Assembly: GCA_002315015.1 (NCBI GenBank)
Contig: DCEX01000035.1
Location: 46,411 to 110,410 of the forward strand
DNA length: 64,000 nucleotides
Reading direction: 5' to 3'
Source of the DNA: Faecalibacterium sp. UBA1819
Lineage (GTDB): Bacteria; Bacillota; Clostridia; Oscillospirales; Ruminococcaceae
Shown here: in pieces, positions 1-64,000 of the stretch
Position numbering within the stretch: the stretch's first letter is position 1
Layout of the letters: each line of letters starts with the position of its first letter
Position numbers and translations under genes: made by a program
Notes under the pieces: generated by a model
Database searches by the model: none
Told to the model about the DNA's origin: nothing
The model's input: the letters and a program-made list of their open reading frames with translations, nothing else

Positions 1-333
1 AAGCTGATCGGCGCTGCACAGCGCGTTCCCGTTCCCACCGGTTCCACCACCATCTTGGTTGCTGTGGTTAAGGGCAAGGATGTTACCGTTGATTCCGTGA
101 ACGCTGCTATGAAGGCTGCTGCTTCCGAGAGCTTCGGCTACAACGAGGACCAGATCGTTTCCAGCGACGTCATCGGCATCCGCTATGGTTCTTTGTTCGA
201 CGCTACTCAGACCATGGTTGCTAAGATCGACGATGACACCTATCAGGTTCAGGTTGTTTCTTGGTACGACAACGAGAACTCCTACACTTCTCAGATGGTT
301 CGCACCATTAAATACTTCGCTGAGCTGGCATAA
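1..333 (+). CDS. gap: Glyceraldehyde-3-phosphate dehydrogenase, C-terminal part (5' end outside window)
   Basis: The frame is open from the first base and ends at TAA 331-333, giving the last 110 residues of a type I GAPDH. GAPDH oxidises and phosphorylates glyceraldehyde-3-phosphate with NAD in cytosolic glycolysis. The piece is the end of the catalytic domain: it begins [17 protein letters not shown] (substrate-binding region) and contains [18 protein letters not shown], the conserved C-terminal GAPDH helix region. The N-terminal Rossmann fold and catalytic Cys lie outside the window. Codons are strongly biased (GTT, GCT, AAG), as expected for a highly expressed gene. A strong terminator follows at once, so it ends its transcript. 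Confidence 0.97.
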
Positions 334-347
334 TTATTTGCACGCTG

Positions 348-378
348 AAAAGAGGGGCAGTGATTGCCCCTCTTTTTT
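348..378 (+). terminator. Rho-independent terminator of gap
   Basis: A 12-bp perfect stem (AAAAGAGGGGCA / TGCCCCTCTTTT) with a 5-nt loop and a T-run, starting 14 nt after the gap stop codon. Confidence 0.93.
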
Positions 379-413
379 GTTTGAAATTTGCAAAGTCTTT
401 TCGCACTGCTGAC

Positions 414-455
414 ACACGGGCAAGAGCTGTTTGATGCTCTACCCGTGTTTTATCA
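414..455 (+). terminator. Second stem-loop downstream of gap (possible backup terminator)
   Basis: ACACGGG..AGAGC pairs with GCTCT..CCCGTGT with a small internal mismatch, followed by TTTTATC. It lies in the gene-free stretch 334-749. The rest of that stretch is AT-rich and holds only the probable chemoreceptor promoter. Confidence 0.55.
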
Positions 456-608
456 TTTTTATCCAAATAACGCTCTTAAAGCAATCTATAACCATATTTT
501 GTTTTTATTCTTCACAAAAAAGCTCCAAAAAGTTGGACAGCGCTTTGCACATAAAATCCTTTTAAACTTTTTTTACAAAAAGGACACGTTTTAACAGAAC
601 ATTCAAAA

Positions 609-636
609 TTGCTTTACCACAATATGTTATCATAAT
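609..636 (+). promoter_or_regulatory. Probable sigma-A promoter of the chemoreceptor gene
   Basis: TTGCTT (609-614), 16-bp spacer, CATAAT (631-636), about 115 nt upstream of the GTG start. I did not find a convincing flagellar-sigma promoter here, although such promoters are common for chemoreceptors. Confidence 0.4.
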
Positions 637-749
637 AACAAAGGTATCGACAAAAAGCGGACGGATGTTTTCATCGAATGATTCAGCATCAGATTGCTGA
701 AGTTCATTGGTGTTGACGATTGTAAAAAGTGAGAAAGAAGGGCTTTGAC

Positions 750-2531
750 GTGAAAAATTTAAAGATATCTGGAAAATTCATCCTATCCTTTGCGATTATT
801 CTGGCGCTGATGCTAATTCTGGGTATTGCCTCCCTTTTAGCGGCAGTGCGCTTGAGCAATGTTACCAAAGTATATGCGGAACAATCCATTCCGGCAGTAA
901 AGGAAATGTGGGCGCTGCGCCGCAACATTTTGTCCACTCAGCGCTACGCGCTGCAAATCATTGTATCTGAGTCGGAGGATGAGCTTGCCAACACTCAGAA
1001 AATGCTGGAAGAAGAGCGCGCAAAAATTGACGCTAACGTACAGGAGCTTTTGGTGTTAACGCCTCCTTACGAAAAAGAGCTGAAAGAAATGCAGGCGATG
1101 CTCGAAGAAATCGTCACCTATCGCAATGAAATTTTGACGGAATCTGCAAAATTTACCGATGCGGGCGAAAGAAACGCCTACGCTATTTATAACGAGAAGT
1201 ATGAGCCTACTTTCAATAAGGTTGCCGACGCAATCGTGGACTTGCAGGGACAGCTGGACACCGCCATTGAAGATCAGTACAGCAAAGCTATTAACACACG
1301 AAATACGGCTATTTTGATTGTTGCCGTGCTCACTGTTTCGGCTGTTGTTCTCACGGTCCTTATCACTACCCGTCTGACTCGTTTCATTGTTTCTCCGGTC
1401 AAGCAAATCAAAGAAGCAATGGAAAATTTGGAAAAAGGCGAATTTTCAAAGGTCAACCTCAACTACTACTCCAAGGATGAGCTTGGACAGGTGTCCGACT
1501 CCACACGAGCAATGGTGAATCGCCTTGCCTTTATCGTCCGCGATTTGGGCCGCGGTTTGGAAGCTGCATCTCAAGGTGATTTTACACGAAGCAGTGAAGA
1601 TGACAGCGTTTATATCGGCGAGTTTGCGCCGCTGGCCGCTTCTACCTACGGGATCATGCGCGGGTTAAGCGACACTATGAACAAAATCAACATGGCCGCC
1701 GACCAAGTTTCCAGCGGTTCGGATCAAGTTTCCGCCGGTGCGCAGGCGCTCAGCCAAGGTGCTACCGAGCAGGCCAGCAGCATTCAGCAGCTTTCGGCTA
1801 CTCTCACTGAGATCTCCGGGAAAATTACCGAGAATGCTCAGAACGCACTGGAAGCACGCAAGGAAGCCGACAATGTCAATACAGAGGTTGGCTCCAGCAA
1901 CGAACAGATGAACAGCATGATCTCTGCGATGGACGACATCAGCAGCAAATCCAATGAAATTGGAAAAATTATTAAAACGATTGAGGATATTGCATTCCAG
2001 ACCAACATCCTTGCCTTGAACGCCGCCGTGGAAGCAGCTCGTGCCGGAAACGCCGGAAAAGGCTTTGCTGTGGTTGCCGATGAAGTGCGCAGCTTGGCAC
2101 AAAAATCCAGCCAAGCCGCCCAGGATACCACTGTTTTGATTGAGGAAACCATTCGTTCTGTTGAAACCGGCGTCACCATTGCCGATCAGACGGCTCATGC
2201 AATGCAGCAAGTGGTGGATGACGTTGCCAGAGCCGTTGCCCTCATTGACCAGATTGCCCAAGCTTCTCAAGAGCAGGCTACCTCTGTCGAGCAAGTTACT
2301 TTGGGCATTGACCAAATTTCCAGCGTTGTTCAAACCAACAGCGCGACCGCAGAAGAAAGCGCCGCGGCCAGCGAGGAGCTTTCCAGCCAGGCTGCACTCA
2401 TGAAAGAGCTGGTTAGTGTGTTCCACTTAGTAGAAACCGAGGATACCAGCTTGGTGCGCAGCACAGAGCCTGTTACTTATCAAACAGCTCATACGGCAAA
2501 TACTGCCGCACCGGATCACTCGAAATACTAA
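750..2531 (+). CDS. Methyl-accepting chemotaxis protein
   Basis: Transmembrane chemoreceptor of 593 residues that relays ligand binding to CheA/CheW at the cell pole. The first membrane segment is near residues 8-31 ([20 protein letters not shown]). A mostly helical periplasmic-side sensor of about 160 residues follows (four-helix-bundle MCP type), then a second membrane segment ([20 protein letters not shown]), a HAMP linker, and the long cytoplasmic signalling coiled coil. The hairpin tip is textbook ([18 protein letters not shown], then [15 protein letters not shown]). I chose the GTG at 750 because GAAGGG lies 7 nt upstream; an in-frame GTG at 729 has no good ribosome site. No other chemotaxis genes are in the window, so it is an orphan receptor. 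Ligand unknown. Confidence 0.95.
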
Positions 2532-2571
2532 GCTTTGATTCGCGCTTTTAGATGGATCCATGGTTCTCCCC

Positions 2572-2627
2572 GAATACGGGAAGGAGGCACAGACATTTTG
2601 TCTTGTGCCTCCTTCCCGTATTTTTTT
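2572..2627 (+). terminator. Strong rho-independent terminator after the chemoreceptor
   Basis: A 19-bp near-perfect stem (AATACGGGAAGGAGGCACA and its complement) with a T7 tail. Confidence 0.95.
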
Positions 2628-2738
2628 GCGTCGGAACAGCTCTGTCCTCTCTCCTGCGAAGGCTTTTTCTGTTCGTCACCTTCTTTTTTGTGTGCTATAA
2701 TAATAAAAAACGCAAAAGAAGCAGACAGGAGGACAGCA

Positions 2739-3599
2739 ATGAAAAATGCACATACAAAAGTCGATCTCCATACCCATTCAACGGCGTCAGACGGACAGTA
2801 TGCACCGGCTGAGTTGGCTGCATTGGCAAAGAAAGCCGGGGTCGGCGTGCTGGCGTTAACCGACCACGATACCACTGCCGGGCTGCAAGAAGCCGCAAAA
2901 GCCGCGCAAGAGGTTGGCATTCGCTTTATCAACGGCATTGAGCTTGATACCAAATCCCCCGGAATCGGTGGACGCTTTCACATTTTGGGCTACGGCATCA
3001 ACCCGTTACATCCTGCTTTGCAAAGCCGCTGCACCGGCTATGCCGAGCAGCGCCGTGCTCGCGCAGAGCGGATTTTGCATTATTTAGCAGAAAGAGGAAT
3101 ACCGCTTTCCTTTGCCCGCATTGAGGCACTGGCAAAAGGCGGAGTCATTGGGCGGCCTCATTTTGCCCGCGCCATGCTGGAACAGGGCTATATTACAAGC
3201 ATCGAAGAAGCGTTTGAAAAATATTTGGATACACCGGAATTTCAAGCGATTGACCGGCCCAAACCTCACCCCAAAGAAGCCATCCAAATGATTACACAGG
3301 CGGGCGGCCTTGCCGTTCTTGCCCACCCTTATCAAATCAAGCTCGGTGCGCTCGACTTGGAAACACTATTGCGCGAGCTGAAATCCTATGGCCTTTTCGG
3401 CATGGAATGTTATTACAGCACCCACACACCGCAGCAAACGCAAACGCTTTTGGCCTTGGCTCAAACGCTTGAACTCTCTGTCAGCGGAGGGTCGGATTTT
3501 CACGGAGAAGCGGTAAAACCGGACGTTCGCTTGGGTACGGGAATTAAAAACAGCTTATGTGTTCCCGATTCCATTTCTATTCTTTCTTTCCTCCCATAA
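2739..3599 (+). CDS. PHP-domain phosphoesterase (YciV/TrpH-like)
   Basis: 286-residue cytosolic metal-dependent phosphoesterase. The metal ligands of the PHP fold are all visible in order: VDLHTHSTASDG at the N-terminus, LALTDHDT, IELD, IGRPHFARAM, VLAHPYQI and GGSDFHGE near the end. Relatives act as 3',5'-nucleoside bisphosphate phosphatases or 5'-3' exoribonucleases trimming RNA 5' ends (RNase AM, YciV); which activity applies here cannot be decided. The ATG at 2739 sits 6 nt after AGGAGGA; upstream in-frame codons run back into the preceding terminator and are not used. Single-gene transcript between the chemoreceptor and the malto-oligosaccharide operon. Confidence 0.9.
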   Translation: MKNAHTKVDLHTHSTASDGQYAPAELAALAKKAGVGVLALTDHDTTAGLQEAAKAAQEVGIRFINGIELDTKSPGIGGRFHILGYGINPLHPALQSRCTGYAEQRRARAERILHYLAERGIPLSFARIEALAKGGVIGRPHFARAMLEQGYITSIEEAFEKYLDTPEFQAIDRPKPHPKEAIQMITQAGGLAVLAHPYQIKLGALDLETLLRELKSYGLFGMECYYSTHTPQQTQTLLALAQTLELSVSGGSDFHGEAVKPDVRLGTGIKNSLCVPDSISILSFLP

Positions 3600-3695
3600 A
3601 GGCATTCCAACAGCCAAACAATTGTAAAATTGCACAGCAGCGAAAGCGCTTATTCGGCATAATTTCTAAAAAAAGTAACATATCTGAAAAAAAGA

Positions 3696-3724
3696 TTGCA
3701 TTTTTAACGAAAAAGGCATAGAAT
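3696..3724 (+). promoter_or_regulatory. Promoter of the malto-oligosaccharide operon
   Basis: TTGCAT (3696-3701), exactly 17 bp, TAGAAT (3719-3724). The operator starts 12 bp downstream of the -10 box and covers the expected start point near 3731. Confidence 0.85.
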
Positions 3725-3736
3725 ACAGTCAAGAGG

Positions 3737-3764
3737 TTGGAAACGTTTCCGGTAACGTTTCCAA
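3737..3764. promoter_or_regulatory. Tandem LacI-family operator
   Basis: A 28-bp imperfect palindrome whose arms TTGGAAACGTT and AACGTTTCCAA contain two adjacent LacI-type half-palindromes, GGAAACGTTTCC (3739-3750) and GGTAACGTTTCC (3751-3762). Each has the central CG typical of LacI/CcpA-family sites. It overlaps the transcription start, so binding by the LacI protein encoded at 6997 should repress. CcpA could also use such sites. Confidence 0.82.
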
Positions 3765-3803
3765 AGAATGATGGTCAAAAATAAACTTTTAGGAGGATGA
3801 ACT

Positions 3804-5174
3804 ATGAAAAAGCGTATTGTAGCCGCTGCGATGTCTACCGCATTGGCGCTGGGCATGTTTGCAGGATGTTCCAGCAGCACTTCTTCTACGGCGCAGAGCA
3901 CCGCAGCCGGAAGCACTTCCAGCACAGCTGCCAGCACCGCCGCTGCCGGTGACGGTAAAGTATTTTACTTAAACTTCAAGCCCGAGCAAGATGCACAATG
4001 GCAGGAGCTGGCCGAGCTGTACACCGCCGAAACCGGCGTTCCCGTCACAGTAAAAACTGCTGCTTCCGGCCAATATGAAACCACGCTGAAAGCAGATATG
4101 GCAAAAAGCGAAGCACCTACCTTGTTCCAGGTCAACGGCCCCGTCGGCTTGGCCGCATGGAAAGATTATTGCTACGATTTAACCGGCTCTGCGATTGCCG
4201 GTGAGCTGTCCAGCGATGATTTCGCTCTGATGAACGGCAACGAAATGGCTGGTATCGGCTATGTCATCGAGACATACGGCATCATTTATAACAAATCTTT
4301 GCTGGAGCAAGCCGGTTATACTGCCGATGACATTAAGAGCTTTGACGATTTGAAAGCGGTTGCAGAAGATATTACCGCCCGCAAAGATGAGCTGGGCTTC
4401 TCGGCCTTCACCTCCGCCGGTATGGACGGTTCTTCCGACTGGCGCTTTAAAACTCACTTGGCCAATATGCCCATCTACTACGAGTATCAGGCGGACGGCA
4501 TCAACACCACCGACGCCATCAAGGGCACCTATCTGGACAACTATCGTCAGATTTGGGATTTGTACATCAACAACGCCACCTGTGAACCGGGTCTGCTTTC
4601 CACCAAAACCGGTGATGACGCCGTTGCAGAGTTCATCACTGAACAGGCTGTTTTCTATCAGAACGGCACTTGGGCTTACGCCGATGTCGCTGAGCTGGGC
4701 GACGAAAACCTTGGTATGCTTCCCATTTACATCGGTGTAGAGGGCGAGGAAAAACAGGGCTTGTGCACCGGCACTGAGAACTACTGGTGTGTCAACAAAA
4801 ACGCCTCCGAAGCTGATATTCAGGCAACGCTCGACTTTATGTACTGGTGTGTAACTTCCGAAACCGGAACGAAAGCAATGTGCGGCGGTGAGGGTGCAAT
4901 GCCTTCCGGCAATGCAGGTATGGGCTTTGTGATTCCCTTTAAGGGCAATCTGGAATCCACCAATCCGCTGGTCAACATCGCCAACCAGTATGTAGCCGAC
5001 GGTTACACCCCCGTTTCTTGGAACTTCTCCACCATGCCTTCCGAGGAGTGGAAGAACGGCGTTGGTTCTGCACTGACCACTTATGCCGCCGACCAGAGCG
5101 ACGCCAACTGGGACGCTGTGAAAACGGCATTCGTAGATGGCTGGGCAACTGAGGCTGCCGCTGCTAAAGCTTAA
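3804..5174 (+). CDS. CUT1 ABC transporter sugar-binding lipoprotein, probably malto-oligosaccharide
   Basis: 456-residue extracellular solute-binding protein (family 1) tethered to the outer membrane leaflet by a lipidated Cys: signal peptide MKKRIVAAAMSTALALGMFA with lipobox ending AGC at about residue 22, then a Ser/Thr/Ala-rich linker to about residue 48. The mature domain begins VFYLNFKPEQDAQWQELAEL and has the family-1 pattern, including EQAVFYQNGTW and the late TEAA end. It captures sugar for the two permeases downstream. The malto-oligosaccharide assignment rests on the LacI regulator and MalQ in the same operon; the binding pocket itself was not matched. Strong AGGAGG site 7 nt before ATG. 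No ATPase is in the operon, so a shared MsmK/MalK-type ATPase elsewhere is expected, as is usual for CUT1 systems. Confidence 0.9.
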   Translation: MKKRIVAAAMSTALALGMFAGCSSSTSSTAQSTAAGSTSSTAASTAAAGDGKVFYLNFKPEQDAQWQELAELYTAETGVPVTVKTAASGQYETTLKADMAKSEAPTLFQVNGPVGLAAWKDYCYDLTGSAIAGELSSDDFALMNGNEMAGIGYVIETYGIIYNKSLLEQAGYTADDIKSFDDLKAVAEDITARKDELGFSAFTSAGMDGSSDWRFKTHLANMPIYYEYQADGINTTDAIKGTYLDNYRQIWDLYINNATCEPGLLSTKTGDDAVAEFITEQAVFYQNGTWAYADVAELGDENLGMLPIYIGVEGEEKQGLCTGTENYWCVNKNASEADIQATLDFMYWCVTSETGTKAMCGGEGAMPSGNAGMGFVIPFKGNLESTNPLVNIANQYVADGYTPVSWNFSTMPSEEWKNGVGSALTTYAADQSDANWDAVKTAFVDGWATEAAAAKA

Positions 5175-5197
5175 ACTTGGAATGAACACCCAATCTT

Positions 5198-5237
5198 AAA
5201 AAAGTGGGCGGACGGGGTTTTCCGTCCCCCACTTTTT
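5198..5237 (+). terminator. Stem-loop between binding-protein and permease genes (partial terminator or mRNA stabiliser)
   Basis: AAAAGTGGG.CGGACGG pairs with CCGTCC.CCCACTTTTT followed by TTCTT. Its place between the binding-protein gene and the permeases fits the usual need for far more binding protein than permease. Confidence 0.8.
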
Positions 5238-5276
5238 CTTATCACGAGCTTACTTGATTGTTAGGGGGTTGTTGTG

Positions 5277-6119
5277 ATGCAAAAAAGTATCAAACGCTAT
5301 CTGCCCATTTTTGTTTTGCCAACGCTGATTGCTTTTACCATTGGCTTTATCGTACCGTTCGGCATGGGGCTTTGGCTTTCCTTCTGTGAATTTACTACGG
5401 TCACCGATGCAAAATTTGTCGGGTTTTCCAACTATATCAAAGCGCTTCAGGACACGGTATTTTTGCATTCGTTCTGGTACACGGCTCTATTCGCCGTTGT
5501 TTCCCTCGTTGTCATCAATGTGTTTGCGTTCTTGCTGGCGCTGGCGCTGACCCAAACAATGCGGGGCACAAACATTTTCCGCACCGTATTCTTTATGCCG
5601 AACTTAATTGGCGGCATTGTGCTGGGTTACATTTGGCAGCTGATTTTCAACGGTATTTTGGCACCGTTTGGAAAGGCACTGGCCTTGAATGAATGGTACG
5701 GCTTTGCAGGCCTTGTCATTCTGGTGGCATGGCAGCAAATCGGCTATATGATGATTATTTACATTGCCGGGCTGCAATCCATTCCGGGCGACGTGATGGA
5801 AGCTGCTGCCATTGACGGCGCGGGCAGTGTTTACCGCCTGTTTAAAATTACCATTCCCATGATGATGCCCTCCATTACCATTTGCACCTTCCTTTCGATT
5901 ACAAACGGCTTTAAACTGTTTGACCAAAACCTGTCTTTGACCGCCGGTGAACCTTCCAAAATGTCGGAAATGATGGCACTCAACATTTATAACACTTTCT
6001 TTGGCCGCACCGGCTGGGAAGGCGTGGGCCAAGCAAAGGCCGTGCTGTTCTTTATTCTGGTGGTTGGCATTGGCTTAATTCAGCTGAAAATCACGCGCTC
6101 TAAGGAGGTGCAGCAATAA
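5277..6119 (+). CDS. CUT1 ABC transporter permease, MalF type
   Basis: 280-residue inner-membrane permease with about six membrane helices. The EAA loop that docks the ATPase is clear in EAAAIDGAGSVYRLFKITIP, about 90 residues from the C-terminus. It pairs with the next gene to form the channel for the operon's sugar. The start is ATG 5277, directly after GTG 5274; TAGGGGG lies 8-14 nt upstream. The stop overlaps the next start by one base, so the pair is translationally coupled. It lacks the long extra N-terminal domain of enteric MalF. Confidence 0.93.
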   Translation: MQKSIKRYLPIFVLPTLIAFTIGFIVPFGMGLWLSFCEFTTVTDAKFVGFSNYIKALQDTVFLHSFWYTALFAVVSLVVINVFAFLLALALTQTMRGTNIFRTVFFMPNLIGGIVLGYIWQLIFNGILAPFGKALALNEWYGFAGLVILVAWQQIGYMMIIYIAGLQSIPGDVMEAAAIDGAGSVYRLFKITIPMMMPSITICTFLSITNGFKLFDQNLSLTAGEPSKMSEMMALNIYNTFFGRTGWEGVGQAKAVLFFILVVGIGLIQLKITRSKEVQQ

Positions 6120-6955
6120 TGAAACGGAAAAAACAGCTTTCTTTGTTGGGAACCTGCGTGTTCACCATCCTTTCGCTGGTGTACATTCTGCCTATTTTTA
6201 TTGTGCTGTTCAACTCCTTTAAGAAAAAAGCGTTTATCAATCTGGAACCCTTTAAGCTGCCCACCGAGAAAAATTTTGTCGGCTTTGAAAACTACCAGGC
6301 CGCCATTGACCAGTACGGCTTATTGGATGCCGTGGGCTGGACCGTTTTTATCACCGTTGGTTCCGTGCTTGTGATTTTGGTTTGCACCTCGATGTGCGCA
6401 TGGTATATCACCCGTGTGCAAGACCGTTTTACCAAAACCGTCTATTTGCTGTGCGTTTTTTCGATGGTAGTTCCCTTCCAGATGGTCATGTTCACGCTGG
6501 CGCTTGTGGCCGACCGCTTAAAGCTGAATACGCCTTGGGGCATTATCATTGTGTACCTTGGCTTTGGTGCAGGGTTGGCGGTGTTTATGTTCTGCGGCTT
6601 TGTCAAATCCATCCCGCTGGAAATTGAAGAGGCGGCGCTGATCGACGGCTGTTCCCCGCTGCGCACATTCTTTTCCGTAGTTCTTCCCATTATGAAGCCC
6701 ACTTATATTTCCGTCGGCATTTTGGAAACGATGTGGATTTGGAACGACTTCCTGCTTCCCTATCTCGTTTTGGATACAAATAAGTACAAAACGATCTCAA
6801 TTGTGATACAATATATGAAAGGCAGCTTTGGACGTGTGGATATGGGCGCTATTATGGCAGCGCTTATCATGGCCGTGATTCCCGTCATTGTATTTTATTT
6901 GAGCTGTCAGAAGTATATCATCAAGGGTGTTGCAGCCGGCGCGGTGAAAGGCTGA
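6119..6955 (+). CDS. CUT1 ABC transporter permease, MalG type
   Basis: 278-residue inner-membrane permease with six predicted helices. The EAA loop is EIEEAALIDGCSPLRTFFSV, and the C-terminus ends AAGAVKG as in typical MalG proteins. An AAGGAGGTG ribosome site lies inside the end of the preceding permease gene. It works with the MalF-type partner and the upstream lipoprotein. Confidence 0.93.
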   Translation: MKRKKQLSLLGTCVFTILSLVYILPIFIVLFNSFKKKAFINLEPFKLPTEKNFVGFENYQAAIDQYGLLDAVGWTVFITVGSVLVILVCTSMCAWYITRVQDRFTKTVYLLCVFSMVVPFQMVMFTLALVADRLKLNTPWGIIIVYLGFGAGLAVFMFCGFVKSIPLEIEEAALIDGCSPLRTFFSVVLPIMKPTYISVGILETMWIWNDFLLPYLVLDTNKYKTISIVIQYMKGSFGRVDMGAIMAALIMAVIPVIVFYLSCQKYIIKGVAAGAVKG

Positions 6956-6996
6956 GCCTCAGCAACCCCATCAACAAGAAAGGTGGCTGCCGTTTT

Positions 6997-8031
6997 ATGA
7001 CCATCAAAGACATTGCCAAGCTGTCGGGATATGGTGTTGGAACGGTTTCGCGGGTGTTAAACAACCATCCCGATGTCAGTGAACAGGCTCGAAAACATAT
7101 TTTGGCGGTCGTGGAGTCGCACGGGTTTGAGCCGAACGCCAACGCCCGACATTTAAAAATGCAGGCGCCGTCCTCGATTGCCGTTTTGGTAAAAGGCTCG
7201 CAAAACATGTTGTTTGCAGATATTTTGGAGCGCATTCAAGCCATTTTGCGTGATTACGAGGAGGATGTGTATGTCGCCTATTTAGACGAGGATGCCGACG
7301 AAGTGCAATATGCCGTACAGCTTCAGCGCATCCGCCGTCCGAAAGGGCTTATCTTCCTTGGCGGAGATTTAGAGCATTTTCGGCACAATTTTTACAAAAT
7401 TACAATTCCATGTGTCTTGCTGACAAACCAAGCTGCTGACTTAAAGTTTTCTTTGCTTTCCAGCTTTGCCACCGACGACACCGGCGCGTGCGAGGCCGTC
7501 ATTGATTTTCTGATGGAAAAAGGCCACAAAACGATTGGTGTTGTCGGAGGCAATCTATCTGCCGAGCAAATTTCCACGCTGCGCCTAAACGGCATTAAAC
7601 GCGCATTAGCACGCCGCGGCATTGCCTTTGACGGGCAAAAGCAGCACGAACCCTGCCGCTTTTCGATGGCCTGCGGCTATCAGGCAGCGATGAAACTGCT
7701 GCGCCGGACACCGGACATCACGGCACTGTTTGCACTGGGCGATGTGATCGCGCTGGGCGCAATGCGGGCTTTATGGGATTTAGGGCTTCGCATTCCGCAG
7801 GATATTTCTGTGGTTGGCTACGACGACATTGCCTCGGCACAATTTTGTTATCCACGCTTGACTACCATTCGGCAGGACACCGCTGCCCTAGCGGAAAGAG
7901 GCGTGCAAACACTGCTGCGTCAGCTTTCCCAAATCGGCGCACCCGTTCACGAAATTATTCCTTTTCAGCTGTGCGAACGGGAAAGCGTGCAAAGCAAAAC
8001 AAATAGCGAAAACACACATCAGAAAGGTTGA
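6997..8031 (+). CDS. LacI-family transcriptional regulator of the malto-oligosaccharide operon
   Basis: 344 residues. The N-terminal helix-turn-helix (TIKDIAKLSGYGVGTVSRVLN) and hinge helix (NANARHLKMQAPSSIA) match LacI, followed by a periplasmic-binding-protein-like effector domain ending near FQLCERESV. It should bind the tandem GGAAACGTTTCC operator at 3737-3764 and release it on sugar binding. It lies inside the operon between the permease and malQ genes, so it is probably autoregulated. AAAGGTGG is its ribosome site. Confidence 0.92.
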   Translation: MTIKDIAKLSGYGVGTVSRVLNNHPDVSEQARKHILAVVESHGFEPNANARHLKMQAPSSIAVLVKGSQNMLFADILERIQAILRDYEEDVYVAYLDEDADEVQYAVQLQRIRRPKGLIFLGGDLEHFRHNFYKITIPCVLLTNQAADLKFSLLSSFATDDTGACEAVIDFLMEKGHKTIGVVGGNLSAEQISTLRLNGIKRALARRGIAFDGQKQHEPCRFSMACGYQAAMKLLRRTPDITALFALGDVIALGAMRALWDLGLRIPQDISVVGYDDIASAQFCYPRLTTIRQDTAALAERGVQTLLRQLSQIGAPVHEIIPFQLCERESVQSKTNSENTHQKG

Positions 8032-8036
8032 TTCTC

Positions 8037-9548
8037 ATGAGAAGCGCGGGTATTTTACTTCCCATTACAGCGCTGCCGTCTCCTTTTGGCATTGGAACCA
8101 TGGGGCGGGCTGCTCGTGAATTTGTTCATTTTTTAAAGCGGGCGGGCCAATCTTATTGGCAGATTCTGCCCTTAAACCCCACCAGTTACGGAGATTCCCC
8201 GTACCAGTCTTTTTCCTCCTTTGCCGGCAATCCTTATTTGATTGATTTGGATGCGCTGAAAGACGAAGGGCTGTTACAACCCGAAGAATATGAAACACTT
8301 TCTTGGGGCAAGAACCCAAACGATGTAGACTATGGCCTTTTGTATAAAAACCGCTTTGGCGTTTTGCAAAAGGCGGTTGAACGCCTTGAAAACAGCCATG
8401 CGCAGGAGCTGCAAGCCTTTTGCGAAAAAAACGCGGCATGGCTGGACGACTACGCTTTATTCATGGCGCTCAAAGACGACTTTTCCGGCGCCCCATGGTC
8501 GCAGTGGCCTTCCGCGCTCAAAAAACGTGAGCCGAACGCCTTGGAAGAAGCCCGCACCCGTTTGAGCCGCGCGGTGCAATTTTGGAAAGGCGTGCAATAC
8601 CTGTTTTTCCGTCAGTGGAAATCGCTGAAGGCATATGCCAATGAAAACGGCATTCAAATGATTGGCGATCTTCCCATTTATACAGCGGCGGACAGCGCCG
8701 ATATTTGGGCCGCGCCGGAGGAGTTCCAGCTGGATGAAGACCTGAACCCGACCGAAGTAGCAGGATGTCCCCCCGACGGCTTTTCCGCCGACGGCCAGCT
8801 TTGGGGCAATCCCCTTTTCCATTGGGAACGCATGAAACAGGATGGCTTTTCCTGGTGGATTCGGCGCATTGCCTATCAGTTTGAACTATACGATGTGCTG
8901 CGCATTGACCATTTCCGTGGCTTCGACGCTTATTATGCCATTCCGGCCAGTGCAAAAAATGCTCAAAACGGACGTTGGCGGCCCGGCCCCGGCATTGACT
9001 TTTTCCGCACACTGGAAAAAGCACTCGGCAAACGCAATATTATTGCGGAAGATCTCGGCTTTTTAACCGATTCGGTTCACCAGCTGTTAAAGGACACCGG
9101 TTATCCCGGAATGAAGGTGCTGGAATTTGCGTTTGACAGCCGCGATGGCGGCGGAAGCAATTATCTTCCCCACCATTATCCCGAAAACTGCATTGCCTAT
9201 ATCGGTACGCACGACAATGAAACGGCTTTGGGCTGGTTAGAGTACGCCCCGCCCGAGGATGCAGCTCTTGCACGCGAATACTTGCACTTAGACCCCGTCG
9301 AGGGCGAACATTGGGGCATGATGCGGGCGCTTTGGGCCAGCCCGGCCGGATGCACCATCGTTCAAATGCAGGATTTGCTCGGCTTAGGCCATGAGGCTCG
9401 TTTCAACACCCCTTCCACCGTGGGGCAGAACTGGCGCTGGCGCGCTTCAAAAGGCTTTGACAGCAACGCATTGGCCAATCGCGTGCATCGTCAGATGGAA
9501 CTGTATGAACGTTTGCCCCTACAACCCAAAAAAGAAGAAACCGATTAA
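8037..9548 (+). CDS. malQ: 4-alpha-glucanotransferase (amylomaltase, GH77)
   Basis: 503-residue cytosolic enzyme that disproportionates malto-oligosaccharides by transferring alpha-1,4-glucan segments, releasing glucose. GH77 landmarks: SAGILLPITALPSPFGIGTMG at the start, SPYQSFSSFAGNPYLIDL, the catalytic nucleophile Asp291 in RIDHFRG, acid/base Glu338 in AEDLG and Asp393 in GTHDNET. This spacing matches the Thermus enzyme (293/340/395). I chose ATG 8037 because GAAAGG lies 9 nt upstream; the TTG at 8028 is inside the end of the LacI gene. Last gene of the operon; identifies the imported sugar as a malto-oligosaccharide. Confidence 0.97.
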   Translation: MRSAGILLPITALPSPFGIGTMGRAAREFVHFLKRAGQSYWQILPLNPTSYGDSPYQSFSSFAGNPYLIDLDALKDEGLLQPEEYETLSWGKNPNDVDYGLLYKNRFGVLQKAVERLENSHAQELQAFCEKNAAWLDDYALFMALKDDFSGAPWSQWPSALKKREPNALEEARTRLSRAVQFWKGVQYLFFRQWKSLKAYANENGIQMIGDLPIYTAADSADIWAAPEEFQLDEDLNPTEVAGCPPDGFSADGQLWGNPLFHWERMKQDGFSWWIRRIAYQFELYDVLRIDHFRGFDAYYAIPASAKNAQNGRWRPGPGIDFFRTLEKALGKRNIIAEDLGFLTDSVHQLLKDTGYPGMKVLEFAFDSRDGGGSNYLPHHYPENCIAYIGTHDNETALGWLEYAPPEDAALAREYLHLDPVEGEHWGMMRALWASPAGCTIVQMQDLLGLGHEARFNTPSTVGQNWRWRASKGFDSNALANRVHRQMELYERLPLQPKKEETD

Positions 9549-9573
9549 CTCCCCTGCTTTCTCTCCCCAAAAC

Positions 9574-9625
9574 AAACAGGACGCCAAAAGGAATTGCATC
9601 CTTCTCGGCGTCCTGTTTGTTTTTT
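9574..9625. terminator. Bidirectional terminator between malQ and the fucosidase gene
   Basis: AAACAGGACGCC pairs perfectly with GGCGTCCTGTTT, followed by GTTTTTT on the + strand; the complement gives a T-rich tail for the convergent gene. Confidence 0.85.
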
Positions 9626-9629
9626 CGGG

Positions 9630-10982
9630 TTATTCCAGCACAAAGCACTCTGCGTAAAACGCGCCCGCCATTGCGATATCCGCCAGGAACAGCGTTAAGC
9701 TATTTTCTCCATTGCGGAATTTGATGGTTTGGCCTGTTCGTTTGCACGTTGCCTTGCTGACTTTCTTATCCACATGCAACGTCAGCTTTTTGGGCAAAAC
9801 AGGCGCATCCTCGTAAGCATAAAAAGCAAACACGGTATCCTGTTTTTGCGTGTAGAACAGCTTTTCCTCAAAATACGGGGCACACAAATGGGTTTCATAA
9901 ATTCCATCGCCAAACAATTTCAGCCACGCGCCCATTTCACGCAGGGAACGAACGGCGGGTGCAGGCAGCAAGCCGTCGGGCTGCGGCGCAAGGTTTAAAG
10001 CCAAATTGCCGCCTTTGCTGACAACATCAAGCAGCAAATGCACCAATTCCCTGCCGGTTTTAAAGTCATCGGTATAATGGAAAGAAAATTTGTCGCCCAC
10101 TGTGGTGCAGGTTTCCCAAGGCACATCCATGGCCTGTTCCGGGACAGTTTTTTCCGGCGTGATAAAGTTTTCGTATTCACCGCCGCAGGTACGCTCACAA
10201 ACAATCAAATGGGGCTGCGTGGTAGCGCGAATTTCTTCCACAATTTCGCCCAAACGAATGTCCTGCCCTTGGTTATCGGGGCGCACCCAGCCGCCGTCCA
10301 GCCAAAGCACGTCAATTTTTCCGTAATTGGTACACAGCTCGCGGATTTGCTCATGAACAAACGCAACGTATTTTTCCCAAAGCTCGGGATGCTCTTTTAC
10401 ATCGTAATTGACATTGCGAGTGGGAGCTGTGCCAAACTCCGGGCACCAATAGTAGGGGCTGTGCCAATCGGGCTTGGAAAAATAAGTGGAAATGCCCAGC
10501 CCTTTTTTGCGGAACTCCCGGTACAATGCGCCTACAATATCGGCATCGGGATGCGTGTGAAACGGGCAGTCGGGCGATGTGATTTTATAATCGGTTGTTT
10601 TGGTGTCAAACATGCAAAATCCATCGTGATGCTTGGTGGTAAACAACAGATAGCGAAAGCCGCATTCTTCGGCCAATTCCGCCCAAGCTTTGGCGCTGAA
10701 CTTCACAGGGCGGAAGGTTCGGTTTGCCTCCCAGTATTCCTGCTTGCAGGTTTCGGCATCGGCCCAAGTAAAGTCCTCTTGGCTCCACTCGGCATCCCCA
10801 TCACTCAGCGGCCAGCTTTCATACGTTCCCAGCTGACATCCCGGGGCCCAATGCATCATAAAGCCCAGCTTTTGCCCCATAAACCATTCCAAGTGCTTTT
10901 GCACTTCCGGGGACCGAGGCGGCATATAGTCTTCAGGGGCGGTGTAATCATGTACACCATTGGCAACCACTTGTTTTTTCAT
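9630..10982 (-). CDS. Alpha-L-fucosidase, GH29 family
   Basis: 450 residues, cytosolic (no signal peptide). GH29 hydrolyses terminal alpha-L-fucose by a retaining mechanism. Family signatures: FMMHWAPGCQLGTYES at the start of the barrel, FRYLLFTTKHHDGFCMFDT (conserved His-His), and VLWLDGGW with the probable nucleophile Asp229, followed by the GGNLALNLAPQPDG end-of-barrel motif and a short C-terminal beta domain. ATG 10982 has AAAGGA 10 nt upstream. It is the last gene of a minus-strand locus whose transporter and sulfatase are broken. Intact here, but its own substrate supply looks lost. Other GH29 specificities (for example alpha-1,3/4-fucosidase) are possible. Confidence 0.88.
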   Translation of the reverse strand: MKKQVVANGVHDYTAPEDYMPPRSPEVQKHLEWFMGQKLGFMMHWAPGCQLGTYESWPLSDGDAEWSQEDFTWADAETCKQEYWEANRTFRPVKFSAKAWAELAEECGFRYLLFTTKHHDGFCMFDTKTTDYKITSPDCPFHTHPDADIVGALYREFRKKGLGISTYFSKPDWHSPYYWCPEFGTAPTRNVNYDVKEHPELWEKYVAFVHEQIRELCTNYGKIDVLWLDGGWVRPDNQGQDIRLGEIVEEIRATTQPHLIVCERTCGGEYENFITPEKTVPEQAMDVPWETCTTVGDKFSFHYTDDFKTGRELVHLLLDVVSKGGNLALNLAPQPDGLLPAPAVRSLREMGAWLKLFGDGIYETHLCAPYFEEKLFYTQKQDTVFAFYAYEDAPVLPKKLTLHVDKKVSKATCKRTGQTIKFRNGENSLTLFLADIAMAGAFYAECFVLE

Positions 10983-11006
10983 AAAGCGGAAATCCTTTCT
11001 TTTTTA

Positions 11007-11620
11007 CTATTTTTGATATTTGGGGCTGTCGGCATACGTCTTTGCACCGGCGGCATAAATTCCCGGGCGGCACATCTGACCAAAGCCTGTCACGGCCTCT
11101 CTTGTTCCGTCTACGGCGGGGTCGGCGTATTCATAGTACCACTGTCCCAGCCGGGCAAACAGCTCGGTGCGAATTGCTTCATATTCCGGGTTGTCAACCA
11201 AATTGTGCTTTTCTTCGGGGTCATGCTGTCACCGAGGTGCCACTTGCCGGAAAGGGCGCAGGTATAGCCGTTTTCGGCAATCAAGTCGGGGTAAGTGATA
11301 CGCCCTTCTAAATATTGAATCGGGCTGCTTTCACTGGCAAAATAGGGGTGGTCTGCGTGTTCGCCCAACGCTTTTTTATCCAGGCTGCCGCTGCGAATCC
11401 AGTCATGTACGCCGTGCTGAGAGGGAATGCATCCCGTCAAAATAGAAGCACGCGCCGGACTGCACACCGGAGAAGCACAAAAAAAGTTTTCAAAGCGCGT
11501 TCCCTCGTCTGCCAAGCGGTCGAGGTTGGGGGTGTGGATGTCGGTATTTCCGGCACACCGCATGGCCCACGCCCCTTGGTCATCCGTTAGAATAAAAAGC
11601 AGGTTTGGTCTTTTTTTCAT
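11007..11620 (-). pseudogene. Sulfatase, internally deleted
   Basis: The N-terminal part (from ATG 11620) is a classic type I sulfatase: MKKRPNLLFILTDDQGAWAM with the metal-binding DD, then ASPVCSPARASILTG with the C-x-P-x-R motif whose Cys becomes formylglycine, then SGKWHLGDS. After about 140 residues the frame is lost. The other frame resumes with DPEEKHNLVDNPEYEAIR, the conserved tail of the same family, and runs to TAG at 11007. Family members are about 450-500 residues, so roughly 270 central residues are gone at about 11200-11225. It would have removed sulfate from host glycans beside the GH29. No functional enzyme is expected. Confidence 0.88.
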
Positions 11621-11723
11621 AAAAGCTCCTTTTTGAAAAATAGAACCGGCGGTGCCCGAAGGCGGCCGCCGGTTTTCATAATTAGGCTGGTTTTCTTCCA
11701 CCGGCACGTTGTTTTTCTGCTGG

Positions 11724-11930
11724 TTAGGATGCAGACTGGAAGGTGCTCAGCTGATTGCTGACTTCTTCCAGCAGCTGAGCCGAACCGTTCTGCTCAAGCG
11801 CCTGCAAGAATTTCGGAATGTACTCCTCGGGGTCTACGGAGCCTGTTTCCAGAGAAGGACCGTACTCAGAAATGGTGTTGGTCAATGCCGCCACCTGAGT
11901 TTCTACGGGCACGCCGTCATTGGAAGAACG
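11724..11930 (-). pseudogene. C-terminal stub of a CUT1 sugar-binding protein
   Basis: Only the last 68 residues remain (RSSNDGVPVETQ ... DPEEYIPKFLQALEQNGSAQ ... QLSTFQSAS). The pattern EYIPKFLxALxxxG followed by a final helix is typical of the ends of family-1 solute-binding proteins. The left part of the gene is replaced by a permease fragment in another frame, with a junction near 11918-11930. In minus-strand order the ancestral operon was probably permease, binding protein, sulfatase, fucosidase. Confidence 0.75.
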
Positions 11931-12084
11931 GATAGGCCAGCAGAACCGGCAGAACAACAAGCACCGTTAAGGCCATGCGTCCGCTGTCTGTGGGGGCGCT
12001 TGCAGCCATTTCGGCATATTCCAAAGCGTTTGCCGAGGACTGCTTCATAAACTCAAGGCTGTTTTGCATACTCCATAAGAGCGT
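11917..12084 (-). pseudogene. C-terminal stub of a MalG-type permease
   Basis: Minus-strand reading gives MQNSLEFMKQSSANALEYAE, MAASAPTDSGRMALTV and LPVLLAYPFFQ, then TGA. EYAEMAASAPT and LLAYPFFQ are hallmarks of the end of MalG-type permeases, which normally continue with a dozen residues ending in GAVKG. Both the start of the gene and its last residues are missing. The 5' break abuts the truncated histidine kinase on the other strand near 12075-12085. Confidence 0.75.
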
Positions 12085-13056
12085 TTGAACGGGGGACTTT
12101 TTCTGGTGTTTTTAACGCCTTACACAGATATTACCCAGCAGGTATGGGTAATGATGTCGCCGTATTTTATTTGCTCGGTGCTATTTCTGATTGCGGGCGT
12201 TCTGTTTTCTCTTTTGCTTTCTTCGGGGCTTTCCCGCCCGGTTGTGTCTTTCACCAAAAAAATTGAGGCCATTCAAGACACACGAAACGTGCAGTGGAAT
12301 GCTCCCGACAACAAACAGCCGCGTGAAATTCAGCAAATGCACCGCAGTTTCGGCCAATTGATTCAGCGCATCAACCATTTGATTGAGGAAGTAACCAAAA
12401 AAGAGAATCAGCGGCTTGAAAGTGAGCTGCGGGCGCTGCAAGCACAAATCAACCCCCACTTTATGTTAAACGCCATGAACGCCGTCAACTACATGGCACT
12501 AGCGCGGGAGGCCGACGACATTGCGGCAACGGTAAACTCGATTGCCAGCTTGATGCGGTACAGCATTACCGAACCCGACCGAATGGTAACGGTGGCAACA
12601 GAGCTGGAAAATGTAGAGGAATACATCTCCATCTATGTGCTGCGCTTTCGGCAGGATATTCGTTTGGAAATGCTGCCGGGGCTTTCCCCCGCACAAGTCA
12701 TTATTCCAAAATTTACGCTGCAGCCGCTGATTGAAAACTCTATTCGGCACGGAATCACCCGCCAAGACCCGGGCATTACCATTCAGGTACGCGCCTATGA
12801 AAAAGACGACGCCTTGCTGGTTGACGTGACGGACACCGGCATGGGAGCCGACGCCCAAAAACTGAACGACTATTTAGATTATAAAGCTGTCGATTTAAAA
12901 GTGACGCACGGCTTTGGCATTCGCAACGTGAACGAACGGGTTCGGCTGCGTTTTGGAGAAGCCAGCGGACTGCGCTATGATAACTATGAGGGAAACCGTC
13001 TTTTGGCACGGCTCACCTTCGTTTACGAAAAAGAAAACATTCCGCCTTGGATCTAA
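12085..13056 (+). pseudogene. Histidine kinase, N-terminal half missing (YesM-type)
   Basis: About 323 residues remain. They cover a membrane segment (VMMSPYFICSVLFLIAGVLF), a HAMP-like linker, the His_kinase domain with the phosphoacceptor region QAQINPHFMLNAMNAVNY, and a HATPase domain (IENSIRHG, VDVTDTGMGAD, GFGIRNVNERVRLRFG). YesM-type kinases are normally near 550-600 residues with an extracellular sensor between two membrane helices; that sensor and the first helix are gone. An in-frame stop lies at 12076, and no ribosome site precedes the TTG at 12085. No YesN-type partner follows. It probably once sensed the substrate of the adjacent decayed transporter. Confidence 0.85.
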
Positions 13057-13078
13057 GGGTGTAAGGCGGAATGTTTTT
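13037..13078 (+). terminator. Terminator whose stem starts inside the kinase gene
   Basis: ACATTCCGCC pairs perfectly with GGCGGAATGT, followed by TTTTGTTTTC. The kinase stop codon (13054-13056) lies in the loop. Confidence 0.85.
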
Positions 13079-13131
13079 GTTTTCGTGTTGTATTTTTGAC
13101 AGCTTCAGAAAAGTCTATCGCAAAATTGCTT

Positions 13132-13839
13132 TTACTCGTTGGCGGCTATTGAGCCGGCAGACTTGCCTGCATTTTGCAGCATTCCCATCATAATGCGATA
13201 GCGCACGTCGGCCAGCTGCTCGCTGGTACTTTTTTGCAAAGCATCCAAATCTTGCCGCACCAAAGCACGCAAAATATCCTCGTGCTGCGCGGCTACGGCT
13301 TCCAGATCGGGATGGCGAGTGGCAATTTGAGAGTTGAGCAGCGTCCACAAGGCGGTGAGCAGCTGCTCGGTCAGCGTATTGCCCACATTTTTAAAAATGG
13401 TCATATGAAAAGCGCGGTCTTCTTCGGCAAACACATCCCCCATTTTTGCCTTTGCCTTCATGCTTTCCACAAGCATCCCCATATATTGCAGCTGGTCGGT
13501 GTCCATGCGCTGGGCCACGCGCGGCAGCACAGACATCTCCACAATCGTTCGCAGCTCTAAAATATCAAACAGAAGCTCGGGGTTCAGCTCCAGCGCAATC
13601 CCCCAAGTGTTGATTACCTGCTGGGTTAAGTCCGGCATTTTCGCAATGCGTCCACGCCCTTGGGTCGACTCAATTACCCCTTGTGCTTCATACATGGCAA
13701 ACACATCGCGCAAGGCGGTGCGGCTTACGCCGTAACGCTCCATCAGTTCCTTTTCCGTGGGAAGCTTTTGCCCCGATTTTAAATGTTGTACAATTAAATG
13801 CTGGATCTCTTTATTCAGTTTTTTCTCTACAGATGCCAT
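13132..13839 (-). CDS. GntR-family regulator, FadR/FCD subfamily
   Basis: 235 residues. The N-terminal winged helix is clear (LPTEKELMERYGVSRTALRDVFAMYEAQG), followed by the all-helical FCD effector domain with its metal/ligand positions (E..RTIVEMSVLPRVA, EEDRAFHMTIF, QHEDILRALVRQD). Start chosen at MASVEKK (13839), with GGGAGAG about 9 nt upstream. FadR-type GntR proteins commonly repress acid-sugar or sugar catabolic genes. Its closest neighbour in the same direction is the transketolase/ABC-transporter operon, which it probably controls. Its 3' end converges on the broken kinase. Confidence 0.9.
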   Translation of the reverse strand: MASVEKKLNKEIQHLIVQHLKSGQKLPTEKELMERYGVSRTALRDVFAMYEAQGVIESTQGRGRIAKMPDLTQQVINTWGIALELNPELLFDILELRTIVEMSVLPRVAQRMDTDQLQYMGMLVESMKAKAKMGDVFAEEDRAFHMTIFKNVGNTLTEQLLTALWTLLNSQIATRHPDLEAVAAQHEDILRALVRQDLDALQKSTSEQLADVRYRIMMGMLQNAGKSAGSIAANE

Positions 13840-14105
13840 AGGCCATCTCTCCCAACACAACGCTTTGACAAATTCGTCCACGTTTCTTGCACTTTATATT
13901 ATAGCTTATTTTTACAAAATTTACCACATAAAATAAAAAATTAACATAAAAGTGTCCATTTTTTATACAATGTACAGTCAAAATGCCGAATAACTGTTTG
14001 AAAAGCCAAAATTTTCAGCTTTTTCACCATATCTTTTATCCTATCTTTTAAGAATATGTTACGGCAGTTTTGTCGCTATGCTTTCATGATTCCCGCTCTA
14101 ATTGG
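13840..14105. other. Gene-free AT-rich region upstream of the GntR gene
   Basis: About 265 bp with a TATAAT-like element on the minus strand (around 13900) and ATACAATGTACAGT near 13967-13980, a partly palindromic stretch that could be an operator for the GntR protein. I could not assign a convincing -35 box. Confidence 0.3.
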
Positions 14106-14159
14106 TAAAAACCGCTGAAAGCGAAAAGGAGGGCCTCTCCCTTTCGCTTTCAGCTTTTT
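14106..14159. terminator. Bidirectional terminator at the end of the transketolase operon
   Basis: GCTGAAAGCGAAAAGG pairs with CCCTTTCGCTTTCAGC (one mismatch). T-runs are present on both sides when read on each strand. Confidence 0.88.
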
Positions 14160-14184
14160 CCTGTTTTGTTCCTATCAGGACCAC

Positions 14185-14607
14185 TCAGCCTTTGACAATC
14201 TCCGGCAAAGCCGCTTTTTGCTCGGCAGTCAGCTGATAAACTTCGCTGTTTGTCATATCGGTAGGATTATTTTCAATCAGCACAAGCTTTGTGCCGGGCC
14301 ATGTTACCGTGTTGTGCCACAAACTTTTCGGGATTTTGTAAACGCGCATCGGCTCCATTTTTACAGAGGTAATGTTCACCGCAGCGCCGTTATCGTCATC
14401 CGCTTGAAGCAGAACACACTCGCCATCGAGCAGCACAAACAGCTCATCGGTTGCGTTGTGGCGCTCCAAGCATACGGTGCCTTCCAAGCCGTTGGCCGGC
14501 TTAAAGTTTTTAATGCCAACCTTCCATACAGGGTTTTCATATACCCATTTCAATGCGGTTTTATCGTCCCCAGCCAAGTCGTGCGACATCCATTCAATTT
14601 TGCTCAT
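14185..14607 (-). CDS. Small cupin-like protein, last gene of the transketolase operon
   Basis: 140 residues, cytosolic. The central stretch VCLERHNATDELFVLLDGEC resembles the first cupin metal-binding motif (H..x..E), with SLWHNTVTWPGTKLVLIENN as the second strand set. Such proteins are often sugar isomerases, lyases or ureidoglycolate-type enzymes, but the exact reaction cannot be told. Start at MSKIEW (14607) with AAGGAAG upstream. It is 16 nt downstream of the transketolase C-subunit gene, so very likely co-transcribed. It may prepare or isomerise the sugar acid imported by the linked transporter. Confidence 0.7.
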   Translation of the reverse strand: MSKIEWMSHDLAGDDKTALKWVYENPVWKVGIKNFKPANGLEGTVCLERHNATDELFVLLDGECVLLQADDDNGAAVNITSVKMEPMRVYKIPKSLWHNTVTWPGTKLVLIENNPTDMTNSEVYQLTAEQKAALPEIVKG

Positions 14608-14623
14608 TGTGATACGCTTCCTT

Positions 14624-15559
14624 TCATCCAATCAGTTCGGTTGCTTTCTTTACAATATTCTCTGCGGTTAAGCCATATTCTTTAAACAGCTCTTCCGGCT
14701 TGCCGGACTGACCAAACACATCCTGCACACCAACTGCCGCCACCTTAATATCGGTTCCGGCCAGCGCTTCACAAGTGGCAGAATACAAACCGCCAATCAC
14801 GGAATGCTCCTCGGCTGTTACAACCGCTTTGCACTTTTTAGCCATCTCCACTACGGTTTCACGGTCGTAAGGCTTAATGGTATGCATATTGACCACTGCC
14901 GCTTTGACGCCTTTTTCCGCCAGCATTTTTGCAGCCTCGATGGTTTTGCTTACCATCAATCCGGTGCAGACCAGCACCACGTCGCAGTCGCTTGTGCCGC
15001 TCATCACATTGGCTTTGCCGACGACAAAGGGGTCATCCTCATTGGTAATGCATTCGCAAACGGGGCGCGCCACACGGATATAAACCGGGCCGTCGATTTC
15101 CGCCGCTGCAAATACGGCTTTTTTCATTTCAATGGGGTCGCAGGGAACGAGCACCGTCATCCCCGGAATGACACGCATCAAAGCAATGTCCTCAATGGCC
15201 TGATGGCTGCCGCCGTCCTCACCGACACACAAGCTGGAGTGGGACAAGCCAAACTTGACATTCAAACCATCATAAGCAACCGAGTTGCGGATTTGCTCGT
15301 AAGCGCGTCCTGCGCCGAACAGCGCAAATGTGCTGACAAAAGGTATATAACCCTCCACAGCGTAGCCTGCCGCTGCGCACACCATGTTGGCCTCGGCAAT
15401 ACCGAAGTTGAAATGGCGGTCGGGATATGCTTCTTTAAAAATGCTTGTCATGGTGGCATGTGCCAAGTCAGCATCCATTGCCACAATTTTATCATTTTTT
15501 GCGCCAAGCTCTTTCAGAGCCTCGCCGTATGCTACACGCAAAGATTTTGCTTCACTCAT
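14624..15559 (-). CDS. Transketolase, C-terminal subunit
   Basis: 311 residues: the pyrimidine-binding and C-terminal domains of a split transketolase. Visible features: RVAYGEALKELGAKNDKIVAMD at the start, FNFGIAEANMVCAAAGYAVEG (the catalytic Glu that activates thiamine diphosphate lies in the GIAE motif), GLSHSSLCVGEDGGSHQAIED, and a C-terminal domain ending FGQSGKPEELFKEYGLT. It forms the enzyme with the product of the next upstream gene, moving two-carbon ketol units in pentose phosphate metabolism. The start is one base from the stop of that gene. Split transketolases linked to transporters are usual in Clostridia. Confidence 0.93.
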   Translation of the reverse strand: MSEAKSLRVAYGEALKELGAKNDKIVAMDADLAHATMTSIFKEAYPDRHFNFGIAEANMVCAAAGYAVEGYIPFVSTFALFGAGRAYEQIRNSVAYDGLNVKFGLSHSSLCVGEDGGSHQAIEDIALMRVIPGMTVLVPCDPIEMKKAVFAAAEIDGPVYIRVARPVCECITNEDDPFVVGKANVMSGTSDCDVVLVCTGLMVSKTIEAAKMLAEKGVKAAVVNMHTIKPYDRETVVEMAKKCKAVVTAEEHSVIGGLYSATCEALAGTDIKVAAVGVQDVFGQSGKPEELFKEYGLTAENIVKKATELIG

Positions 15560-15560
15560 T

Positions 15561-16376
15561 TTACTCTACCCCCAGCTCTTTCATTGCTGCTTCATAATCG
15601 TGCTTGCTCGGCGCTTTTCCGTGCCAGCCGAACTGATTTTCCATAAAGGAAACGCCCTTGCCCTTCGATGTTTTGCAGCAAAGGAACAGCGGTTTTCCCT
15701 CGTGCGGTGTGTGCAGTGCCTTCACCAGTGCTTCGATGTCGTGGCCGTCTACTTCCACGCACTCAAAGCCAAAGGCGCGATATTTTGCCATGACATCGCC
15801 AAGGCTCATGACGTCGTCGTTGCTGCCGTCAATTTGCAGGCCGTTCCAATCCAGCATTACCGTCAGATTGTCCAGCTTGTAGTGTGCAGCGCTCATTGCT
15901 GCTTCCCAAACAAGGCCTTCCTGAATTTCGCCGTCACCGACAATTGCGTACACTTTTTGGCTGCCGCCTTTTTTCTTCAGTGCCATTGCCATGCCGCCGG
16001 CCACAGAAACGCCCTGGCCAAGCGAACCGGTGTTCATATCAATGCCCGGCGTTTTCTTCATGTCGGGATGACCCTGCAAATGACAGTGCAGCTGGCGCAG
16101 GTGCCACAAATCTTCCCGCGGGAAGAAGCCCAAATCAGCCAAGACGGCGTACAATGCGGGGCAGGCATGGCCTTTGCTGAGCACCAGACGGTCGCGGCCT
16201 TCCCATTTCGGGTTTTTGGGGTCAACTTTCATCACATCGTTATAATAAAGCGCCATGAGCATATCCACAATGGACAGCGAGCCGCCCGGGTGGCCCGATT
16301 GCGCCAGATACAGCATTTTCACCACATCGGCACGCAGGCTGCGTGCTTTTTCTTTTTGTTTTTCAAAATCCATCAT
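15561..16376 (-). CDS. Transketolase, N-terminal subunit
   Basis: About 271 residues. The thiamine-diphosphate-binding half is intact: SGHPGGSLSIVDMLMALYY, LSKGHACPALYAVLADLGF, GSLGQGVSVAGGMAMALK and the GDGxxxEG..WEA..N motif as VGDGEIQEGLVWEAAMSAAH followed by LDWNGLQIDG. Either of two adjacent ATG codons (16376 or 16373) may start it; GGAG lies 8 nt before the first. It sits between the ABC transporter permeases and the C-subunit gene in one minus-strand operon, so the imported sugar probably enters through the pentose phosphate route. Confidence 0.93.
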   Translation of the reverse strand: MMDFEKQKEKARSLRADVVKMLYLAQSGHPGGSLSIVDMLMALYYNDVMKVDPKNPKWEGRDRLVLSKGHACPALYAVLADLGFFPREDLWHLRQLHCHLQGHPDMKKTPGIDMNTGSLGQGVSVAGGMAMALKKKGGSQKVYAIVGDGEIQEGLVWEAAMSAAHYKLDNLTVMLDWNGLQIDGSNDDVMSLGDVMAKYRAFGFECVEVDGHDIEALVKALHTPHEGKPLFLCCKTSKGKGVSFMENQFGWHGKAPSKHDYEAAMKELGVE

Positions 16377-16403
16377 TTGTTACACTCCATTTCTAGAATA
16401 AAA

Positions 16404-17225
16404 TCAGCCTTTTACAGCGCCGGCAGTTAAGCCTTCCACCAAACGCTTTTGTGCAAAGAAGAACATGATACAAACCGGAACGATGGTAATGATACCGCCG
16501 GATGTCAGCAAATCCCACTGAACGCCAAGGTTACCGATTAAGCTTTTGAGTGCAACCGGGATGGTTCGGTTGGAGGAGTTTGTAAACATGGTAGCAAACG
16601 TATATTCATTCCAGCTTTGCATAAAGATGTACACGCCCGTGGAAATGAGGCACGGAATGAGCACCGGCATGACAATGCGGATAAAGCCTTGCGCACGGTT
16701 GCATCCGTCCACCATCGCCGCTTCTTCCAGCGAAACGGGCAGGTCGCTGATGTAGCCGTTGAGCAGCCACACGGTGAAGGGAATGGTAAAAGTGGTATAC
16801 GACAAAATCAACGCAAGCGGTGTGTACAAAATTCCAATCGTGCGCATGATGGTGTAAAGAGGAATCATCAAAAGCACGGTGGGGAACATGTTGTTGGTTA
16901 AAAACATCACCATCAATCCGCGGCGGCCTTTAAATTCAAAGCGGGTAAAGGCATAAGCCGCCAAAGTGGATACCACCAGCGTGATGGCCGTGGTGCACAC
17001 AGCTACAAGCAGGCTGTTGCCCATCGGTTTCAAAAAGTCAAATTCGCTAAACAGCTTCTCGTAGCTTGCAAACGTCAGCTGCTGCGGCCAGTAAGTTACA
17101 GGGCCGTAAAGCTCTTGCTCCGGCTTCAGCGAGGTGACCAGCGTCCAGTAAAACGGGAACAGCAAAAACAGCAAAATCAGCACCACGGGAAGCCACAGGG
17201 TGAAAAATCTTTTCAGTGTTTTCAA
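16404..17225 (-). CDS. CUT1 ABC transporter permease, MalG type
   Basis: 273 residues with six membrane helices. The EAA loop SLEEAAMVDGCNRAQGFIRI is in the expected place and the C-terminus is TAGAVKG. The start is TTG (17225), supported by GAGAGGTG 8 nt upstream. It pairs with the MalF-type gene 13 nt upstream. The substrate is unknown; the downstream transketolase suggests a pentose, ketose or sugar acid. Confidence 0.92.
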   Translation of the reverse strand: MKTLKRFFTLWLPVVLILLFLLFPFYWTLVTSLKPEQELYGPVTYWPQQLTFASYEKLFSEFDFLKPMGNSLLVAVCTTAITLVVSTLAAYAFTRFEFKGRRGLMVMFLTNNMFPTVLLMIPLYTIMRTIGILYTPLALILSYTTFTIPFTVWLLNGYISDLPVSLEEAAMVDGCNRAQGFIRIVMPVLIPCLISTGVYIFMQSWNEYTFATMFTNSSNRTIPVALKSLIGNLGVQWDLLTSGGIITIVPVCIMFFFAQKRLVEGLTAGAVKG

Positions 17226-17238
17226 CTTGTGTCACCTC

Positions 17239-18117
17239 TCAGTTCTTTTTCAGCATTTGCTTTAAGTACGGCACAGACACCAAGCACAAAAGCAGTGTCA
17301 GCACAATGGAAATCGCGGACGCATAGCCCAAGTCAAGCGCCGTAGCACGGTTGTAAACATAAACGCTCAGCGTTTGCGTAGAATAAGCCGGGCCGCCGGT
17401 CATGTTGAAAATCACGTCCACCGAGTTTGCCACCCAAATGATACGCAGCAGCGTTGTGACAAAAATGGTGTTTTTCAGCGAAGGAATGGTAATGCGTGTC
17501 AGCTTTTGCCACCAAGATGCACCGTCAATGTCGGCAGCTTCGTACAAATCCAAAGAAATTCCCTGCAAACCTGCCATCAGCATCAAGGCGAAAAACGGAA
17601 CGCCCTGCCAAACAATGGTTAATATGACCGAGAAAAAGGAGGTTTCCGGCTGCGCCAAAAACGGAATCGGCTCACTGATCAAATGCAGTTTTTGCAGCAG
17701 ATCATTGATGACGCCATAGTTGCCGTCGTACATCCAGCGCCACATTAAGCCGATTAAAACGCCGGGCGTAACCCAAGGCACCAAGCTGACGGCACGCGCC
17801 AAACCGCGGCCTTTAAAGCTTTTGTTTAAAAGCAGCGCTAAGATAAAACCGAGAATGAACTGGAAACCGACACCAAATACGACCCACAAAATGGTTCGCC
17901 AAAGGCTGGACCAAAACAACTCATCCTGAAACGCTTTGATATAATTTCCTAATCCGATAAAGCCGATTTGACTTGGCTTGCGCAGGTCATAGTTCTGCAT
18001 ACTCATTAAAATGGCATTGCACACCGGAACAAATACGACACAAAGCACAACCAACAGTGCCGGTGCTACCAACAAATACGGCCAAATATTGGTGCGCGGC
18101 TTTTTGCTTTTTTGCAC
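17239..18117 (-). CDS. CUT1 ABC transporter permease, MalF type
   Basis: 292 residues with six membrane helices; EAA loop YEAADIDGASWWQKLTRITI. It starts at GTG 18117 with AAAGGAG 9 nt upstream. It is preceded by an intergenic region holding two stem-loops that separate it from the binding-protein gene. It forms the membrane channel with the MalG-type partner. Confidence 0.92.
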   Translation of the reverse strand: MQKSKKPRTNIWPYLLVAPALLVVLCVVFVPVCNAILMSMQNYDLRKPSQIGFIGLGNYIKAFQDELFWSSLWRTILWVVFGVGFQFILGFILALLLNKSFKGRGLARAVSLVPWVTPGVLIGLMWRWMYDGNYGVINDLLQKLHLISEPIPFLAQPETSFFSVILTIVWQGVPFFALMLMAGLQGISLDLYEAADIDGASWWQKLTRITIPSLKNTIFVTTLLRIIWVANSVDVIFNMTGGPAYSTQTLSVYVYNRATALDLGYASAISIVLTLLLCLVSVPYLKQMLKKN

Positions 18118-18215
18118 AACCTTCAGCTCCTTTTGCGAAAGTATTTCAATTCTCCGCCGTCATCGGGCAAAACGGTGTACGGTTTTGCTGTTCCAAACCC
18201 CTCTTGACGGATACG

Positions 18216-18291
18216 GGTGGGCAATCGCCCCCTTTTTTATGATGCGGCTGTTTTGTTTGCCCGGCCACCCCGTTTCCCTGCCGGGAAACGG
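18216..18291. other. Two stem-loops between binding-protein and permease genes
   Basis: CCGTTTCCC/GGGAAACGG with a 4-nt loop (18270-18291) and GGGTGGGC/GCCCCC followed by TTTTTT on the + strand (18216-18239). In the minus-strand transcript they lie between the binding protein and permease, a common place for mRNA-stabilising or partial-termination hairpins. An operator role for the first palindrome is possible. Confidence 0.5.
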
Positions 18292-18318
18292 AGCAGCAAA
18301 GCAATAAAAATGAACGGA

Positions 18319-19203
18319 TTATTCTCCCCAAAGGCCGGTTTGCAGTGTCTGCATGGCTTCTTCTGCTGTAATCTGTCCCAGCAGTGCTTGCTGCACCGTA
18401 GACGGCCAAATATTGGAAATCCAGTCGGAAGTGGTATCCAAAATGGGCAGGATACCTGCAAAGTCGATGCCCTCAATAGAAGCTTTCATAAAGACGTTAT
18501 TCTGGAACTCATCCATCTCCTGCACGCGGGTGGAAACGGGAACGTTACCGGTTACGGTACACCAAGTTTCCTGTCCTTTGCCGGTTGCCAGATACTTCAT
18601 CCACTCAAAAGCGGCATCCTTGTTTTCACAAGTTTCAAGCATGACGTTCTCTGTGTCGCCCATGCTGGTCCAGCGTCCTTCACCTGCGGGGAACTGGAAG
18701 GCTGCCACGTCGTCGCCAAAGGTTTCTACCATACCTTTATAAGAACCGGTGTGGTGAATCACCATGGCACATTTGCCGGATTTGAAGTTGGTTTCGATGG
18801 TTTCCTGGAAGCCGTCGTTGGGAGCGGTTTCGGGCACATAGCCATTGGTGTACAAGTCGATAAAGTCCTGCATTCCTTTGACAGAGCCTTCGCTGGTCAA
18901 ATCTTCAAAGCTGCCGCCCGCTGCGTAAATGAAGCTGCCCCAAGGCTCTTGACCACCGGATGCACCGCGCATCGAGAAGCCGTACTGATCAATTTTGCCG
19001 TCGCCGTCTGTATCCACAGTCAGCTCTTTGCAGGCGTTGAGGAATTCTTCGTAAGTAGTGGGTACTTCAATGCCTGCGGCCTCAAACATGGACGGGCGGT
19101 AGTAAACGTAGAGAATCTGGGTATTCCACGGCATCACATAAACGCTTTCCGTTCCAGATGCTTCTTTCATAATGTTCCAAAGGTTATCCGCCGTAAATTT
19201 GAA
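18319..19203 (-). pseudogene. CUT1 sugar-binding protein lacking its 5' end
   Basis: About 290 residues of a family-1 solute-binding protein from FTADNLWNIMKEASG onward: YVMPWNTQILYVYYRPSMFEAAGIEVPTTYEEF... (typical first lobe hinge), KSGKCAMVIHHTGSYK, TENVMLETCENKDAAFEWMKYLATG. The signal peptide, lipobox and first ~110 residues are missing. In their place the frame runs into the antisense of another gene's tail and stops near 19281. It belongs to the transketolase-linked transporter; without a signal peptide it cannot be exported, so the transporter is probably inactive unless this is an assembly error. Confidence 0.85.
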
Positions 19204-19242
19204 AACGATTACGCCGCCGTGTTCGGTCGTCCGAACGCCTAA
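19189..19242 (+). pseudogene. Extreme C-terminal stub of a plus-strand gene (perhaps AraC-type regulator)
   Basis: Only RRKFENDYAAVFGRPNA then TAA remains, followed at once by a terminator. The spacing from stop to terminator suggests a real gene end. The residues resemble the ends of AraC-type regulators (SPxxYRxKFE...), and such a regulator divergent from a sugar transporter is the arrangement at 53 kb, but 17 residues cannot prove it. It abuts the broken binding-protein gene on the opposite strand. Confidence 0.4.
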
Positions 19243-19288
19243 TCTATTTTCTGCTAACCACCGATTTTTCCTTAATTCTTCTTTTCAC

Positions 19289-19335
19289 AAAAACACCTGC
19301 CGCATCCAAGCAAAGACGCGGCAGGTGTTTTTGTA
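19289..19335. terminator. Strong bidirectional terminator
   Basis: AAAAACACCTGCCGC pairs perfectly with GCGGCAGGTGTTTTT with a 14-nt loop. Confidence 0.9.
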
Positions 19336-19360
19336 TATATATTTACATTTTTAATGTTAA

Positions 19361-19528
19361 TTAGGGCGTTTCTAAAAACAAAGAAATGCGCAGATTTTTC
19401 GTAAGATGTGTGGGGCTGCAAGGCAAAAAGCACAGGAATCCTTTGTGGATTCCGAGCATTTTTCACGCAGCAGACACCGCTTCTGATAGAAAAAGATGAA
19501 AATTTCGACTTTTCAGAAAGCCCCTAGG
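19361..19528. mobile_element. MITE-like non-coding element
   Basis: About 168 bp bounded by imperfect terminal inverted repeats: left TTAGGGCGTTTCTAAAAA (19361-19378), right TTTTCAGAAAGCCCCTAG (19511-19528). About 14 of 18 positions match. TA dinucleotides flank the GGGC/GCCC ends, as in mariner/IS630-type target duplications. It has no coding capacity. An internal hairpin GGAATCC..GGATTCC lies at about 19434-19452. The right end supplies the TAG stop of the GH123-like gene. A second copy was not found in this window. Confidence 0.5.
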
Positions 19529-21239
19529 ACATTTCGTTTTCCAACGCCTCAAAGATGCGCTTTCTGATGGCAAGCAGCGCAGTTTCTCCGCGAGGATAAT
19601 CTTTGAACGTCCACGGGCTTTCGGGCGCCACCTCACGCAAAAGCGCACAGGTTGCCTCGCGGCCTATTTTCTTTTCCAACGTTTGCAAAATACGCAAATC
19701 ATCCAGCGCTTCGTTTTGCACTTCGGCGCGGATAGAGCTTTGGGGCGCTCCGCTTTTGCCGGGGTAGACCAGATAGGGGTCGCCGGACGGGAACGCAAAA
19801 TTGGAGTGTGTCTGTGCATAAGGATTCAAAGGGCCACGGGAATACTGCTCATAATAATAATTGTATCCCCAGTGCAAAAAGCCCTTGATGCGATACAGAT
19901 ACATCAGTGCGCCCATAATGCGGTTGCGGGAGCTGGGCATAGCAAAAAAGCGGTTGGGCACATCGACCCCCTGTGCACAGCAATAATAAACCCACAGATT
20001 TTCCACACCCGCATCAAAAAACGGTTGAATATGGTCATTCGACGGAACAGGCAATGCGACGGCGCCGGTGCGGTAAAATTCCAAACTGCTCAGCGCATCC
20101 ATCACACGGCAGCCTTCCAGCAAACCTTCTGTTTGCTTTTTTGCTGCCAAATAGTCCTCCATTTGCGTTTCGTTCGGCTCGTCGGAAATGTGATAATAAA
20201 CATGGTCGCGGTCATAGCCTTGATCGGTCAGTTCCGCTTGCAGCGCGGGCAGAAACGCTTCTAAGAACCGGCGGTATTCCGGGCTTTTGGCCGAAACGTG
20301 CCAGCCGAATTTCTTCACCATCACGCCGTCTTCGTTCACTTCAATTTTCGGCGTTGCTTTTGCGCCCCACTGGGTAAATAAATGGGAAATTTCCAAATAA
20401 GAAATTCCGCAGCGGCGGCAAATGGCTGTCCAGCGGCGCAGCTTAGAGAAATCAAAGCTGTAAGTACCCTTTAAGCAGTTGACCCCTACCAGCTGAACCG
20501 TGGGGCGCTCGGTTCCCACAGCGGTATCCAGCGGCGGCGTAAATACAGGAGTTAGCAGCATGTTCACTCCGTGGCGGGTGGCCGCCATCTCAATAAAGCG
20601 CTCTAAAATATTCCAATGCTCCTCGCTGAACACCTTTACCCCGTAGTGGTCAGCCAGACAATCGGCATAAAACCACTCGGTATGAATCAGCGTTTGGGCA
20701 TCGGGCACGGTTTTGCCGACACGCAAAACAAAGCTTGCGCTGATTTCCGTTTCATCTTCATCGGGATTTTTCCACGCGGCACCGTTGCCCAAAACGATAT
20801 TTTGATTGGGAATCAGCCGAATGGTCACTTCGTAGTGTCCGGGCTTTGTGTTTTCCGGCAGGTCAAAACTCACCCATAAGCTTCGGTATTGACGCGGCAC
20901 CGGGAAAATCTCCGGTTGTTTGAGGGGCGAAAGCAAATCCGGGAACAGTCCCGGCTCTTTGGTTAAATAGTCTTCATCCTGCATAAATTGTTCCCAGCAC
21001 GGAAAATCGGACGGAATCAACTCTACTTTGCTGAGTTCTGCTTCACACGGTGCGCCTTCTACCTTGACAAAATAGCTCTGCATTAAGCCGCCTTGCCGGC
21101 CGCTTTCGGCATGGTACACCAGCTGCACCGCTGCGCGTGTGTTGGGAAAGGCATACACCTGCCCCGAAAGTGCCTGCGGGCGCTTTGTGGGAAATACTTT
21201 TTCCAGCGAAGAAGCAATAAAACACGTTGTCTTAGCCAT
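19524..21239 (-). CDS. DUF4091 protein, GH123-like glycosidase
   Basis: 571 residues, no signal peptide. The N-terminal half is a beta-sandwich (FVKVEGAPCEAELSKVELIP, YRSLWVSFDLPENTKPGHYE). The C-terminal half is a DUF4091-type barrel with YYHISDEPNETQ; the adjacent Asp353-Glu354 corresponds to the catalytic Asp-Glu pair of GH123 beta-N-acetylgalactosaminidases, which use substrate-assisted catalysis. GFLHWGYNYYY and EVQNEALDDLRIL are also typical of the family. Start at MAKTT (21239) with AAAGGAG upstream. The TAG stop lies inside the right end of a MITE-like repeat. Probably acts on GalNAc-containing host glycans, in keeping with the GH101 nearby; activity untested. Confidence 0.8.
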   Translation of the reverse strand: MAKTTCFIASSLEKVFPTKRPQALSGQVYAFPNTRAAVQLVYHAESGRQGGLMQSYFVKVEGAPCEAELSKVELIPSDFPCWEQFMQDEDYLTKEPGLFPDLLSPLKQPEIFPVPRQYRSLWVSFDLPENTKPGHYEVTIRLIPNQNIVLGNGAAWKNPDEDETEISASFVLRVGKTVPDAQTLIHTEWFYADCLADHYGVKVFSEEHWNILERFIEMAATRHGVNMLLTPVFTPPLDTAVGTERPTVQLVGVNCLKGTYSFDFSKLRRWTAICRRCGISYLEISHLFTQWGAKATPKIEVNEDGVMVKKFGWHVSAKSPEYRRFLEAFLPALQAELTDQGYDRDHVYYHISDEPNETQMEDYLAAKKQTEGLLEGCRVMDALSSLEFYRTGAVALPVPSNDHIQPFFDAGVENLWVYYCCAQGVDVPNRFFAMPSSRNRIMGALMYLYRIKGFLHWGYNYYYEQYSRGPLNPYAQTHSNFAFPSGDPYLVYPGKSGAPQSSIRAEVQNEALDDLRILQTLEKKIGREATCALLREVAPESPWTFKDYPRGETALLAIRKRIFEALENEMS

Positions 21240-21259
21240 AACATCCACGCTCCTTTTGA

Positions 21260-21436
21260 TTATCCTTTCATACCAGACAGTGCGATGCCTTCCATCCATG
21301 GACGCTGCAAGAAAATATACAAAAACGGCGGCATAGCAAACGCACCGACACAGCCCATATTGTACTCTTTCATCGCCGCGTTGTAAACGGTAAACATATA
21401 AGTTTTCGAGCTTTCGTTCAACGGCAGCTTAATTTT
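21260..21436 (-). pseudogene. C-terminal stub of a MalG-type permease
   Basis: About 58 residues (KIKLPLNESSKTYMFTVYNA ... MPPFLYIFLQRPWMEGIALSGMKG, then stop) match the end of MalG-type permeases, including the final helix and G.KG terminus. The preceding ~220 residues are absent; upstream sequence is the promoter region of the divergent antiporter gene. It lies just ahead of the GH123-like gene, so it is the last transporter gene of a former operon. Confidence 0.7.
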
Positions 21437-21466
21437 ACCTTTTATCCTCCATTGCCTCTCAAACGA

Positions 21467-21495
21467 TTTACGATTTGCTGTCAATTTGTTATAAT
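21467..21495 (+). promoter_or_regulatory. Promoter of the antiporter gene
   Basis: TTTACG (21467-21472), 17-bp spacer, TATAAT (21490-21495), about 115 nt before the ATG. Confidence 0.7.
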
Positions 21496-21609
21496 ACTCG
21501 TGTACGGCAGCTATAAACGCGCGCAGATGCAACGGGCGATTTTGCCCCTTTTTTACCTCCTAAATTCCCCTGAAAACATTTTTTATTTTATTGAATCAAT
21601 GGTGAACTT

Positions 21610-23226
21610 ATGAACGAACCTTTATTGCTCATTGGCTTTGTTGTTTTAATTTGCATTTTAGCCAATCGATTTCTAGGAAAAATCCCCATTCCCTCCCTGC
21701 TGATTTTCATTGGGCTGGGCATGTTCTTTGGGGAAAACGGCGTATTGAAAATCGCTTTTGACAACTATGACGTTGTTAATATTACTTGTTCGATCTGTCT
21801 TATTTTTATTATGTTTTACGGCGGCTTCGGCACGAATTTGAAGGCGGCCCGGCCCGTTCTGGCTCCTTCCATTGTTATGTCTACATTGGGGGTTGCCGGA
21901 ACAGCCGGTGCGCTTGCGCTTTTTGCCCATTGGGTGTTGGGGCTTCCTCTTTTGGAATCCTTTTTAATCGGTTCTGTCATTTCCTCCACCGATGCCGCGT
22001 CGGTGTTTAATATTTTGCGCTCTCAAAAGCTGGCTTTAAAATATCACACCGACTCTTTGCTGGAAATTGAATCCGGCTCTAACGACCCGATGTCTTATAT
22101 GCTGACCACCGTTGCCGTCGCTTTGCTGGCCGGAGAATCGATTTCGGTTCCGTTGCTGCTTGCCCAGCAAATGGTCATCGGTCTCTTTTTCGGCGCTTTA
22201 TTCGGATGGTTAGCTGTCAAGCTTCTGCATCAGCAGCTGCTGCCCTCTCAGGAAAGCCACACCGTATTCTTACTGTCTATTATGGTTTTGGCCTATGCGG
22301 TTCCCTCCTGTTTCAACGGAAACGGCTACCTCAGTGTGTATTTGTGCGGCATTTGGATTGGCAATTCTCATTTGCCTCAAAAAAAGTACCTGGTTCACTT
22401 TATGGATGTGCTCACCCACATTGCACAGGTGATCATCTTTTTCCTGCTGGGTCTGCTTGTCACCCCCATTCAGCTGCCGATGGTCATTGTGCCGGCCATT
22501 GTGTTAACCTTGTTTTTAACGCTTGCAGCGCGCCCATTGGTCAGCTTTCTGCTTTTGAAGCCATTTGGCTGCAAGCTGAATCAAATCGGACTTGTGTCAT
22601 GGTCGGGCCTTCGCGGAGCCGCCTCCGTTGTATTTGCCATCGCAACGGTGCTTGGCGGCGTTCAAACAACATACAATCTGTACAACCTAATTTTTTGCAT
22701 GGTACTGCTGTCGATTTCGGTTCAAGGCACTTTGCTGCCCTTTGTGGCCAAAAAGCTTTCTATGATTGACACTCAAACCGATGTCGGCTGTACTTTTACC
22801 GATTATCAAGAGGACAGCGATATTCACTTTATTAAACTGCATATTGATCACGCCCATTCATGGTGCGGCCAGCGATTGAGTGAGCTTCGCCTCCCGTCCG
22901 ATTTGCTGGTTGCCATGGTGATTCGCGGGCAGGAAGTGATTGTGCCCGATGGAAGCACCCAGCTTGCCTGCGGCGATTTGCTGGTGTTGGCAGCACGCAG
23001 CTTTGAAGATAGAGAACATTTAAGGCTGCGGGAAGTGGCGGTTAGTCCGAAAGACACCTTCGTAAATTGTGCCTTATCACAAATCCCAAAAGCACATACC
23101 AATCGTGTCATTTTAATCAAGCGAGGGATTGATACCATCATCCCCCGCGGAGACACTTTGATACGAGCGGGCGATATTTTGATAATGGCACAATTTTCCA
23201 ATTCATCTTATACTGCTGAAAAGTAA
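21610..23226 (+). CDS. CPA1-type K+/H+ (or Na+/H+) antiporter with TrkA-C domains
   Basis: 538 residues. The first ~390 form 12-13 membrane helices of the cation/proton antiporter fold. It carries the transport-site region GSVISSTDAASVFNILR and ESGSNDPMSYMLT (conserved Asp residues) and SWSGLRGAASVVFAIAT. Two cytoplasmic RCK_C/TrkA-C modules follow (HIDHAHSWCGQRLSELRLPSD..., then KAHTNRVILIKRGIDTIIPR), which bind nucleotides or ions and gate transport; this layout matches NhaP2-type potassium/proton antiporters. Roles: pH and ion homeostasis. Own promoter; no operon partner. Confidence 0.9.
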   Translation: MNEPLLLIGFVVLICILANRFLGKIPIPSLLIFIGLGMFFGENGVLKIAFDNYDVVNITCSICLIFIMFYGGFGTNLKAARPVLAPSIVMSTLGVAGTAGALALFAHWVLGLPLLESFLIGSVISSTDAASVFNILRSQKLALKYHTDSLLEIESGSNDPMSYMLTTVAVALLAGESISVPLLLAQQMVIGLFFGALFGWLAVKLLHQQLLPSQESHTVFLLSIMVLAYAVPSCFNGNGYLSVYLCGIWIGNSHLPQKKYLVHFMDVLTHIAQVIIFFLLGLLVTPIQLPMVIVPAIVLTLFLTLAARPLVSFLLLKPFGCKLNQIGLVSWSGLRGAASVVFAIATVLGGVQTTYNLYNLIFCMVLLSISVQGTLLPFVAKKLSMIDTQTDVGCTFTDYQEDSDIHFIKLHIDHAHSWCGQRLSELRLPSDLLVAMVIRGQEVIVPDGSTQLACGDLLVLAARSFEDREHLRLREVAVSPKDTFVNCALSQIPKAHTNRVILIKRGIDTIIPRGDTLIRAGDILIMAQFSNSSYTAEK

Positions 23227-23330
23227 GGCCAGTTTCCATGGAATTTGCTAATTTTCTTTTCTTGTAAGCTTATTTTTATTATCTTTTTGTCCAAATATTT
23301 TGCAGTATGTGATTATTGTTTGGAAAGTCA

Positions 23331-23359
23331 ATGAAAAATTTACGAAAAAGTAATACAAT
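23331..23359 (+). promoter_or_regulatory. Possible promoter of the GH101 gene
   Basis: ATGAAA (23331-23336), 17 bp, TACAAT (23354-23359), about 130 nt before the ATG. The -35 box is weak. The rest of 23227-23487 is AT-rich with no other clear signal. Confidence 0.5.
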
Positions 23360-23487
23360 AAGGGAAATTGTTGCCATCTTGTTCGGCTTGTTTCCCGCAC
23401 CGCTTTGTTACCTTGTATCCCTTTGAAGCATCCGAAGAACGACGGTCAACGATAAAAGTTGAAAAGCAGAAAGGAAAAGAGAGCTAC

Positions 23488-26400
23488 ATGAAGAGAAAAC
23501 TAAAGTTCCTCAGTTTGCTTCTGGCGCTCAACATGGCAGCACCTTACAGCTACAATTTGACCCGCTTCTATACGGGTATGTCGCTGCAAGCTTATGCTGC
23601 ACAGACACAGAGCGTTTCCGAAAGCACCTCTTCCCCGCAAGCACAGAGCACCGCGGAGCAAACTGGCGCTGAGAGCACTTCTACCCCGGAAGCTGTCAGC
23701 GAGAGCACCGCAGCGGATGAGTCCGTGAGCACCTCTACCCCCGCAGAATCCGAGAGCACATCTGCTCCCGCTGAGTCGGTTGCACAACCCTCGGCAGAGC
23801 CCGAGGCCCCGAAGGCTGAGAGCGAAAGCACCGCAGCGTCCGACACAACCGACAGCAATACAAACAGCCTGCCCACCACAGCAGCTGAGGAAACTGCTCC
23901 GGCGGCATTGGCCAACGCCGCAGATTCCAAGGCTTTGGAAGACGGCATCAACGATGCTTGGACCGCAGACAACGTAATCGGCGGCAACAGCACTGTGTGC
24001 GCTGTTGAAAACGGCTGGCTGCACATCAAGTCCGGCACCGAGAACGGCAACAACCCCGGCACGAAACCAGCTATGTTTGTGAACCCCAATACCTTCGACT
24101 TCTCTCAAGCAGGTTATTTTGAGTTCACGATGAAAACCAATAACGCCAACACCGGCGTCAGCGACGCCGACCGTTTTGGTGTCTATCTTGGCTACAATAC
24201 CGATCAAAACGGTATGTTCGTCGGTTATGACAACGGCGGTTGGTTCTGGCAGAAATATACCGGCGGCAACGGCGACTGGTATAGCGGCAGCCGTCAGCCG
24301 GCACCGAAACCCGACAAGGAACTGCAAGTTCGCATTGAGTGGACCGCAGACCACAAAATGACGCTGAAGCTGGACGGCTCCGCTGTATTTACCGATGAAG
24401 ATTTCTCCGGTATTGCAGGCGTTTTGGGCAATCAGATTGCCATTAAAGCAGGTACTTACAACAAGAGCAACACAACAGATGTTCTCTTGAAAAACATCCA
24501 CTACACCGGCCAAAAGGAAGCAGCGGCCTATGCTGTTACCGGCAAGGTTGTGGACAGCGAAGGCGCAGCCATTGAGGGCGCTGACGTTACCATTGGTACA
24601 GAAAAAACCACTACCAATGCACAGGGCGAATTCACCGTACAGCTGTCGAACGGCACTTATGACGTAAAAGTGACCAAGTCCGGCTATCAGACGGCAACCA
24701 CCACCGTAACCGTGAAAGACGGCGCTGCCTCTGTTGCAGACATCACCATGCAGAAAAGCGTTGCTGTGGAAACCGAAAAGATTTCCTCGGAAGCGATGGA
24801 CGTTTATGTTGCCAAAAACTTCCCCAGCGTCGTTCGCTATGAGATGAAGGGAGACTTGGCGGGCAAAACCTTCTATGGCCAAACACAAGCCATTGACAAG
24901 GTAAAAATCAACGGCACAGAAGTGACCGTCAGCCCGGACAACGTGAAGGCTGCCTTCGCAGCGGATAAGGCTACCTATGTGATGACCATTAAAGATGAGG
25001 CCAACCACATTGACGCAGAAGTTACGGCTGAATTGGTCGTCAGCGGCGATGAGCTTGCTTTCAACATCACTAAGATTGACAACAAGCTGCAAGACCAAAC
25101 CACCACGAACACCTATGGTCAGCAGGTGGAAACCTATCCGATTCAGACCATTTCCATCCCGAATCACAGCTTGATTTCTGTTTCCGCTGCACAGGCAGGC
25201 GCCAACATGAAAGGTGCTGTGATGTCCTCTAACACGCATAAGAGCGGTGACGAGCTGATTGAAGTAAACGCCGACACGGAGTTTATTACAGACCGCGACT
25301 ATATGTATGCCTTTGTATCCAATGATGAGTTGAGCGCCGGTATGTGGAGCAACTCCGAGCACAATGGCCGTGTTGTAGCAGCTCCCGTACAGGGCGGCAG
25401 CCAGAACACCCGCATTTATGCTACCGTGACGGAAGTGGAAGGCACAAAAACGCTCGGCCTCGCCAGCGCTGAGTGGTACTACCACCGCAATATTACCGAC
25501 TCGAAGGGTGTTGAATACACCGTAACCGAGACGGAAATGCCGCAGAGCAAAATCACCATTACCGGTGACCGCAACGAGGACCAGACCATTGACTGGCAGG
25601 ACGGTGCGATTGCGTTCCGCGACATCATGAACAACCCGTACAAGTACGAAGAAGTGCCCGAGCTGGTAGCATGGCGTATTGCCATGAACTTCGGCGGCCA
25701 GGCACAAAACCCGTTCCTCACCACGCTGGACAACGTTAAGCGCGTTGCTATGCACACCGACGGTCTGGGCCAGTCCATTCTGTTGAAGGGCTATGGCAAC
25801 GAGGGCCACGACTCCGGCCACCCCGACTATGCTGACATCGGCCAGCGCATGGGCGGTGCCGAGGACATGAACATGCTGATGGAAAAAGGCGCTGAATACG
25901 GCGCACGCTTCGGTATTCACGTCAACGCCAGCGAAATGTATCCTGAAGCCAAAGCCTTCAGCGAAGAAATGGTTCGCAGAGTAAATGGCAACCTCAGCTA
26001 CGGCTGGAACTGGATTGACCAGGGCATCGGTATTGACGGTTTGTATGACCTCGCTATGGGCATGCGCGAAAGCCGTTTTGACGAGCTGAAAGAGCTGGTT
26101 GGCGACAACATGGACTTCATCTATGTGGACGTTTGGGGCAACCTGACCTCCAGCAATTCGGAAGACTCTTGGGAGACCCGCAAGCTTTCCAAGATGATTA
26201 CCGACAACGGCTGGCGTATGACCACGGAATGGGGCTCCGGCAACGAGTATGACTCCACCTTCCAGCACTGGGCAACTGACCTGACCTACGGCGGCTATAC
26301 CTCCAAGGGTGAAAATAGTGAAGTGATGCGCTTCCTGCGCAACCACCAGAAGGATTCTTGGGTAGGCGATTATCCCAGCTACGGCGGCGTTGCAAACTCT

Positions 26401-29400
26401 CCCCTGCTGGGCGGCTACAACATGAAGGACTTCGAAGGCTGGCAGGGCCGCAACGACTATGACGCTTACATCGTCAACCTGTACACCCACAACCTGATGA
26501 CGAAGTTCTTGCAGCACTATCAAGTAGTTGACTGGGAGGACGGCGCACCCGTTCAAATGACGGATAACGGCGAAACTTACACCTGGACACCGGAAAAGAA
26601 AATTACTTTGAAGGCTGACCCGAACAAAACTTCCGCTGAAACCGATGTGGTTGTTGTGGAAAGAGAGAGCACCGACCCGAACACCGCAGAGTATCGCAAC
26701 CGCACCGTTACTTTGAACGGCAAAGTGATTGCTCAGGGCGCGGTATCTCGCGGCGATAACGGCACAGGCGGCACCGAGAGCTACCTGATTCCGTGGGTAT
26801 GGGATTCCGTCACCGGTGACCGTGTGGCAGCAGACGCTGAAAAGCTGTACCACTGGAACACTTTGGGCGGCGAGACCACTTGGGAACTGCCGAACGGCTG
26901 GGAGAACCTTGCCAATGTAACGGTATATAAGCTCACCGACCTCGGCAAAACCGAAGAACAGAAAATCCCTGTTTCCGGCGGCAAAATTACTTTGACCGCA
27001 GAGGCACAAACTCCGTATGTTGTCTTGAAGGGCGAAGAAGCCAACCTTGACATCACTTGGAGCGAAGGCATGCACCTGACCGACGTCGGCTTTAACTCCG
27101 GCGATGCAGGCCTGGAAAAATACTGGACGAAAGACGGCAGCGGCACAGCTCAGATTGCTAAGAGCCAGTTCAGCAACCCGATGCTGAAGCTCGACGGCGA
27201 GGTGTCCATGACACAAACTCTGACCGACCTCGCTCCCGGTCAAACTTATTCCATTTATGTCGGCGTAGACAACCGCAGCGATTCTCAGGCATCTATGACG
27301 GTTTCCGTTGACGGCAAAGTGCTGGACAGCAACTACACCGAGCGCTCCATTGCGAAGAACTATGTCAAGGCTTATACCCACAGCAATTCCAGCGCAACGG
27401 TAGACGGCACCAGCTACTTCCAGAATATGTATGTTTACTTCACTGCACCGCAGAGCGGTACTGTGACCCTGACCCTTTCTAAAGCAGCCGGTGAAGGCAG
27501 CGTTTACTTCGACGATATCCGCGTGGTAGAGTCCGCTATGGATGTTGTTGAGAAAGACGAGAACGGCAACGTGATCGGCTTGCACCAAGACTTTGAAAAC
27601 TCCGTGCAGGGCTTGTATCCCTTCGTTGTCGGCGGAATTGAAGGCGTTGAGGATAACCGTACTCACCTTTCCGAGCTGCACGCACCGTACACGCAGGCTG
27701 GCTGGGACGTGAAAAAGATGGATGACGTTCTGACCAAGAACGACACCGATTCCCAGTGGTCTGTCAAGGTGAACGGCCTGTTCGGCAGAAGCGCTCTTGT
27801 CATGCAGACCATTCCGCAGAACTTCCGCTTTGAGCCGGGCAAAAAGTACAAAGTTTCCTTCGATTATCAGGCTGGTTCTGACGGCATTTACGGCGTCATC
27901 GTAGGCAATAACGAGTACAGCGGTTCCGAAACGGTTACCGAATTGCCGATGGCAATGGGCAGCAACCAGGAACAAACTTATAGCTTTGAAATTGTCGGCG
28001 CTGCTGACGGCCAAACCTGGTTCGGAATTTATTCCACCTCCAAATCGCCTGATTTGCAGGGCACCAGCGGCTCTGTTGCAAACTTCGGCGGCTATCAAGA
28101 CTTTGTTTTGGATAACCTGTCCATCGAGCTCGTGGAAGAAACGGTAAGTGCAGACGATTTGGCTGCTTTGATTGAAGAAGCAATGGCAAACTACTCTGAG
28201 TCGAATTATCAGCCGGCGGATTGGGCACTGTTCCAGGAAGCTCTGGTCAACGCCCAGGTTGCTTTGGACAAAGACCAGCAGAATCCCGAAGATATCGCTG
28301 CAGCGTTCTACGCTTTGCGTGCACGCATGGAAGCGATGAACTCCGCACCCGGCACAGAAGCTTCCGACCGCTATGACATTCCCACCACAGACTATGCGGT
28401 AGAAGTTGGCAGCGAACAGCCGGATGCCGGCGGAGAAGGCCCCGCTGACTTTGCACAGGATGGCAATGAAAGCACACACTGGCATACTGCTTGGGCTGAA
28501 AACGCCGTAGCCGATGGTACTGCATGGTATCAGTTCGACTTCAATGAGCCGAGAGCAATTACCGGTATGCGTTATCTGCCGCGTTCCGGCGGTGCCAATG
28601 CAAACGGCAAGATTTTGACCGCAAAAATTGAGATCAGTAAAGATGGCGGCGCAAGTTGGGAACCTGTTTCTCTGTCCAGATCGGAAAGTGGCGAAGTAAG
28701 CTTTGACGCTGCTACCAGATGGCAGAAAGTTGACTTCGGCAAGGAGATTGAAGGCGTAACCAATGTTCGCTTGACCGCTCTGACCACTACGGGACAAAGT
28801 GCAAACGAGAAAAACAAATTTGCTTCCGCGGCTGAGCTTCGTGTGACACAGTATGTTGCACCCGAAGGCGTGGTAGTGGACAAAACCGGCCTGAAAGCAG
28901 CCATTGACGCAGCAAACGCTTTGAATGCTGCCGATTACACCGAGTCTACTTGGCAGGTTGTGGCTGACAATCTGGCAAAGGCACAAGCTGTTTATGACAA
29001 TGCCAATGCAACGGCTTATGATGTGGCACTGGCAATTGCCAACTTGCAGGATTCTGTAAACGCTTTGGAATCCGTTCCCAGCACTGAGCCCGCTGATAAA
29101 ACACAGCTGGAGCAGGCAATTGCTGAGGCAAACGGCTTGAACCAGAATGCTTACACCGCAAGCAGCTGGGCAAAGTATGTCGAGGCTCTGGAGAGAGCGA
29201 AAGCTGTATTTGCAGACGCAAATGCAACACAGGCTGATGTACAGGCTGCTTTGGCAGCACTGAACATTGCAAAGCAGGGCTTGGTAAAAATCCCCGATAA
29301 GACCGCTTTGCAGAATGCTGTAAACGAGGCTGCTAACCTGAATGGAAGCGCCTACACCGCACAGAGCTGGCAGAACTATCTGAACGCTTTGGAGCAGGCA

Positions 29401-29655
29401 AAGGCCGTGCTTGCAAGCAACAGCGCAACAGAGGCAGACGTAAAGGCTGCTTTGGATGCACTGAATGCTGCAAAGGCTGCACTGGTCGTCAATGGCGGTT
29501 CCGGTTCTGGTACCGGCACAGGCGGTGGAACAAGCACCGGTAACGGCGTGATTGTTCAAACAGGAGATGCTTCTCCCGTTGCACCGATGCTGGCACTGAT
29601 GGCAACTGCTGCGGCAGGTGTTGTTGTGTTGACCTCGAAAAAGAAGAAAAAATAA
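23488..29655 (+). CDS. Endo-alpha-N-acetylgalactosaminidase (GH101), secreted and wall-anchored
   Basis: 2055 residues. It removes the Gal-beta1,3-GalNAc disaccharide (core 1) from Ser/Thr of mucin-type glycoproteins at the cell surface. Order: signal peptide (to about residue 36, AYAAQ), a ~100-residue Ser/Thr/Glu-rich repeat linker (SESTS-like units), a jelly-roll lectin-like domain, a carboxypeptidase-regulatory-like beta domain (TGKVVDSEGAAIEGADVTIG), then the GH101 core. The nucleophile is Asp881 in FIYVDVWGN and the acid/base Glu914 in MTTEWGSGNEYD; the 33-residue spacing fits known enzymes. Galactose-binding-like and CBM32-type (F5/8) modules follow, then four FIVAR-like helical repeats (about residues 1550-1990). 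The end is a VQTGD signal, hydrophobic stretch and KKKKK tail: a sortase-type anchor with an LPxTG variant. ATG 23488 follows AAAGGAAAAG. Confidence 0.95.
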   Translation: MKRKLKFLSLLLALNMAAPYSYNLTRFYTGMSLQAYAAQTQSVSESTSSPQAQSTAEQTGAESTSTPEAVSESTAADESVSTSTPAESESTSAPAESVAQPSAEPEAPKAESESTAASDTTDSNTNSLPTTAAEETAPAALANAADSKALEDGINDAWTADNVIGGNSTVCAVENGWLHIKSGTENGNNPGTKPAMFVNPNTFDFSQAGYFEFTMKTNNANTGVSDADRFGVYLGYNTDQNGMFVGYDNGGWFWQKYTGGNGDWYSGSRQPAPKPDKELQVRIEWTADHKMTLKLDGSAVFTDEDFSGIAGVLGNQIAIKAGTYNKSNTTDVLLKNIHYTGQKEAAAYAVTGKVVDSEGAAIEGADVTIGTEKTTTNAQGEFTVQLSNGTYDVKVTKSGYQTATTTVTVKDGAASVADITMQKSVAVETEKISSEAMDVYVAKNFPSVVRYEMKGDLAGKTFYGQTQAIDKVKINGTEVTVSPDNVKAAFAADKATYVMTIKDEANHIDAEVTAELVVSGDELAFNITKIDNKLQDQTTTNTYGQQVETYPIQTISIPNHSLISVSAAQAGANMKGAVMSSNTHKSGDELIEVNADTEFITDRDYMYAFVSNDELSAGMWSNSEHNGRVVAAPVQGGSQNTRIYATVTEVEGTKTLGLASAEWYYHRNITDSKGVEYTVTETEMPQSKITITGDRNEDQTIDWQDGAIAFRDIMNNPYKYEEVPELVAWRIAMNFGGQAQNPFLTTLDNVKRVAMHTDGLGQSILLKGYGNEGHDSGHPDYADIGQRMGGAEDMNMLMEKGAEYGARFGIHVNASEMYPEAKAFSEEMVRRVNGNLSYGWNWIDQGIGIDGLYDLAMGMRESRFDELKELVGDNMDFIYVDVWGNLTSSNSEDSWETRKLSKMITDNGWRMTTEWGSGNEYDSTFQHWATDLTYGGYTSKGENSEVMRFLRNHQKDSWVGDYPSYGGVANSPLLGGYNMKDFEGWQGRNDYDAYIVNLYTHNLMTKFLQHYQVVDWEDGAPVQMTDNGETYTWTPEKKITLKADPNKTSAETDVVVVERESTDPNTAEYRNRTVTLNGKVIAQGAVSRGDNGTGGTESYLIPWVWDSVTGDRVAADAEKLYHWNTLGGETTWELPNGWENLANVTVYKLTDLGKTEEQKIPVSGGKITLTAEAQTPYVVLKGEEANLDITWSEGMHLTDVGFNSGDAGLEKYWTKDGSGTAQIAKSQFSNPMLKLDGEVSMTQTLTDLAPGQTYSIYVGVDNRSDSQASMTVSVDGKVLDSNYTERSIAKNYVKAYTHSNSSATVDGTSYFQNMYVYFTAPQSGTVTLTLSKAAGEGSVYFDDIRVVESAMDVVEKDENGNVIGLHQDFENSVQGLYPFVVGGIEGVEDNRTHLSELHAPYTQAGWDVKKMDDVLTKNDTDSQWSVKVNGLFGRSALVMQTIPQNFRFEPGKKYKVSFDYQAGSDGIYGVIVGNNEYSGSETVTELPMAMGSNQEQTYSFEIVGAADGQTWFGIYSTSKSPDLQGTSGSVANFGGYQDFVLDNLSIELVEETVSADDLAALIEEAMANYSESNYQPADWALFQEALVNAQVALDKDQQNPEDIAAAFYALRARMEAMNSAPGTEASDRYDIPTTDYAVEVGSEQPDAGGEGPADFAQDGNESTHWHTAWAENAVADGTAWYQFDFNEPRAITGMRYLPRSGGANANGKILTAKIEISKDGGASWEPVSLSRSESGEVSFDAATRWQKVDFGKEIEGVTNVRLTALTTTGQSANEKNKFASAAELRVTQYVAPEGVVVDKTGLKAAIDAANALNAADYTESTWQVVADNLAKAQAVYDNANATAYDVALAIANLQDSVNALESVPSTEPADKTQLEQAIAEANGLNQNAYTASSWAKYVEALERAKAVFADANATQADVQAALAALNIAKQGLVKIPDKTALQNAVNEAANLNGSAYTAQSWQNYLNALEQAKAVLASNSATEADVKAALDALNAAKAALVVNGGSGSGTGTGGGTSTGNGVIVQTGDASPVAPMLALMATAAAGVVVLTSKKKKK

Positions 29656-29679
29656 TTCTTCTGAAAAAAAAAACACATG

Positions 29680-29726
29680 AAAAAAGCATCCCGCTTTGGG
29701 CTTAGCCCGAAGCGGAATGCTTTTTG
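29680..29726 (+). terminator. Terminator of the GH101 gene
   Basis: AAAAAGCATCCCGCTTTGGGC pairs with GCCCGAAGCGGAATGCTTTTT around a 3-nt loop, with only two mismatches; T-rich tail. Confidence 0.93.
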
Positions 29727-29728
29727 TT

Positions 29729-29860
29729 TGTCGAAAAGGCTGCGCTTTTTTCAAAAACGAAAGCCTTTTCTAAAATGGAAAAGAGGGCTCAGCCCCCTTT
29801 CCCAAGCCTTTTTCTTTTTGCTGCCGAGTTCATTTTGAGTCAGGCGGCAGTTTTTCGACA
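29729..29860. repeat. Short element bounded by 9-bp inverted repeats
   Basis: TGTCGAAAA (29729-29737) and TTTTCGACA (29852-29860) bracket 132 bp of non-coding DNA with smaller internal hairpins (AGAGGGCTCAGCCCCCTTT; CTGCCG..CGGCAG followed by TTTTT). Could be a degenerate MITE or simply back-to-back terminators for the convergent genes. Confidence 0.35.
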
Positions 29861-29881
29861 GTCTCAAAACATGAAAATTTT

Positions 29882-32257
29882 TCAGCTCTTTTTTCTCACG
29901 CGGCCAAAGTCCTGCATCAAATACTCGACACAGCAATAACAAATCCCTGCAAGAATCAAAACAGCAATGATACACAGCACGGTTCCACCCGGCTGCGCCA
30001 GCATCGCGCACAAATGGATGGGCAAATAAATGCTGTACCATTTTGCCGCCGTTAAACCGGACAGGCTCAGAAGCGGCGCAAACGAGAACAGCGCCAGCGA
30101 AAGAAACATGGCTCCAAAGGTGTTGCCGATACGCTGTGACAGCGCCAGTGTGACGACCGCCATGCAAAACACCGCCAAAAAGCGGCTGAGCACAAGCAGT
30201 GCTGCCATGAGAAAGAGCGGGATTCCCGGCGCGGCGAAATAGTCGGGAATGCTGTACACCGGTGCAAACCATGTACCGAGGCCGTAATCTCGAATGGTCA
30301 CCCAAAAGCGCGGCAGTACACTGAGCAGCGCAAAGCCCGCACTGCATATCAGCGTTAAAATGAGTTTACACCGCACGGTAAAGCGCTTGCCGAGCGGCGT
30401 GGTACTAATCACATTAATCATGCCGGTTTGCTGCTCCATGGCAAAGAGTCCCGAAAAAGAAACGGCACACAGCAGCGCAAGGAACAAACTATCGGCTAAA
30501 TCCTGCCGGTCCTGCGTGTCAAACAGCTTGAGCCAGCCCGTTTCATACACCATCTGACTGCCCGGCTTTTCGCTTAGCATCTGTGCTTTTGACACGACTT
30601 GCTGAAAGATCATCATCTTTTGCTGAAGCCCGCCATATGCCTGCATCATCATTTGATACTCCTGCCCGCCAATTTCGTTGGCAGAAAGGGCGGCATTTAA
30701 GCGATGAATCGGCTCAAACTCTTGGTTTTGCTCGTTCAGCCAATCCACTTTTTCCTGTGTCATTGGCCCTTGCACATGCTTCATGTAATATTGATAGTAA
30801 ATTTCGTTGGCATCAATGTAGCTTTCGGTCGTAACCGCGGTATACACTTGAAAACCAGCAAACAGCACCAAAAGAAGCGCTGTCCCCTGCATCACCAGCA
30901 GCTTGTACGCCTCCTGCCGCATCGGCGTGGTAAACGTCGGCAGTTTACGCCGCAAGGTAAACCGACTGCTTCTCCGTCCTGCCGCCGTGAAGTAGTAGCG
31001 GCTGAACAGCACCAGAAAAGCCGCAACAAACGCCACCGCAAACAGCACCGCTGCAACTGACTCCACCAGCAAAAGCGGAATGGGCTGATCAAACCAGTAA
31101 AGGTTTCGATAGCCGCCGAGCAGCTCATTGGTGCGCAAAAGGCTGACAAGGTTGGCATATTTGATCACATTCAACCGGCTTGTGGCGGGAATCAAAGCGC
31201 GGATAAGCAAGTGCAGCGCCATAAACGCCAGCGCGCCAAGCACACCGTTAAACAGCCGCTTGGCAAACAGCATGGCCAGCATCACCCAAACGCCGCAGAT
31301 AAACGCTGCAAGCCATTTTGTCAGCAAAAAGAAAAAGAGATATTGCCCCACAGTGAGTTTCCAAGTGCTTCGCATCAAAGCCGGTACGCTTTGGATAGTG
31401 CGTTCCAGCGGGCCAAGCCCATACAAACTGCCGCAATAGAGCAGATTTACTCCGTACATACCAATCAGCACTATGGCCAAGCTGACCGCCAGTGCCGCCA
31501 ACTTTGCCACAGCAGTCGGAAAACGACCCGAAGGCGTGGAACGAATGAGCGCCAAAAGACCGTTGTCGCGCTCGGCACGAACCAGCACCGTGGCGATAAG
31601 CAGCATGGCAAACACGGAAACCACGTCGGTCAGCTCAAAGTCGAGCGCGGTGATCAGCCCTTTTTGCGGGTAATAGTGAATCGGTGTGCCGCGCATTCCC
31701 TTGAACGCTTCGTCTGTCACGCGGATATTCTCCATATCATAGCCGCTTTCACTTTCGGCAAAAATGGAAATACCGGACAGCTGCTGCGCCTTTTTCTCGA
31801 TGGAATCCAAAAATTCCTCGTATCCATTCACCTGTTCAAACTCTAACACAATGCCGTTTAAAAAGCGGTACTCCGCCGACAGCGTTTCCCCGTATTGCAG
31901 GAAATCACCCGTTTGATACAAATCGCCGTATTGCTCAAAATCGGCCGCGTACTTCTCGCGCATTTGCTCGTCTTTTTTGCCGTTGTTGTACGCTTCCATA
32001 CGCACAATGCCATCAATATGGGTCAGCGCTTCGGCGCGTGCCAGCCCATCGTGCAAAAAAGTATCCATTTCCTGCATGGTCATGCTGGAAATTTGCTGGG
32101 TCAGGGTTCGGTATGCCTGTGACGGCGCACTGCCCGGCGTATGCCCTGTTCCAAACCAGAGCAAAAACAAATTGACCGCAAGCAGTACCACAAAGGACAA
32201 CAGGAAAAAGCGGCTTTGCCACACCTTGCGCAGCTCGGCTGAAAACAAACGCATCAT
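29882..32257 (-). CDS. ABC-2 type transporter permease, large two-module protein
   Basis: 791 residues with two copies of an ABC-2 membrane unit. Each has an N-terminal membrane anchor with an extracellular loop (LSFVVLLAVNLFLLWFGTGH; then LLVMQGTALLLVLFAGFQVYT) followed by a cluster of helices (FAMLLIATVLVRAERDNGLL; then LALLCAVSFSGLFAMEQQTG). ERDNGLLALIRSTPSGR and EQQTGMINVISTTPLGK are the matching coupling regions for the ATPase. It probably exports or senses a compound across the membrane. ATGA overlap with the ATPase gene, so translationally coupled. PadR-controlled operon with a lipoprotein at its head. Confidence 0.85.
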   Translation of the reverse strand: MMRLFSAELRKVWQSRFFLLSFVVLLAVNLFLLWFGTGHTPGSAPSQAYRTLTQQISSMTMQEMDTFLHDGLARAEALTHIDGIVRMEAYNNGKKDEQMREKYAADFEQYGDLYQTGDFLQYGETLSAEYRFLNGIVLEFEQVNGYEEFLDSIEKKAQQLSGISIFAESESGYDMENIRVTDEAFKGMRGTPIHYYPQKGLITALDFELTDVVSVFAMLLIATVLVRAERDNGLLALIRSTPSGRFPTAVAKLAALAVSLAIVLIGMYGVNLLYCGSLYGLGPLERTIQSVPALMRSTWKLTVGQYLFFFLLTKWLAAFICGVWVMLAMLFAKRLFNGVLGALAFMALHLLIRALIPATSRLNVIKYANLVSLLRTNELLGGYRNLYWFDQPIPLLLVESVAAVLFAVAFVAAFLVLFSRYYFTAAGRRSSRFTLRRKLPTFTTPMRQEAYKLLVMQGTALLLVLFAGFQVYTAVTTESYIDANEIYYQYYMKHVQGPMTQEKVDWLNEQNQEFEPIHRLNAALSANEIGGQEYQMMMQAYGGLQQKMMIFQQVVSKAQMLSEKPGSQMVYETGWLKLFDTQDRQDLADSLFLALLCAVSFSGLFAMEQQTGMINVISTTPLGKRFTVRCKLILTLICSAGFALLSVLPRFWVTIRDYGLGTWFAPVYSIPDYFAAPGIPLFLMAALLVLSRFLAVFCMAVVTLALSQRIGNTFGAMFLSLALFSFAPLLSLSGLTAAKWYSIYLPIHLCAMLAQPGGTVLCIIAVLILAGICYCCVEYLMQDFGRVRKKS

Positions 32258-33006
32258 GCCTCATCCTCCCCAAAGATGGAAAGATAAACCTCCTCCAGCG
32301 TACCGCCGGGGGCATATTTTTCCACCAGTGCGCCGGGGGTGTCGCGGTCTACAAGCTGTCCTTCTTTCAGCAAAAGAATCTCGCTTGCCACATGCTCCAC
32401 ATCGCTCACAACATGGGTGGCAACTAGGATAATGCGGTCATATGCCAGCTTTGCCAGCACTTCACGCAGGCGCACGCGCTCTTTTGGGTCAAGCCCGGCG
32501 GTGGGCTCGTCCATAATAATCAGCTTGGGGTCCCCCAGCAAAGCGGCGGCCGCCAACAAGCGCTGCTTCATTCCGCCGGAATACGCCGCCAGCCGTTTAT
32601 CCAGCTCTGCCGAAAGATGCACCATTTCGGCAGTGCGCTGAATTTCTGCCGCGGCTTGCTTGCGGGGAATTTCTTTTAACGCTGCCAAATACAGCAAAAA
32701 GCGGCGCCCGGTGAAGCTGTCATATAAATTTTGCTGCTGGGGCATGTACCCTAAAATGCGCCTGAATTTGCGACCCATGTTCAAAATATTTTTGCCGTTC
32801 CACAGTACTTTGCCGCCGCTTGCGTCCAGATTGCCGGTGATAATATTCATCATCGTGCTTTTTCCCGCACCGTTTGGCCCTAAAAGGCCGTAAAGACCCG
32901 GGCCGAGCGTGAATGTCACGTCGGCGAGGGCCTTTTTGCTTGTTTTCTTTCCGCTATATATTTTGCTGAGCTTTTGCAGCTCCAGCGAACAGGTGTTCGC
33001 TTCCAT
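32254..33006 (-). CDS. ABC transporter ATP-binding protein
   Basis: 250 residues. Walker A GPNGAGKST, Q-loop YMPQQQNLYD, signature YSGGMKQRL, Walker B LIIMDEPTAGLDP and H-loop ATHVVSD are all intact. Powers the large permease encoded by the next gene. Start at MEANTCS (33006), 7 nt after GGGAGGCGG; upstream in-frame codons overlap the lipoprotein gene and are not needed. Export-type (ABC-2) family, as in bacteriocin immunity, drug export or Na+ efflux; substrate unknown. Confidence 0.92.
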   Translation of the reverse strand: MEANTCSLELQKLSKIYSGKKTSKKALADVTFTLGPGLYGLLGPNGAGKSTMMNIITGNLDASGGKVLWNGKNILNMGRKFRRILGYMPQQQNLYDSFTGRRFLLYLAALKEIPRKQAAAEIQRTAEMVHLSAELDKRLAAYSGGMKQRLLAAAALLGDPKLIIMDEPTAGLDPKERVRLREVLAKLAYDRIILVATHVVSDVEHVASEILLLKEGQLVDRDTPGALVEKYAPGGTLEEVYLSIFGEDEA

Positions 33007-33064
33007 CCAACCGCCTCCCGGTTTTTTTATTTTCACGATTTTAGCAGTGTATCGCGCTTTGCTC

Positions 33065-34321
33065 TCACTCTTTCCAGACATCGGGGTAAATATCCGAAGC
33101 AATGGGAATATAATTCGGAATGGAGTTTTCGTAATCACTTTTGGAAATCATGGCGTACTGCGAATCATAGCGCTCTATTTCGTATCCCATTTCGTCTACT
33201 TCCACAAGGCTGGCCTTCCAATCCGTTTGAACCAAAAAAGAATCCTTCGTTTCTGCAAAAGGTTCAATGATACTATGGTTATATGGCCTAAAAAGAGTAA
33301 AGGGGTGATATTCCCCGCTTTCTATATCAAATACAACATCATAATGCTTTGCTTCCTCGCCGCTGAAATCCATGAAATTTAAGCGCAGAATACCCGGCTC
33401 TATCACCGACACACCAACATCGGGCTCGAGCGTTCCATCGATAGAGGCCGCAACGGGTGCATAATCCACTGTTTGGGTTTCTTTTGTTTCTAAATCCAAA
33501 ATCTCAATTTTCTGCTCGGGATATTTTACGCGATACAGTTCGCCATCTTCCACAAACGCCGCTTCGTTTTCCACATCTAAAACGACCAGTGCCTCCTCGT
33601 CCATCTTGCCGGTATCCAGGTTCAAAAAGCACTGGTCGGAATAGACATTGTGCTGCTCATCCATTCGGCAATGCGAAATGACAAGATTTCTGCCCCATGC
33701 GCCGCTCAGGGTCGCCGCGTAGTCCTCTTTGCCAAAGGTATAAATTTCGGTTAGACTTCCGTCCTGCAAGCTGACCTTGACAATCTTTTTCACGATGTCA
33801 GCGGTGTCTGGGATGTTCTGTTCGGCCATCATGTAAAGATTCTGCCCATCGTGATAAACAGGAGTCGATACCCGGCAGTCCGCCGGAAATTCCATCAAAA
33901 GCCGGCGGTTCGCTCCGTTTTTATCGGCGAGCTGAATATTGCCCGGCATTATCCCATTTTCCGTCTGTTCCGTCATTGAAAACAGCACCAAACTGTCATT
34001 GATTACATAAGGAATCCCTTTCACATGGGAGCGGCAGCTTTCCGTATCGTGCGTACAGCCGGGCTGTTCACACAAAAAAATCTGTTTTTGGGAATCGAAA
34101 TCAAAATAAGTGAGATTGACGTTTGTTTTGTCTGTGTAAAATATCTCTGTCTGATAACAACCATCTTCGGTATAAGATTGACACAGGGTTAACGGCGCGT
34201 TGGAGGTGTCTGCGTTGTTTACCGTTTCAGATGCGTCATTTTGTGTGCTTTGGCAGGCACTGAGTATTGCAGCCATCGCCAAGACACCCACAAGTAATTT
34301 CCAAACAGAATGTTTTTTCAT
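33065..34321 (-). CDS. Lipoprotein of uncharacterised Cys/His-motif family, paralogue D
   Basis: 418 residues, surface lipoprotein (MKKHSVWKLLVGVLAMAAILSAC; lipid on Cys23). The N-terminal region carries CEQPGCTHDTESC, a C-x4-C-x-H-x2-E-x-C motif shared by all four paralogues nearby, and the C-terminus ends AMISKSDYENSIPNYIPI. In between are repeating hydrophobic/GxxLY strands (GQNLYMM, DGELYRVKYPE) suggesting a beta-propeller-like fold (DUF5050-like). Function unknown; the Cys/His set could bind a metal or form disulfides. First gene of the PadR-regulated operon with the ABC-2 transporter. ATG 34321 has GGGGAG upstream. Confidence 0.75.
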   Translation of the reverse strand: MKKHSVWKLLVGVLAMAAILSACQSTQNDASETVNNADTSNAPLTLCQSYTEDGCYQTEIFYTDKTNVNLTYFDFDSQKQIFLCEQPGCTHDTESCRSHVKGIPYVINDSLVLFSMTEQTENGIMPGNIQLADKNGANRRLLMEFPADCRVSTPVYHDGQNLYMMAEQNIPDTADIVKKIVKVSLQDGSLTEIYTFGKEDYAATLSGAWGRNLVISHCRMDEQHNVYSDQCFLNLDTGKMDEEALVVLDVENEAAFVEDGELYRVKYPEQKIEILDLETKETQTVDYAPVAASIDGTLEPDVGVSVIEPGILRLNFMDFSGEEAKHYDVVFDIESGEYHPFTLFRPYNHSIIEPFAETKDSFLVQTDWKASLVEVDEMGYEIERYDSQYAMISKSDYENSIPNYIPIASDIYPDVWKE

Positions 34322-34348
34322 GCTCTCTCCCCTTTTCATCGGACTAAA

Positions 34349-34394
34349 TGTAACAATATAGTTACAGAATAACCTAGTTTCTGATATTTGTCAA
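34349..34394 (-). promoter_or_regulatory. PadR-regulated promoter of the lipoprotein/ABC operon
   Basis: Minus-strand TTGACA (34389-34394), 17 bp, TATTCT (34366-34371). Touching the -10 box on its downstream side is the palindrome TGTAACAATATAGTTACA (34349-34366), TGTAAC-N6-GTTACA, the size and form of PadR-family operators. It covers the transcription start, so binding should repress. Confidence 0.82.
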
Positions 34395-34426
34395 CAAATA
34401 ATATCTGAACTTTCACAAATCAAACA

Positions 34427-34455
34427 TTGAAATTCTCTGCATTTTTTTGTATAAT
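34427..34455 (+). promoter_or_regulatory. Promoter of the padR-like gene
   Basis: TTGAAA (34427-34432), 17 bp, TATAAT (34450-34455). It gives a very short leader of about 15 nt before the GTG start. Confidence 0.8.
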
Positions 34456-34476
34456 TTAATCATAGGAGTGAGATAT

Positions 34477-34875
34477 GTGGAACAATCGTCTTATCAACCC
34501 AAAAAACGAAGCGGCACGGTTGCCGGCATGAAAGAAGGGCTGAAAAAAGCTACCACTGAAATGCTAGTTCTTTTTCTGTTAAAGCAAAAATCCATGTACG
34601 CTTATGAAATGATTCAGGAAATGGCGCGGCTATCTGATGGAATGCTTCGTTTCAACACCCTGTATCTTGCTATTTACCGCTTGCAGGAACACGGCTATAT
34701 TGTGCCGTCGGAAACGATGGTCACCCAAAGCAACCGCACGCGCGTATACTTTACCATTACGCAAGAGGGTCTTGCCTATCTTGACGGCATCACGGCAGAA
34801 TATCATCGGTTTGTTGAAACCCTTGACAAAATGATGGCCGCAGACGGCAAGATTTATGAGGACGAAAACGACTAA
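34477..34875 (+). CDS. PadR-family transcriptional regulator
   Basis: 132 residues. Winged-helix core: TTEMLVLFLLKQKSMYAYEMIQEMARLSDG (helix-turn-helix), TLYLAIYRLQEHGYIVPSE, VYFTITQEGLAYL, then a short helical dimerisation tail. Start taken as GTG 34477, 6 nt after AGGAGTGAG; this also fits the promoter at 34427-34455. Divergent from the lipoprotein/ABC-2 operon, whose promoter carries a matching inverted repeat. PadR regulators in Firmicutes often release such transporters in response to membrane-active compounds. Ends in a shared terminator. Confidence 0.88.
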   Translation: MEQSSYQPKKRSGTVAGMKEGLKKATTEMLVLFLLKQKSMYAYEMIQEMARLSDGMLRFNTLYLAIYRLQEHGYIVPSETMVTQSNRTRVYFTITQEGLAYLDGITAEYHRFVETLDKMMAADGKIYEDEND

Positions 34876-34920
34876 CTGCCCATTTTTCCCGCGACACCCC
34901 ATTCCAAACGGAACAGCTTC

Positions 34921-34956
34921 AGCCCGTCCAGCAATTCGCCCGGACGGGCTTTTTTC
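34921..34956. terminator. Bidirectional terminator between padR-like gene and lipoprotein C
   Basis: AGCCCGTCC pairs with GGACGGGCT, followed by TTTTTT. Confidence 0.88.
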
Positions 34957-34959
34957 GGT

Positions 34960-36258
34960 TCACTGTGCCGTATCCACCAAAGCATAATTGGGCTGGTTGT
35001 TCCAATAGTCCGCTTTTGCCATCAAAGCATATTGATAAGACAAAGACGGCATTGGCAGCGTTGTTCCATCTGAAGCCGAAATATTCACCATTTCTACACG
35101 CGCAGCGGGCGAAACCAAAAGATTGTCCCCGCATTCTGCCAGAACGAGCAGCGGCGTTTCGTGCATGGTATCCTGTGTTTTTAGTGTCAGCTCCACACTT
35201 GTTTTGTTCGTCAAATCAAACGCAAAATATTGCGTTGCAGAAGTCGTTTCCCCCACTGTAAGCGCCTCATAAATCAACCGGTCATCTATTTTATCTTGGA
35301 ACTGAACCGCAGTAAAGGGAGCTTTCGGGCTGCCAAGCGTTCCCAAAACGGTTTTTGTTCCACTTGTGCAGTCCACCGCACTTAATTCACAGGAAGCTGG
35401 GTCAAAGAGATAGAACTGGTCTGCAAATACACGCCCAACGCACGGCGGCTTCCAAGATACAATTTCTTCTGCGCTTTGGCTGGATAGGCTATATTGCACC
35501 ACTGCGTCTTTCTCTCCGCCGGAAGTGCTGTCCACAGTGCGCACAAGCAGGCTATCCGCTGTGCATCCTTCCAGGTAAGCCCCTGCATTCTCAAATGTGT
35601 ACAGCACGGTATAATTTTTTTGTTCTAAGTCAAACTTAATTAACTGACGCTGTGATAACACCGTTTGGCCGCCTTCGTCTATCTGGGTTTGGGAGCAAAT
35701 GGCGTAAAAACTTGTGTCGTCTGTCACAAAAGGCGATTCAAACATCATACCATCCGGCAAGGAAATTACCTTTTCTTTCCCTGTACCATCTAGTGCCATC
35801 GCCTCAATATAAGGCTCTGTGGCATTTTCCTGCGCGATGCTGTCATTGGAACCATTCACCGCCAAAACAAGCCGCTGACCCACAACCAACGGCAACATTC
35901 CGCCGCCTGTGTAAGCATACCACGCACTGCAAGTTTCATCTTGATGCACACAGCTGGGCGAACTGCACAGCGGTACACGCGTTTTTGTGGCATAATCGGT
36001 ATACATGAGAATTACGCTGCCGTCCAGCAAAGTATGGTAGTCGTAATAGCCGTCAGAACTTGCTGCTCCCGGCCCGCTGTGCGGATTGACAAAGGAGAGT
36101 GAACTTTCAAACACTTTTTGCGCTTCCTCTTGCTGCGGCTGGCTTTCCGGCAAAGCAGAGGAAGCTTCTCCTTGTACCGATTCCTGCGCGGTACACGCAC
36201 AGCAAACTCCCAGTAAAAGCACTGCCAACAGAGTAGTGAACCATTTTTTCTTTTGCAT
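34960..36258 (-). CDS. Lipoprotein of uncharacterised Cys/His-motif family, paralogue C
   Basis: 432 residues. The signal peptide ends LLLGVCCAC with a lipobox-like Cys and is followed by a Gln/Glu/Ser linker. The family motif reads CSSPSCVHQDETC near residue 100 and the C-terminus ends with ALMAKADYWNNQPNYALVD. Repeated strands such as GQRLVLAVNGSND and DRLIYEALTVGE suggest a propeller-like fold. It is the most divergent intact paralogue. Its ATG overlaps the stop of the frameshifted paralogue B by one base, so the tandem genes are coupled. Function unknown. Confidence 0.72.
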   Translation of the reverse strand: MQKKKWFTTLLAVLLLGVCCACTAQESVQGEASSALPESQPQQEEAQKVFESSLSFVNPHSGPGAASSDGYYDYHTLLDGSVILMYTDYATKTRVPLCSSPSCVHQDETCSAWYAYTGGGMLPLVVGQRLVLAVNGSNDSIAQENATEPYIEAMALDGTGKEKVISLPDGMMFESPFVTDDTSFYAICSQTQIDEGGQTVLSQRQLIKFDLEQKNYTVLYTFENAGAYLEGCTADSLLVRTVDSTSGGEKDAVVQYSLSSQSAEEIVSWKPPCVGRVFADQFYLFDPASCELSAVDCTSGTKTVLGTLGSPKAPFTAVQFQDKIDDRLIYEALTVGETTSATQYFAFDLTNKTSVELTLKTQDTMHETPLLVLAECGDNLLVSPAARVEMVNISASDGTTLPMPSLSYQYALMAKADYWNNQPNYALVDTAQ

Positions 36259-37380
36259 TATGCGTTTCCTTTCAGCGAGATTCCTTCAATTGGGACATAG
36301 TTCGGCGTTGAGTTGTAGTAATCCGATTTTTCAATCAGTGCATACTGAAAATACAGATACGGGAGTGTCATAGGCGGGTCGGAGTCCGGCAGCGTCACTT
36401 CTTGATCTGCAACTGATTCAATCACCAAAAAATAGTCGTCCAGCTCGTCCACAATTTCCACCTGTTTTCCTACGCCTTTGCGAATAGTTTCCAAAGGGGC
36501 GTTTGGCGTGAGCTGCTGTTTTAGCAATGTTGACCCAGACAAGTTATACATATAGTAATATCCATTATATACTCGCCCTAAAGTTGTAAACGGATGTGAC
36601 AAAAGCACGCCTTCCTCTTGTGTATCCACATCATAAGATACGATTTTTGTTTCAATGCCGCCGGCATCCTCTGTAATGTCCTGTGCGCCGTCGCTAATAT
36701 TTAAAATTAAGCTTCGCCCGTTCACTCCAACAATCTGCTCGGATGGAGACAGTTCTTTCCGCTTTTCTAAATTTTTGGATTGAATGTCGTAACGGTACAA
36801 ACTTCTCGTTCGCAAATCACCATTGACCCCGTTTTCATAGGAATCACAAACAAAATAAATGGCGTTATCGTCGTATGCAATCCCCTGCCGAACCTGTTCA
36901 AAGGCATTCAATTTTTGCCTTACTATATGATTTGCACCGTTTAAATCCATTTCTATCATTTGGGGCAAAGCATCCTCGCCCAGCCGCTGTGCAACGCCGG
37001 GGGTGGTGTTGCCGAACGAGAGGTAAAACAGATGATTCCCCGCTGTCAATAACGCACCGCCGCCACCGCCGTAGGGCAACCAAGAAGTGCAGGTTTCGTC
37101 CTCATGCAGACATTCGGGACGGTTGCACAAAAACACCTGCGAACGTGTAGTCAATAAATGCCATGTTGTTCGAGCCATCGCTTCGCGGAATGATGCAATA
37201 ATAACCGTTTTCCGCCCCAGTTCCATCCCCTTCCCGCATAAAATCTATAAATGAAAGCGCTGTTCCATCCTGTGCAGGTTCCTCACTTCCTTGAGGAGCC
37301 TTGGTGCTGCATGAACTGCATAAACACAAGATTGCCGCCACAACACCCAGCGTGCGCGTGATTGTTTTATAAAATCTCAT
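36258..37380 (-). pseudogene. Lipoprotein of the Cys/His-motif family, paralogue B, frameshifted
   Basis: The frame opened at ATG 37380 gives a lipoprotein signal (MRFYKTITRTLGVVAAILCLCSSC) and continues to NNMAFIDY. The family motif CNRPECLHEDETC and the rest, ending ALIEKSDYYNSTPNYVPI, lie in another frame. Comparison with paralogue C (TDYATKTRVPLC against IDYTTRSQVFLC) places a single-base loss near 37145-37153. The remainder (about 300 residues) is undamaged, so this is a recent mutation, a sequencing error or a programmed event; nothing in the local sequence suggests a slippery site. Confidence 0.8.
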
Positions 37381-37437
37381 CGTTTTCCTGATTGCAATGT
37401 CAGTACAAAAGTATCTCAAACACTGTTGTCCCACGTT

Positions 37438-38709
37438 TTATTCTGTTGATTTGTTCCACGCATCGGGATAAATATCAGAAGCAATGGGGATATAATTCGG
37501 AATGGAGTTTTCATAATCGCTTTTGGAAATCATGGCATATCTCGCTTCATATTGCCGTGTTTCAACGCCTAATTCATCGACATCGACGACACTGCTGATC
37601 CAATCGGTCAGAACCAAAAAAGAATCGTCGGTTTCCGCCAACCGCCTGATGATATCGTTGTTATGCGTTCTCAAAAGAGTAAAGGGGTGGTATTCCCCGT
37701 TTTCTATATTGAACACAACACGATGAAACTTTGTTTCCTCACCGCTGAAATCCAGAAACTCCAAAAGCAGTAAATTTGGCCCCATCACAGATACCCCCAC
37801 ATCGGGCTCCAACGTTCCGTCGATAGACGCTGCCACAGGTGCATAATCCACCGTTTGGGTTTCTTTCGTTTCTAAATCCAAAATCTCAATTTTCTGCTCG
37901 GGATATTTTACGCGATACAACACACCATCCCCGACGACTGCCCCTTCGTTTTCCGCATCCAAAACAGCCAATGGCTCCTCGTCCATCTTACCGGTATCTA
38001 GGTTCAAAAAGCGTTTGTCCCAATAAACATCGTGCTTCTCACCCATGCGATAATGTGAGATGATAAAGTTTCTGCCCCATGCTCCGCTCAGGGTCGCCGC
38101 GTAATCCTCTTTGCCAAAGGTATAAATTTCCGTTCGTTCCCCGTCCTGCAAGTTGACTTTCATAACCTTTTTGATCATGTCACCGGTGTCTTTGCTGGTC
38201 TGCTGGGTCATCATATAAAGGTTTTGGCCATCGTGATAAACCGGGGACAGCACCAAACAATCCGCCGGAAATTCCATCAAAGGGCGGCGATTCGAGCCGT
38301 CTTTATCGGCAAGCTGAATATTAGGCGGTTGACTTTCTGTTGCCCCCATCTGCAAAAGAACCAAGCCGTCATTGATCACATACATTTGCGGAATTGCCGT
38401 CATATAGGAGCGACAGCTTTCTGTATCGTGCGTACAGCCGGGCTGTTCACACAAAAAAATCTGTTTTTTAGCAGCGAAATCAAAATAAGTTAAATTGGCA
38501 TTTGTGCTGTCTGTATAGAACATGTCGGCCAGATAGCAACCGTTTTCATCATAAGACTGACACAGCGTTAGGGCAGCATCCGAAGCCGCCGCGTTATTTG
38601 TGGTTTCCTGTGTGGCGGAGGTATTGTTCTGTGTACTTTGGCACGCACATAGTATTGCAGCCACTGCAACAGTTAACAGAGTATTTTTCCAAACCAAGTG
38701 CTTTTTCAT
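37438..38709 (-). CDS. Lipoprotein of uncharacterised Cys/His-motif family, paralogue A
   Basis: 423 residues, clearly a duplicate of paralogue D (identical stretches such as YRVKYPEQKIEILDLETKET and FGKEDYAATLSGAWGRN), with lipobox AAILCAC, the motif CEQPGCTHDTESC and the end AMISKSDYENSIPNYIPI. AGGAGTG lies 6 nt before ATG. It is second in a minus-strand series that begins with a small secreted protein under an agr-type promoter. A stem-loop separates the two. Function unknown; membrane-tethered extracellular role expected. Confidence 0.75.
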   Translation of the reverse strand: MKKHLVWKNTLLTVAVAAILCACQSTQNNTSATQETTNNAAASDAALTLCQSYDENGCYLADMFYTDSTNANLTYFDFAAKKQIFLCEQPGCTHDTESCRSYMTAIPQMYVINDGLVLLQMGATESQPPNIQLADKDGSNRRPLMEFPADCLVLSPVYHDGQNLYMMTQQTSKDTGDMIKKVMKVNLQDGERTEIYTFGKEDYAATLSGAWGRNFIISHYRMGEKHDVYWDKRFLNLDTGKMDEEPLAVLDAENEGAVVGDGVLYRVKYPEQKIEILDLETKETQTVDYAPVAASIDGTLEPDVGVSVMGPNLLLLEFLDFSGEETKFHRVVFNIENGEYHPFTLLRTHNNDIIRRLAETDDSFLVLTDWISSVVDVDELGVETRQYEARYAMISKSDYENSIPNYIPIASDIYPDAWNKSTE

Positions 38710-38730
38710 ATTACACTCCTAATTACCATG

Positions 38731-38763
38731 AATGAGGTGCAGAAGATATTTCCGCACCTCATT
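38731..38763 (-). terminator. Stem-loop between secreted protein and lipoprotein A
   Basis: AATGAGGTGC pairs perfectly with GCACCTCATT across a 13-nt loop. There is no T-run in the minus direction, so it may be an attenuator or processing site rather than a full stop. Confidence 0.5.
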
Positions 38764-38783
38764 ATATTATAATTCTATATCTT

Positions 38784-39299
38784 TTACAGTGCCGGTGAAC
38801 CGGAGGCAATCCATGCAGAAGATCCTCCCGGTGCAAAATAAACAGTAGCTCCGCTGTAATCACCGGAATATCTCAATCCTTCAGTATAGTTTAAAAGATT
38901 TACCAATCTTGTTTCATCTGGGTAAGGCAGTTGAAAAGCTGAGTCAACAGCTCCGTCTGCCAAATTCCACATGATTGCAGCCTTTCCCCCTGCCACACTA
39001 TTAAGTGAGCGGTTAATGGCGTATGTTGTTCCATTCTGTAACCGAGTTAAATACATGCACTGCTTACTCCTAGATTCTCCATAAACCACAGTAAATTGCT
39101 GATCAATTGACGGCATTTTTGTCCATAAAGTGAGCTTACGTCCCTTCATAGGACTTCCTGTGTTTCCATAGATATTTAATGCGTTAGAGGAAGTGTTTGC
39201 AATATAAGCCGGCTCTAATGTCCAATCCGCAAACGCAGGCACCGCCATAGCAGCAGCCATCACTGCACAAAGAGCCACGGTCAATAATTTCTTTTTCAT
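38784..39299 (-). CDS. Small secreted protein, ricin-B-lectin-like pattern
   Basis: 171 residues. Signal peptide MKKKLLTVALCAVMAAAMAVPAFA, mature part of about 147 residues without cysteines other than one near KQCMYL. ALNIYGNTGSPMKGRKLTLW followed by DQQFTVVY, and later YAINRS...KAAIMW followed by DSAFQLPY, resemble two repeats of the beta-trefoil (ricin B) pattern with its Q-x-F/W signature. The third repeat is not evident, so the assignment is tentative. AAAGGAG lies 7 nt before ATG. Driven by a promoter with LytTR-type direct repeats identical in layout to the one at 42.7 kb; thus a probable quorum-sensing target. Confidence 0.65.
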   Translation of the reverse strand: MKKKLLTVALCAVMAAAMAVPAFADWTLEPAYIANTSSNALNIYGNTGSPMKGRKLTLWTKMPSIDQQFTVVYGESRSKQCMYLTRLQNGTTYAINRSLNSVAGGKAAIMWNLADGAVDSAFQLPYPDETRLVNLLNYTEGLRYSGDYSGATVYFAPGGSSAWIASGSPAL

Positions 39300-39429
39300 A
39301 GGTTCATCTCCTTTGGTTTTTTCACACTTTTTTCTATTCCATAGGTATCTCGCGCGCCGAAACCTAAGCATAGACCTTTTAGCAATTCCTGTAAATCGCT
39401 TATCTGTAAATTTCTCTTTTTCTGCCCTG

Positions 39430-39498
39430 ATTGTACCAGTGCTTTCTACAAATTTCAATCGTTTTTGCGCAAATGACATGTTTTCGTGCCTAAATGCA
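39430..39498 (-). promoter_or_regulatory. agr-type (LytTR) activated promoter of the secreted-protein gene
   Basis: On the minus strand: box 1 TGCATTTAGGCA (39498-39487), box 2 GTCATTTGCGCA (39477-39466), starts 21 bp apart; a 7-bp gap; TTGAAA (39458-39453); 17 bp; TACAAT (39435-39430). The same distances occur at 42732-42800. Two direct repeats one double helical turn apart just upstream of -35 are the known layout of AgrA/LytTR sites. Confidence 0.8.
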
Positions 39499-39530
39499 AA
39501 AAATGTCTTCCAAACAAAGACACTTTGCAA

Positions 39531-39575
39531 CAAAAAAGAGAGCGTAATTGTATTTCTGCACAAGTACGCTCTCTA
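39531..39575 (-). terminator. Terminator of the agr operon
   Basis: AGAGAGCGTA pairs perfectly with TACGCTCTCT; the minus strand continues with TTTTTTG. Confidence 0.88.
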
Positions 39576-39691
39576 ACAATAATTTTCAATCTTAGCAGAT
39601 TTTCTTACATTTCAAAACTGTTATTTTGCTGAAAAACAGCTGCCTTTACTTTTAACAGTAAATATCGTTTGCCGCAATTTCAAGATCTTCT

Positions 39692-39847
39692 TTATTTTTC
39701 ATCTTGCCCGGCATCCTTTTCCGGTCTGGGCGGTTGATAAAAGCCCCATGGTGTACTCGGAACTTTCGCTTCCATTTCATTTTTAATTAAATTTTGTACC
39801 ATATTTTTTACCGCTGCTGAGATAGAAATTTTACGTTCCATATTCAT
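39692..39847 (-). CDS. AgrD-like autoinducer propeptide without cysteine
   Basis: 51 residues from ATG 39847 (or 49 from ATG 39841), 20 nt after agrB, with AAGGAG just upstream. It has the three-part AgrD layout: an N-terminal amphipathic helix (KISISAAVKNMVQNLIKNEM), a short hydrophobic core (VPSTPWGFYQ) and a charged, proline-containing tail (PPRPEKDAGQDEK) of the kind AgrB cuts off. There is no Cys anywhere. The only nucleophiles in the core are Ser29 and Thr30 (numbering from 39841), so the ring would be a lactone on Ser, as in the enterococcal FsrD/GBAP peptide. The predicted signal contains STPWGFY. Called from position and layout, not from family similarity. Confidence 0.75.
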   Translation of the reverse strand: MNMERKISISAAVKNMVQNLIKNEMEAKVPSTPWGFYQPPRPEKDAGQDEK

Positions 39848-39867
39848 TTTCTCCTTCAAGCATTATT

Positions 39868-40434
39868 TTATTGTATTCCAAGGCCCAATCTGCTAAGACA
39901 TATTGTAAAAGCTGTTATAAAAACAGAAAGCGCTAAATCAGCTGCGATATGTTGCGCAGCCTTCATACTTACAAGCACAGCTAATATCATGATGAACAAG
40001 CGCTTATGAACACTTTTTGTTAAATTGGCCCTTTCCTCATCGGTGATATGAATATTTTTATTATCAACCGGAGATAAAATCAAAATAATGACAGCTGATA
40101 AGGCCAGCACCAAAAGCAACCATACTTGGTGCTGAAAAATCGGCAAAAGCAAGAATAGCGAGCCAACTTGAATTAAAACCGCAGAGATTAAACATTGGAA
40201 CGGCGTATGCGCATGATATCCTCCGGTTCTGGTACGAAGAAATCGATAACCCAAGGTAAATAAGAGCGAATTGACCCAACCTGCCAATATTGCTCCAATC
40301 GGAACTAAAACCAAAAGGGACACCACATTCATCATTCGATGCATAATCATGTATCGGCACCATTCTTTTTGCCCGTCTTCAATGAGATTCGCTTTTAAAA
40401 AATAGTTTGTTAAAGCCTCTGCTGCTTTTTCCAA
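39868..40434 (-). CDS. agrB: AgrB-like membrane peptidase/cyclase
   Basis: 188 residues with about five membrane helices. AgrB enzymes cleave the C-terminal tail of AgrD and close the (thio)lactone ring. The catalytic pair is present: His74 in TRTGGYHAHTPFQC and Cys81, 7 residues apart as in the staphylococcal enzyme (His77/Cys84). It starts at TTG 40434 with GGGAGG 7 nt upstream. It follows the kinase gene by 30 nt and precedes the AgrD-like gene by 20 nt, so the whole RR-HK-AgrB-AgrD set is one operon, in an order unlike staphylococcal agrBDCA. Confidence 0.92.
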   Translation of the reverse strand: MEKAAEALTNYFLKANLIEDGQKEWCRYMIMHRMMNVVSLLVLVPIGAILAGWVNSLLFTLGYRFLRTRTGGYHAHTPFQCLISAVLIQVGSLFLLLPIFQHQVWLLLVLALSAVIILILSPVDNKNIHITDEERANLTKSVHKRLFIMILAVLVSMKAAQHIAADLALSVFITAFTICLSRLGLGIQ

Positions 40435-40464
40435 ATCTTCGCCTCCCTTGTCGAAATATTTGCC

Positions 40465-41781
40465 TTAGTGATGTTCCGGCCATTCGACGCTAAACACGAA
40501 TTGCCCATTTTCATAATAAAAGTCGTAGTCTGCCTGATATTTTTTCAAAATGTCCTGCACATTGCGCAGCCCGAACCCATGAAAAGAGGCGTTTTCCTTG
40601 GTGGTCGCAATCTGTCCGCTGCTGATTTTCACGAATGGGCTGGCATTCAGCACCGACAAAAACAAACTGCCCGGCTCTTCTTCCTCCGCTGGGGTATAAG
40701 TCACGCTCACTTGAATCCATCGTTCGCGTTCGGGCAGCTTTTCGCACGCCTCGATTGCGTTATCCAATAAGTTTCCGAGAACCACGGTGCAGTCTGTTTC
40801 CTTGATTTTCATGCCGGATAGGTCGTTCACCTCAAAACGAATATCAATCTTGTTTTGCTGCGCCGCCATTCCCTTTTGGTTTAAAATAGCATCTACTGCT
40901 GCATGGTGGGTATCCACCAAAAGGATACGCTCTGTGCTGTCGCGCCGAAGCTGTGAAAGATAGCTGCTTGCCTGCCCAGCGTTTCCGTTTTTCAGCAAAT
41001 CGCTCAATACGCTTAAATGCTTTTGAAAATCGTGCGTCATTTTTCGCTGGGTTTGGTATGCTGCGCTTAACGCACTGATACTTTCCTTCTGCGTGCGCTC
41101 CCGCTCTTTCAGCACCACCAACATCTCATGCTCACGGATGCTTTTTTTCATGTAATCTCTTGAAAACAACACCGCAAGATTGCACACAACAATCAAACTA
41201 AGTGCAATAACCGCATAAGGGTTTTCCTCACTTTTTGATGCACCGGCTACAAGGGCATCATAAAAAAAGGATAAAAGTACTATGGAAGAAAGCGGAAACA
41301 GCAAAGAAAGCGCCGTCCATTTCCTTGCACTTGTTCCTTCATCCGCTGGTTTATGGAACAAACTAATCGAAAATGCAAACAGCATGGCGGCAAGAATCCG
41401 AACAAACATCTGCGTTGTCACCCTAGTATAATGCTGCTCGAAAAAGTCAACTTGAAAAACGATTTGCCCCGCAAAAATAACGATATCATCTATCGCAGAA
41501 AATAAGGCATAACTCATAGCCGCTATAAAAAGACGGTAAATAGGCTCTCCCCGATAGAGTACCGCCAGCACCAAATAAAAGAGCAGTACCATAGCCACTG
41601 CTTGAACATCCTTGTAAAAATCACCGCCAACCTGTAACAGAAGGTGAAATACCACACCAAATGCCGCAACACACAACCAAAAAGAATCGGCCTGATTATT
41701 TCTCGGCAAAAAAGCGTCAAAAAACACAATAACGGCCAAATATTGCAGCAAATGAAATACTATATCGACTGCATACTCCAT
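40465..41781 (-). CDS. AgrC-like GHKL sensor histidine kinase
   Basis: 438 residues: six or seven membrane helices in the first ~210 residues (for example VFHLLQYLAVIVFFDAFL, ALSLLFPLSSIVLLSFFY), a coiled-coil linker, the phosphoacceptor His in MTHDFQKHLSVLSDLL, the N-box LGNLLDNAIEAC and the G-box HGFGLRNVQDILKKY. Typical AgrC/peptide-pheromone receptor (HPK10) layout with no separate sensor domain. ATG 41781 follows GGAGAGGG and overlaps the end of the regulator gene by 22 nt. It should bind the cyclic peptide made by AgrB/AgrD and phosphorylate the LytTR regulator. Confidence 0.92.
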   Translation of the reverse strand: MEYAVDIVFHLLQYLAVIVFFDAFLPRNNQADSFWLCVAAFGVVFHLLLQVGGDFYKDVQAVAMVLLFYLVLAVLYRGEPIYRLFIAAMSYALFSAIDDIVIFAGQIVFQVDFFEQHYTRVTTQMFVRILAAMLFAFSISLFHKPADEGTSARKWTALSLLFPLSSIVLLSFFYDALVAGASKSEENPYAVIALSLIVVCNLAVLFSRDYMKKSIREHEMLVVLKERERTQKESISALSAAYQTQRKMTHDFQKHLSVLSDLLKNGNAGQASSYLSQLRRDSTERILLVDTHHAAVDAILNQKGMAAQQNKIDIRFEVNDLSGMKIKETDCTVVLGNLLDNAIEACEKLPERERWIQVSVTYTPAEEEEPGSLFLSVLNASPFVKISSGQIATTKENASFHGFGLRNVQDILKKYQADYDFYYENGQFVFSVEWPEHH

Positions 41782-42491
41782 CGCTTCATCCCTCTCCAGC
41801 GCAGATACTCCTGCTTGAGCTTGCTGTAATTTCGGGTGCTGATTGCCAGCTGGGTATCGTCCGTCAAGCACACTCCTGTACTTTTCATCGTTTTGATATA
41901 CGCCATATTTACCAAAAAGCTTTGGTGAATGCGGAGAAATCCATGGGGAGACAACAGCTCCTCTAACGCATTCATTGTCATTCTCACGTCGCAGGTATCC
42001 CGCTTGTCGTGAATGAGGTGAAGGAAAAGATGGCGCTGCTGGGTTTCCGCATAAGTAATGTGTGCCGGCATCAGATCCACTTCTTCACTGCCGCTAGATA
42101 AGCGAATCACACGACGCTCCTTTTTATATGCGGCAAGCGCTGCTTGCAGGCATTCGGGAAGTTTTTCGTCCAAATTGCTTTTCAGCAAATATCTCAGCGC
42201 CTTCACTTCATACCCTTCCAAACTGTATTGCACATAGTGCGTTACAAACACTAAAATGGCATCCGGCTGTGCCTTGCGGATTCTCTTGGCCAGTTCAAGG
42301 CCATTGATTTCCCCCATATCAATGTCCAAAAAAATAATATCACACGGAATTTTTTCGATGCTCTTCATTTCATTTTCATCGCAAACACATTGAATACTCG
42401 CGGTTTGATTCAGATTTTTCAACTGTGTTTCTAAGCATTCTTTTAAGTGAAGTGCAAACTCCAATTCATCATCGCAAATTAAAAAATTCAT
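41760..42491 (-). CDS. AgrA-like response regulator with LytTR DNA-binding domain
   Basis: 243 residues. Receiver domain with CDDE, phosphoacceptor Asp56 in FLDIDM, and LVFVTHYVQYSLEGYEVKALRYL. The C-terminal LytTR domain (VIRLSSGSEEVDLMPAHITYAE ... LLSPHGFLRIHQSFLVNMAYIK) binds paired direct repeats. First gene of the operon; promoter at 42659-42687. The repeats found at 39466-39498 and 42732-42764 are the likely targets. No such repeats occur at its own promoter in the equivalent place, so this operon may not be autoactivated in the usual way. Confidence 0.93.
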   Translation of the reverse strand: MNFLICDDELEFALHLKECLETQLKNLNQTASIQCVCDENEMKSIEKIPCDIIFLDIDMGEINGLELAKRIRKAQPDAILVFVTHYVQYSLEGYEVKALRYLLKSNLDEKLPECLQAALAAYKKERRVIRLSSGSEEVDLMPAHITYAETQQRHLFLHLIHDKRDTCDVRMTMNALEELLSPHGFLRIHQSFLVNMAYIKTMKSTGVCLTDDTQLAISTRNYSKLKQEYLRWRGMKRWSMQSI

Positions 42492-42658
42492 AAGGACACT
42501 CTCTCACCAGCCTAGTATTTTATGAAGGAAGCACTGTATTGCTTTTCAACTTATTCTTCAATGAAAATAAAAAATAAGTTTCAAACAAATTGACGCCTTT
42601 ACCGTTCTGTGAAAAAAATCTTTCATACAGCGTTTTGATTTTTTTAAAAACTGTCAAT

Positions 42659-42687
42659 AGAATAACGAAAATCAAGCTTCTTGTCAA
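42659..42687 (-). promoter_or_regulatory. Promoter of the agr operon
   Basis: Minus-strand TTGACA (42687-42682), 17 bp, TATTCT (42664-42659). A near-consensus promoter that should work without an activator. AATAACGAAAAT occurs twice nearby (42661-42672 and 42698-42709), the first covering the -10 region; possible operator. Confidence 0.78.
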
Positions 42688-42731
42688 ATATTGTCTTAAT
42701 AACGAAAATGTTCCTAAATTGATTTTATTTT

Positions 42732-42800
42732 TGCAAATACGCACATTTTTCCTGCATATACGCAATAACTATAGACATTTTACGCTTGAATTTGTATAGT
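42732..42800 (+). promoter_or_regulatory. agr-type (LytTR) activated promoter of the secreted DUF2712-like protein
   Basis: Box 1 TGCAAATACGCA (42732-42743), box 2 TGCATATACGCA (42753-42764), starts 21 bp apart; 7-bp gap; TAGACA (42772-42777); 17 bp; TATAGT (42795-42800). The distances match the minus-strand promoter at 39430-39498 exactly. The rest of 42492-42901 is AT-rich divergent regulatory DNA with the agr operon promoter. Confidence 0.85.
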
Positions 42801-42901
42801 AAAAATCAACATAAGCGCTTATATCAAACAAAATCTTTAGTTAAAAAGATAGATGGGCTATCATTTCTCGATGATAGTTTCTATGAATGGAGGTTCAAGC
42901 T

Positions 42902-43333
42902 ATGATCTGTGTAAAAATGAAAAAAAAGCTTATATCTTGTTTAGCAATTCTGGCAATTTCCGTAATGGGTGCAATGACCGCATTTGCCGCTAATAACGTT
43001 GATACAGGATTTCAGTTTAACTTTAGTGCCGGTCAACCAAGGCGTACTGAATGGCGCGCAAAAAAAGATTCGAGCAATGTTTATATGTCCGTGCAGGGTC
43101 TTACAGGTGGATTTACTGCACATGTAGTTGGCTCAAGCAGTAACTTAAACTCAGGTATGGGCATAGACTGTTCTCGTGGCTATACCTATAACATTGCGTC
43201 AACCGGTGTCTATAGAATGCGAAATTGGGTTTATGATGGTGCACCTGGATACGGGTATGCCGCCGTTTATGCTTCTCCCAATTATGGATATGGATACAGC
43301 GCGTGGGGCGTGTGGAGCCCAGATTCAATCTAA
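42902..43333 (+). CDS. Small secreted protein, DUF2712/lactococcin-like pattern
   Basis: 143 residues. Signal peptide MICVKMKKKLISCLAILAISVMGAMTAFA; mature protein of about 114 residues rich in Gly, Tyr, Asn and Ser (NVDTGFQFNF at the mature start, then YGYAAVYASPNYGYGYSAWGVWSPDSI at the end as short pieces YGYAAVYASP and YGYSAWGVW). The mature start NVDTxFxF and size resemble DUF2712 proteins, whose genes often sit with ABC transporters in bacteriocin-like loci. ATG 42902 lies 8 nt after TGGAGG. Under the second LytTR-type promoter, hence likely induced by the agr signal. Toxin, bacteriocin or surface role all possible. Confidence 0.68.
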   Translation: MICVKMKKKLISCLAILAISVMGAMTAFAANNVDTGFQFNFSAGQPRRTEWRAKKDSSNVYMSVQGLTGGFTAHVVGSSSNLNSGMGIDCSRGYTYNIASTGVYRMRNWVYDGAPGYGYAAVYASPNYGYGYSAWGVWSPDSI

Positions 43334-43341
43334 ATAAGGAA

Positions 43342-43403
43342 ACTGTCAGCTCACACCTTCGAATGGGATTTTATTCTAATGCACGTGAGCTGACAGTCTT
43401 TTT
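43342..43403 (+). terminator. Terminator after the secreted DUF2712-like gene
   Basis: ACTGTCAGCTCAC pairs perfectly with GTGAGCTGACAGT (30-nt loop), followed by CTTTTT. Partial readthrough into the ABC operon is possible. Confidence 0.85.
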
Positions 43404-43486
43404 AATGAAACTATCTAAAAAATTTATGGCAGGCTTAATTCCAATTAGTTAGCCTCAATTCCAATTTAAATCATGAGGATCAAACA

Positions 43487-44272
43487 ATGTTCAGAAAATA
43501 TTATTCAGCAATTTTATCTGCAAGCTTATTGTTATCCGCTTTGACAGCCTGCGGTACACAAGCGGCGCCGTCAGCCGCTTCAAGCGCATCGACAATCGCC
43601 CAGCAGACGAACGAATCTCAGCTTCTTGTAACAGATATCAAGGGGAACAGCCGCGATTTAGCACAGCTTCCGTGGGCCAAAAAATACCCATCGATGCTGA
43701 AGCATTATGAGGGCCAAACCAGCGAAAACCTGACGGATTTTATATTTCCCACCATGGCACAAGAAAATCTGATTGCGAAAGGTGCAGCAATGGATATACC
43801 GTTTCGAGATGGTTCTCTGCGCGTGACGATGCAAGAGGCAGTCAAAGGACCGGAGCCTTCCGGTATCTCTGCCGAAAAAGTCGCGCAAGGTGAGCAGGCG
43901 CTCGGCACACTTCCCGAGGGTGAGGAATATCTGACCGTTACTCTCTCGATTGAAAACACCGGCAGCAGCGAAGCTGACTTTTATCTAAATAATATTTCCA
44001 TTCGTTGCTGTGTTGACGGCACAGTTGCACAAGGCCATATCGGCAGTGAGGCAGTGACGTCCGACCTTCCTGCCGTGGCAGAAAATGCCAAAAATCAATT
44101 TGAAGCGTTACTTGCCCCAGGCGAAAAGGCTTCTTACAAAATTTTATACTATGTGAACAGCGAAATTGAACTGCAAGATCTGTACCTTTATCCCAATTTA
44201 GCCGGGGAAGGTGTTGCAGAAGTAACCACAGCCGATTTTGCGTTAGATCAGCAATGGCTGGCACTGGAATGA
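43487..44272 (+). CDS. Lipoprotein with a DUF4352-like domain, head of the ABC operon
   Basis: 261 residues. Lipoprotein signal MFRKYYSAILSASLLLSALTAC, Ala/Ser-rich linker, then an immunoglobulin-like beta domain: YLTVTLSIENTGSSEADFYLNNISIRC and APGEKASYKILYYVNSE, a pattern seen in DUF4352/telomeric-repeat-type accessory lipoproteins. Surface exposed. It stands 13 nt upstream of three membrane proteins and an ATPase, in the operon next to the DUF2712-like gene. Such lipoproteins often serve as immunity or transporter accessory factors; not proven here. Confidence 0.6.
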   Translation: MFRKYYSAILSASLLLSALTACGTQAAPSAASSASTIAQQTNESQLLVTDIKGNSRDLAQLPWAKKYPSMLKHYEGQTSENLTDFIFPTMAQENLIAKGAAMDIPFRDGSLRVTMQEAVKGPEPSGISAEKVAQGEQALGTLPEGEEYLTVTLSIENTGSSEADFYLNNISIRCCVDGTVAQGHIGSEAVTSDLPAVAENAKNQFEALLAPGEKASYKILYYVNSEIELQDLYLYPNLAGEGVAEVTTADFALDQQWLALE

Positions 44273-44285
44273 ATCGAGGAATGAT

Positions 44286-45110
44286 ATGAAAGAACTGCTG
44301 CAATTTGAACTCAAGCGTTGTTTTCACGGAAGAAAGTTTTTATTTGCATTGACAGCCGGTGCTGTAATTTCTATTTGCCATATAATTTTCAGCGTTTTAC
44401 CGCTGGTGCAATGGCTCGATGGCTGGCAGGGGGATCTATTTTTAACGCCGCATTCTGTGTACGGGCACTGGATTGGGATGGATGCTGCTACCATCTGGCC
44501 AACGCTGCTCTATCTGCTTTTTCCGCTTTTTGCCGCTTTGCCTTGTGCTGATTCTGCATTTTGGGATTTTCATTCGGGGTATTGCATGCAAATTATTGCA
44601 CGCGGAAAAAAACGTCATTATGTTTTTGCAAAGTGGATCACCATTTTTCTTTCCGGCGCACTTGTCGTTTTGGTAACGCTTTGCTTTGACTTCGCGCTCT
44701 GTTGCCTTTTTCTTCCGATGGTTCGTCCGGAGGCGCTGACCAATCTTTACGGCATCAACGACCGTAGCTTTTTAACCCAATGGTTTTACCGTATGCCCTT
44801 GCTTTACACGGCTGTGTATATTGTGATGGATGCCGTTTTCATCGGCGCATGGGGATGTTTGGTTTTGGCATCGTCCGTTTTACTTCCAAACAGGCTGCAA
44901 TCTGCAATCACCCCGTTTCTTTTTTATCTGCTCACTTACTTTGTTTTCAACTGGCTTCATTTTGACCGCTTTGCGCTGTTTGCCATTGCGCTTCCGTTTC
45001 AGCCCGCGCAAGACGTTTCATTACTTACCTTTTTTGTATACATTTTTGTGGTTCCTGCCCTTTCCTTCTTTTTCTATTTCAAAAAAAGGGAGCGGTCTGA
45101 TGTACTTTAA
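44286..45110 (+). CDS. Membrane protein, probable ABC-2-type permease subunit 1
   Basis: 274 residues, about six membrane helices (FALTAGAVISICHIIFSVL, IWPTLLYLLFPLFAALP, FLSGALVVLVTLCFDFALCC, and others). CADSAFWDFHSGYCMQIIARG resembles the ABC-2 coupling region where E/D..G appears between helix 2 and 3. It overlaps the next gene by 11 nt, showing coupled translation. With two similar-sized membrane proteins and one ATPase it forms a probable exporter or immunity transporter. Confidence 0.7.
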   Translation: MKELLQFELKRCFHGRKFLFALTAGAVISICHIIFSVLPLVQWLDGWQGDLFLTPHSVYGHWIGMDAATIWPTLLYLLFPLFAALPCADSAFWDFHSGYCMQIIARGKKRHYVFAKWITIFLSGALVVLVTLCFDFALCCLFLPMVRPEALTNLYGINDRSFLTQWFYRMPLLYTAVYIVMDAVFIGAWGCLVLASSVLLPNRLQSAITPFLFYLLTYFVFNWLHFDRFALFAIALPFQPAQDVSLLTFFVYIFVVPALSFFFYFKKRERSDVL

Positions 45111-45882
45111 GCGAACCGGGCGCATGTTCCTTTGTACCAGCAAACGGCTGCCAGGGCTTTCAGTTCTGCTGGCCGCCGTGACATGCGGAAATATTTTATA
45201 CTGGATCACACGATGGCAAAACTCTGGTGTGGTGCTTTGTTCCATGGATGTTTTTCTTTGTGTCCTGCATCCATCTTTTTTATTTATGATTTTTGTTCCG
45301 TTTTGCTTGCTTGCAGAAATGGCTGGCAGCCGTTTTTTCACAGCGCCGCACATTTGCCGCTTGTTTCAAAACAGAGGACAAATGATACAGCAAATGATTT
45401 CGGATACCGTCATACGGACTGTGCTTTTTGAACTGATTATTATAATTTGTGCGCGCTTTATGGCATTTGTTTTATTTGGTACACATTTGACCATAAATTG
45501 GGCACAGCCGCAAAGCAGATATTGGCATGACACAGGCCACCGATTGCAGCAAGCCCTCACGCCGACAAGCTTCATCCTTTGGCAAGGGCTTGCCGCATGT
45601 ATGGTGGGCATTATTTTCAGCCTTGCTTTTCAAATTGCAGTCCACTGCTGCCGGAATATTCGCAGCGGCAATGCGGTTGGATGGCTTCTTTGCCTTTGTG
45701 CCGCTTGGAGCATTTCATTCCCCATTTCACCAGCACTTTCAGAATTACAGCGTGTTGTAACATTTTCCACTTTGACAATTCAAAATCATGCGGTTGGCCT
45801 TTATTTCTTGTTTGGCGCTGTTTTGATTGTTGTTGAATGTGCTGGGCTGGGTATCGTCATCGCAAGGAGAGATTTCCTGTGA
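45100..45882 (+). CDS. Membrane protein, probable ABC-2-type permease subunit 2
   Basis: 260 residues with about six membrane helices (VLLAAVTCGNILYWITRW, VLHPSFLFMIFVPFCLLAEM, FELIIIICARFMAFVLFG). ATG 45100 has AAAGGGAGCGG upstream and overlaps the previous gene; an upstream in-frame codon at 44830 would overlap that gene by 280 nt and is rejected. No known family recognised beyond general resemblance to ABC-2 subunits. It overlaps the next gene by GTGA. Confidence 0.65.
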   Translation: MYFKRTGRMFLCTSKRLPGLSVLLAAVTCGNILYWITRWQNSGVVLCSMDVFLCVLHPSFLFMIFVPFCLLAEMAGSRFFTAPHICRLFQNRGQMIQQMISDTVIRTVLFELIIIICARFMAFVLFGTHLTINWAQPQSRYWHDTGHRLQQALTPTSFILWQGLAACMVGIIFSLAFQIAVHCCRNIRSGNAVGWLLCLCAAWSISFPISPALSELQRVVTFSTLTIQNHAVGLYFLFGAVLIVVECAGLGIVIARRDFL

Positions 45883-46691
45883 CAGATTTCACTTTTTGGC
45901 GTCTTTTCCGGCGCGATTTACAAAATTATTTTCGGATCAATCGGTTCCATGTTTTGATTGTTATCGGCTTGTTTTTCATCGGCGCAATGACCGCAGATTC
46001 ACAGCTTTCGATACAACAGTTAAATTACGGTGTGATGGATTATTTTATCATGCTGTTTCGAGGCTCTTACCCTTTTACCGAAACACAAAACGGGATGTTT
46101 CAACTTCCCCTAACTTGGTTTATCTTAATTTATTTTTGTGTTTATACCGCTGTGATTTATCCGGCCCAAGAACAAAACGGGGCAAGTACACATTATCTCC
46201 TTCGGGCAAAAAGCCGTACTTCATGGTGGCTGTGCAAATGTTTTTCGCTTGTGGTTTGGGTGGCATTTTATTTTTTCTTGGGGTTTGCTTGCCTTTTGGG
46301 ATTTATCCTCGCTTCGGGGCGTCCGCTTCGCTTGTCATCCGCGCTTGTACCGGATCAGACGGCATGTGTTTTCCTGTGTTCTCTTCCTATCTTGTTTGCT
46401 GCATTATTAGCCGTATTTTGTCTGTGCTTGTGCATGTTTTTCAACTTTTGGATGGCACAGGCGGCGGCTGTGACCTGCCTTGTGTTAATTGCATTTGTGC
46501 AAATTCCGTATTTTCCCGGCAATTATTCTATGCTGATTCGATGCCGCTTACTTACACCCGGCGGGCTAGAAGAATCAACAGGCATTTTTCTTCATGTAAT
46601 TTTGATTGCTTTGCTGTGGGCAGCAGGCAGTTTATTCTTTCAAAAAATGGATATCCTCCCCAGAAAGAAAGGCGATATAAATGAAAATTGA
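45879..46691 (+). CDS. Membrane protein, probable ABC-2-type permease subunit 3
   Basis: 270 residues, about six membrane helices (FHVLIVIGLFFIGAMTA, WFILIYFCVYTAVIYPAQ, VVWVAFYFFLGFACLLGFIL). AQEQNGASTHYLLRAKSRTSWW is a good ABC-2 coupling segment. It starts at GTG 45879 (AAGGAGAG upstream), sharing GTGA with the previous stop, and overlaps the ATPase gene by 11 nt. Three different membrane subunits for one ATPase is more than most ABC-2 systems have. Confidence 0.68.
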   Translation: MTDFTFWRLFRRDLQNYFRINRFHVLIVIGLFFIGAMTADSQLSIQQLNYGVMDYFIMLFRGSYPFTETQNGMFQLPLTWFILIYFCVYTAVIYPAQEQNGASTHYLLRAKSRTSWWLCKCFSLVVWVAFYFFLGFACLLGFILASGRPLRLSSALVPDQTACVFLCSLPILFAALLAVFCLCLCMFFNFWMAQAAAVTCLVLIAFVQIPYFPGNYSMLIRCRLLTPGGLEESTGIFLHVILIALLWAAGSLFFQKMDILPRKKGDINEN

Positions 46692-47325
46692 ACTTTGTCA
46701 GGTTTCCAAAACGATACAAGGACAGCCTGTTCTTTGTGACATAAACCTTTGCTTTGAAAATAAATCTTGCGGAAAAATTTATGGAATACAAGGCATCAAC
46801 GGCAGCGGAAAAACGATGCTGATGCGTATGATTTGCGGGTTTATTCTTCCGACACAAGGACAAGTAAAAATTGACGGGAAAGTCATCGGAAAAGACCTTT
46901 CCTTTCCCCCGGATATCGGCCTTCTTTTGGAAAATCCCATTTTCATTGATGAGTTTACGGGTTTCAAAAACCTTTCGCTCTTGTGTGGAATCCGCAAAAA
47001 AGTTTCCGAGCAGCAAGTTATGGATACTTTGAAGCGTGTAGGGCTTGACCCCAATGATAAACGTGTATTTCACAAATATTCGCTTGGCATGAAACAGCGC
47101 CTTGGCATTGCGTGCGCTATTGTTGAATCACCCAATTTGATTTTACTGGACGAACCCTTCAACGCCTTGGATGAATCGGGCGTGGAACAAGTACACAGCT
47201 TGTTAGATGAATTGCGCCAAGAAGGAAAGCTCATTCTACTGGCTTGCCACGACCGCCAGCAAATGGAGTCCTTGGCAGATGAAATCATCCGGATGTCCGC
47301 AGGACACATTATCAACGAGCAGTAA
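46681..47325 (+). CDS. ABC transporter ATP-binding protein
   Basis: 214 residues. Walker A GINGSGKT, signature KYSLGMKQRLGI, Walker B LILLDEPFNALDE and H-loop LACHDR are complete. Powers the membrane subunits encoded just upstream. Close in type to ATPases of bacteriocin immunity and lantibiotic-protection (LanF-like) transporters. Confidence 0.92.
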   Translation: MKIELCQVSKTIQGQPVLCDINLCFENKSCGKIYGIQGINGSGKTMLMRMICGFILPTQGQVKIDGKVIGKDLSFPPDIGLLLENPIFIDEFTGFKNLSLLCGIRKKVSEQQVMDTLKRVGLDPNDKRVFHKYSLGMKQRLGIACAIVESPNLILLDEPFNALDESGVEQVHSLLDELRQEGKLILLACHDRQQMESLADEIIRMSAGHIINEQ

Positions 47326-47364
47326 TTCTGCTTTATCCGAAATGAAACAGGGAGATTGATCACC

Positions 47365-47940
47365 ATGCGCACAGCAAAATTTAAAAAGCTCTTTTACCTT
47401 TTGATTGTAGTTGGAATTTTCATCCTTGCCGCGCCTTACACAGCGCGTGTTTATCAGCTAAATCAACGCTATCCTTCTGCCCAAACCATAACCGGCACAC
47501 AAAACGCTCCTATTACATGGAATGGGCTGAAAATTGAACTGCTGAACGGCGAGCTTGTTCCGCAGGAATCATTTTTTTCCGCTTATGAAGTGATTGCTTC
47601 TTCTATTTTTTCTGATAGTTTGGCTGAACAGTATGCAATTTTCAGTGTTGCGATTACAAAGCTAGAGGAAAATGAATCACAGAATCACTTTTATCTCGAT
47701 TATTGCGGCGCAGAAAAGGACGGATGGAAAAATTTAATTTCACCGGAGCTTTTTCAGGCGTTGAACCCCAACGCAAAGCAAGTTTCTCAAATGAGCGTTG
47801 GAGAAACACAAAATTTTTTGCTTGCCATCGGTTTGCATCAAGCCGCTTTCACAAAGCAAAACTGGAAAAATGTCCGCATTGACCAACTTTCGCTTGTGCT
47901 ATCCATCTACCCTGAAAAAATCAGTCTTCAATATACTTAA
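47365..47940 (+). CDS. Membrane-anchored extracellular protein, DUF5028-like
   Basis: 191 residues: a single N-terminal membrane anchor (LFYLLIVVGIFILAAPYTA) and an exposed beta-rich domain (WNGLKIELLNGELV, YAIFSVAITKLEENESQNHFY). It resembles the domain of the lipoprotein at the head of the operon (both hold a V.ITK/LSIEN...F/YL strand pair). ATG 47365 with GGGAG upstream. Last gene of the operon, followed by a terminator. Function unknown, perhaps immunity. Confidence 0.6.
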   Translation: MRTAKFKKLFYLLIVVGIFILAAPYTARVYQLNQRYPSAQTITGTQNAPITWNGLKIELLNGELVPQESFFSAYEVIASSIFSDSLAEQYAIFSVAITKLEENESQNHFYLDYCGAEKDGWKNLISPELFQALNPNAKQVSQMSVGETQNFLLAIGLHQAAFTKQNWKNVRIDQLSLVLSIYPEKISLQYT

Positions 47941-47943
47941 AAC

Positions 47944-47995
47944 GAACATGCCCGCGCATGATGCTTTGAAAGCCATCACGCGCGGGCATGTTTTA
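47944..47995. terminator. Bidirectional terminator
   Basis: ACATGCCCGCGC pairs perfectly with GCGCGGGCATGT, then TTTATAA. Confidence 0.88.
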
Positions 47996-48532
47996 TAATT
48001 CTTTCTTTTCATAAATGACAATGTTGCTTCGGGCATAAGACAAAAGGCACAAAAGAAAGGTACAGCCTGCACAGCAAAGCAAAAAACAAACCAGCTGCCA
48101 AGCGGTAAACGTTTCGGATGGAACCATGTTGACCAACAGAAAAAACGGATAGAACCAGATGGGAACAGAAACGTTCTCGAAAGGGCGGCCGGCAAAAAAT
48201 TTAAGTAAAACAATGAAGGCAAGCAAAACATAGAGCGTAATCCAAAGGCCCCCCGCTTTCCAAATCGGGTGTTTTGCTTTGCGGGGCTCTAAATTGCGCA
48301 CTTTCTCTTGTAAAATATTTAAAATAGCTTCCTCATTTTCTTTATCGTCAAATGAAATCTGCATCGTGCGTTTTTTGTTTTTTTCATTGTAAAACACAAT
48401 ATCGTAAGAGTTATAACGCTTTTCGTAAATGACTTGCGTAATTTGTTCATAAAAAACGGGGTTGTCGCTCCCCTTAATCATCAGCGCGTCATCCATAAAC
48501 ACACATGTTTTGCCTTGCAGCAGCACTTCCAT
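47993..48532 (-). CDS. Small membrane protein with a PH-like N-terminal part
   Basis: 179 residues. The first ~90 residues are beta-rich (GKTCVFMDDALMIKGSDNPV, VFYNEKNKKRTMQISFDD), as in bacterial PH-like (YcxB-like) domains, followed by two or three membrane helices (LYVLLAFIVLLKFFAG, LVCFLLCCAGCTFLLCLL). Start at MEVLLQ (48532), 7 nt after GGGGGAAG. Convergent with the ABC operon. Function unknown. Confidence 0.6.
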   Translation of the reverse strand: MEVLLQGKTCVFMDDALMIKGSDNPVFYEQITQVIYEKRYNSYDIVFYNEKNKKRTMQISFDDKENEEAILNILQEKVRNLEPRKAKHPIWKAGGLWITLYVLLAFIVLLKFFAGRPFENVSVPIWFYPFFLLVNMVPSETFTAWQLVCFLLCCAGCTFLLCLLSYARSNIVIYEKKEL

Positions 48533-48605
48533 ACACAATCTTCCCCCTATTTTCTCCATTCTTCTCTTTCCAGTGTAGCCGAAGAAAGATATCTCGTCAA
48601 GCACA

Positions 48606-48659
48606 GAAAAAGGTGTTTTCCCTGCGCAAACCAGTTTGGCCGCAAACGGAAAACACCTT
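48606..48659 (-). terminator. Terminator of the DUF2264 gene
   Basis: AAGGTGTTTTCC pairs perfectly with GGAAAACACCTT; the minus strand continues TTTTTC. Confidence 0.85.
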
Positions 48660-48665
48660 GATTTT

Positions 48666-50378
48666 TTAGGAATGCTGACGGCAGAAACTTTCTACTTTCG
48701 TTTCGAGGGTAATTTCTCCCACGGGGATGTCATACTGCACCGCCGGAATGACGGTATTCGGCACATAGAGATTTGTATTGGGCCACGCCTCCACAATTAC
48801 GCCTGTACCGCTTGAACCCGTAACCGTACAGCTTAATTCTGTGTTAGATGCTTGTGCAAAAGCATCCTTTGCGGTAACAGCAAAGCCGTCGCAGAACTTT
48901 GGCACCGCAAAACCACAGTCATAAGCTTTGCAGGCAAAGCGGCTGTAAACTGTATGACGGCGGATGTGGCCATTTCCCTCGGGAATCAGCTCGGTGACAA
49001 CAGAAATTCCGGCAAAAGGTGACCATTTGCTGACAAGACGGTCTTTCTCCAAATGAAACTCCCCGCTGTGTCTGCGGATAAACGTGTAGCCGTCCATTAC
49101 AAAAGCAAGCATACTGTCGGGTGCAGCCTGTTCCAACTGCACATAGCTGCGGCTTGCGGAAAAGCCAAAGCGCGTATTATACACAAACTTGCTGTATTTT
49201 TCGCTGAATTGGCCGTGCTCGCTTTGCTCTACTTCAGCGGGTGCATAGGCATTCACTTGGCCGTCAGGCAAACGCTGGAACAGCAAGTCGGCACTCTCCA
49301 TGGCGTACAGCGCGGGCAGCTCAGGCAGCGGCGCCGCTTCCTCTGTCCAAAAGGCGTGGTCTTGCGGCAGCGCCATCACCAAGAAAGCTTTCATGCCCCA
49401 ATAAGGGCTGCCGGGGGAATTATAGCGTTCGCTCATATAAAGCTGCGGGTACGCATAGCCAATCGTAAGGACACCGTCGCGGTCAAAGATGGGGCGTTCG
49501 CACCACCACTGCAAATTCCGCACAATGATACCTTTCATCACGGAAAGCGGCAGAGGTTCCAGCCCGGCAAAGACACAAGCGGAATAAAAAGCGCACTGTC
49601 CAAAGCGATAACCCAAGCTTCGCCCATAGGGAAGCGCTGCACCATTTTTGTCAAACCAAAAGGCAAATTCCCGTCCAAACTCCAGCGCACGGCGGCGAAA
49701 TACCTCGGCACGTTTGGGGTCGCGCTTTGCCGCAAATACGCTGTAAAGCACGCCATAATATTGAATGGCCCATGGGATGTAGTAGTCTCGCTGGGGCTTG
49801 ATGTCCGGCGTGCCGTCGGTGTACCAGCCGTCGCCCACATACCAAGTATCTACTTCATACAAGTCCCGCTCCATCAGCGCAAGGCCGCACGGCATTCCCA
49901 CGGCATCAAGTGCCAAATTGACCAGCACGCGGAAAAACAGCCAATTACAGTGCGGCAGCTCGTGCTGATTGATGGTATGGAGCCAAGCGGCAAGGTTTTG
50001 TTTTTCTGAGTCCGTCAGCGGATTCCAAACAGTATCCGGTGTTTCCAAAATCGCGCAGGCAATAGCGGCCATTTCTACAAACAGCTGGTCGCAGTCGCCG
50101 GGGCTGCCCCAATACTCGGGGCTTTTGGGGTTTGTGCCATTTGCCAAGCCGCGGCGATAAATTTCGGCAAAGGGATCCGCTTTGCCGCCGCCCATCCAAT
50201 AGGGTGCCAGCGCCCAAAGCGGACGGGAAAAGCCTTCCATTTCAATGGTACGGCGCGGATAAGTAACGCCGGTATCCCCTAAGTGCAGCAGCGCCCCGCC
50301 CGGAGAATACAGCGGTTCCAGCGGGCGAAGCATTTGAAGCATCAGCGCTTCAAAATCCTGACGAGTTTGCAGTTTCAT
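48666..50378 (-). CDS. DUF2264 protein (GH154-like, possible beta-glucuronidase)
   Basis: 570 residues, cytosolic. An (alpha/alpha) barrel followed by a beta-sandwich. DUF2264 motifs: GFSRPLWALAPYWMGGG near residue 50, WLFFRVLVNLALDAVG, GWYTDGTPDIKPQRDYYIPWAIQYYG, LPYGRSLGYRFGQCAFYSA, YNSPGSPYWGMKAFLVMAL. Part of this family is classified as GH154 with beta-glucuronidase activity; the exact activity here is unknown. Neighbours (GH88, heparinase-like lyase) point to uronic-acid-containing polysaccharides such as glycosaminoglycans. Last gene of the minus-strand operon. Confidence 0.85.
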   Translation of the reverse strand: MKLQTRQDFEALMLQMLRPLEPLYSPGGALLHLGDTGVTYPRRTIEMEGFSRPLWALAPYWMGGGKADPFAEIYRRGLANGTNPKSPEYWGSPGDCDQLFVEMAAIACAILETPDTVWNPLTDSEKQNLAAWLHTINQHELPHCNWLFFRVLVNLALDAVGMPCGLALMERDLYEVDTWYVGDGWYTDGTPDIKPQRDYYIPWAIQYYGVLYSVFAAKRDPKRAEVFRRRALEFGREFAFWFDKNGAALPYGRSLGYRFGQCAFYSACVFAGLEPLPLSVMKGIIVRNLQWWCERPIFDRDGVLTIGYAYPQLYMSERYNSPGSPYWGMKAFLVMALPQDHAFWTEEAAPLPELPALYAMESADLLFQRLPDGQVNAYAPAEVEQSEHGQFSEKYSKFVYNTRFGFSASRSYVQLEQAAPDSMLAFVMDGYTFIRRHSGEFHLEKDRLVSKWSPFAGISVVTELIPEGNGHIRRHTVYSRFACKAYDCGFAVPKFCDGFAVTAKDAFAQASNTELSCTVTGSSGTGVIVEAWPNTNLYVPNTVIPAVQYDIPVGEITLETKVESFCRQHS

Positions 50379-50411
50379 GTCCTTTGCTCCTTTTTGGCAA
50401 TTGATGCTTTT

Positions 50412-51572
50412 TTACCAGTAAAGCTTCCAATCTTTTGTCAAACGTGTTAACGCTTCCATATAAAAATAATCGCCCCAGCTGGTGCATTCATCTACCCCTT
50501 CGGGCGTGCAGGTATTGTAGGGGCTTTTTTTACTGTAAGTGCCGTGTGCCAGCTGACCTGCGCCGGGGCGCATCTCACGCACAGCATAGTGTTCATACAA
50601 GCTTGCCAGCATTTGACGTGCCAACGCACAATAGCCCTCCGCCTCGGCTTTGTCAACGTACTTTGCCGCTTCCAGCAAGCCGCACGCGACAATGGCAGCC
50701 GACGAGGAATCACGCGGTTCTTCGGTTCCGGTGGTGAAAATCATATCCCAATACGGCACCAAATCCGCCGGCAGACGTGTTAAATAAAAGTCCAGCGCTT
50801 TGCGGAAGGTATCCAAATATTCCGACTTTTTCGTATAGCGGTAGCTCAAAATACTGCCGTACACGCCCCACGCTTGGCCGCGTGCCCAAAAGCTGTCGTC
50901 TTTGTACGCTTGGCAGGTAGCCCCGTGGCTGGGCGTTCCGTCGGGGTTCATAAAGAAGGTATGATAAGTAGAACCATCTGCACGAAACGAATTCGCCAAA
51001 CAAGTGGTAATATGGCGGTGGGCAATATCAGCATATTTTGCATCGCCTGTTACTTCGCTTGCCCAGTACAGCAAAGGTAAATTCAACAGGCAGTCAATGA
51101 TATAGCGGTAATTTTCCGGCGCACCCATTGCCCCCCACGCTTGGATAAACTCACCTTTTGGCTGAAAGCGTGAAATGAGCTGGTCAGCTGCCAAAATAGC
51201 CGCCCTTTTCCCCTGCTCGCTTCCGGTGAGTTTATAAGCCGCAACACAGGACGGGCTGTACAAAAAGCCCATATCATGGTGATCCACCTCAATTTTTCGC
51301 TCGATGCGGTCGGCAAAGCTCTCTACCAGTGTTTGTGCGCAAGCACGGAAATCATCGTCGCCGGTGCGCTCATAGGAAAGCCACACCTCACCCGGCCAAA
51401 AGCCGCATGTCCACTGCACATTTTCACAAGCGGGGTAAATGCCGTCTACACTGGAATGGTTTTGGCATTTTTCGGTGTAGAGCGGCAAATTGATGCGCAC
51501 CTGTTCCACAGCCCGGTCAAGGGCGGCATTTGCCTGCGCATCTGTCATGACGGGAAGTTGATATTGTTTCAT
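50412..51572 (-). CDS. Unsaturated glucuronyl hydrolase (GH88)
   Basis: 386 residues, cytosolic. GH88 hydrates the C4-C5 double bond of unsaturated uronic acids left by polysaccharide lyases. Signatures: WTCGFWPGEVWLSYERTGD, the catalytic Asp in EVDHHDMGFLYSPSC, DDSFWARGQAWGVYGSILSY, EEPRDSSSAAIVACGLLEA with the second Asp, and DECTSWGDYFYMEALTRL near the end. It fits the heparinase-type lyase encoded divergently at 54.6 kb. In one operon with the DUF2264 gene (33 nt). Confidence 0.93.
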   Translation of the reverse strand: MKQYQLPVMTDAQANAALDRAVEQVRINLPLYTEKCQNHSSVDGIYPACENVQWTCGFWPGEVWLSYERTGDDDFRACAQTLVESFADRIERKIEVDHHDMGFLYSPSCVAAYKLTGSEQGKRAAILAADQLISRFQPKGEFIQAWGAMGAPENYRYIIDCLLNLPLLYWASEVTGDAKYADIAHRHITTCLANSFRADGSTYHTFFMNPDGTPSHGATCQAYKDDSFWARGQAWGVYGSILSYRYTKKSEYLDTFRKALDFYLTRLPADLVPYWDMIFTTGTEEPRDSSSAAIVACGLLEAAKYVDKAEAEGYCALARQMLASLYEHYAVREMRPGAGQLAHGTYSKKSPYNTCTPEGVDECTSWGDYFYMEALTRLTKDWKLYW

Positions 51573-51589
51573 AAAAACACCTCATTAAA

Positions 51590-51620
51590 ATAGGGCACGG
51601 CACATTTTGCCGTGCCCTTT
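51590..51620 (-). other. Intra-operon stem-loop
   Basis: AGGGCACGGCA and TGCCGTGCCCT form a perfect 11-bp stem with a 4-nt loop between the permease and GH88 genes; on the minus strand it is followed by ATTTTAA, so it may lower downstream expression. Confidence 0.75.
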
Positions 51621-51632
51621 CGGGAATGATGT

Positions 51633-52493
51633 TTAACCTTTCAGACCCGCAGTTGCGACACCTTGCACGAAATATTTTTGCAGCGCAAGGAAAACAATCA
51701 GCACGGGAATCAGTGCGATGACGGAAGCCGCCATAATCAGGCCGTATTCTGCGGAATACTGGCTGATGAACATACGCAAACCGATTTGGATGGTTTTCAG
51801 CTCGGTTTTTGTTAAATAAATGAGCGGGCCAAGGAAGTCGTTCCAAGTTGCGACAAAAGTAAAAATGGTTAAGGTGGAGAGCGCCGGCTTGGACAGCGGC
51901 AGCATAATGCGCCACCAAATGCCGTATTCCGACAAGCCGTCGATGCGGGCAGCCTCGCACAATTCCGTGGGTACGCCCTCATAGAATTGTTTCATCAAAA
52001 ATACACCGAACGCGCTGAACGCCTGCAAGCAGATGATGGCTAAATGGGTATTGTTCAGCCCCCAAGAACGCATCATCATAAACTGCGGCACCATGTATGC
52101 CTGCCAAGGCACAGCGATGGTGGCAATATAGCCCAAAAACAGCGTTTTTTTGCCTTTAAAATTCAGTTTGGCAAAAGCATATGCCGCAAAGCTGGAGGTA
52201 AAAAGCTGAAGCAGCGTGACAATAATCGTGAGCTTTGCCGTATTGAAAATAAACGTCAGCAGAGGAATTTTTGTCCAAATATCCACATAGTTTCTTACAC
52301 GCGGATTGGAAGGAATCCACTCAATGGGAAACGCAAACACGTCTTTATTCATTTTAAAGGAAGCGGAAAGCATCCAAAGGAACGGTACCAGCATCAGTGC
52401 GGCCATTACGATAAGCAGCACATAAATGATAACGCGAATCACGCGATCCTGCGCTTTGGCAGAATGAGATTTAACAGCTAATGTATTTGCCAT
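51633..52493 (-). CDS. CUT1 ABC transporter permease, MalG type
   Basis: 286 residues, six membrane helices, EAA loop LCEAARIDGLSEYGIWWRIM, C-terminus VATAGLKG. Strong AAGGAGGA site before ATG 52493. It should pair with a MalF-type partner, but that gene is reduced to a fragment just upstream, so the transporter is probably not functional as assembled. Substrate likely an unsaturated uronide disaccharide, by context. Confidence 0.9.
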   Translation of the reverse strand: MANTLAVKSHSAKAQDRVIRVIIYVLLIVMAALMLVPFLWMLSASFKMNKDVFAFPIEWIPSNPRVRNYVDIWTKIPLLTFIFNTAKLTIIVTLLQLFTSSFAAYAFAKLNFKGKKTLFLGYIATIAVPWQAYMVPQFMMMRSWGLNNTHLAIICLQAFSAFGVFLMKQFYEGVPTELCEAARIDGLSEYGIWWRIMLPLSKPALSTLTIFTFVATWNDFLGPLIYLTKTELKTIQIGLRMFISQYSAEYGLIMAASVIALIPVLIVFLALQKYFVQGVATAGLKG

Positions 52494-52511
52494 GATGGGT
52501 TCCTCCTTCCT

Positions 52512-53042
52512 TTAATCATTGGCGGCAGAGCCGCGGAACTGAATGATGGTTACCACAAGAACCAAAACGAACAATACCATGGAAATGGCGCTGGCGTAAC
52601 CATAGCGCGGTGTATTGACAAAAGCAACATTGTAAATGTCATAAACCAGTGTCATCGTTGCGTTGCCGGGGCCTCCCTGGGTAATCATGTACATTTGATC
52701 GTACACTTTAAACGAAGAAATGGTGAGCATGATGACAACAAAGAAGGTGGTGGGGCGCTCCAGAATATCATTCATGGGGACGAGCATTTCCAAATTGATG
52801 AGGTTGGAATAACCGGGAATATCCTTAATGGTTAAGATGTCGAGTTCGCCATTGCCGCCGGCCAGCTGCGTTGCCAGCTGCGTCATGTAATCGGTGGAGC
52901 CAAGGTCGGTCATTTCAATGGTGACATTGGAGTTTGCCGCCATGTAACCGTCGGCCATTGCCTGCCAATAGGCGGTGGACTCCTTATCCCACACCGCCCA
53001 GTTTAAGGTTACTTGGTCGCCCGAGGCTGTGCCGGAAGCATC
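52512..53042 (-). pseudogene. Fusion of binding-protein N-terminus to MalF C-terminus
   Basis: Reading from the right: DASGTASGDQVTLNWAVWDK, then MADGYMAANSNVTIEMTDLG and LDILTIKDIPGYSNLINLEM are the first lobe of a family-1 sugar-binding protein, without signal peptide. At about 52752-52765 (LVPMNDIL|ERPTTFF) the frame continues in register into the last ~80 residues of a MalF-type permease (FKVYDQMYMITQGGPGNAT, YNVAFVNTPRYGYASAISMV). Most of the binding protein and the first ~200 residues of the permease are missing, about 1.7 kb in an ordinary operon. No plausible function. Confidence 0.9.
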
Positions 53043-53327
53043 GAACTGACCATCAAAACCGATAAGGAAACGGGCGATGTTCTGATTTTGCTGACAGATG
53101 ACGGCGTTGGCATGAGCGACGAACAAGCAAAACAAATTTTAACCGAACCAAGCGCTGAACAGGCCGGCGCAAAATTCCGCCATGTAGGCGTTTGGAACGT
53201 GCACCGCCGTCTCCAGTACAGCTTTGGGGAAGATTATGGCCTTTCGGTGGACGCCCAACTGGGCCAAGGTACTACCGTCACCATTCGCCTTCCGGGCAAT
53301 TATGATAAAAAGGAGAACGAAACATGA
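53035..53327 (+). pseudogene. C-terminal fragment of a histidine kinase (HATPase domain only)
   Basis: SIELTIKTDKETGDVLILLT, then DDGVGMSDEQAKQIL and GVWNVHRRLQYSFGEDYGL are the G1 and G2 boxes of a YesM-type kinase. Membrane, HAMP and phosphoacceptor parts are gone. The break at about 53030-53042 abuts the antisense binding-protein fragment. The end overlaps the start of the YesN-type regulator gene by 4 nt, as in intact yesMN pairs, so the kinase was its partner. Confidence 0.88.
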
Positions 53328-54613
53328 TTCGTGTGCTGCTTGTCGATGATGAACCTCTTGTATTGATTGGAATGCAAAGTATGCTCAACTGGTCTGAGCA
53401 AGGCTGCAAGCTTGTGGGCACTGCGAGAAACGGCGCAGAAGCGCTGGAAAAAATCGGCACGTTACACCCGGACATTGTCATTTCCGACATTCGGATGCCT
53501 GTCATGGACGGGCTTCAGCTGGCCGAAAAATCGCACGAAGTTTACGGCTCTCTGCCCGTGTTCATCGTTTTAACAAGTTATGAAGAATTTGATTATGTTC
53601 GCCGGTGTATGGGCTTCGGCGCAGTAGATTATTTAGTAAAAATTGATTTAACCGCTGATACGCTTTGCTCCGCTTTGACCCGTGCGAAAGAAGCCATCGA
53701 AAAAGAAAATGCCGTGCGCACGCCTTCCCCCGCGGTGAACGGCAGCCTGGAATCTTACCGGGAACGTTTTTTCATCCAGCTTTATCACGGCGCCTTTTCC
53801 AGCGAAGCAGAAATTGCACAGCATTGCGCCGAGCTGGGCCTAAAATTAGAAGCGCCTGCGTATACCACGGTAATTGCCGATATTCGCAATCGTGAATTAG
53901 ATGCCGCGCAGCAGCTGGCGCTCAGTGCCGGTGTCACACGCATGGCTGCCGATATTTTACCTAAATATTTGCCCTGCTATGTCACCGGCATGGATCTGCG
54001 CCGCTTTGAAGTATTGATTTTGCTGGAAAGCGATGACGATTTGGAAAATCTGCTCAGCCCCATTTTAAAAAAGGTGAATGATATTTTATATAAATATTTT
54101 TCCACCACGCTCTGGTGGGCGGTCGGCACACCCACACATACTTTATGCGAAATTCCTCAAAGCCAAAAAACAGCTTTTTCGGCCTTGCCCCTGCTGAATG
54201 AACAGGAATCCGTGGTATTTTACCGCACCGAGGCTCGTTCGCCGCTCGATCACCGCACGCGCATTGTCGCCGCGGTGCAAGATTACATTCGCAAGCACCC
54301 CGACAAAAAGCTTTCTCTCAATGATGTGGCGGCTGTGTTCAACTTTAGCCCCGGCTATTTAAGCCAGCTGTTCAGCCAAAACGGTGAAACCAGCTTTGTA
54401 GAATTTGTCACAGAAACACGCATTTCTGCCGCAAAGGAATTGATGGCCTCCACCGATCTGAAAATTTATGAAATCAGTGAACGGCTGGGGTTTGAGAGCG
54501 CCTTTTATTTCAGCAAAGTATTTAAGAAAATTGAAGGTGTCAGCCCGCGCACCTATCTGCACAAACTAAGGGATGACACCGACGGAAAGGATGACACCGC
54601 TGATGTTGATTGA
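53324..54613 (+). CDS. YesN-type response regulator (receiver plus AraC domain)
   Basis: 429 residues. Receiver domain: LVDDEP, phosphoacceptor Asp55 in DIVISDIRMP, VLTSYEEFDYV. A central domain of about 170 residues follows, then an AraC-type double helix-turn-helix at the end (LSLNDVAAVFNFSPGYLSQL and KIYEISERLGFESAFYFSKV, then VSPRTYLHKL). It should activate the uronide/glycosaminoglycan genes on either side. Its kinase is truncated, so signal input is probably lost unless another kinase acts. ATG 53324 follows AAAGGAGAACG. Confidence 0.93.
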   Translation: MIRVLLVDDEPLVLIGMQSMLNWSEQGCKLVGTARNGAEALEKIGTLHPDIVISDIRMPVMDGLQLAEKSHEVYGSLPVFIVLTSYEEFDYVRRCMGFGAVDYLVKIDLTADTLCSALTRAKEAIEKENAVRTPSPAVNGSLESYRERFFIQLYHGAFSSEAEIAQHCAELGLKLEAPAYTTVIADIRNRELDAAQQLALSAGVTRMAADILPKYLPCYVTGMDLRRFEVLILLESDDDLENLLSPILKKVNDILYKYFSTTLWWAVGTPTHTLCEIPQSQKTAFSALPLLNEQESVVFYRTEARSPLDHRTRIVAAVQDYIRKHPDKKLSLNDVAAVFNFSPGYLSQLFSQNGETSFVEFVTETRISAAKELMASTDLKIYEISERLGFESAFYFSKVFKKIEGVSPRTYLHKLRDDTDGKDDTADVD

Positions 54614-56426
54614 ACTTCTGAACAAAAAACCGGACTTTTTTGTAGGGCGCTGGAATGCATTTCCGCCGGCAAACTGCCGAACAGAATGGGAAACACTGCC
54701 CGATGCCGCCCATTGGAAAAACACCGCAAAAGAAACGGTACACGCTGCACAGCATGTGCCCGGTCTGCCGCTTTCTCTGTGGCTGGAATTTACCGAAAAC
54801 GGCAACCGCTCTCATTATGAACACGCCTACTTTTTGCGCCGCCGCCATTTGTGCCGCTTGGTCATGACGGAGTGTATCGACTATCACGGAGAACTTTTGC
54901 CTTTGATTGCCGATTATGTCTGGGCGATTTGTGAGGAAAGCGCATGGCAGCTGCCCGCACATAACAGTTATATCCGCGACACGCCTCAGCTGCCTTTACC
55001 TGACATCAAAAGGCCGATTGTCGATTTATTCGCAGCAGAAACCGGCGCCTTAATTTCGATGGTGTATCATCTGCTCGGAAAAGAGCTCGCGCGGATTGCC
55101 CCAGGGCTGGATAAACGCATGAAGCACGAAGTGGAACGCCGTGTGCTTGTGCCCTGGAGCCGTCGGCATTTTTGGTGGATGGGAAATGGCAGTGAGCCTA
55201 TGTGCAACTGGACTCCTTGGTGTACCCAAAACTGCCTCATTGCCTGTGCTCTGCTTCATGGCGACAGTCAAACACGCGTTCAAGCCGCAGTGCGGCAAGC
55301 TGCTTACAGTATAGATTGCTTTTTAAAGGATTACGGAGAAGACGGCTGCTGCAGCGAGGGCGCACAATATTACCGCCATGCGGGGCTGACATTCTTTAAT
55401 GCACTGGAAATTCTATGCGCTCTTGCACCGGGTGTATTTGACAACGCTTGGAACGAGCCGAAAATTCGCAATTTGGCCGAATATATTGCACAAATGCATG
55501 TTGCCGGCTCATATTACCTCAACTTTTCCGATTGCAGTCCCCTTGCGGGTGTACGCGGTGCACGCGAATATTTATTTGGCAAACGAGTGGGCAGTCTGCC
55601 GCTGATGAGTTTGGCCGCACATGACTTTTTACGGGATCCAGACCCCTATCACCTTTCACCTTCGGACGACTCCGAGGGAATCAACCTATTTTACATGGTG
55701 CAAACCGCCTTTTTCCGCAAGGAAATCTCCGCCTTTGCCAAACAGCATCCCGTAGCTTCTCAAAAAGACGTATGGTATCCCAGTGTCGGCTTGCGCGTGT
55801 GTCGGGCAGGGGCATTTACTGTCGGCATCAAAGCCGGAGGAAACGACGACAGCCACAACCACAATGACACCGGAAGCGTCACGCTTTACAAAGATGGTCA
55901 GCCGCTGCTGATTGATATCGGGGTGGAAACATACAGCAAAAAAACATTCAGCCCCGATCGCTATGAGATTTGGACGATGCAGTCTTGCTGGCACAACTTA
56001 CCACGCTTTTACGGCAAGGACGGAACAGCTTATGACCAAAAAGCCGGCCCTGTCTATGCCGCCAAAGAGATCAAGCTTCTTCCTGACGGCCTTGCAATGG
56101 ATATTGCGCCCGCCTATGGCATTGTTCCCGGGCTTGACTTTTATCGCCGCCGTGTTATTTTAAGCCCCACCGGTTTGACCATCACAGATGACACCGATTA
56201 TTCCGGTGAGGTTTGCCTTACTTTGATGAGCTGCTGTCCTGTTCATGTGGAGCAAAATATGCTTACGTTCGGAATATTGGCACAGGCAGCTCTGACGGGG
56301 AATGATGTCAATGTCACCGTAGAGCCTGTTTCTGTCACCGATCCACGTTTGCGGCAGATGTGGCCGGACACCCTTTACCGGGCGCTCATTTATTTTGACA
56401 AGCGCTTGGAAATCATCCTTCGGTAA
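54603..56426 (+). CDS. Heparinase II/III-family polysaccharide lyase (cytosolic)
   Basis: About 607 residues without signal peptide. An (alpha/alpha) toroid (WWMGNGSEPMCNWTPWCTQN, DGCCSEGAQYYRHAGLTFFN) is followed by the heparinase II/III-type beta-sandwich with the hallmark DDSHNHNDTGSVTLYKDGQP. The His and Tyr/Asn residues there and in EGAQYYRHAG are the lyase/metal residues of the family. It cleaves uronic-acid polysaccharides or oligosaccharides by beta-elimination; GH88 would act on its products. ATG 54603 chosen (GGAAAGG 12 nt upstream); in-frame ATGs at 54573 and 54591 lack space for a ribosome site. It overlaps the regulator gene by 11 nt. Confidence 0.85.
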   Translation: MLIELLNKKPDFFVGRWNAFPPANCRTEWETLPDAAHWKNTAKETVHAAQHVPGLPLSLWLEFTENGNRSHYEHAYFLRRRHLCRLVMTECIDYHGELLPLIADYVWAICEESAWQLPAHNSYIRDTPQLPLPDIKRPIVDLFAAETGALISMVYHLLGKELARIAPGLDKRMKHEVERRVLVPWSRRHFWWMGNGSEPMCNWTPWCTQNCLIACALLHGDSQTRVQAAVRQAAYSIDCFLKDYGEDGCCSEGAQYYRHAGLTFFNALEILCALAPGVFDNAWNEPKIRNLAEYIAQMHVAGSYYLNFSDCSPLAGVRGAREYLFGKRVGSLPLMSLAAHDFLRDPDPYHLSPSDDSEGINLFYMVQTAFFRKEISAFAKQHPVASQKDVWYPSVGLRVCRAGAFTVGIKAGGNDDSHNHNDTGSVTLYKDGQPLLIDIGVETYSKKTFSPDRYEIWTMQSCWHNLPRFYGKDGTAYDQKAGPVYAAKEIKLLPDGLAMDIAPAYGIVPGLDFYRRRVILSPTGLTITDDTDYSGEVCLTLMSCCPVHVEQNMLTFGILAQAALTGNDVNVTVEPVSVTDPRLRQMWPDTLYRALIYFDKRLEIILR

Positions 56427-56431
56427 ATGCA

Positions 56432-57064
56432 ATGGGCTTGATTTTATCCATCCAAGGTGGCATGGCCGTGGGAAAAACAACCGCCATTCAGTGGCTTGCC
56501 GAGCACGAACCGCTGGTTGATTGTTTTTTTGAGGACGTACAAGCACCGCTTCAAAAGGTAAAACGACGCGCATTAGACAAAACCAACTATTGCGATTATC
56601 TCGAAATTCAGCGCATCTTTATCACACATGAAATACAGCGCTGGAAAATGATGCGGCAGTGCCCTTGTGCCGTTGTCGATTTGGGCGCGGGGGAAATTGA
56701 ATTTTACACCTTACATTATCCGCGCTCGATTGGAAAGGATTGGCCTATTGCCTCCGCCCTTGCCCCTGAGCTGGCGCTTTTGCGTCAGTGCAAGGCACAG
56801 CGAACTTTGTTTTTACAAGCTTCACCCGACGTGCTGCGCGCCAGAAAAGAGGCAGATGCATCTCGGGAACGTGGATTTTTTCCGCACAGCACCAATATTC
56901 TTCTTCCGATGAAACAGCAATGGTTTCACGCCCAACCGAATACCGACTTTATCAACGCCGACAATCTTTCCAAAGAGCAGCTTTGTAAACAAGTACATGA
57001 CTGGGTGAAGCAAATGTTGATGGAACTTGATAACCTCTCCCTGAATATTAAGCCTTTTCCGTGA
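56432..57064 (+). CDS. P-loop kinase/NTPase linked to the uronide locus
   Basis: 210 residues, cytosolic. Walker A QGGMAVGKTTAIQ at residues 8-20, CAVVDLGAGEIEFYTLHYP as a Walker-B-like/substrate segment, and a lid-like Arg-rich stretch (LRARKEADASRERGFF). The fold resembles deoxynucleoside or small-molecule kinases of the AAA/P-loop group. Just 5 nt after the lyase gene, so co-transcribed. It may phosphorylate a sugar-derived product, but I do not recognise the substrate. Confidence 0.7.
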   Translation: MGLILSIQGGMAVGKTTAIQWLAEHEPLVDCFFEDVQAPLQKVKRRALDKTNYCDYLEIQRIFITHEIQRWKMMRQCPCAVVDLGAGEIEFYTLHYPRSIGKDWPIASALAPELALLRQCKAQRTLFLQASPDVLRARKEADASRERGFFPHSTNILLPMKQQWFHAQPNTDFINADNLSKEQLCKQVHDWVKQMLMELDNLSLNIKPFP

Positions 57065-57113
57065 AAGAACGCCCCTTTTTTGCGTGTCAGTACGCAAGCG
57101 GGGCGTTCTTTAT
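57064..57113 (+). terminator. Terminator of the YesN/lyase/kinase operon
   Basis: AAAGAACGCCCC pairs perfectly with GGGGCGTTCTTT; the stem begins at the stop codon. Confidence 0.88.
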
Positions 57114-57145
57114 GAAATAGATTGGGCCTGCAATCCATTCACTTT

Positions 57146-57175
57146 TTGCAGTATTCTGCCTTGATATGGTACAAT
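57146..57175 (+). promoter_or_regulatory. Promoter of the FMN-binding protein gene
   Basis: TTGCAG (57146-57151), 18 bp, TACAAT (57170-57175), 33 nt before the ATG. Confidence 0.65.
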
Positions 57176-57208
57176 CAATTCAACAAAACTCAGCTGGAGG
57201 CAATCATC

Positions 57209-57679
57209 ATGAGAAGAAAAGATCGAGAAATCCTAGAAACGGAGCAAATCGAAAAAGTGATTCATTCCTGTCATTGCTGCCGTATCGGCTTTTATGATAA
57301 CGGCAGTATATACATCGTCCCGTTAAATTTTGGATATGAAAAAAATGGTGAAAAAAGGTGTTTTTACTTTCATGGCGCATTGACAGGAAGAAAAATTGAT
57401 TTAATTCAAACAGGGCTCCCTGTGGGATTTGAAATGGATACCAACTATCAGCTAAACGCAGCAGAACATGCCTGTGGATTTTCTGCAAGGTTTCAAAGCA
57501 TCGTCGGCACCGGAAATGTTTCTTTCATTGATACAGCGAATGAAAAGGTTCATGCGTTAAAGCAAATCATGTGTCATAATACCGGAAAAGACGATTGGGA
57601 ATTTTCCGCCGAACTTTTAAATAAAACGTCGGTGTTTAAACTCGAAGTTACCGAGCTTTCCTGTAAACAGCACGAGTAA
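57209..57679 (+). CDS. Pyridoxamine 5'-phosphate oxidase-like FMN-binding protein (NimA type)
   Basis: 156 residues, cytosolic flavin-binding split barrel. MRRKDREILETEQIEKVIHS and CRIGFYDNGSIYIVPLNFGY are the usual opening of NimA-like (nitroimidazole-resistance type) proteins; FYFHGALTGRKIDLIQTGLP and SARFQSIVGTGNVSFID follow the family order. The flavin reductase role in vivo is unknown and family names should not be read as proven drug resistance. ATG 57209 lies 8 nt after CTGGAGG. Single gene. Confidence 0.88.
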   Translation: MRRKDREILETEQIEKVIHSCHCCRIGFYDNGSIYIVPLNFGYEKNGEKRCFYFHGALTGRKIDLIQTGLPVGFEMDTNYQLNAAEHACGFSARFQSIVGTGNVSFIDTANEKVHALKQIMCHNTGKDDWEFSAELLNKTSVFKLEVTELSCKQHE

Positions 57680-57838
57680 TCTCCTGTCTCCATTCAAGAA
57701 TAAAGCAGCAAATTTTCCGACCAGCAGCCAAGTACTGTTGGTCATTTTTGATATGAAGCAAACCGTATCTTTTTCTTGACATGCTGCATGTTTCCCCCGA
57801 TAGAGGGAAAGCCATCTTTTTAGATTTATTTTTTATAG

Positions 57839-58165
57839 GATGAAGGCTTTCATCGCAGGAACTTCAGCGTAGAAGCATACATCCACCAAAGATTGCTGGA
57901 CGGCAACACATTTGCCGCAACCTCACTTCCAAAAGACATTTTTGAGCTCGTCCGAAAAGAAAACGTCGATTCTCTCATGGCTGTATTCCCTGTAAAGCGC
58001 TTTCACTATCTTGCTTCTGATGGATGTGCATTGCTGCTGCGTGAGACTATCGATGCAATGAGTGATAAGGAGTTTGATTGCTTTATGAAATATCACCTTG
58101 CAACCTGTGAGCGTGCAGATCTACTCGGCGTGACCAGCCATGCCGTCGATGTTTTTCAAAAGTGA
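57839..58165 (+). pseudogene. C-terminal fragment of a SAM-dependent methyltransferase-like protein
   Basis: About 108 residues are open after a TAG at 57836: RLLDGNTFAATSLPKDIFEL, DSLMAVFPVKRFHYLASDGC and the ending CERADLLGVTSHAVDVFQK. This combination resembles the last third of class I methyltransferases of Firmicutes, but the SAM-binding part is missing and there is no start codon with a ribosome site. The 57680-57838 stretch upstream is AT-rich with no clear coding sequence. Confidence 0.55.
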
Positions 58166-58204
58166 ATGTCTTAAAGCTCAAACTGCCGCAGACAAAGCAC
58201 TATA

Positions 58205-58252
58205 TAAAAAAACAACCACAGACCCTTCATCTTTTGATGAAGGGTCTGTGGT
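58205..58252 (-). terminator. Terminator with a 17-bp perfect stem
   Basis: ACCACAGACCCTTCATC pairs perfectly with GATGAAGGGTCTGTGGT around TTTT; the T-run is on the minus strand, so it would end the GH3 operon. Confidence 0.88.
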
Positions 58253-58333
58253 CGTTCCAAGGTAAACAGGTAGATGTCGGCAATCTTCTTCCCACAAATG
58301 CGAAGCACTCACCCTTCACCTGGAAAGCAAAAA
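58253..58333. other. Composition boundary
   Basis: Left of here the DNA has mixed composition; from about 58335 rightward GC-rich codons (GCC, CTG, GGC, CCG) dominate without interruption to the window end. No repeat, tRNA or integrase marks the boundary. Confidence 0.6.
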
Positions 58334-60778
58334 TTACCGGCCTACCGTCAGGCGACGGGCCAGGGCCATCAGGCGGCCTGCGCAGGCGCGCACGTCGGTT
58401 TCAGCCAGGCGGCCGTCGGCCAGGGCGGCCCGGATGTCGGCGTCATCATGGGGGTTGCCCGGCATGATGACGTCGTTTCCGGCGGCGGCGCAGCGCCAGG
58501 GCTCGCTGCCGTCATCGGGCACGGTGGTGTTCCAGTCCGACATGATGAGCCCGTCAAAGCCCCACTCGCCCCGGGCTACCACGGTGCACAGGTCGTAACT
58601 GTTGGCGGCCTGCACACCGTTGATGCGGTTGTAGGAGGTCATCAGCGCTGCCGGGGCTGCCGTTTTGACGGCAATCTCAAACCCGCGCAGATAGATTTCC
58701 CGCAGGGCCTGCTCCGATACCCGGGCATCCACGCCCATGCGGTGATCCTCCTGGTTGTTGCAGGCAAAATGCTTGATGGTAACGCCGCGCGTCCCGTCTG
58801 CCTGGACGCCCCGGGTGACGGCGGCGGCCAGCAGGCCGGAGAGCAGCGGATCCTCGGCGTAGTATTCAAAGTTGCGGCCGCACAGCGGGTTGCGGTGGAT
58901 GTTCATGCCCGGCGCCAGCCACAGGTCGATGTGGAATTCCGCCATTTCAGCGGCGATGGCCCGGCCGAATTCTTCCATCAGGCCGGTGTCCCAGCTCTGG
59001 GCCAGGGCGGTACCCACCGGGAAGGCTGTGCAGAACTGGTAGTAGGTGTCGGCGGTATCCAGATGCCGGGGTTCATCCAGGAATCCGTTTTCCAGCGAAC
59101 CCAGCACCCCGGTGGGAATGACCGAACCGTCGGCGGGGTCTACCTGGTAGCTTTGGCGCAGCCGCAGCCCGGCAGGGCCGTCCGCCATGATGAGAGAAGG
59201 CACCCCACGGCTGGCTTCCAGCGCTTCAGAGGTTTCCCCGGCGGAACCGGGCACCCGGATTCCCGCAGACCCCAGCGTGCTGGCGCCCTGGGTAATGTTG
59301 CCGTACAGCATGGGTACCAGCTCATCCACCGGGCCGTCGGCCATCGGCACGGGAGCCGGTACCGGCACCTCGTCAGACAACGGCGCAAAGGCGAAAGCGG
59401 GCAAGTCCAGAGCTGCCGCTTTTGCGGCTTTTTCCATGGCCGGGGCGGCAGGGCCCGCCTCCCCGAAGGGATGGTGCAGCGGGCAGATGGGATGGGTGGT
59501 CTCCAGCACCACCTCGGCGGCCACCGTCAGGTGGGCGCAGGGCGCGGCTTCTGCCAGGCTGCCGCCAGCGAACAGGGTGTAGGTCCCGGCGGGGACCACC
59601 CAGGCGTTTTGCCCGGGCAGGAACACCGCCAGCTGTTTGGCGGGTACGGTCACCGTTACCGCCTGGCTCTCCCCGGGGGCCAGGGGGCGGGTCTTGGCAA
59701 AGCCGGCCAGCCGCCGGTATTCCCGGGCGGTGCCGGTCTGGGGGCAGGCCGCGTAAAGCTGGGCTACCTCTCGGCCGGTGAACCGGTCCCCGGTGTTGGT
59801 CACCGTCAGGTCCACCTCCACCCCGTGGCCCCCGGCGCGCAGCGCCGTGAAGGCGGTGGCAAAGGTGGTGTAGGAAAGCCCGTGGCCGAAGCCAAAGAGC
59901 GGCTCGATGCCGAAACTGTCAAACCAGCGGTAGCCTACATAGATGCCCTCGGTATACAGTTCTTTTTCCAGGTCGCCGTTACAGGCGCCGAAGGTGTCGG
60001 CGCAGGGATAATCGGCATAGCGTTTGGCCCAGGTGGCGGTGAGCTTGCCCTCCGGCACGGCGCGCCCCAGCAGCACATCGGCTACCGCTTCGCCGCCCTG
60101 CTGCCCCAGCTGGGAAAGCTGTACCACAGCAATGGGATGGCGGCGCTGAGCCAGCAGATCGGTCAGCTCCACCGGGCCCCCGGCGTTGATCAGCAGAACC
60201 AGGGGCAGACCGGCTTCGTCCAGCGTGCGCAGATCCGCCAGTTCCCGGTCGCTGAGCAGATAATCCCCTGCGGTGGGGGTGCGGTCTTTGCCCTCGCCGG
60301 AAATACGGCTGATCACATAGATTGCCACGGAGGCTCCCACCAGATCCGACATGGCCACCGGACGGCCTTGGGGCAGTACAAAGGGGTTGGCCGCATAGGC
60401 GTCAAAGGGATTTTCCACCTTGGTGGCATCGTCCAGGATCTTGTCCTTCCAGGCCAGGCGTGCCCCGTGATAGAGGGCTTCGTAGGAGTTGATCCAATCT
60501 TCGCTGGTCAGGTGGATCCCGGCGGTTCGGAGCCCTTCATAAATGGAAACGTTGGCCCGGTTATTCACATCTCCCGAACCGATACCGCCTTTGACGGTGC
60601 GCTCGGCACCGGTACCCAGCAAGGCTACCGATGTGTTAGGGTCCAGGGGCAGCACATTGTCGTTGCGCAGCAAAACGATGCCAGCAGCTGCCGCTTTGCG
60701 GGCCAGGGCGGCATGGGCAGTTTCCCGGGGGGAGGGGGCAGCCTGCAGGCTGCCGCTGTAGGTATAGGTGAATTCCAT
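58334..60778 (-). CDS. GH3 beta-glucosidase-type enzyme with permuted domains
   Basis: 814 residues, no signal peptide. The usual GH3 order is reversed. The (alpha/beta) sandwich comes first (RKAAAAGIVLLRNDNVLPLD, then LGTGAERTVKGGIGSGDV), followed by a fibronectin-III-like domain (DLTVTNTGDRFTGREVAQLY), and the TIM barrel comes last (MADGPAGLRL, HRNPLCGRNFEYYAEDPLLS, IKHFACNNQEDHRMG). The nucleophile is Asp748 in GLIMSDWNTT. The same inverted arrangement is known for the Ruminococcus albus beta-glucosidase. Start at MEFTYTYSG (60778) after GAGAGGAA. GC-rich codons throughout. Specificity (glucose, xylose or arabinose) cannot be read directly. Confidence 0.92.
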   Translation of the reverse strand: MEFTYTYSGSLQAAPSPRETAHAALARKAAAAGIVLLRNDNVLPLDPNTSVALLGTGAERTVKGGIGSGDVNNRANVSIYEGLRTAGIHLTSEDWINSYEALYHGARLAWKDKILDDATKVENPFDAYAANPFVLPQGRPVAMSDLVGASVAIYVISRISGEGKDRTPTAGDYLLSDRELADLRTLDEAGLPLVLLINAGGPVELTDLLAQRRHPIAVVQLSQLGQQGGEAVADVLLGRAVPEGKLTATWAKRYADYPCADTFGACNGDLEKELYTEGIYVGYRWFDSFGIEPLFGFGHGLSYTTFATAFTALRAGGHGVEVDLTVTNTGDRFTGREVAQLYAACPQTGTAREYRRLAGFAKTRPLAPGESQAVTVTVPAKQLAVFLPGQNAWVVPAGTYTLFAGGSLAEAAPCAHLTVAAEVVLETTHPICPLHHPFGEAGPAAPAMEKAAKAAALDLPAFAFAPLSDEVPVPAPVPMADGPVDELVPMLYGNITQGASTLGSAGIRVPGSAGETSEALEASRGVPSLIMADGPAGLRLRQSYQVDPADGSVIPTGVLGSLENGFLDEPRHLDTADTYYQFCTAFPVGTALAQSWDTGLMEEFGRAIAAEMAEFHIDLWLAPGMNIHRNPLCGRNFEYYAEDPLLSGLLAAAVTRGVQADGTRGVTIKHFACNNQEDHRMGVDARVSEQALREIYLRGFEIAVKTAAPAALMTSYNRINGVQAANSYDLCTVVARGEWGFDGLIMSDWNTTVPDDGSEPWRCAAAGNDVIMPGNPHDDADIRAALADGRLAETDVRACAGRLMALARRLTVGR

Positions 60779-60821
60779 AGTAAAATTCCTCTCGAAAAAA
60801 TAGTTTAAGAAATGCGGAAAA

Positions 60822-60852
60822 ACCGCCATAGCAGGGAACTATGGCGGCTTTT
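60822..60852 (-). terminator. Stem-loop/terminator between the permease and GH3 genes
   Basis: CCGCCATAG pairs perfectly with CTATGGCGG; the minus strand continues TTTTTCC. GH3 may depend on readthrough or its own promoter. Confidence 0.8.
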
Positions 60853-60884
60853 CGCGCAACAGGAGAAAAAAGTGAAAAAGCAGC

Positions 60885-61730
60885 TTATTCCTTGACGCCG
60901 CCCAGGGTGATGCCGGCAATGATGTACCTGGACAGCAGCAGGTAGACGATGATGATGGGCACGATGGCCACCGTGATCATCATGTAAATCTTGCCCATGT
61001 CGAAGCTCATGTAGTCGGCGCCGCGCAGCGTGGCGATGAGGATGGGAACGGTCATCTTGTCCTTGGACTGGATGATGAGGGCGGGAACGAAGTAGTTGTT
61101 CCAGGAACCCACGAAGGCGAAGATGGCCTGTACCGCCACAGCGGGTTTCATGATGGGCAGTACGATGCGGTTGAAGGTCATGAACTCACCGGAACCATCG
61201 ATGCGGGCAGCCTCCACCAGGGACAGGGGCAGCGAAGATTCCAGGTAGCTGTACATGAAGTAGAACACCGCGGGGGATGCGATGGAAGGGATGATCAGGG
61301 GCAGCAGCGAGTCATACAGACCGATGTTGGTCATCAACCGCAGGAAGCCCATGGCGGTAACCTGGGTGGGCATGACCAGAATGGCCATGATGAAGGTGAA
61401 AGCCACCTTTTTGAGCTTGAACTGGTAGGCGTACAGGCCGTAGGCGGTCAGGGCCGAGAAGTAGGTGCACAGCGCCGCCGAGCAGGTGGAGACAACGAGG
61501 CTGTTGAAGATGCCCTTGAACATGGGGAAGCTGCCGTCATTGGCCACGTTTTTTAGGTTTTCGAAAAAGTAGTTGCCGGGCAGCCAGGAAAAGCCTTTCT
61601 GCAGGTCGGCGTGGGAACGGGTGGCGTTGACCAGCAGGATGTAGAAGAAGAACAGGCACATGAAGGACAGCACGATGAGCACCAGATAGGCCAGGATCGT
61701 TTCGCCCAGTTTATTCTTGGTATGTTTCAT
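60885..61730 (-). CDS. CUT1 ABC transporter permease, MalG type (GC-rich segment)
   Basis: 281 residues, six membrane helices, EAA loop LVEAARIDGSGEFMTFNRIV, C-terminus TLGGVKE. ATGA overlap with the upstream permease gene. Imports the GH3 substrate or a related oligosaccharide. GC-rich codons, unlike the homologous permeases at 6, 17 and 52 kb. Confidence 0.92.
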   Translation of the reverse strand: MKHTKNKLGETILAYLVLIVLSFMCLFFFYILLVNATRSHADLQKGFSWLPGNYFFENLKNVANDGSFPMFKGIFNSLVVSTCSAALCTYFSALTAYGLYAYQFKLKKVAFTFIMAILVMPTQVTAMGFLRLMTNIGLYDSLLPLIIPSIASPAVFYFMYSYLESSLPLSLVEAARIDGSGEFMTFNRIVLPIMKPAVAVQAIFAFVGSWNNYFVPALIIQSKDKMTVPILIATLRGADYMSFDMGKIYMMITVAIVPIIIVYLLLSRYIIAGITLGGVKE

Positions 61731-62668
61731 GCTTTGTGGCCTCCCTTACGTGTTTTCCGGCTTGCGTCCTTGTTGTTGCCGTTGGTCATGCGGTAGACAA
61801 CGAAGCACAGGATGCCGCTGACGATGAACAGGTAGACGGACAACGCACCGGCCATGCCGTAGTTGCGGCTTTTCAGGTGGCTGTTCAGGAACATGATCAG
61901 TGTCATGGAGGTGCGGTCGGGGTTGCCCTGGCCGTTGGTCAGAATCTGGGGCACGTCGAACATCTGCAAACCGCCGATGACGGAGGTGATGAGGGTGTAG
62001 GCCAGGATGGGCCGGATCAGCGGCAGAGTGATGGAGAAAAACCGTTTCAGGCTGCCGCAGCCGTCCAGCTCCGCTGCCTCAAAGATATCGGGGCTGATGC
62101 CCATGATGGCAGCCATCAGCATGATGGTGGTGTTGCCGAACCACATCAGGAAGTTCATCAACCCGACGAGGGACCGGGTGCCGAAGGTGGTACCCATAAA
62201 GTCGATGGGGGTGTCGGTCAGGCCGATGGACATCAGGATAGAGTTGATAGGACCGTTGGTGGAGAACAACGCGAAGAACAGCATGGCGAAAGCCGAAGCC
62301 ATGATCAGGTTAGGCAGGTAGATGATGATTTTGAAGAACTGCTTGCCGCGAATCTTCAGGCGCACATCAGTGAACCAGTTGGCCAGCAACAGAGCGATGA
62401 CGATCTGGGGCACAAAGCCGATGAACCACAGGATCAGGGTGTTGCCCGCATAGCCGATCATGTCGGATTTCAGCAGTTCGGCATAGTTTTCCAGGCCGAT
62501 AAAGTTGGGGCCGACCTCCTTGATACCGGAGCGGTAGTACTCAAAAAAGCTGTACCGCACGGTATCCACCAGCGGGAGCAGGGAAAAGATGAAGAAGGTC
62601 ACAAAGAACGGAAGGATGAAGATATAGCCCCATTTGGCATAGCTGAGATGATTTTTTTTCTTGTTCAT
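61727..62668 (-). CDS. CUT1 ABC transporter permease, MalF type (GC-rich segment)
   Basis: 313 residues; six membrane helices; EAA loop FEAAELDGCGSLKRFFSITL. Couples to the next permease by ATGA. AAAGGAACGG precedes ATG 62668. Part of the binding protein-MalF-MalG-GH3 set. Confidence 0.92.
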   Translation of the reverse strand: MNKKKNHLSYAKWGYIFILPFFVTFFIFSLLPLVDTVRYSFFEYYRSGIKEVGPNFIGLENYAELLKSDMIGYAGNTLILWFIGFVPQIVIALLLANWFTDVRLKIRGKQFFKIIIYLPNLIMASAFAMLFFALFSTNGPINSILMSIGLTDTPIDFMGTTFGTRSLVGLMNFLMWFGNTTIMLMAAIMGISPDIFEAAELDGCGSLKRFFSITLPLIRPILAYTLITSVIGGLQMFDVPQILTNGQGNPDRTSMTLIMFLNSHLKSRNYGMAGALSVYLFIVSGILCFVVYRMTNGNNKDASRKTRKGGHKA

Positions 62669-62750
62669 AGGTCACCGTTCCTTTCTGGAAAAGGCTGCCG
62701 CACCGGGGTACGGCAGCTGATTTTCAGTTCTTGGTCCGCTGTGGGCAAGC

Positions 62751-64000
62751 TCACTCCGCCCACTGGATCTCGGTGACGTCGGGATAGCGCTCCTTAATGG
62801 CCGTCTCAAAGTTGGACTTGGCCTGGTCGTAGTCCACGTTGCCCTGGAAGTAGTCGCTGAACGCGTTCTGGAGCAGTTCCACGCAGCCCTGGTCGTAGGA
62901 GGACAGGGGCGCGATCTGGATGTTTTCGGCTACGGGGGCAAAGTACTCATAGGGGTTCTGGCCGCCCAGGAAGTCCGAAGCGAAGGAGGCATCGGCAGCC
63001 GCTTCCTGCATGCCGCTGACGGTGTTGGTAAAGTCCATGTAATCGCGGGAGATCTTAATGAGGTTGTCCTTGTCGGCGGTCAGAGCCAAGATAATGTCCC
63101 GGACATGTTCGGGGTTGTCGGTGCCGGTAGCCGCATGGATGTAGGAACCGCCCCAGTTGTATTCCTGCGGGGGATTGGTCACACCCCAGGCTCCGTCCTC
63201 ACCGTCCCAGTTAGGGTTCAGGGTGAAGTCGATGCCCCAGGCAGGCAGCAGGAAGGCAAAAACCTTGGAGGAGGAGCTCATGGACTTGTTCCAGTCGTCG
63301 TTCCACTGGCCCTTGACGGTCTTGTCGAAGTAACCGGCATCCAGCCATTCCTTGGAGGATTTGATCCAGTTCATGATCTGGGGGTCCACCTTGATGGTGG
63401 TCTCACCGGCAGCCACCCACGGCTCCGAGATGCTGTTGCCGTACAGGCGGAAGGTGTCGGCGTAGGAAGCGAAGGTGTAGTAGCCCTTGGCTTTCAGTTC
63501 CTCGGCGGTAGCCTTCAGGGTGTCCCAGTCCTTGACCTTTTCGCCCACAGCGACGGGGTCATCGGTGCCGAACACGTCCTTGGCGATGTCCCGGCGATAG
63601 ACCAGCAGACCCGGGCAGCACTGCCAGGTGGAGCCGCGCTGTACACCGTTCTGGTCGGACGCGGTGGTACGGGTAAAGGCGTACTGGTCGGCCAGGTCGG
63701 TGTCGGGGTCGATGCCCAGATCGGTCAGCGGCATGGCCACGTCGGCGTCGGCATCGGTGTATTTAAAGACGTAGTCGGTCTCGGACAGGAAGATGTCCAC
63801 CTTGTCATCCGCAGCGGCGGAAGCCTGGTTCAGCAGGGCTTCATCCAGCTTCTGCTGGTAGACGCCGTCCTGGTTGGGGTTGATGATCCAGTGGATCTCG
63901 GTGCCGTCTTTCAGGGTGGTGACGGTACCGTCGGCAGAGGTGCTTTCCACCTCCGGGTAGATGGCTTCCAGGCGGGCGCGGAATTCGTCGTTCCAGCTGT
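62751..64000 (-). CDS. CUT1 sugar-binding protein, C-terminal part (5' end beyond window)
   Basis: The frame is open to the right edge (at least 415 residues). Family-1 solute-binding protein: NDEFRARLEAIYPEVE near the visible start, IHWIINPNQDGVYQQKLDEA, YAFTRTTASDQNGVQRGSTW, RRDIAKDVFGTDDPVAVGEK, and the C-terminal NPYEYFAPVAENIQIAPLS ... AIKERYPDVTEIQWAE. The signal peptide and lipobox lie outside. It delivers oligosaccharide to the two permeases downstream. GC-rich codon use like its operon partners. Confidence 0.93.
   Translation of the reverse strand, partial: SWNDEFRARLEAIYPEVESTSADGTVTTLKDGTEIHWIINPNQDGVYQQKLDEALLNQASAAADDKVDIFLSETDYVFKYTDADADVAMPLTDLGIDPDTDLADQYAFTRTTASDQNGVQRGSTWQCCPGLLVYRRDIAKDVFGTDDPVAVGEKVKDWDTLKATAEELKAKGYYTFASYADTFRLYGNSISEPWVAAGETTIKVDPQIMNWIKSSKEWLDAGYFDKTVKGQWNDDWNKSMSSSSKVFAFLLPAWGIDFTLNPNWDGEDGAWGVTNPPQEYNWGGSYIHAATGTDNPEHVRDIILALTADKDNLIKISRDYMDFTNTVSGMQEAAADASFASDFLGGQNPYEYFAPVAENIQIAPLSSYDQGCVELLQNAFSDYFQGNVDYDQAKSNFETAIKERYPDVTEIQWAE

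Follow-up and report, generated by a model that had tools for sequence, protein, structure and literature searches.

RESULTS

A complete agr operon with a cysteine-free propeptide

The stretch of Faecalibacterium sp. UBA1819 DNA analysed here (64,000 nucleotides; the window) carries a complete agr quorum-sensing operon. The operon is intact, and a threonine lactone is the most likely form of its signal: judged from conservation and from a characterized relative, AgrB would cleave the propeptide after Phe34, and the ring would extend from Thr30 to Phe34. The host is a relative of common gut bacteria. On the minus strand, a LytTR regulator is followed by a GHKL kinase, AgrB, a 49-residue ORF devoid of Cys and a terminator hairpin:

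41760..42491, minus strand: AgrA-like response regulator, 243 residues, receiver and LytTR DNA-binding domains (Pfam LytTR, 7.2e-16; Response_reg, 5.6e-13)
40465..41781, minus strand: AgrC-like membrane sensor kinase with a GHKL domain, 438 residues (Pfam HATPase_c_5, 4.8e-19)
39868..40434, minus strand: AgrB membrane cysteine peptidase/cyclase, 188 residues (Pfam AgrB PF04647, 2.5e-27)
39692..39841, minus strand: AgrD propeptide without Cys, 49 residues, MERKISISAAVKNMVQNLIKNEMEAKVPSTPWGFYQPPRPEKDAGQDEK (AAGGAG ribosome-binding site, three homologues, place beside agrB)
39537..39574, minus strand: intrinsic terminator hairpin downstream of agrD, with a 10-bp outer stem, then a T run

Pfam matches and coordinates thus agree with the gene content reported in an earlier note on this DNA. 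All four frames are intact, and both agrB and agrD have a ribosome-binding site. The kinase ATG lies inside the 3' end of the regulator gene (22-nt overlap), and agrD is a separate gene starting 26 nt past agrB. The hairpin (-19.4 kcal/mol, z -5.70) was not equalled in stability by any of 200 shuffled sequences. The assignment to agr systems is based on an AgrC-like membrane kinase and an AgrA-like LytTR regulator sharing one operon with AgrB, as judged from Pfam matches and gene spacing, with the NCBIfam matches remaining below cut-off. The top NCBIfam match of the kinase is HisKinAgrCStaph (1.3e-10, residues 56-359); the regulator matches quorum_RR_AgrA (1.1e-11) and scores better with the LytTR regulators BtsR (2.1e-19) and LytR (7.4e-17), also below cut-off. 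As expected for an AgrB peptidase, the His74/Cys81 pair, which the note had described as intact, is invariant in 11 aligned sequences and also in 27. A PDB sequence search (E up to 1) returned no solved AgrB relative.

The small ORF is a genuine AgrD

For the 49-residue form (MERK...), AAGGAG is situated 9 nt upstream of the ATG, while the ATG of an alternative 51-residue form is just 3 nt away from it. A protein search revealed three close homologues (80-88% identity, E 1.1e-16 to 1.5e-21), known as peptides from that search, two of them near-identical to each other. Since, in addition, similar peptides come after agrB in related genomes, the ORF is not a chance frame, and its earlier description as an AgrD-like ORF with its own AAGGAG and no Cys holds. 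It has the layout of an AgrD beside agrB: a helix (judged by eye), a core and a Tyr/His-Gln/Glu-Pro-x-x-Pro tail. The match to the AgrD model TIGR04223 (residues 30-42 on profile positions 23-35) reaches 12.8 bits (E 0.1), below the curated cut-off of 19. Of 15 aligned family members, 8 match the same model at E up to 10 (best 2.8e-5). Three pairs of AgrD frames from relatives, none of them Thr-type, show conservation at the protein level: L012/L013 (dS 0.635, dN 0.095), L015/L017 (dS 0.755, dN 0.130) and L105/L116 (dS 1.668, dN 0.078).

The homologues preserve Thr-x-Trp-Gly-Phe-Tyr-Gln-Pro. Thr30 is invariant in all four sequences, the window's included, and Ser29 is replaced by Asn in all three homologues. 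Neither attachment through Ser29 nor the core STPWGFY proposed earlier is borne out.

Threonine occupies the ring-closing column

Counted from the Pro of Tyr-Gln-Pro, the ring-closing column is at -7, and this is where Thr30 sits. We surveyed AgrD cores at 110 distinct agrB loci, picked by likeness to the window AgrB, so that the shares given below are not those of an unbiased census. The search rule fixed positions -2, -1, 0 (Pro) and later ones, and not -7. Eight of 87 raw candidates were taken out by hand before counting; 79 candidates at 77 loci were retained, 31 loci gave none under the motif rule and two gave only spurious matches. One of the loci without an AgrD under this rule, L005, has a related AgrB and belongs to the same genus.

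Among the 78 distinct cores, column -7 holds Cys in 39, Ser in 27 and Thr in 6 (72 of 78). The remaining six have Cys one residue earlier, and their residue at -7 is Pro (3), Ser (2) or Thr (1), which indicates that the ring can also begin one residue earlier. By plain count, 75 of 78 cores have Cys, Ser or Thr at -7; for the other columns from -11 to -3, the figure ranges from 5 to 32 of 78. No Cys at all occurs from -8 to -2 in 23 of 78 cores, and a search demanding Cys at -7 or one residue before would lose 33 of 78.

A second set, drawn from the best 120 of 259 protein matches, yielded 86 distinct cores (P0101, whose motif reads YPP, was left out). At the column, 12 of these have Thr and 33 have Ser, with no Cys there, one place before or in the next five places. 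P0031 is a Cys-free core with Ile at the column; of three further misfits, P0115 and P0120 are shortened, and P0119 has Ser one residue earlier. The Thr type includes P0066, a protein named Gemmiger formicilis and listed with at least 1000 contigs. In a genus-wide AgrD profile search of 35 genomes, all 11 AgrD places adjoin agrB places, and two of the 13 agrB places lack an AgrD match. Ser-type AgrDs are common in the bacterial family of the host and have precedent; the Thr type is rarer.

The window ORF has no Cys and therefore does not fit a classical thiolactone, with its central Cys at the ring-closing column; Thr30, in that column, fits an oxygen lactone. This agrees with the note's expectation of an oxygen lactone, with the attachment point moved to Thr30.

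Extent of the ring

The closest characterized counterpart is Clostridium thermocellum AgrD Clo1313_2818, for which the available text of PMC5322536 describes a Ser25-Phe29 lactone confirmed by LC-MS/MS, followed by Tyr30 and Pro35. The spacing of this lactone pentapeptide is the same as that of Thr30-Phe34, Tyr35 and Pro40 in the window, where a lactone is predicted; the closing residue is Ser in C. thermocellum and Thr in the window. Following this register, we place the end of the ring at Phe34 and Tyr35 outside it:

39740..39754, minus strand: codons of the predicted ring Thr30-Pro-Trp-Gly-Phe34, with the tail from Tyr35-Gln-Pro (Thr30 in 4 of 4 sequences, column survey, C. thermocellum register)

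Could the lactone instead be closed by Ser29, giving a six-residue (STPWGF) or seven-residue (STPWGFY) ring? Cys at the place of Ser29 in 6 of 78 cores, Ser at that earlier place in P0119 and the six-residue-ring AIPs on record (in the available text of PMC12312760 and PMC4916163) speak for it. We nevertheless judge Ser29 an unlikely acceptor: position 29 is Asn in the three homologues, the window's AgrB is 96% and 87% identical to its two closest counterparts in the protein database, and the nearest relatives on the AgrB tree (L010, L038) have Leu or Tyr there, followed by Thr. A ring including Tyr35 would also break the C. thermocellum register (PMC5322536, available text).

Somewhat less probable still is that the peptide is processed by AgrB yet comes out linear or with some other cyclisation. 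Closure through Thr30 is itself something we infer, and P0031 has Ile at the column; if the product were linear, however, there would be no need for 75 of 78 cores to have one of Cys, Ser and Thr at a single column, and the C. thermocellum linear control is described as having no effect, whereas the cyclic peptide was active (PMC5322536, available text). We thus retain the Thr30-Phe34 lactone as the preferred reading.

AgrB phylogeny and gene order

On the AgrB tree, the window groups with two Thr-type loci (38-41% AgrB identity, support 91/87). This group is nested in a nine-row clade (support 97/96) with four Thr, four Ser and one Cys types, and AgrD comes after agrB in all nine loci, the window included. 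Thr-type AgrDs are spread over more than one branch of AgrB. Forcing together all five Thr rows of the 29-row tree was rejected (p-AU 0.009), and the same constraint minus the long-branched L058 was not (p-AU 0.076).

The least probable reading is that the locus is decaying or that another peptide serves this AgrB: the window ORF does score below the AgrD model cut-off, and an AgrB match is found in only 4 of 11 genus genomes searched, this AgrB in the window's own genome only (next best 34% identical), but the four frames are intact, agrB and agrD have ribosome-binding sites, the homologues retain Thr-x-Trp-Gly-Phe-Tyr-Gln-Pro, AgrD follows agrB throughout the clade, and inspection of the ORF list by eye revealed no second AgrD-shaped small ORF around agrB.

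The gene order had been regarded as new. In our tally, duplicates included, the regulator lies upstream of the kinase and agrB in six loci, five of which read regulator-kinase-agrB-agrD. The sixth, L039, was tallied without agrD, its copy L011 having been scored for AgrD instead; L039's own AgrD is visible. Since relatives share the order, novelty is ruled out. Other arrangements in the tally have the regulator after agrB (6 loci) or agrD before agrB (16 loci). At L040 and L041, the 4 kb on either side contain neither a kinase nor a regulator resembling those of the window.

Comparison with known systems

The AgrDs of Gemmiger and relatives (L012/L040, L013/L041, L051, P0066) have Ser or Thr at the same column in the layout WPPx[S/T]xxxxYQPxRP, and the AgrBs of L012, L013 and L051 belong to the window's nine-row clade. 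The WPP motif is theirs; the window peptide and its three homologues lack it.

The other comparisons rest on the available text of the cited reports. Clo1313_2818 reportedly lies outside any agr operon, its cognate agrB, agrC and agrA not being identified there (PMC5322536). In the Staphylococcus pseudintermedius AIP, a hydroxyl residue replaces the central Cys to give a lactone, as predicted for the window, the residue being Ser and not Thr; the staphylococcal order is agrBDCA, that of the window A-C-B-D (PMC12312760, PMC3673130). Enterococcus faecalis FsrD/GBAP combines agr-like processing with an oxygen lactone, again as predicted here (PMC12312760). It differs in a Ser-closed nine-residue ring, against Thr and a predicted five-residue ring, and in the order fsrBDCA (PMC12312760); fsrD is nested in fsrB in another frame (PMC3673130), whereas the window agrD is a separate gene, so the window does not belong to the FsrD/GBAP type. 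Naming FsrD/GBAP as the main exception to thiolactones was too narrow, as the S. pseudintermedius and C. thermocellum AIPs are Ser lactones too and Ser-type AgrDs are common in our survey.

Candidate regulator-binding sites

Two sites are retained as suggestions only:

42733..42763, minus strand: candidate regulator site, two 10-bp repeats at a 21-bp period, between the operon and a divergent secreted-protein gene
39467..39497, minus strand: candidate second site, upstream of the secreted-protein gene 38784-39299

A pattern derived from these 31-bp sites has no other exact match in the window; with three mismatches allowed, 16 matches occur against 15.95 expected by chance. In a joint shuffle test, 6 of 200 shuffles were as good, and the top-scoring pair was not exactly the two sites. 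A 9/10 repeat is present in 7.5% of shuffled operon upstream regions, and the repeat of the second site is 8/10 only. The regions upstream of the regulator in five relatives (L038, L039, L042, L043, L044) and six further upstream stretches of secreted genes contained no 9/10 repeat.

DISCUSSION

By analogy with the known agr/fsr pathway, AgrB would cut the propeptide after Phe34, leaving the peptide bound to Cys81 as an acyl-enzyme. Thr30, in the role of Cys or, in some systems, of Ser, would then attack the acyl-enzyme bond through its side-chain hydroxyl to form the five-residue ring Thr30-Pro-Trp-Gly-Phe34, and the tail from Tyr35-Gln-Pro would be discarded. Another protease may trim the N-terminal helix, and the ring would be exported with or without a few N-terminal residues. 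The GHKL kinase would sense it, and the LytTR regulator would switch on the operon and probably also the flanking secreted-protein genes. Compared with a thiol, a secondary hydroxyl is the weaker nucleophile, which counts against a Thr lactone, and we found no Thr-lactone AIP in the literature searched.

To our knowledge, almost all that has been described of AIP chemistry comes from Cys thiolactones of Firmicute pathogens, plus a few Ser lactones. Thr-lactone AIPs are probably a third natural ring chemistry beside these two, one that arose more than once; in Gemmiger-like gut bacteria and in the family they belong to, oxygen-linked (Ser/Thr) signals probably account for a large part of agr signalling. 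Should Thr lactones prove real, AgrB-type enzymes would accept three ring-closing residues at one place, a specificity directly testable by a single-residue change. Lactones withstand thiols better than thiolactones do, and this resistance may suit the anaerobic gut. AgrD searches that demand Cys at the usual column or just before it would miss cores of the Ser/Thr type, which make up 33 of 78 in a survey drawn by likeness to the window AgrB.

An agr operon with a cysteine-free AgrD

The complete agr operon that had been noticed on the minus strand was located in full, from regulator through kinase and AgrB to a small ORF, and we regard it with near certainty as genuine. The genome carrying the window is a draft of 2.25 Mb in 36 contigs (G000). 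The closest agrB loci in a named genome collection are titled Subdoligranulum, Pygmaiobacter and Gemmiger.

Genes and flanking signals of the agr operon
41760-42491, minus: response regulator (receiver plus LytTR domain), first in transcription order
40465-41781, minus: membrane kinase with GHKL domain, second; its start overlaps the regulator gene
39868-40434, minus: AgrB, third, 30-nt gap after the kinase gene
39692-39841, minus: AgrD-like 49-residue ORF, fourth, 26-nt gap after agrB
39537-39574: hairpin and T run 3' of agrD (-19.4 kcal/mol, z -5.70)
42687-42659: promoter-like TTGACA-17-TATTCT, from a scan with only a few matches more than its shuffles (12 versus a mean of 8.0, sd 3.2)

The AgrD-like ORF lacks Cys and has its own AAGGAG site, as the earlier note stated. 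The 49-residue form is preferred over the 51-residue one because the site lies 9 nt from its ATG, versus only 3 nt for the longer form.

A search of 5.8 billion proteins gave three close relatives among the matches listed. Their cores are NTTWGFYQP, NTTWGFYQP and NTPWGFYQP, versus STPWGFYQP in the window, with Thr-x-Trp-Gly-Phe-Tyr-Gln-Pro kept in all three. Since they read Asn-Thr where the window reads Ser-Thr, Ser29 is not conserved and Thr30 is. Matches P0001 and P0002 are almost identical, the latter having a Cys close to its start, outside the core. For both P0003 and an AgrB 87% identical to that of the window (P0122), the listing gives a single contig of length 12309, suggesting that the two are neighbours.

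Predicted ring

In PMC5322536, the autoinducing peptide (AIP) of C. thermocellum is a Ser25-Phe29 lactone confirmed by LC-MS/MS, followed by Tyr30 and the conserved Pro35. Thr30, Phe34, Tyr35 and Pro40 of the window peptide have the same spacing, and a Thr-Pro-Trp-Gly-Phe ring is therefore expected. The same register rules against a Ser-Thr-Pro-Trp-Gly-Phe-Tyr ring; the core originally proposed, STPWGFY, is accordingly not borne out, its Ser29 being Asn in the relatives. The signal of the operon is likely a threonine-closed lactone pentapeptide.

Residues at the ring-closing column

AgrB searches gave matches in 4 of 11 genomes of the genus, 83 of 396 of the family, 9 of 35 of one related genus and, under a strict cut-off, 7 of 394 of the order; the named genome collection gave 8 loci. 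A further 60 AgrB places of the family search were fetched in E-value order, skipping those with an existing locus as well as G067:C12 and G209:C42. Small ORFs adjoining agrB were picked by the tail-motif rule alone, and position -7, counted back from the Gln-Pro proline of that motif, is the ring-closing column.

Among the 78 distinct cores beside agrB, the column holds Cys in 39, Ser in 27 (8 of which also carry a later Cys within the core) and Thr in 6 (2 with a later Cys). In the remaining 6, Cys stands one residue earlier, with Pro at the column in 3, Ser in 2 and Thr in 1. By plain count, Cys, Ser or Thr occupies this column in 75 of 78 cores, versus 5 to 32 at other columns from -11 to -3. 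Ser cores near related agrB genes are common among the loci surveyed. The three agrB loci found in the genome of the window all have a hydroxyl residue at the AgrD column: Thr (window), Ser (locus L003) and Ser with Cys two residues later (L001).

In the AgrDs of loci L010, L038 and L001, Thr or Ser at the column is followed two residues on by an extra Cys (TACGM, TMCGL and SLCGM); such rings could keep a free thiol inside. Two Gemmiger loci, L040 and L041, carry Ser-type agrB-agrD pairs. A kinase or regulator like that of the window was not found within the 4 kb fetched per side, and the receptor is perhaps encoded elsewhere.

Searching the protein database with a profile yielded 259 relatives. 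Among the 86 distinct cores in the best 120 of these, the column is Ser in 33 and, accompanied by an additional Cys, in another 5; it is Thr in 12 and, again with an additional Cys, in another 5; and it is Cys in 6. Cys stands one residue earlier in 21. The 4 misfits are P0031, which has Ile at the column, the shortened cores P0115 and P0120, and P0119, whose Ser is placed one residue early. P0031 also lacks Cys and is either a dead copy or a differently handled peptide. The Thr-type P0066, Gemmiger formicilis by source name, comes from at least 1000 contigs.

AgrB phylogeny and AgrD evolution

A quick-method tree of 77 AgrBs shows strong clustering of the four types (11 changes versus a shuffled mean of 32.8, 0 of 200 as low), and one large, mostly Ser branch is distant from that of the window. 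A more careful tree of 29 AgrBs groups the window with Thr-type L010 and L038 (support 91/87), within a nine-member clade (97/96) that contains 4 each of the Ser and Thr types and 1 Cys type. Thr also occurs elsewhere, at L051 and L058 and, in the wider tree, at L117. The AU test rejects a single clade for all five Thr members of the 29-AgrB tree (p-AU 0.009) but not once the long-branched L058 is left out (0.076). Based on these placements and tests, Thr has been kept across divergent AgrBs (only 38-41% identical), and more than one gain of Thr is probable.

Three pairs of close relatives, drawn from other loci, show AgrD evolving as a protein: L012/L013 (Ser type; dS 0.635, dN 0.095), L015/L017 (Cys type; 0.755, 0.130) and L105/L116 (Cys type; 1.668, 0.078).

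Candidate targets

The likeliest quorum-sensing targets, candidates by inference, are two secreted proteins flanking the operon.

Candidate targets and neighbouring genes
38784-39299, minus: secreted protein, signal-peptide-like
42887-43333, plus: secreted protein, signal-peptide-like; weak DUF2712 match (0.013)
39467-39497: candidate 31-bp site, repeats at 21-bp spacing, 8 nt before the promoter-like -35 of 38784-39299 (minus)
42733-42763: candidate 31-bp site, repeats at 21-bp spacing, 8 nt before the promoter-like -35 of 42887-43333 (plus)
33065-34339, 34960-36258, 36258-37226 and 37438-38709, minus: lipoprotein-like genes; Cys-x-His-x-x-x-x-Cys-like motif, by eye
34447-34875, plus: PadR-type regulator amid the lipoprotein-like genes

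Statistical support for the 31-bp sites is modest, and none were found in the relatives examined. Pfam gave no match for the 38784 protein. Both secreted proteins have weak relatives near other agr loci. With E-values computed against the small ORF set from the fetched loci, the 38784 protein matches an L040 ORF about 2.7 kb from agrB (1.7e-7) and, more weakly, ORFs at L058 (6e-4), at the second agr locus of this genome (3e-3) and at L007 (8e-3); the 42887 protein matches an L039/L011 ORF (8e-6). The relative at the second agr locus has a ricin-type beta-trefoil match (8.6e-6).

Behind the secreted protein on the plus strand (42887-47325) come a weakly DUF2705-like protein, additional ORFs and an ABC ATPase; agrBD of L039 likewise precedes a related secreted protein together with more large ORFs. 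The run of four similar lipoprotein-like genes (33065-38709, minus) gave no informative Pfam match.

Serine lactones and a probable threonine lactone

Among PMC12312760, PMC3673130, PMC13220807, PMC10885120, PMC4916163 and PMC5322536, Ser lactones are described in S. pseudintermedius, in E. faecalis and in C. thermocellum. No Thr-closed AIP was found in titles and abstract openings of the AgrD papers listed, mostly from outside subscription journals, which does not establish absence from print. The oxygen lactone through Ser or Thr that the earlier note suggested is likely; closure at Ser29 is not supported, the conserved residue being Thr30. The Ser-lactone idea is precedented; the Thr lactone is the new part.
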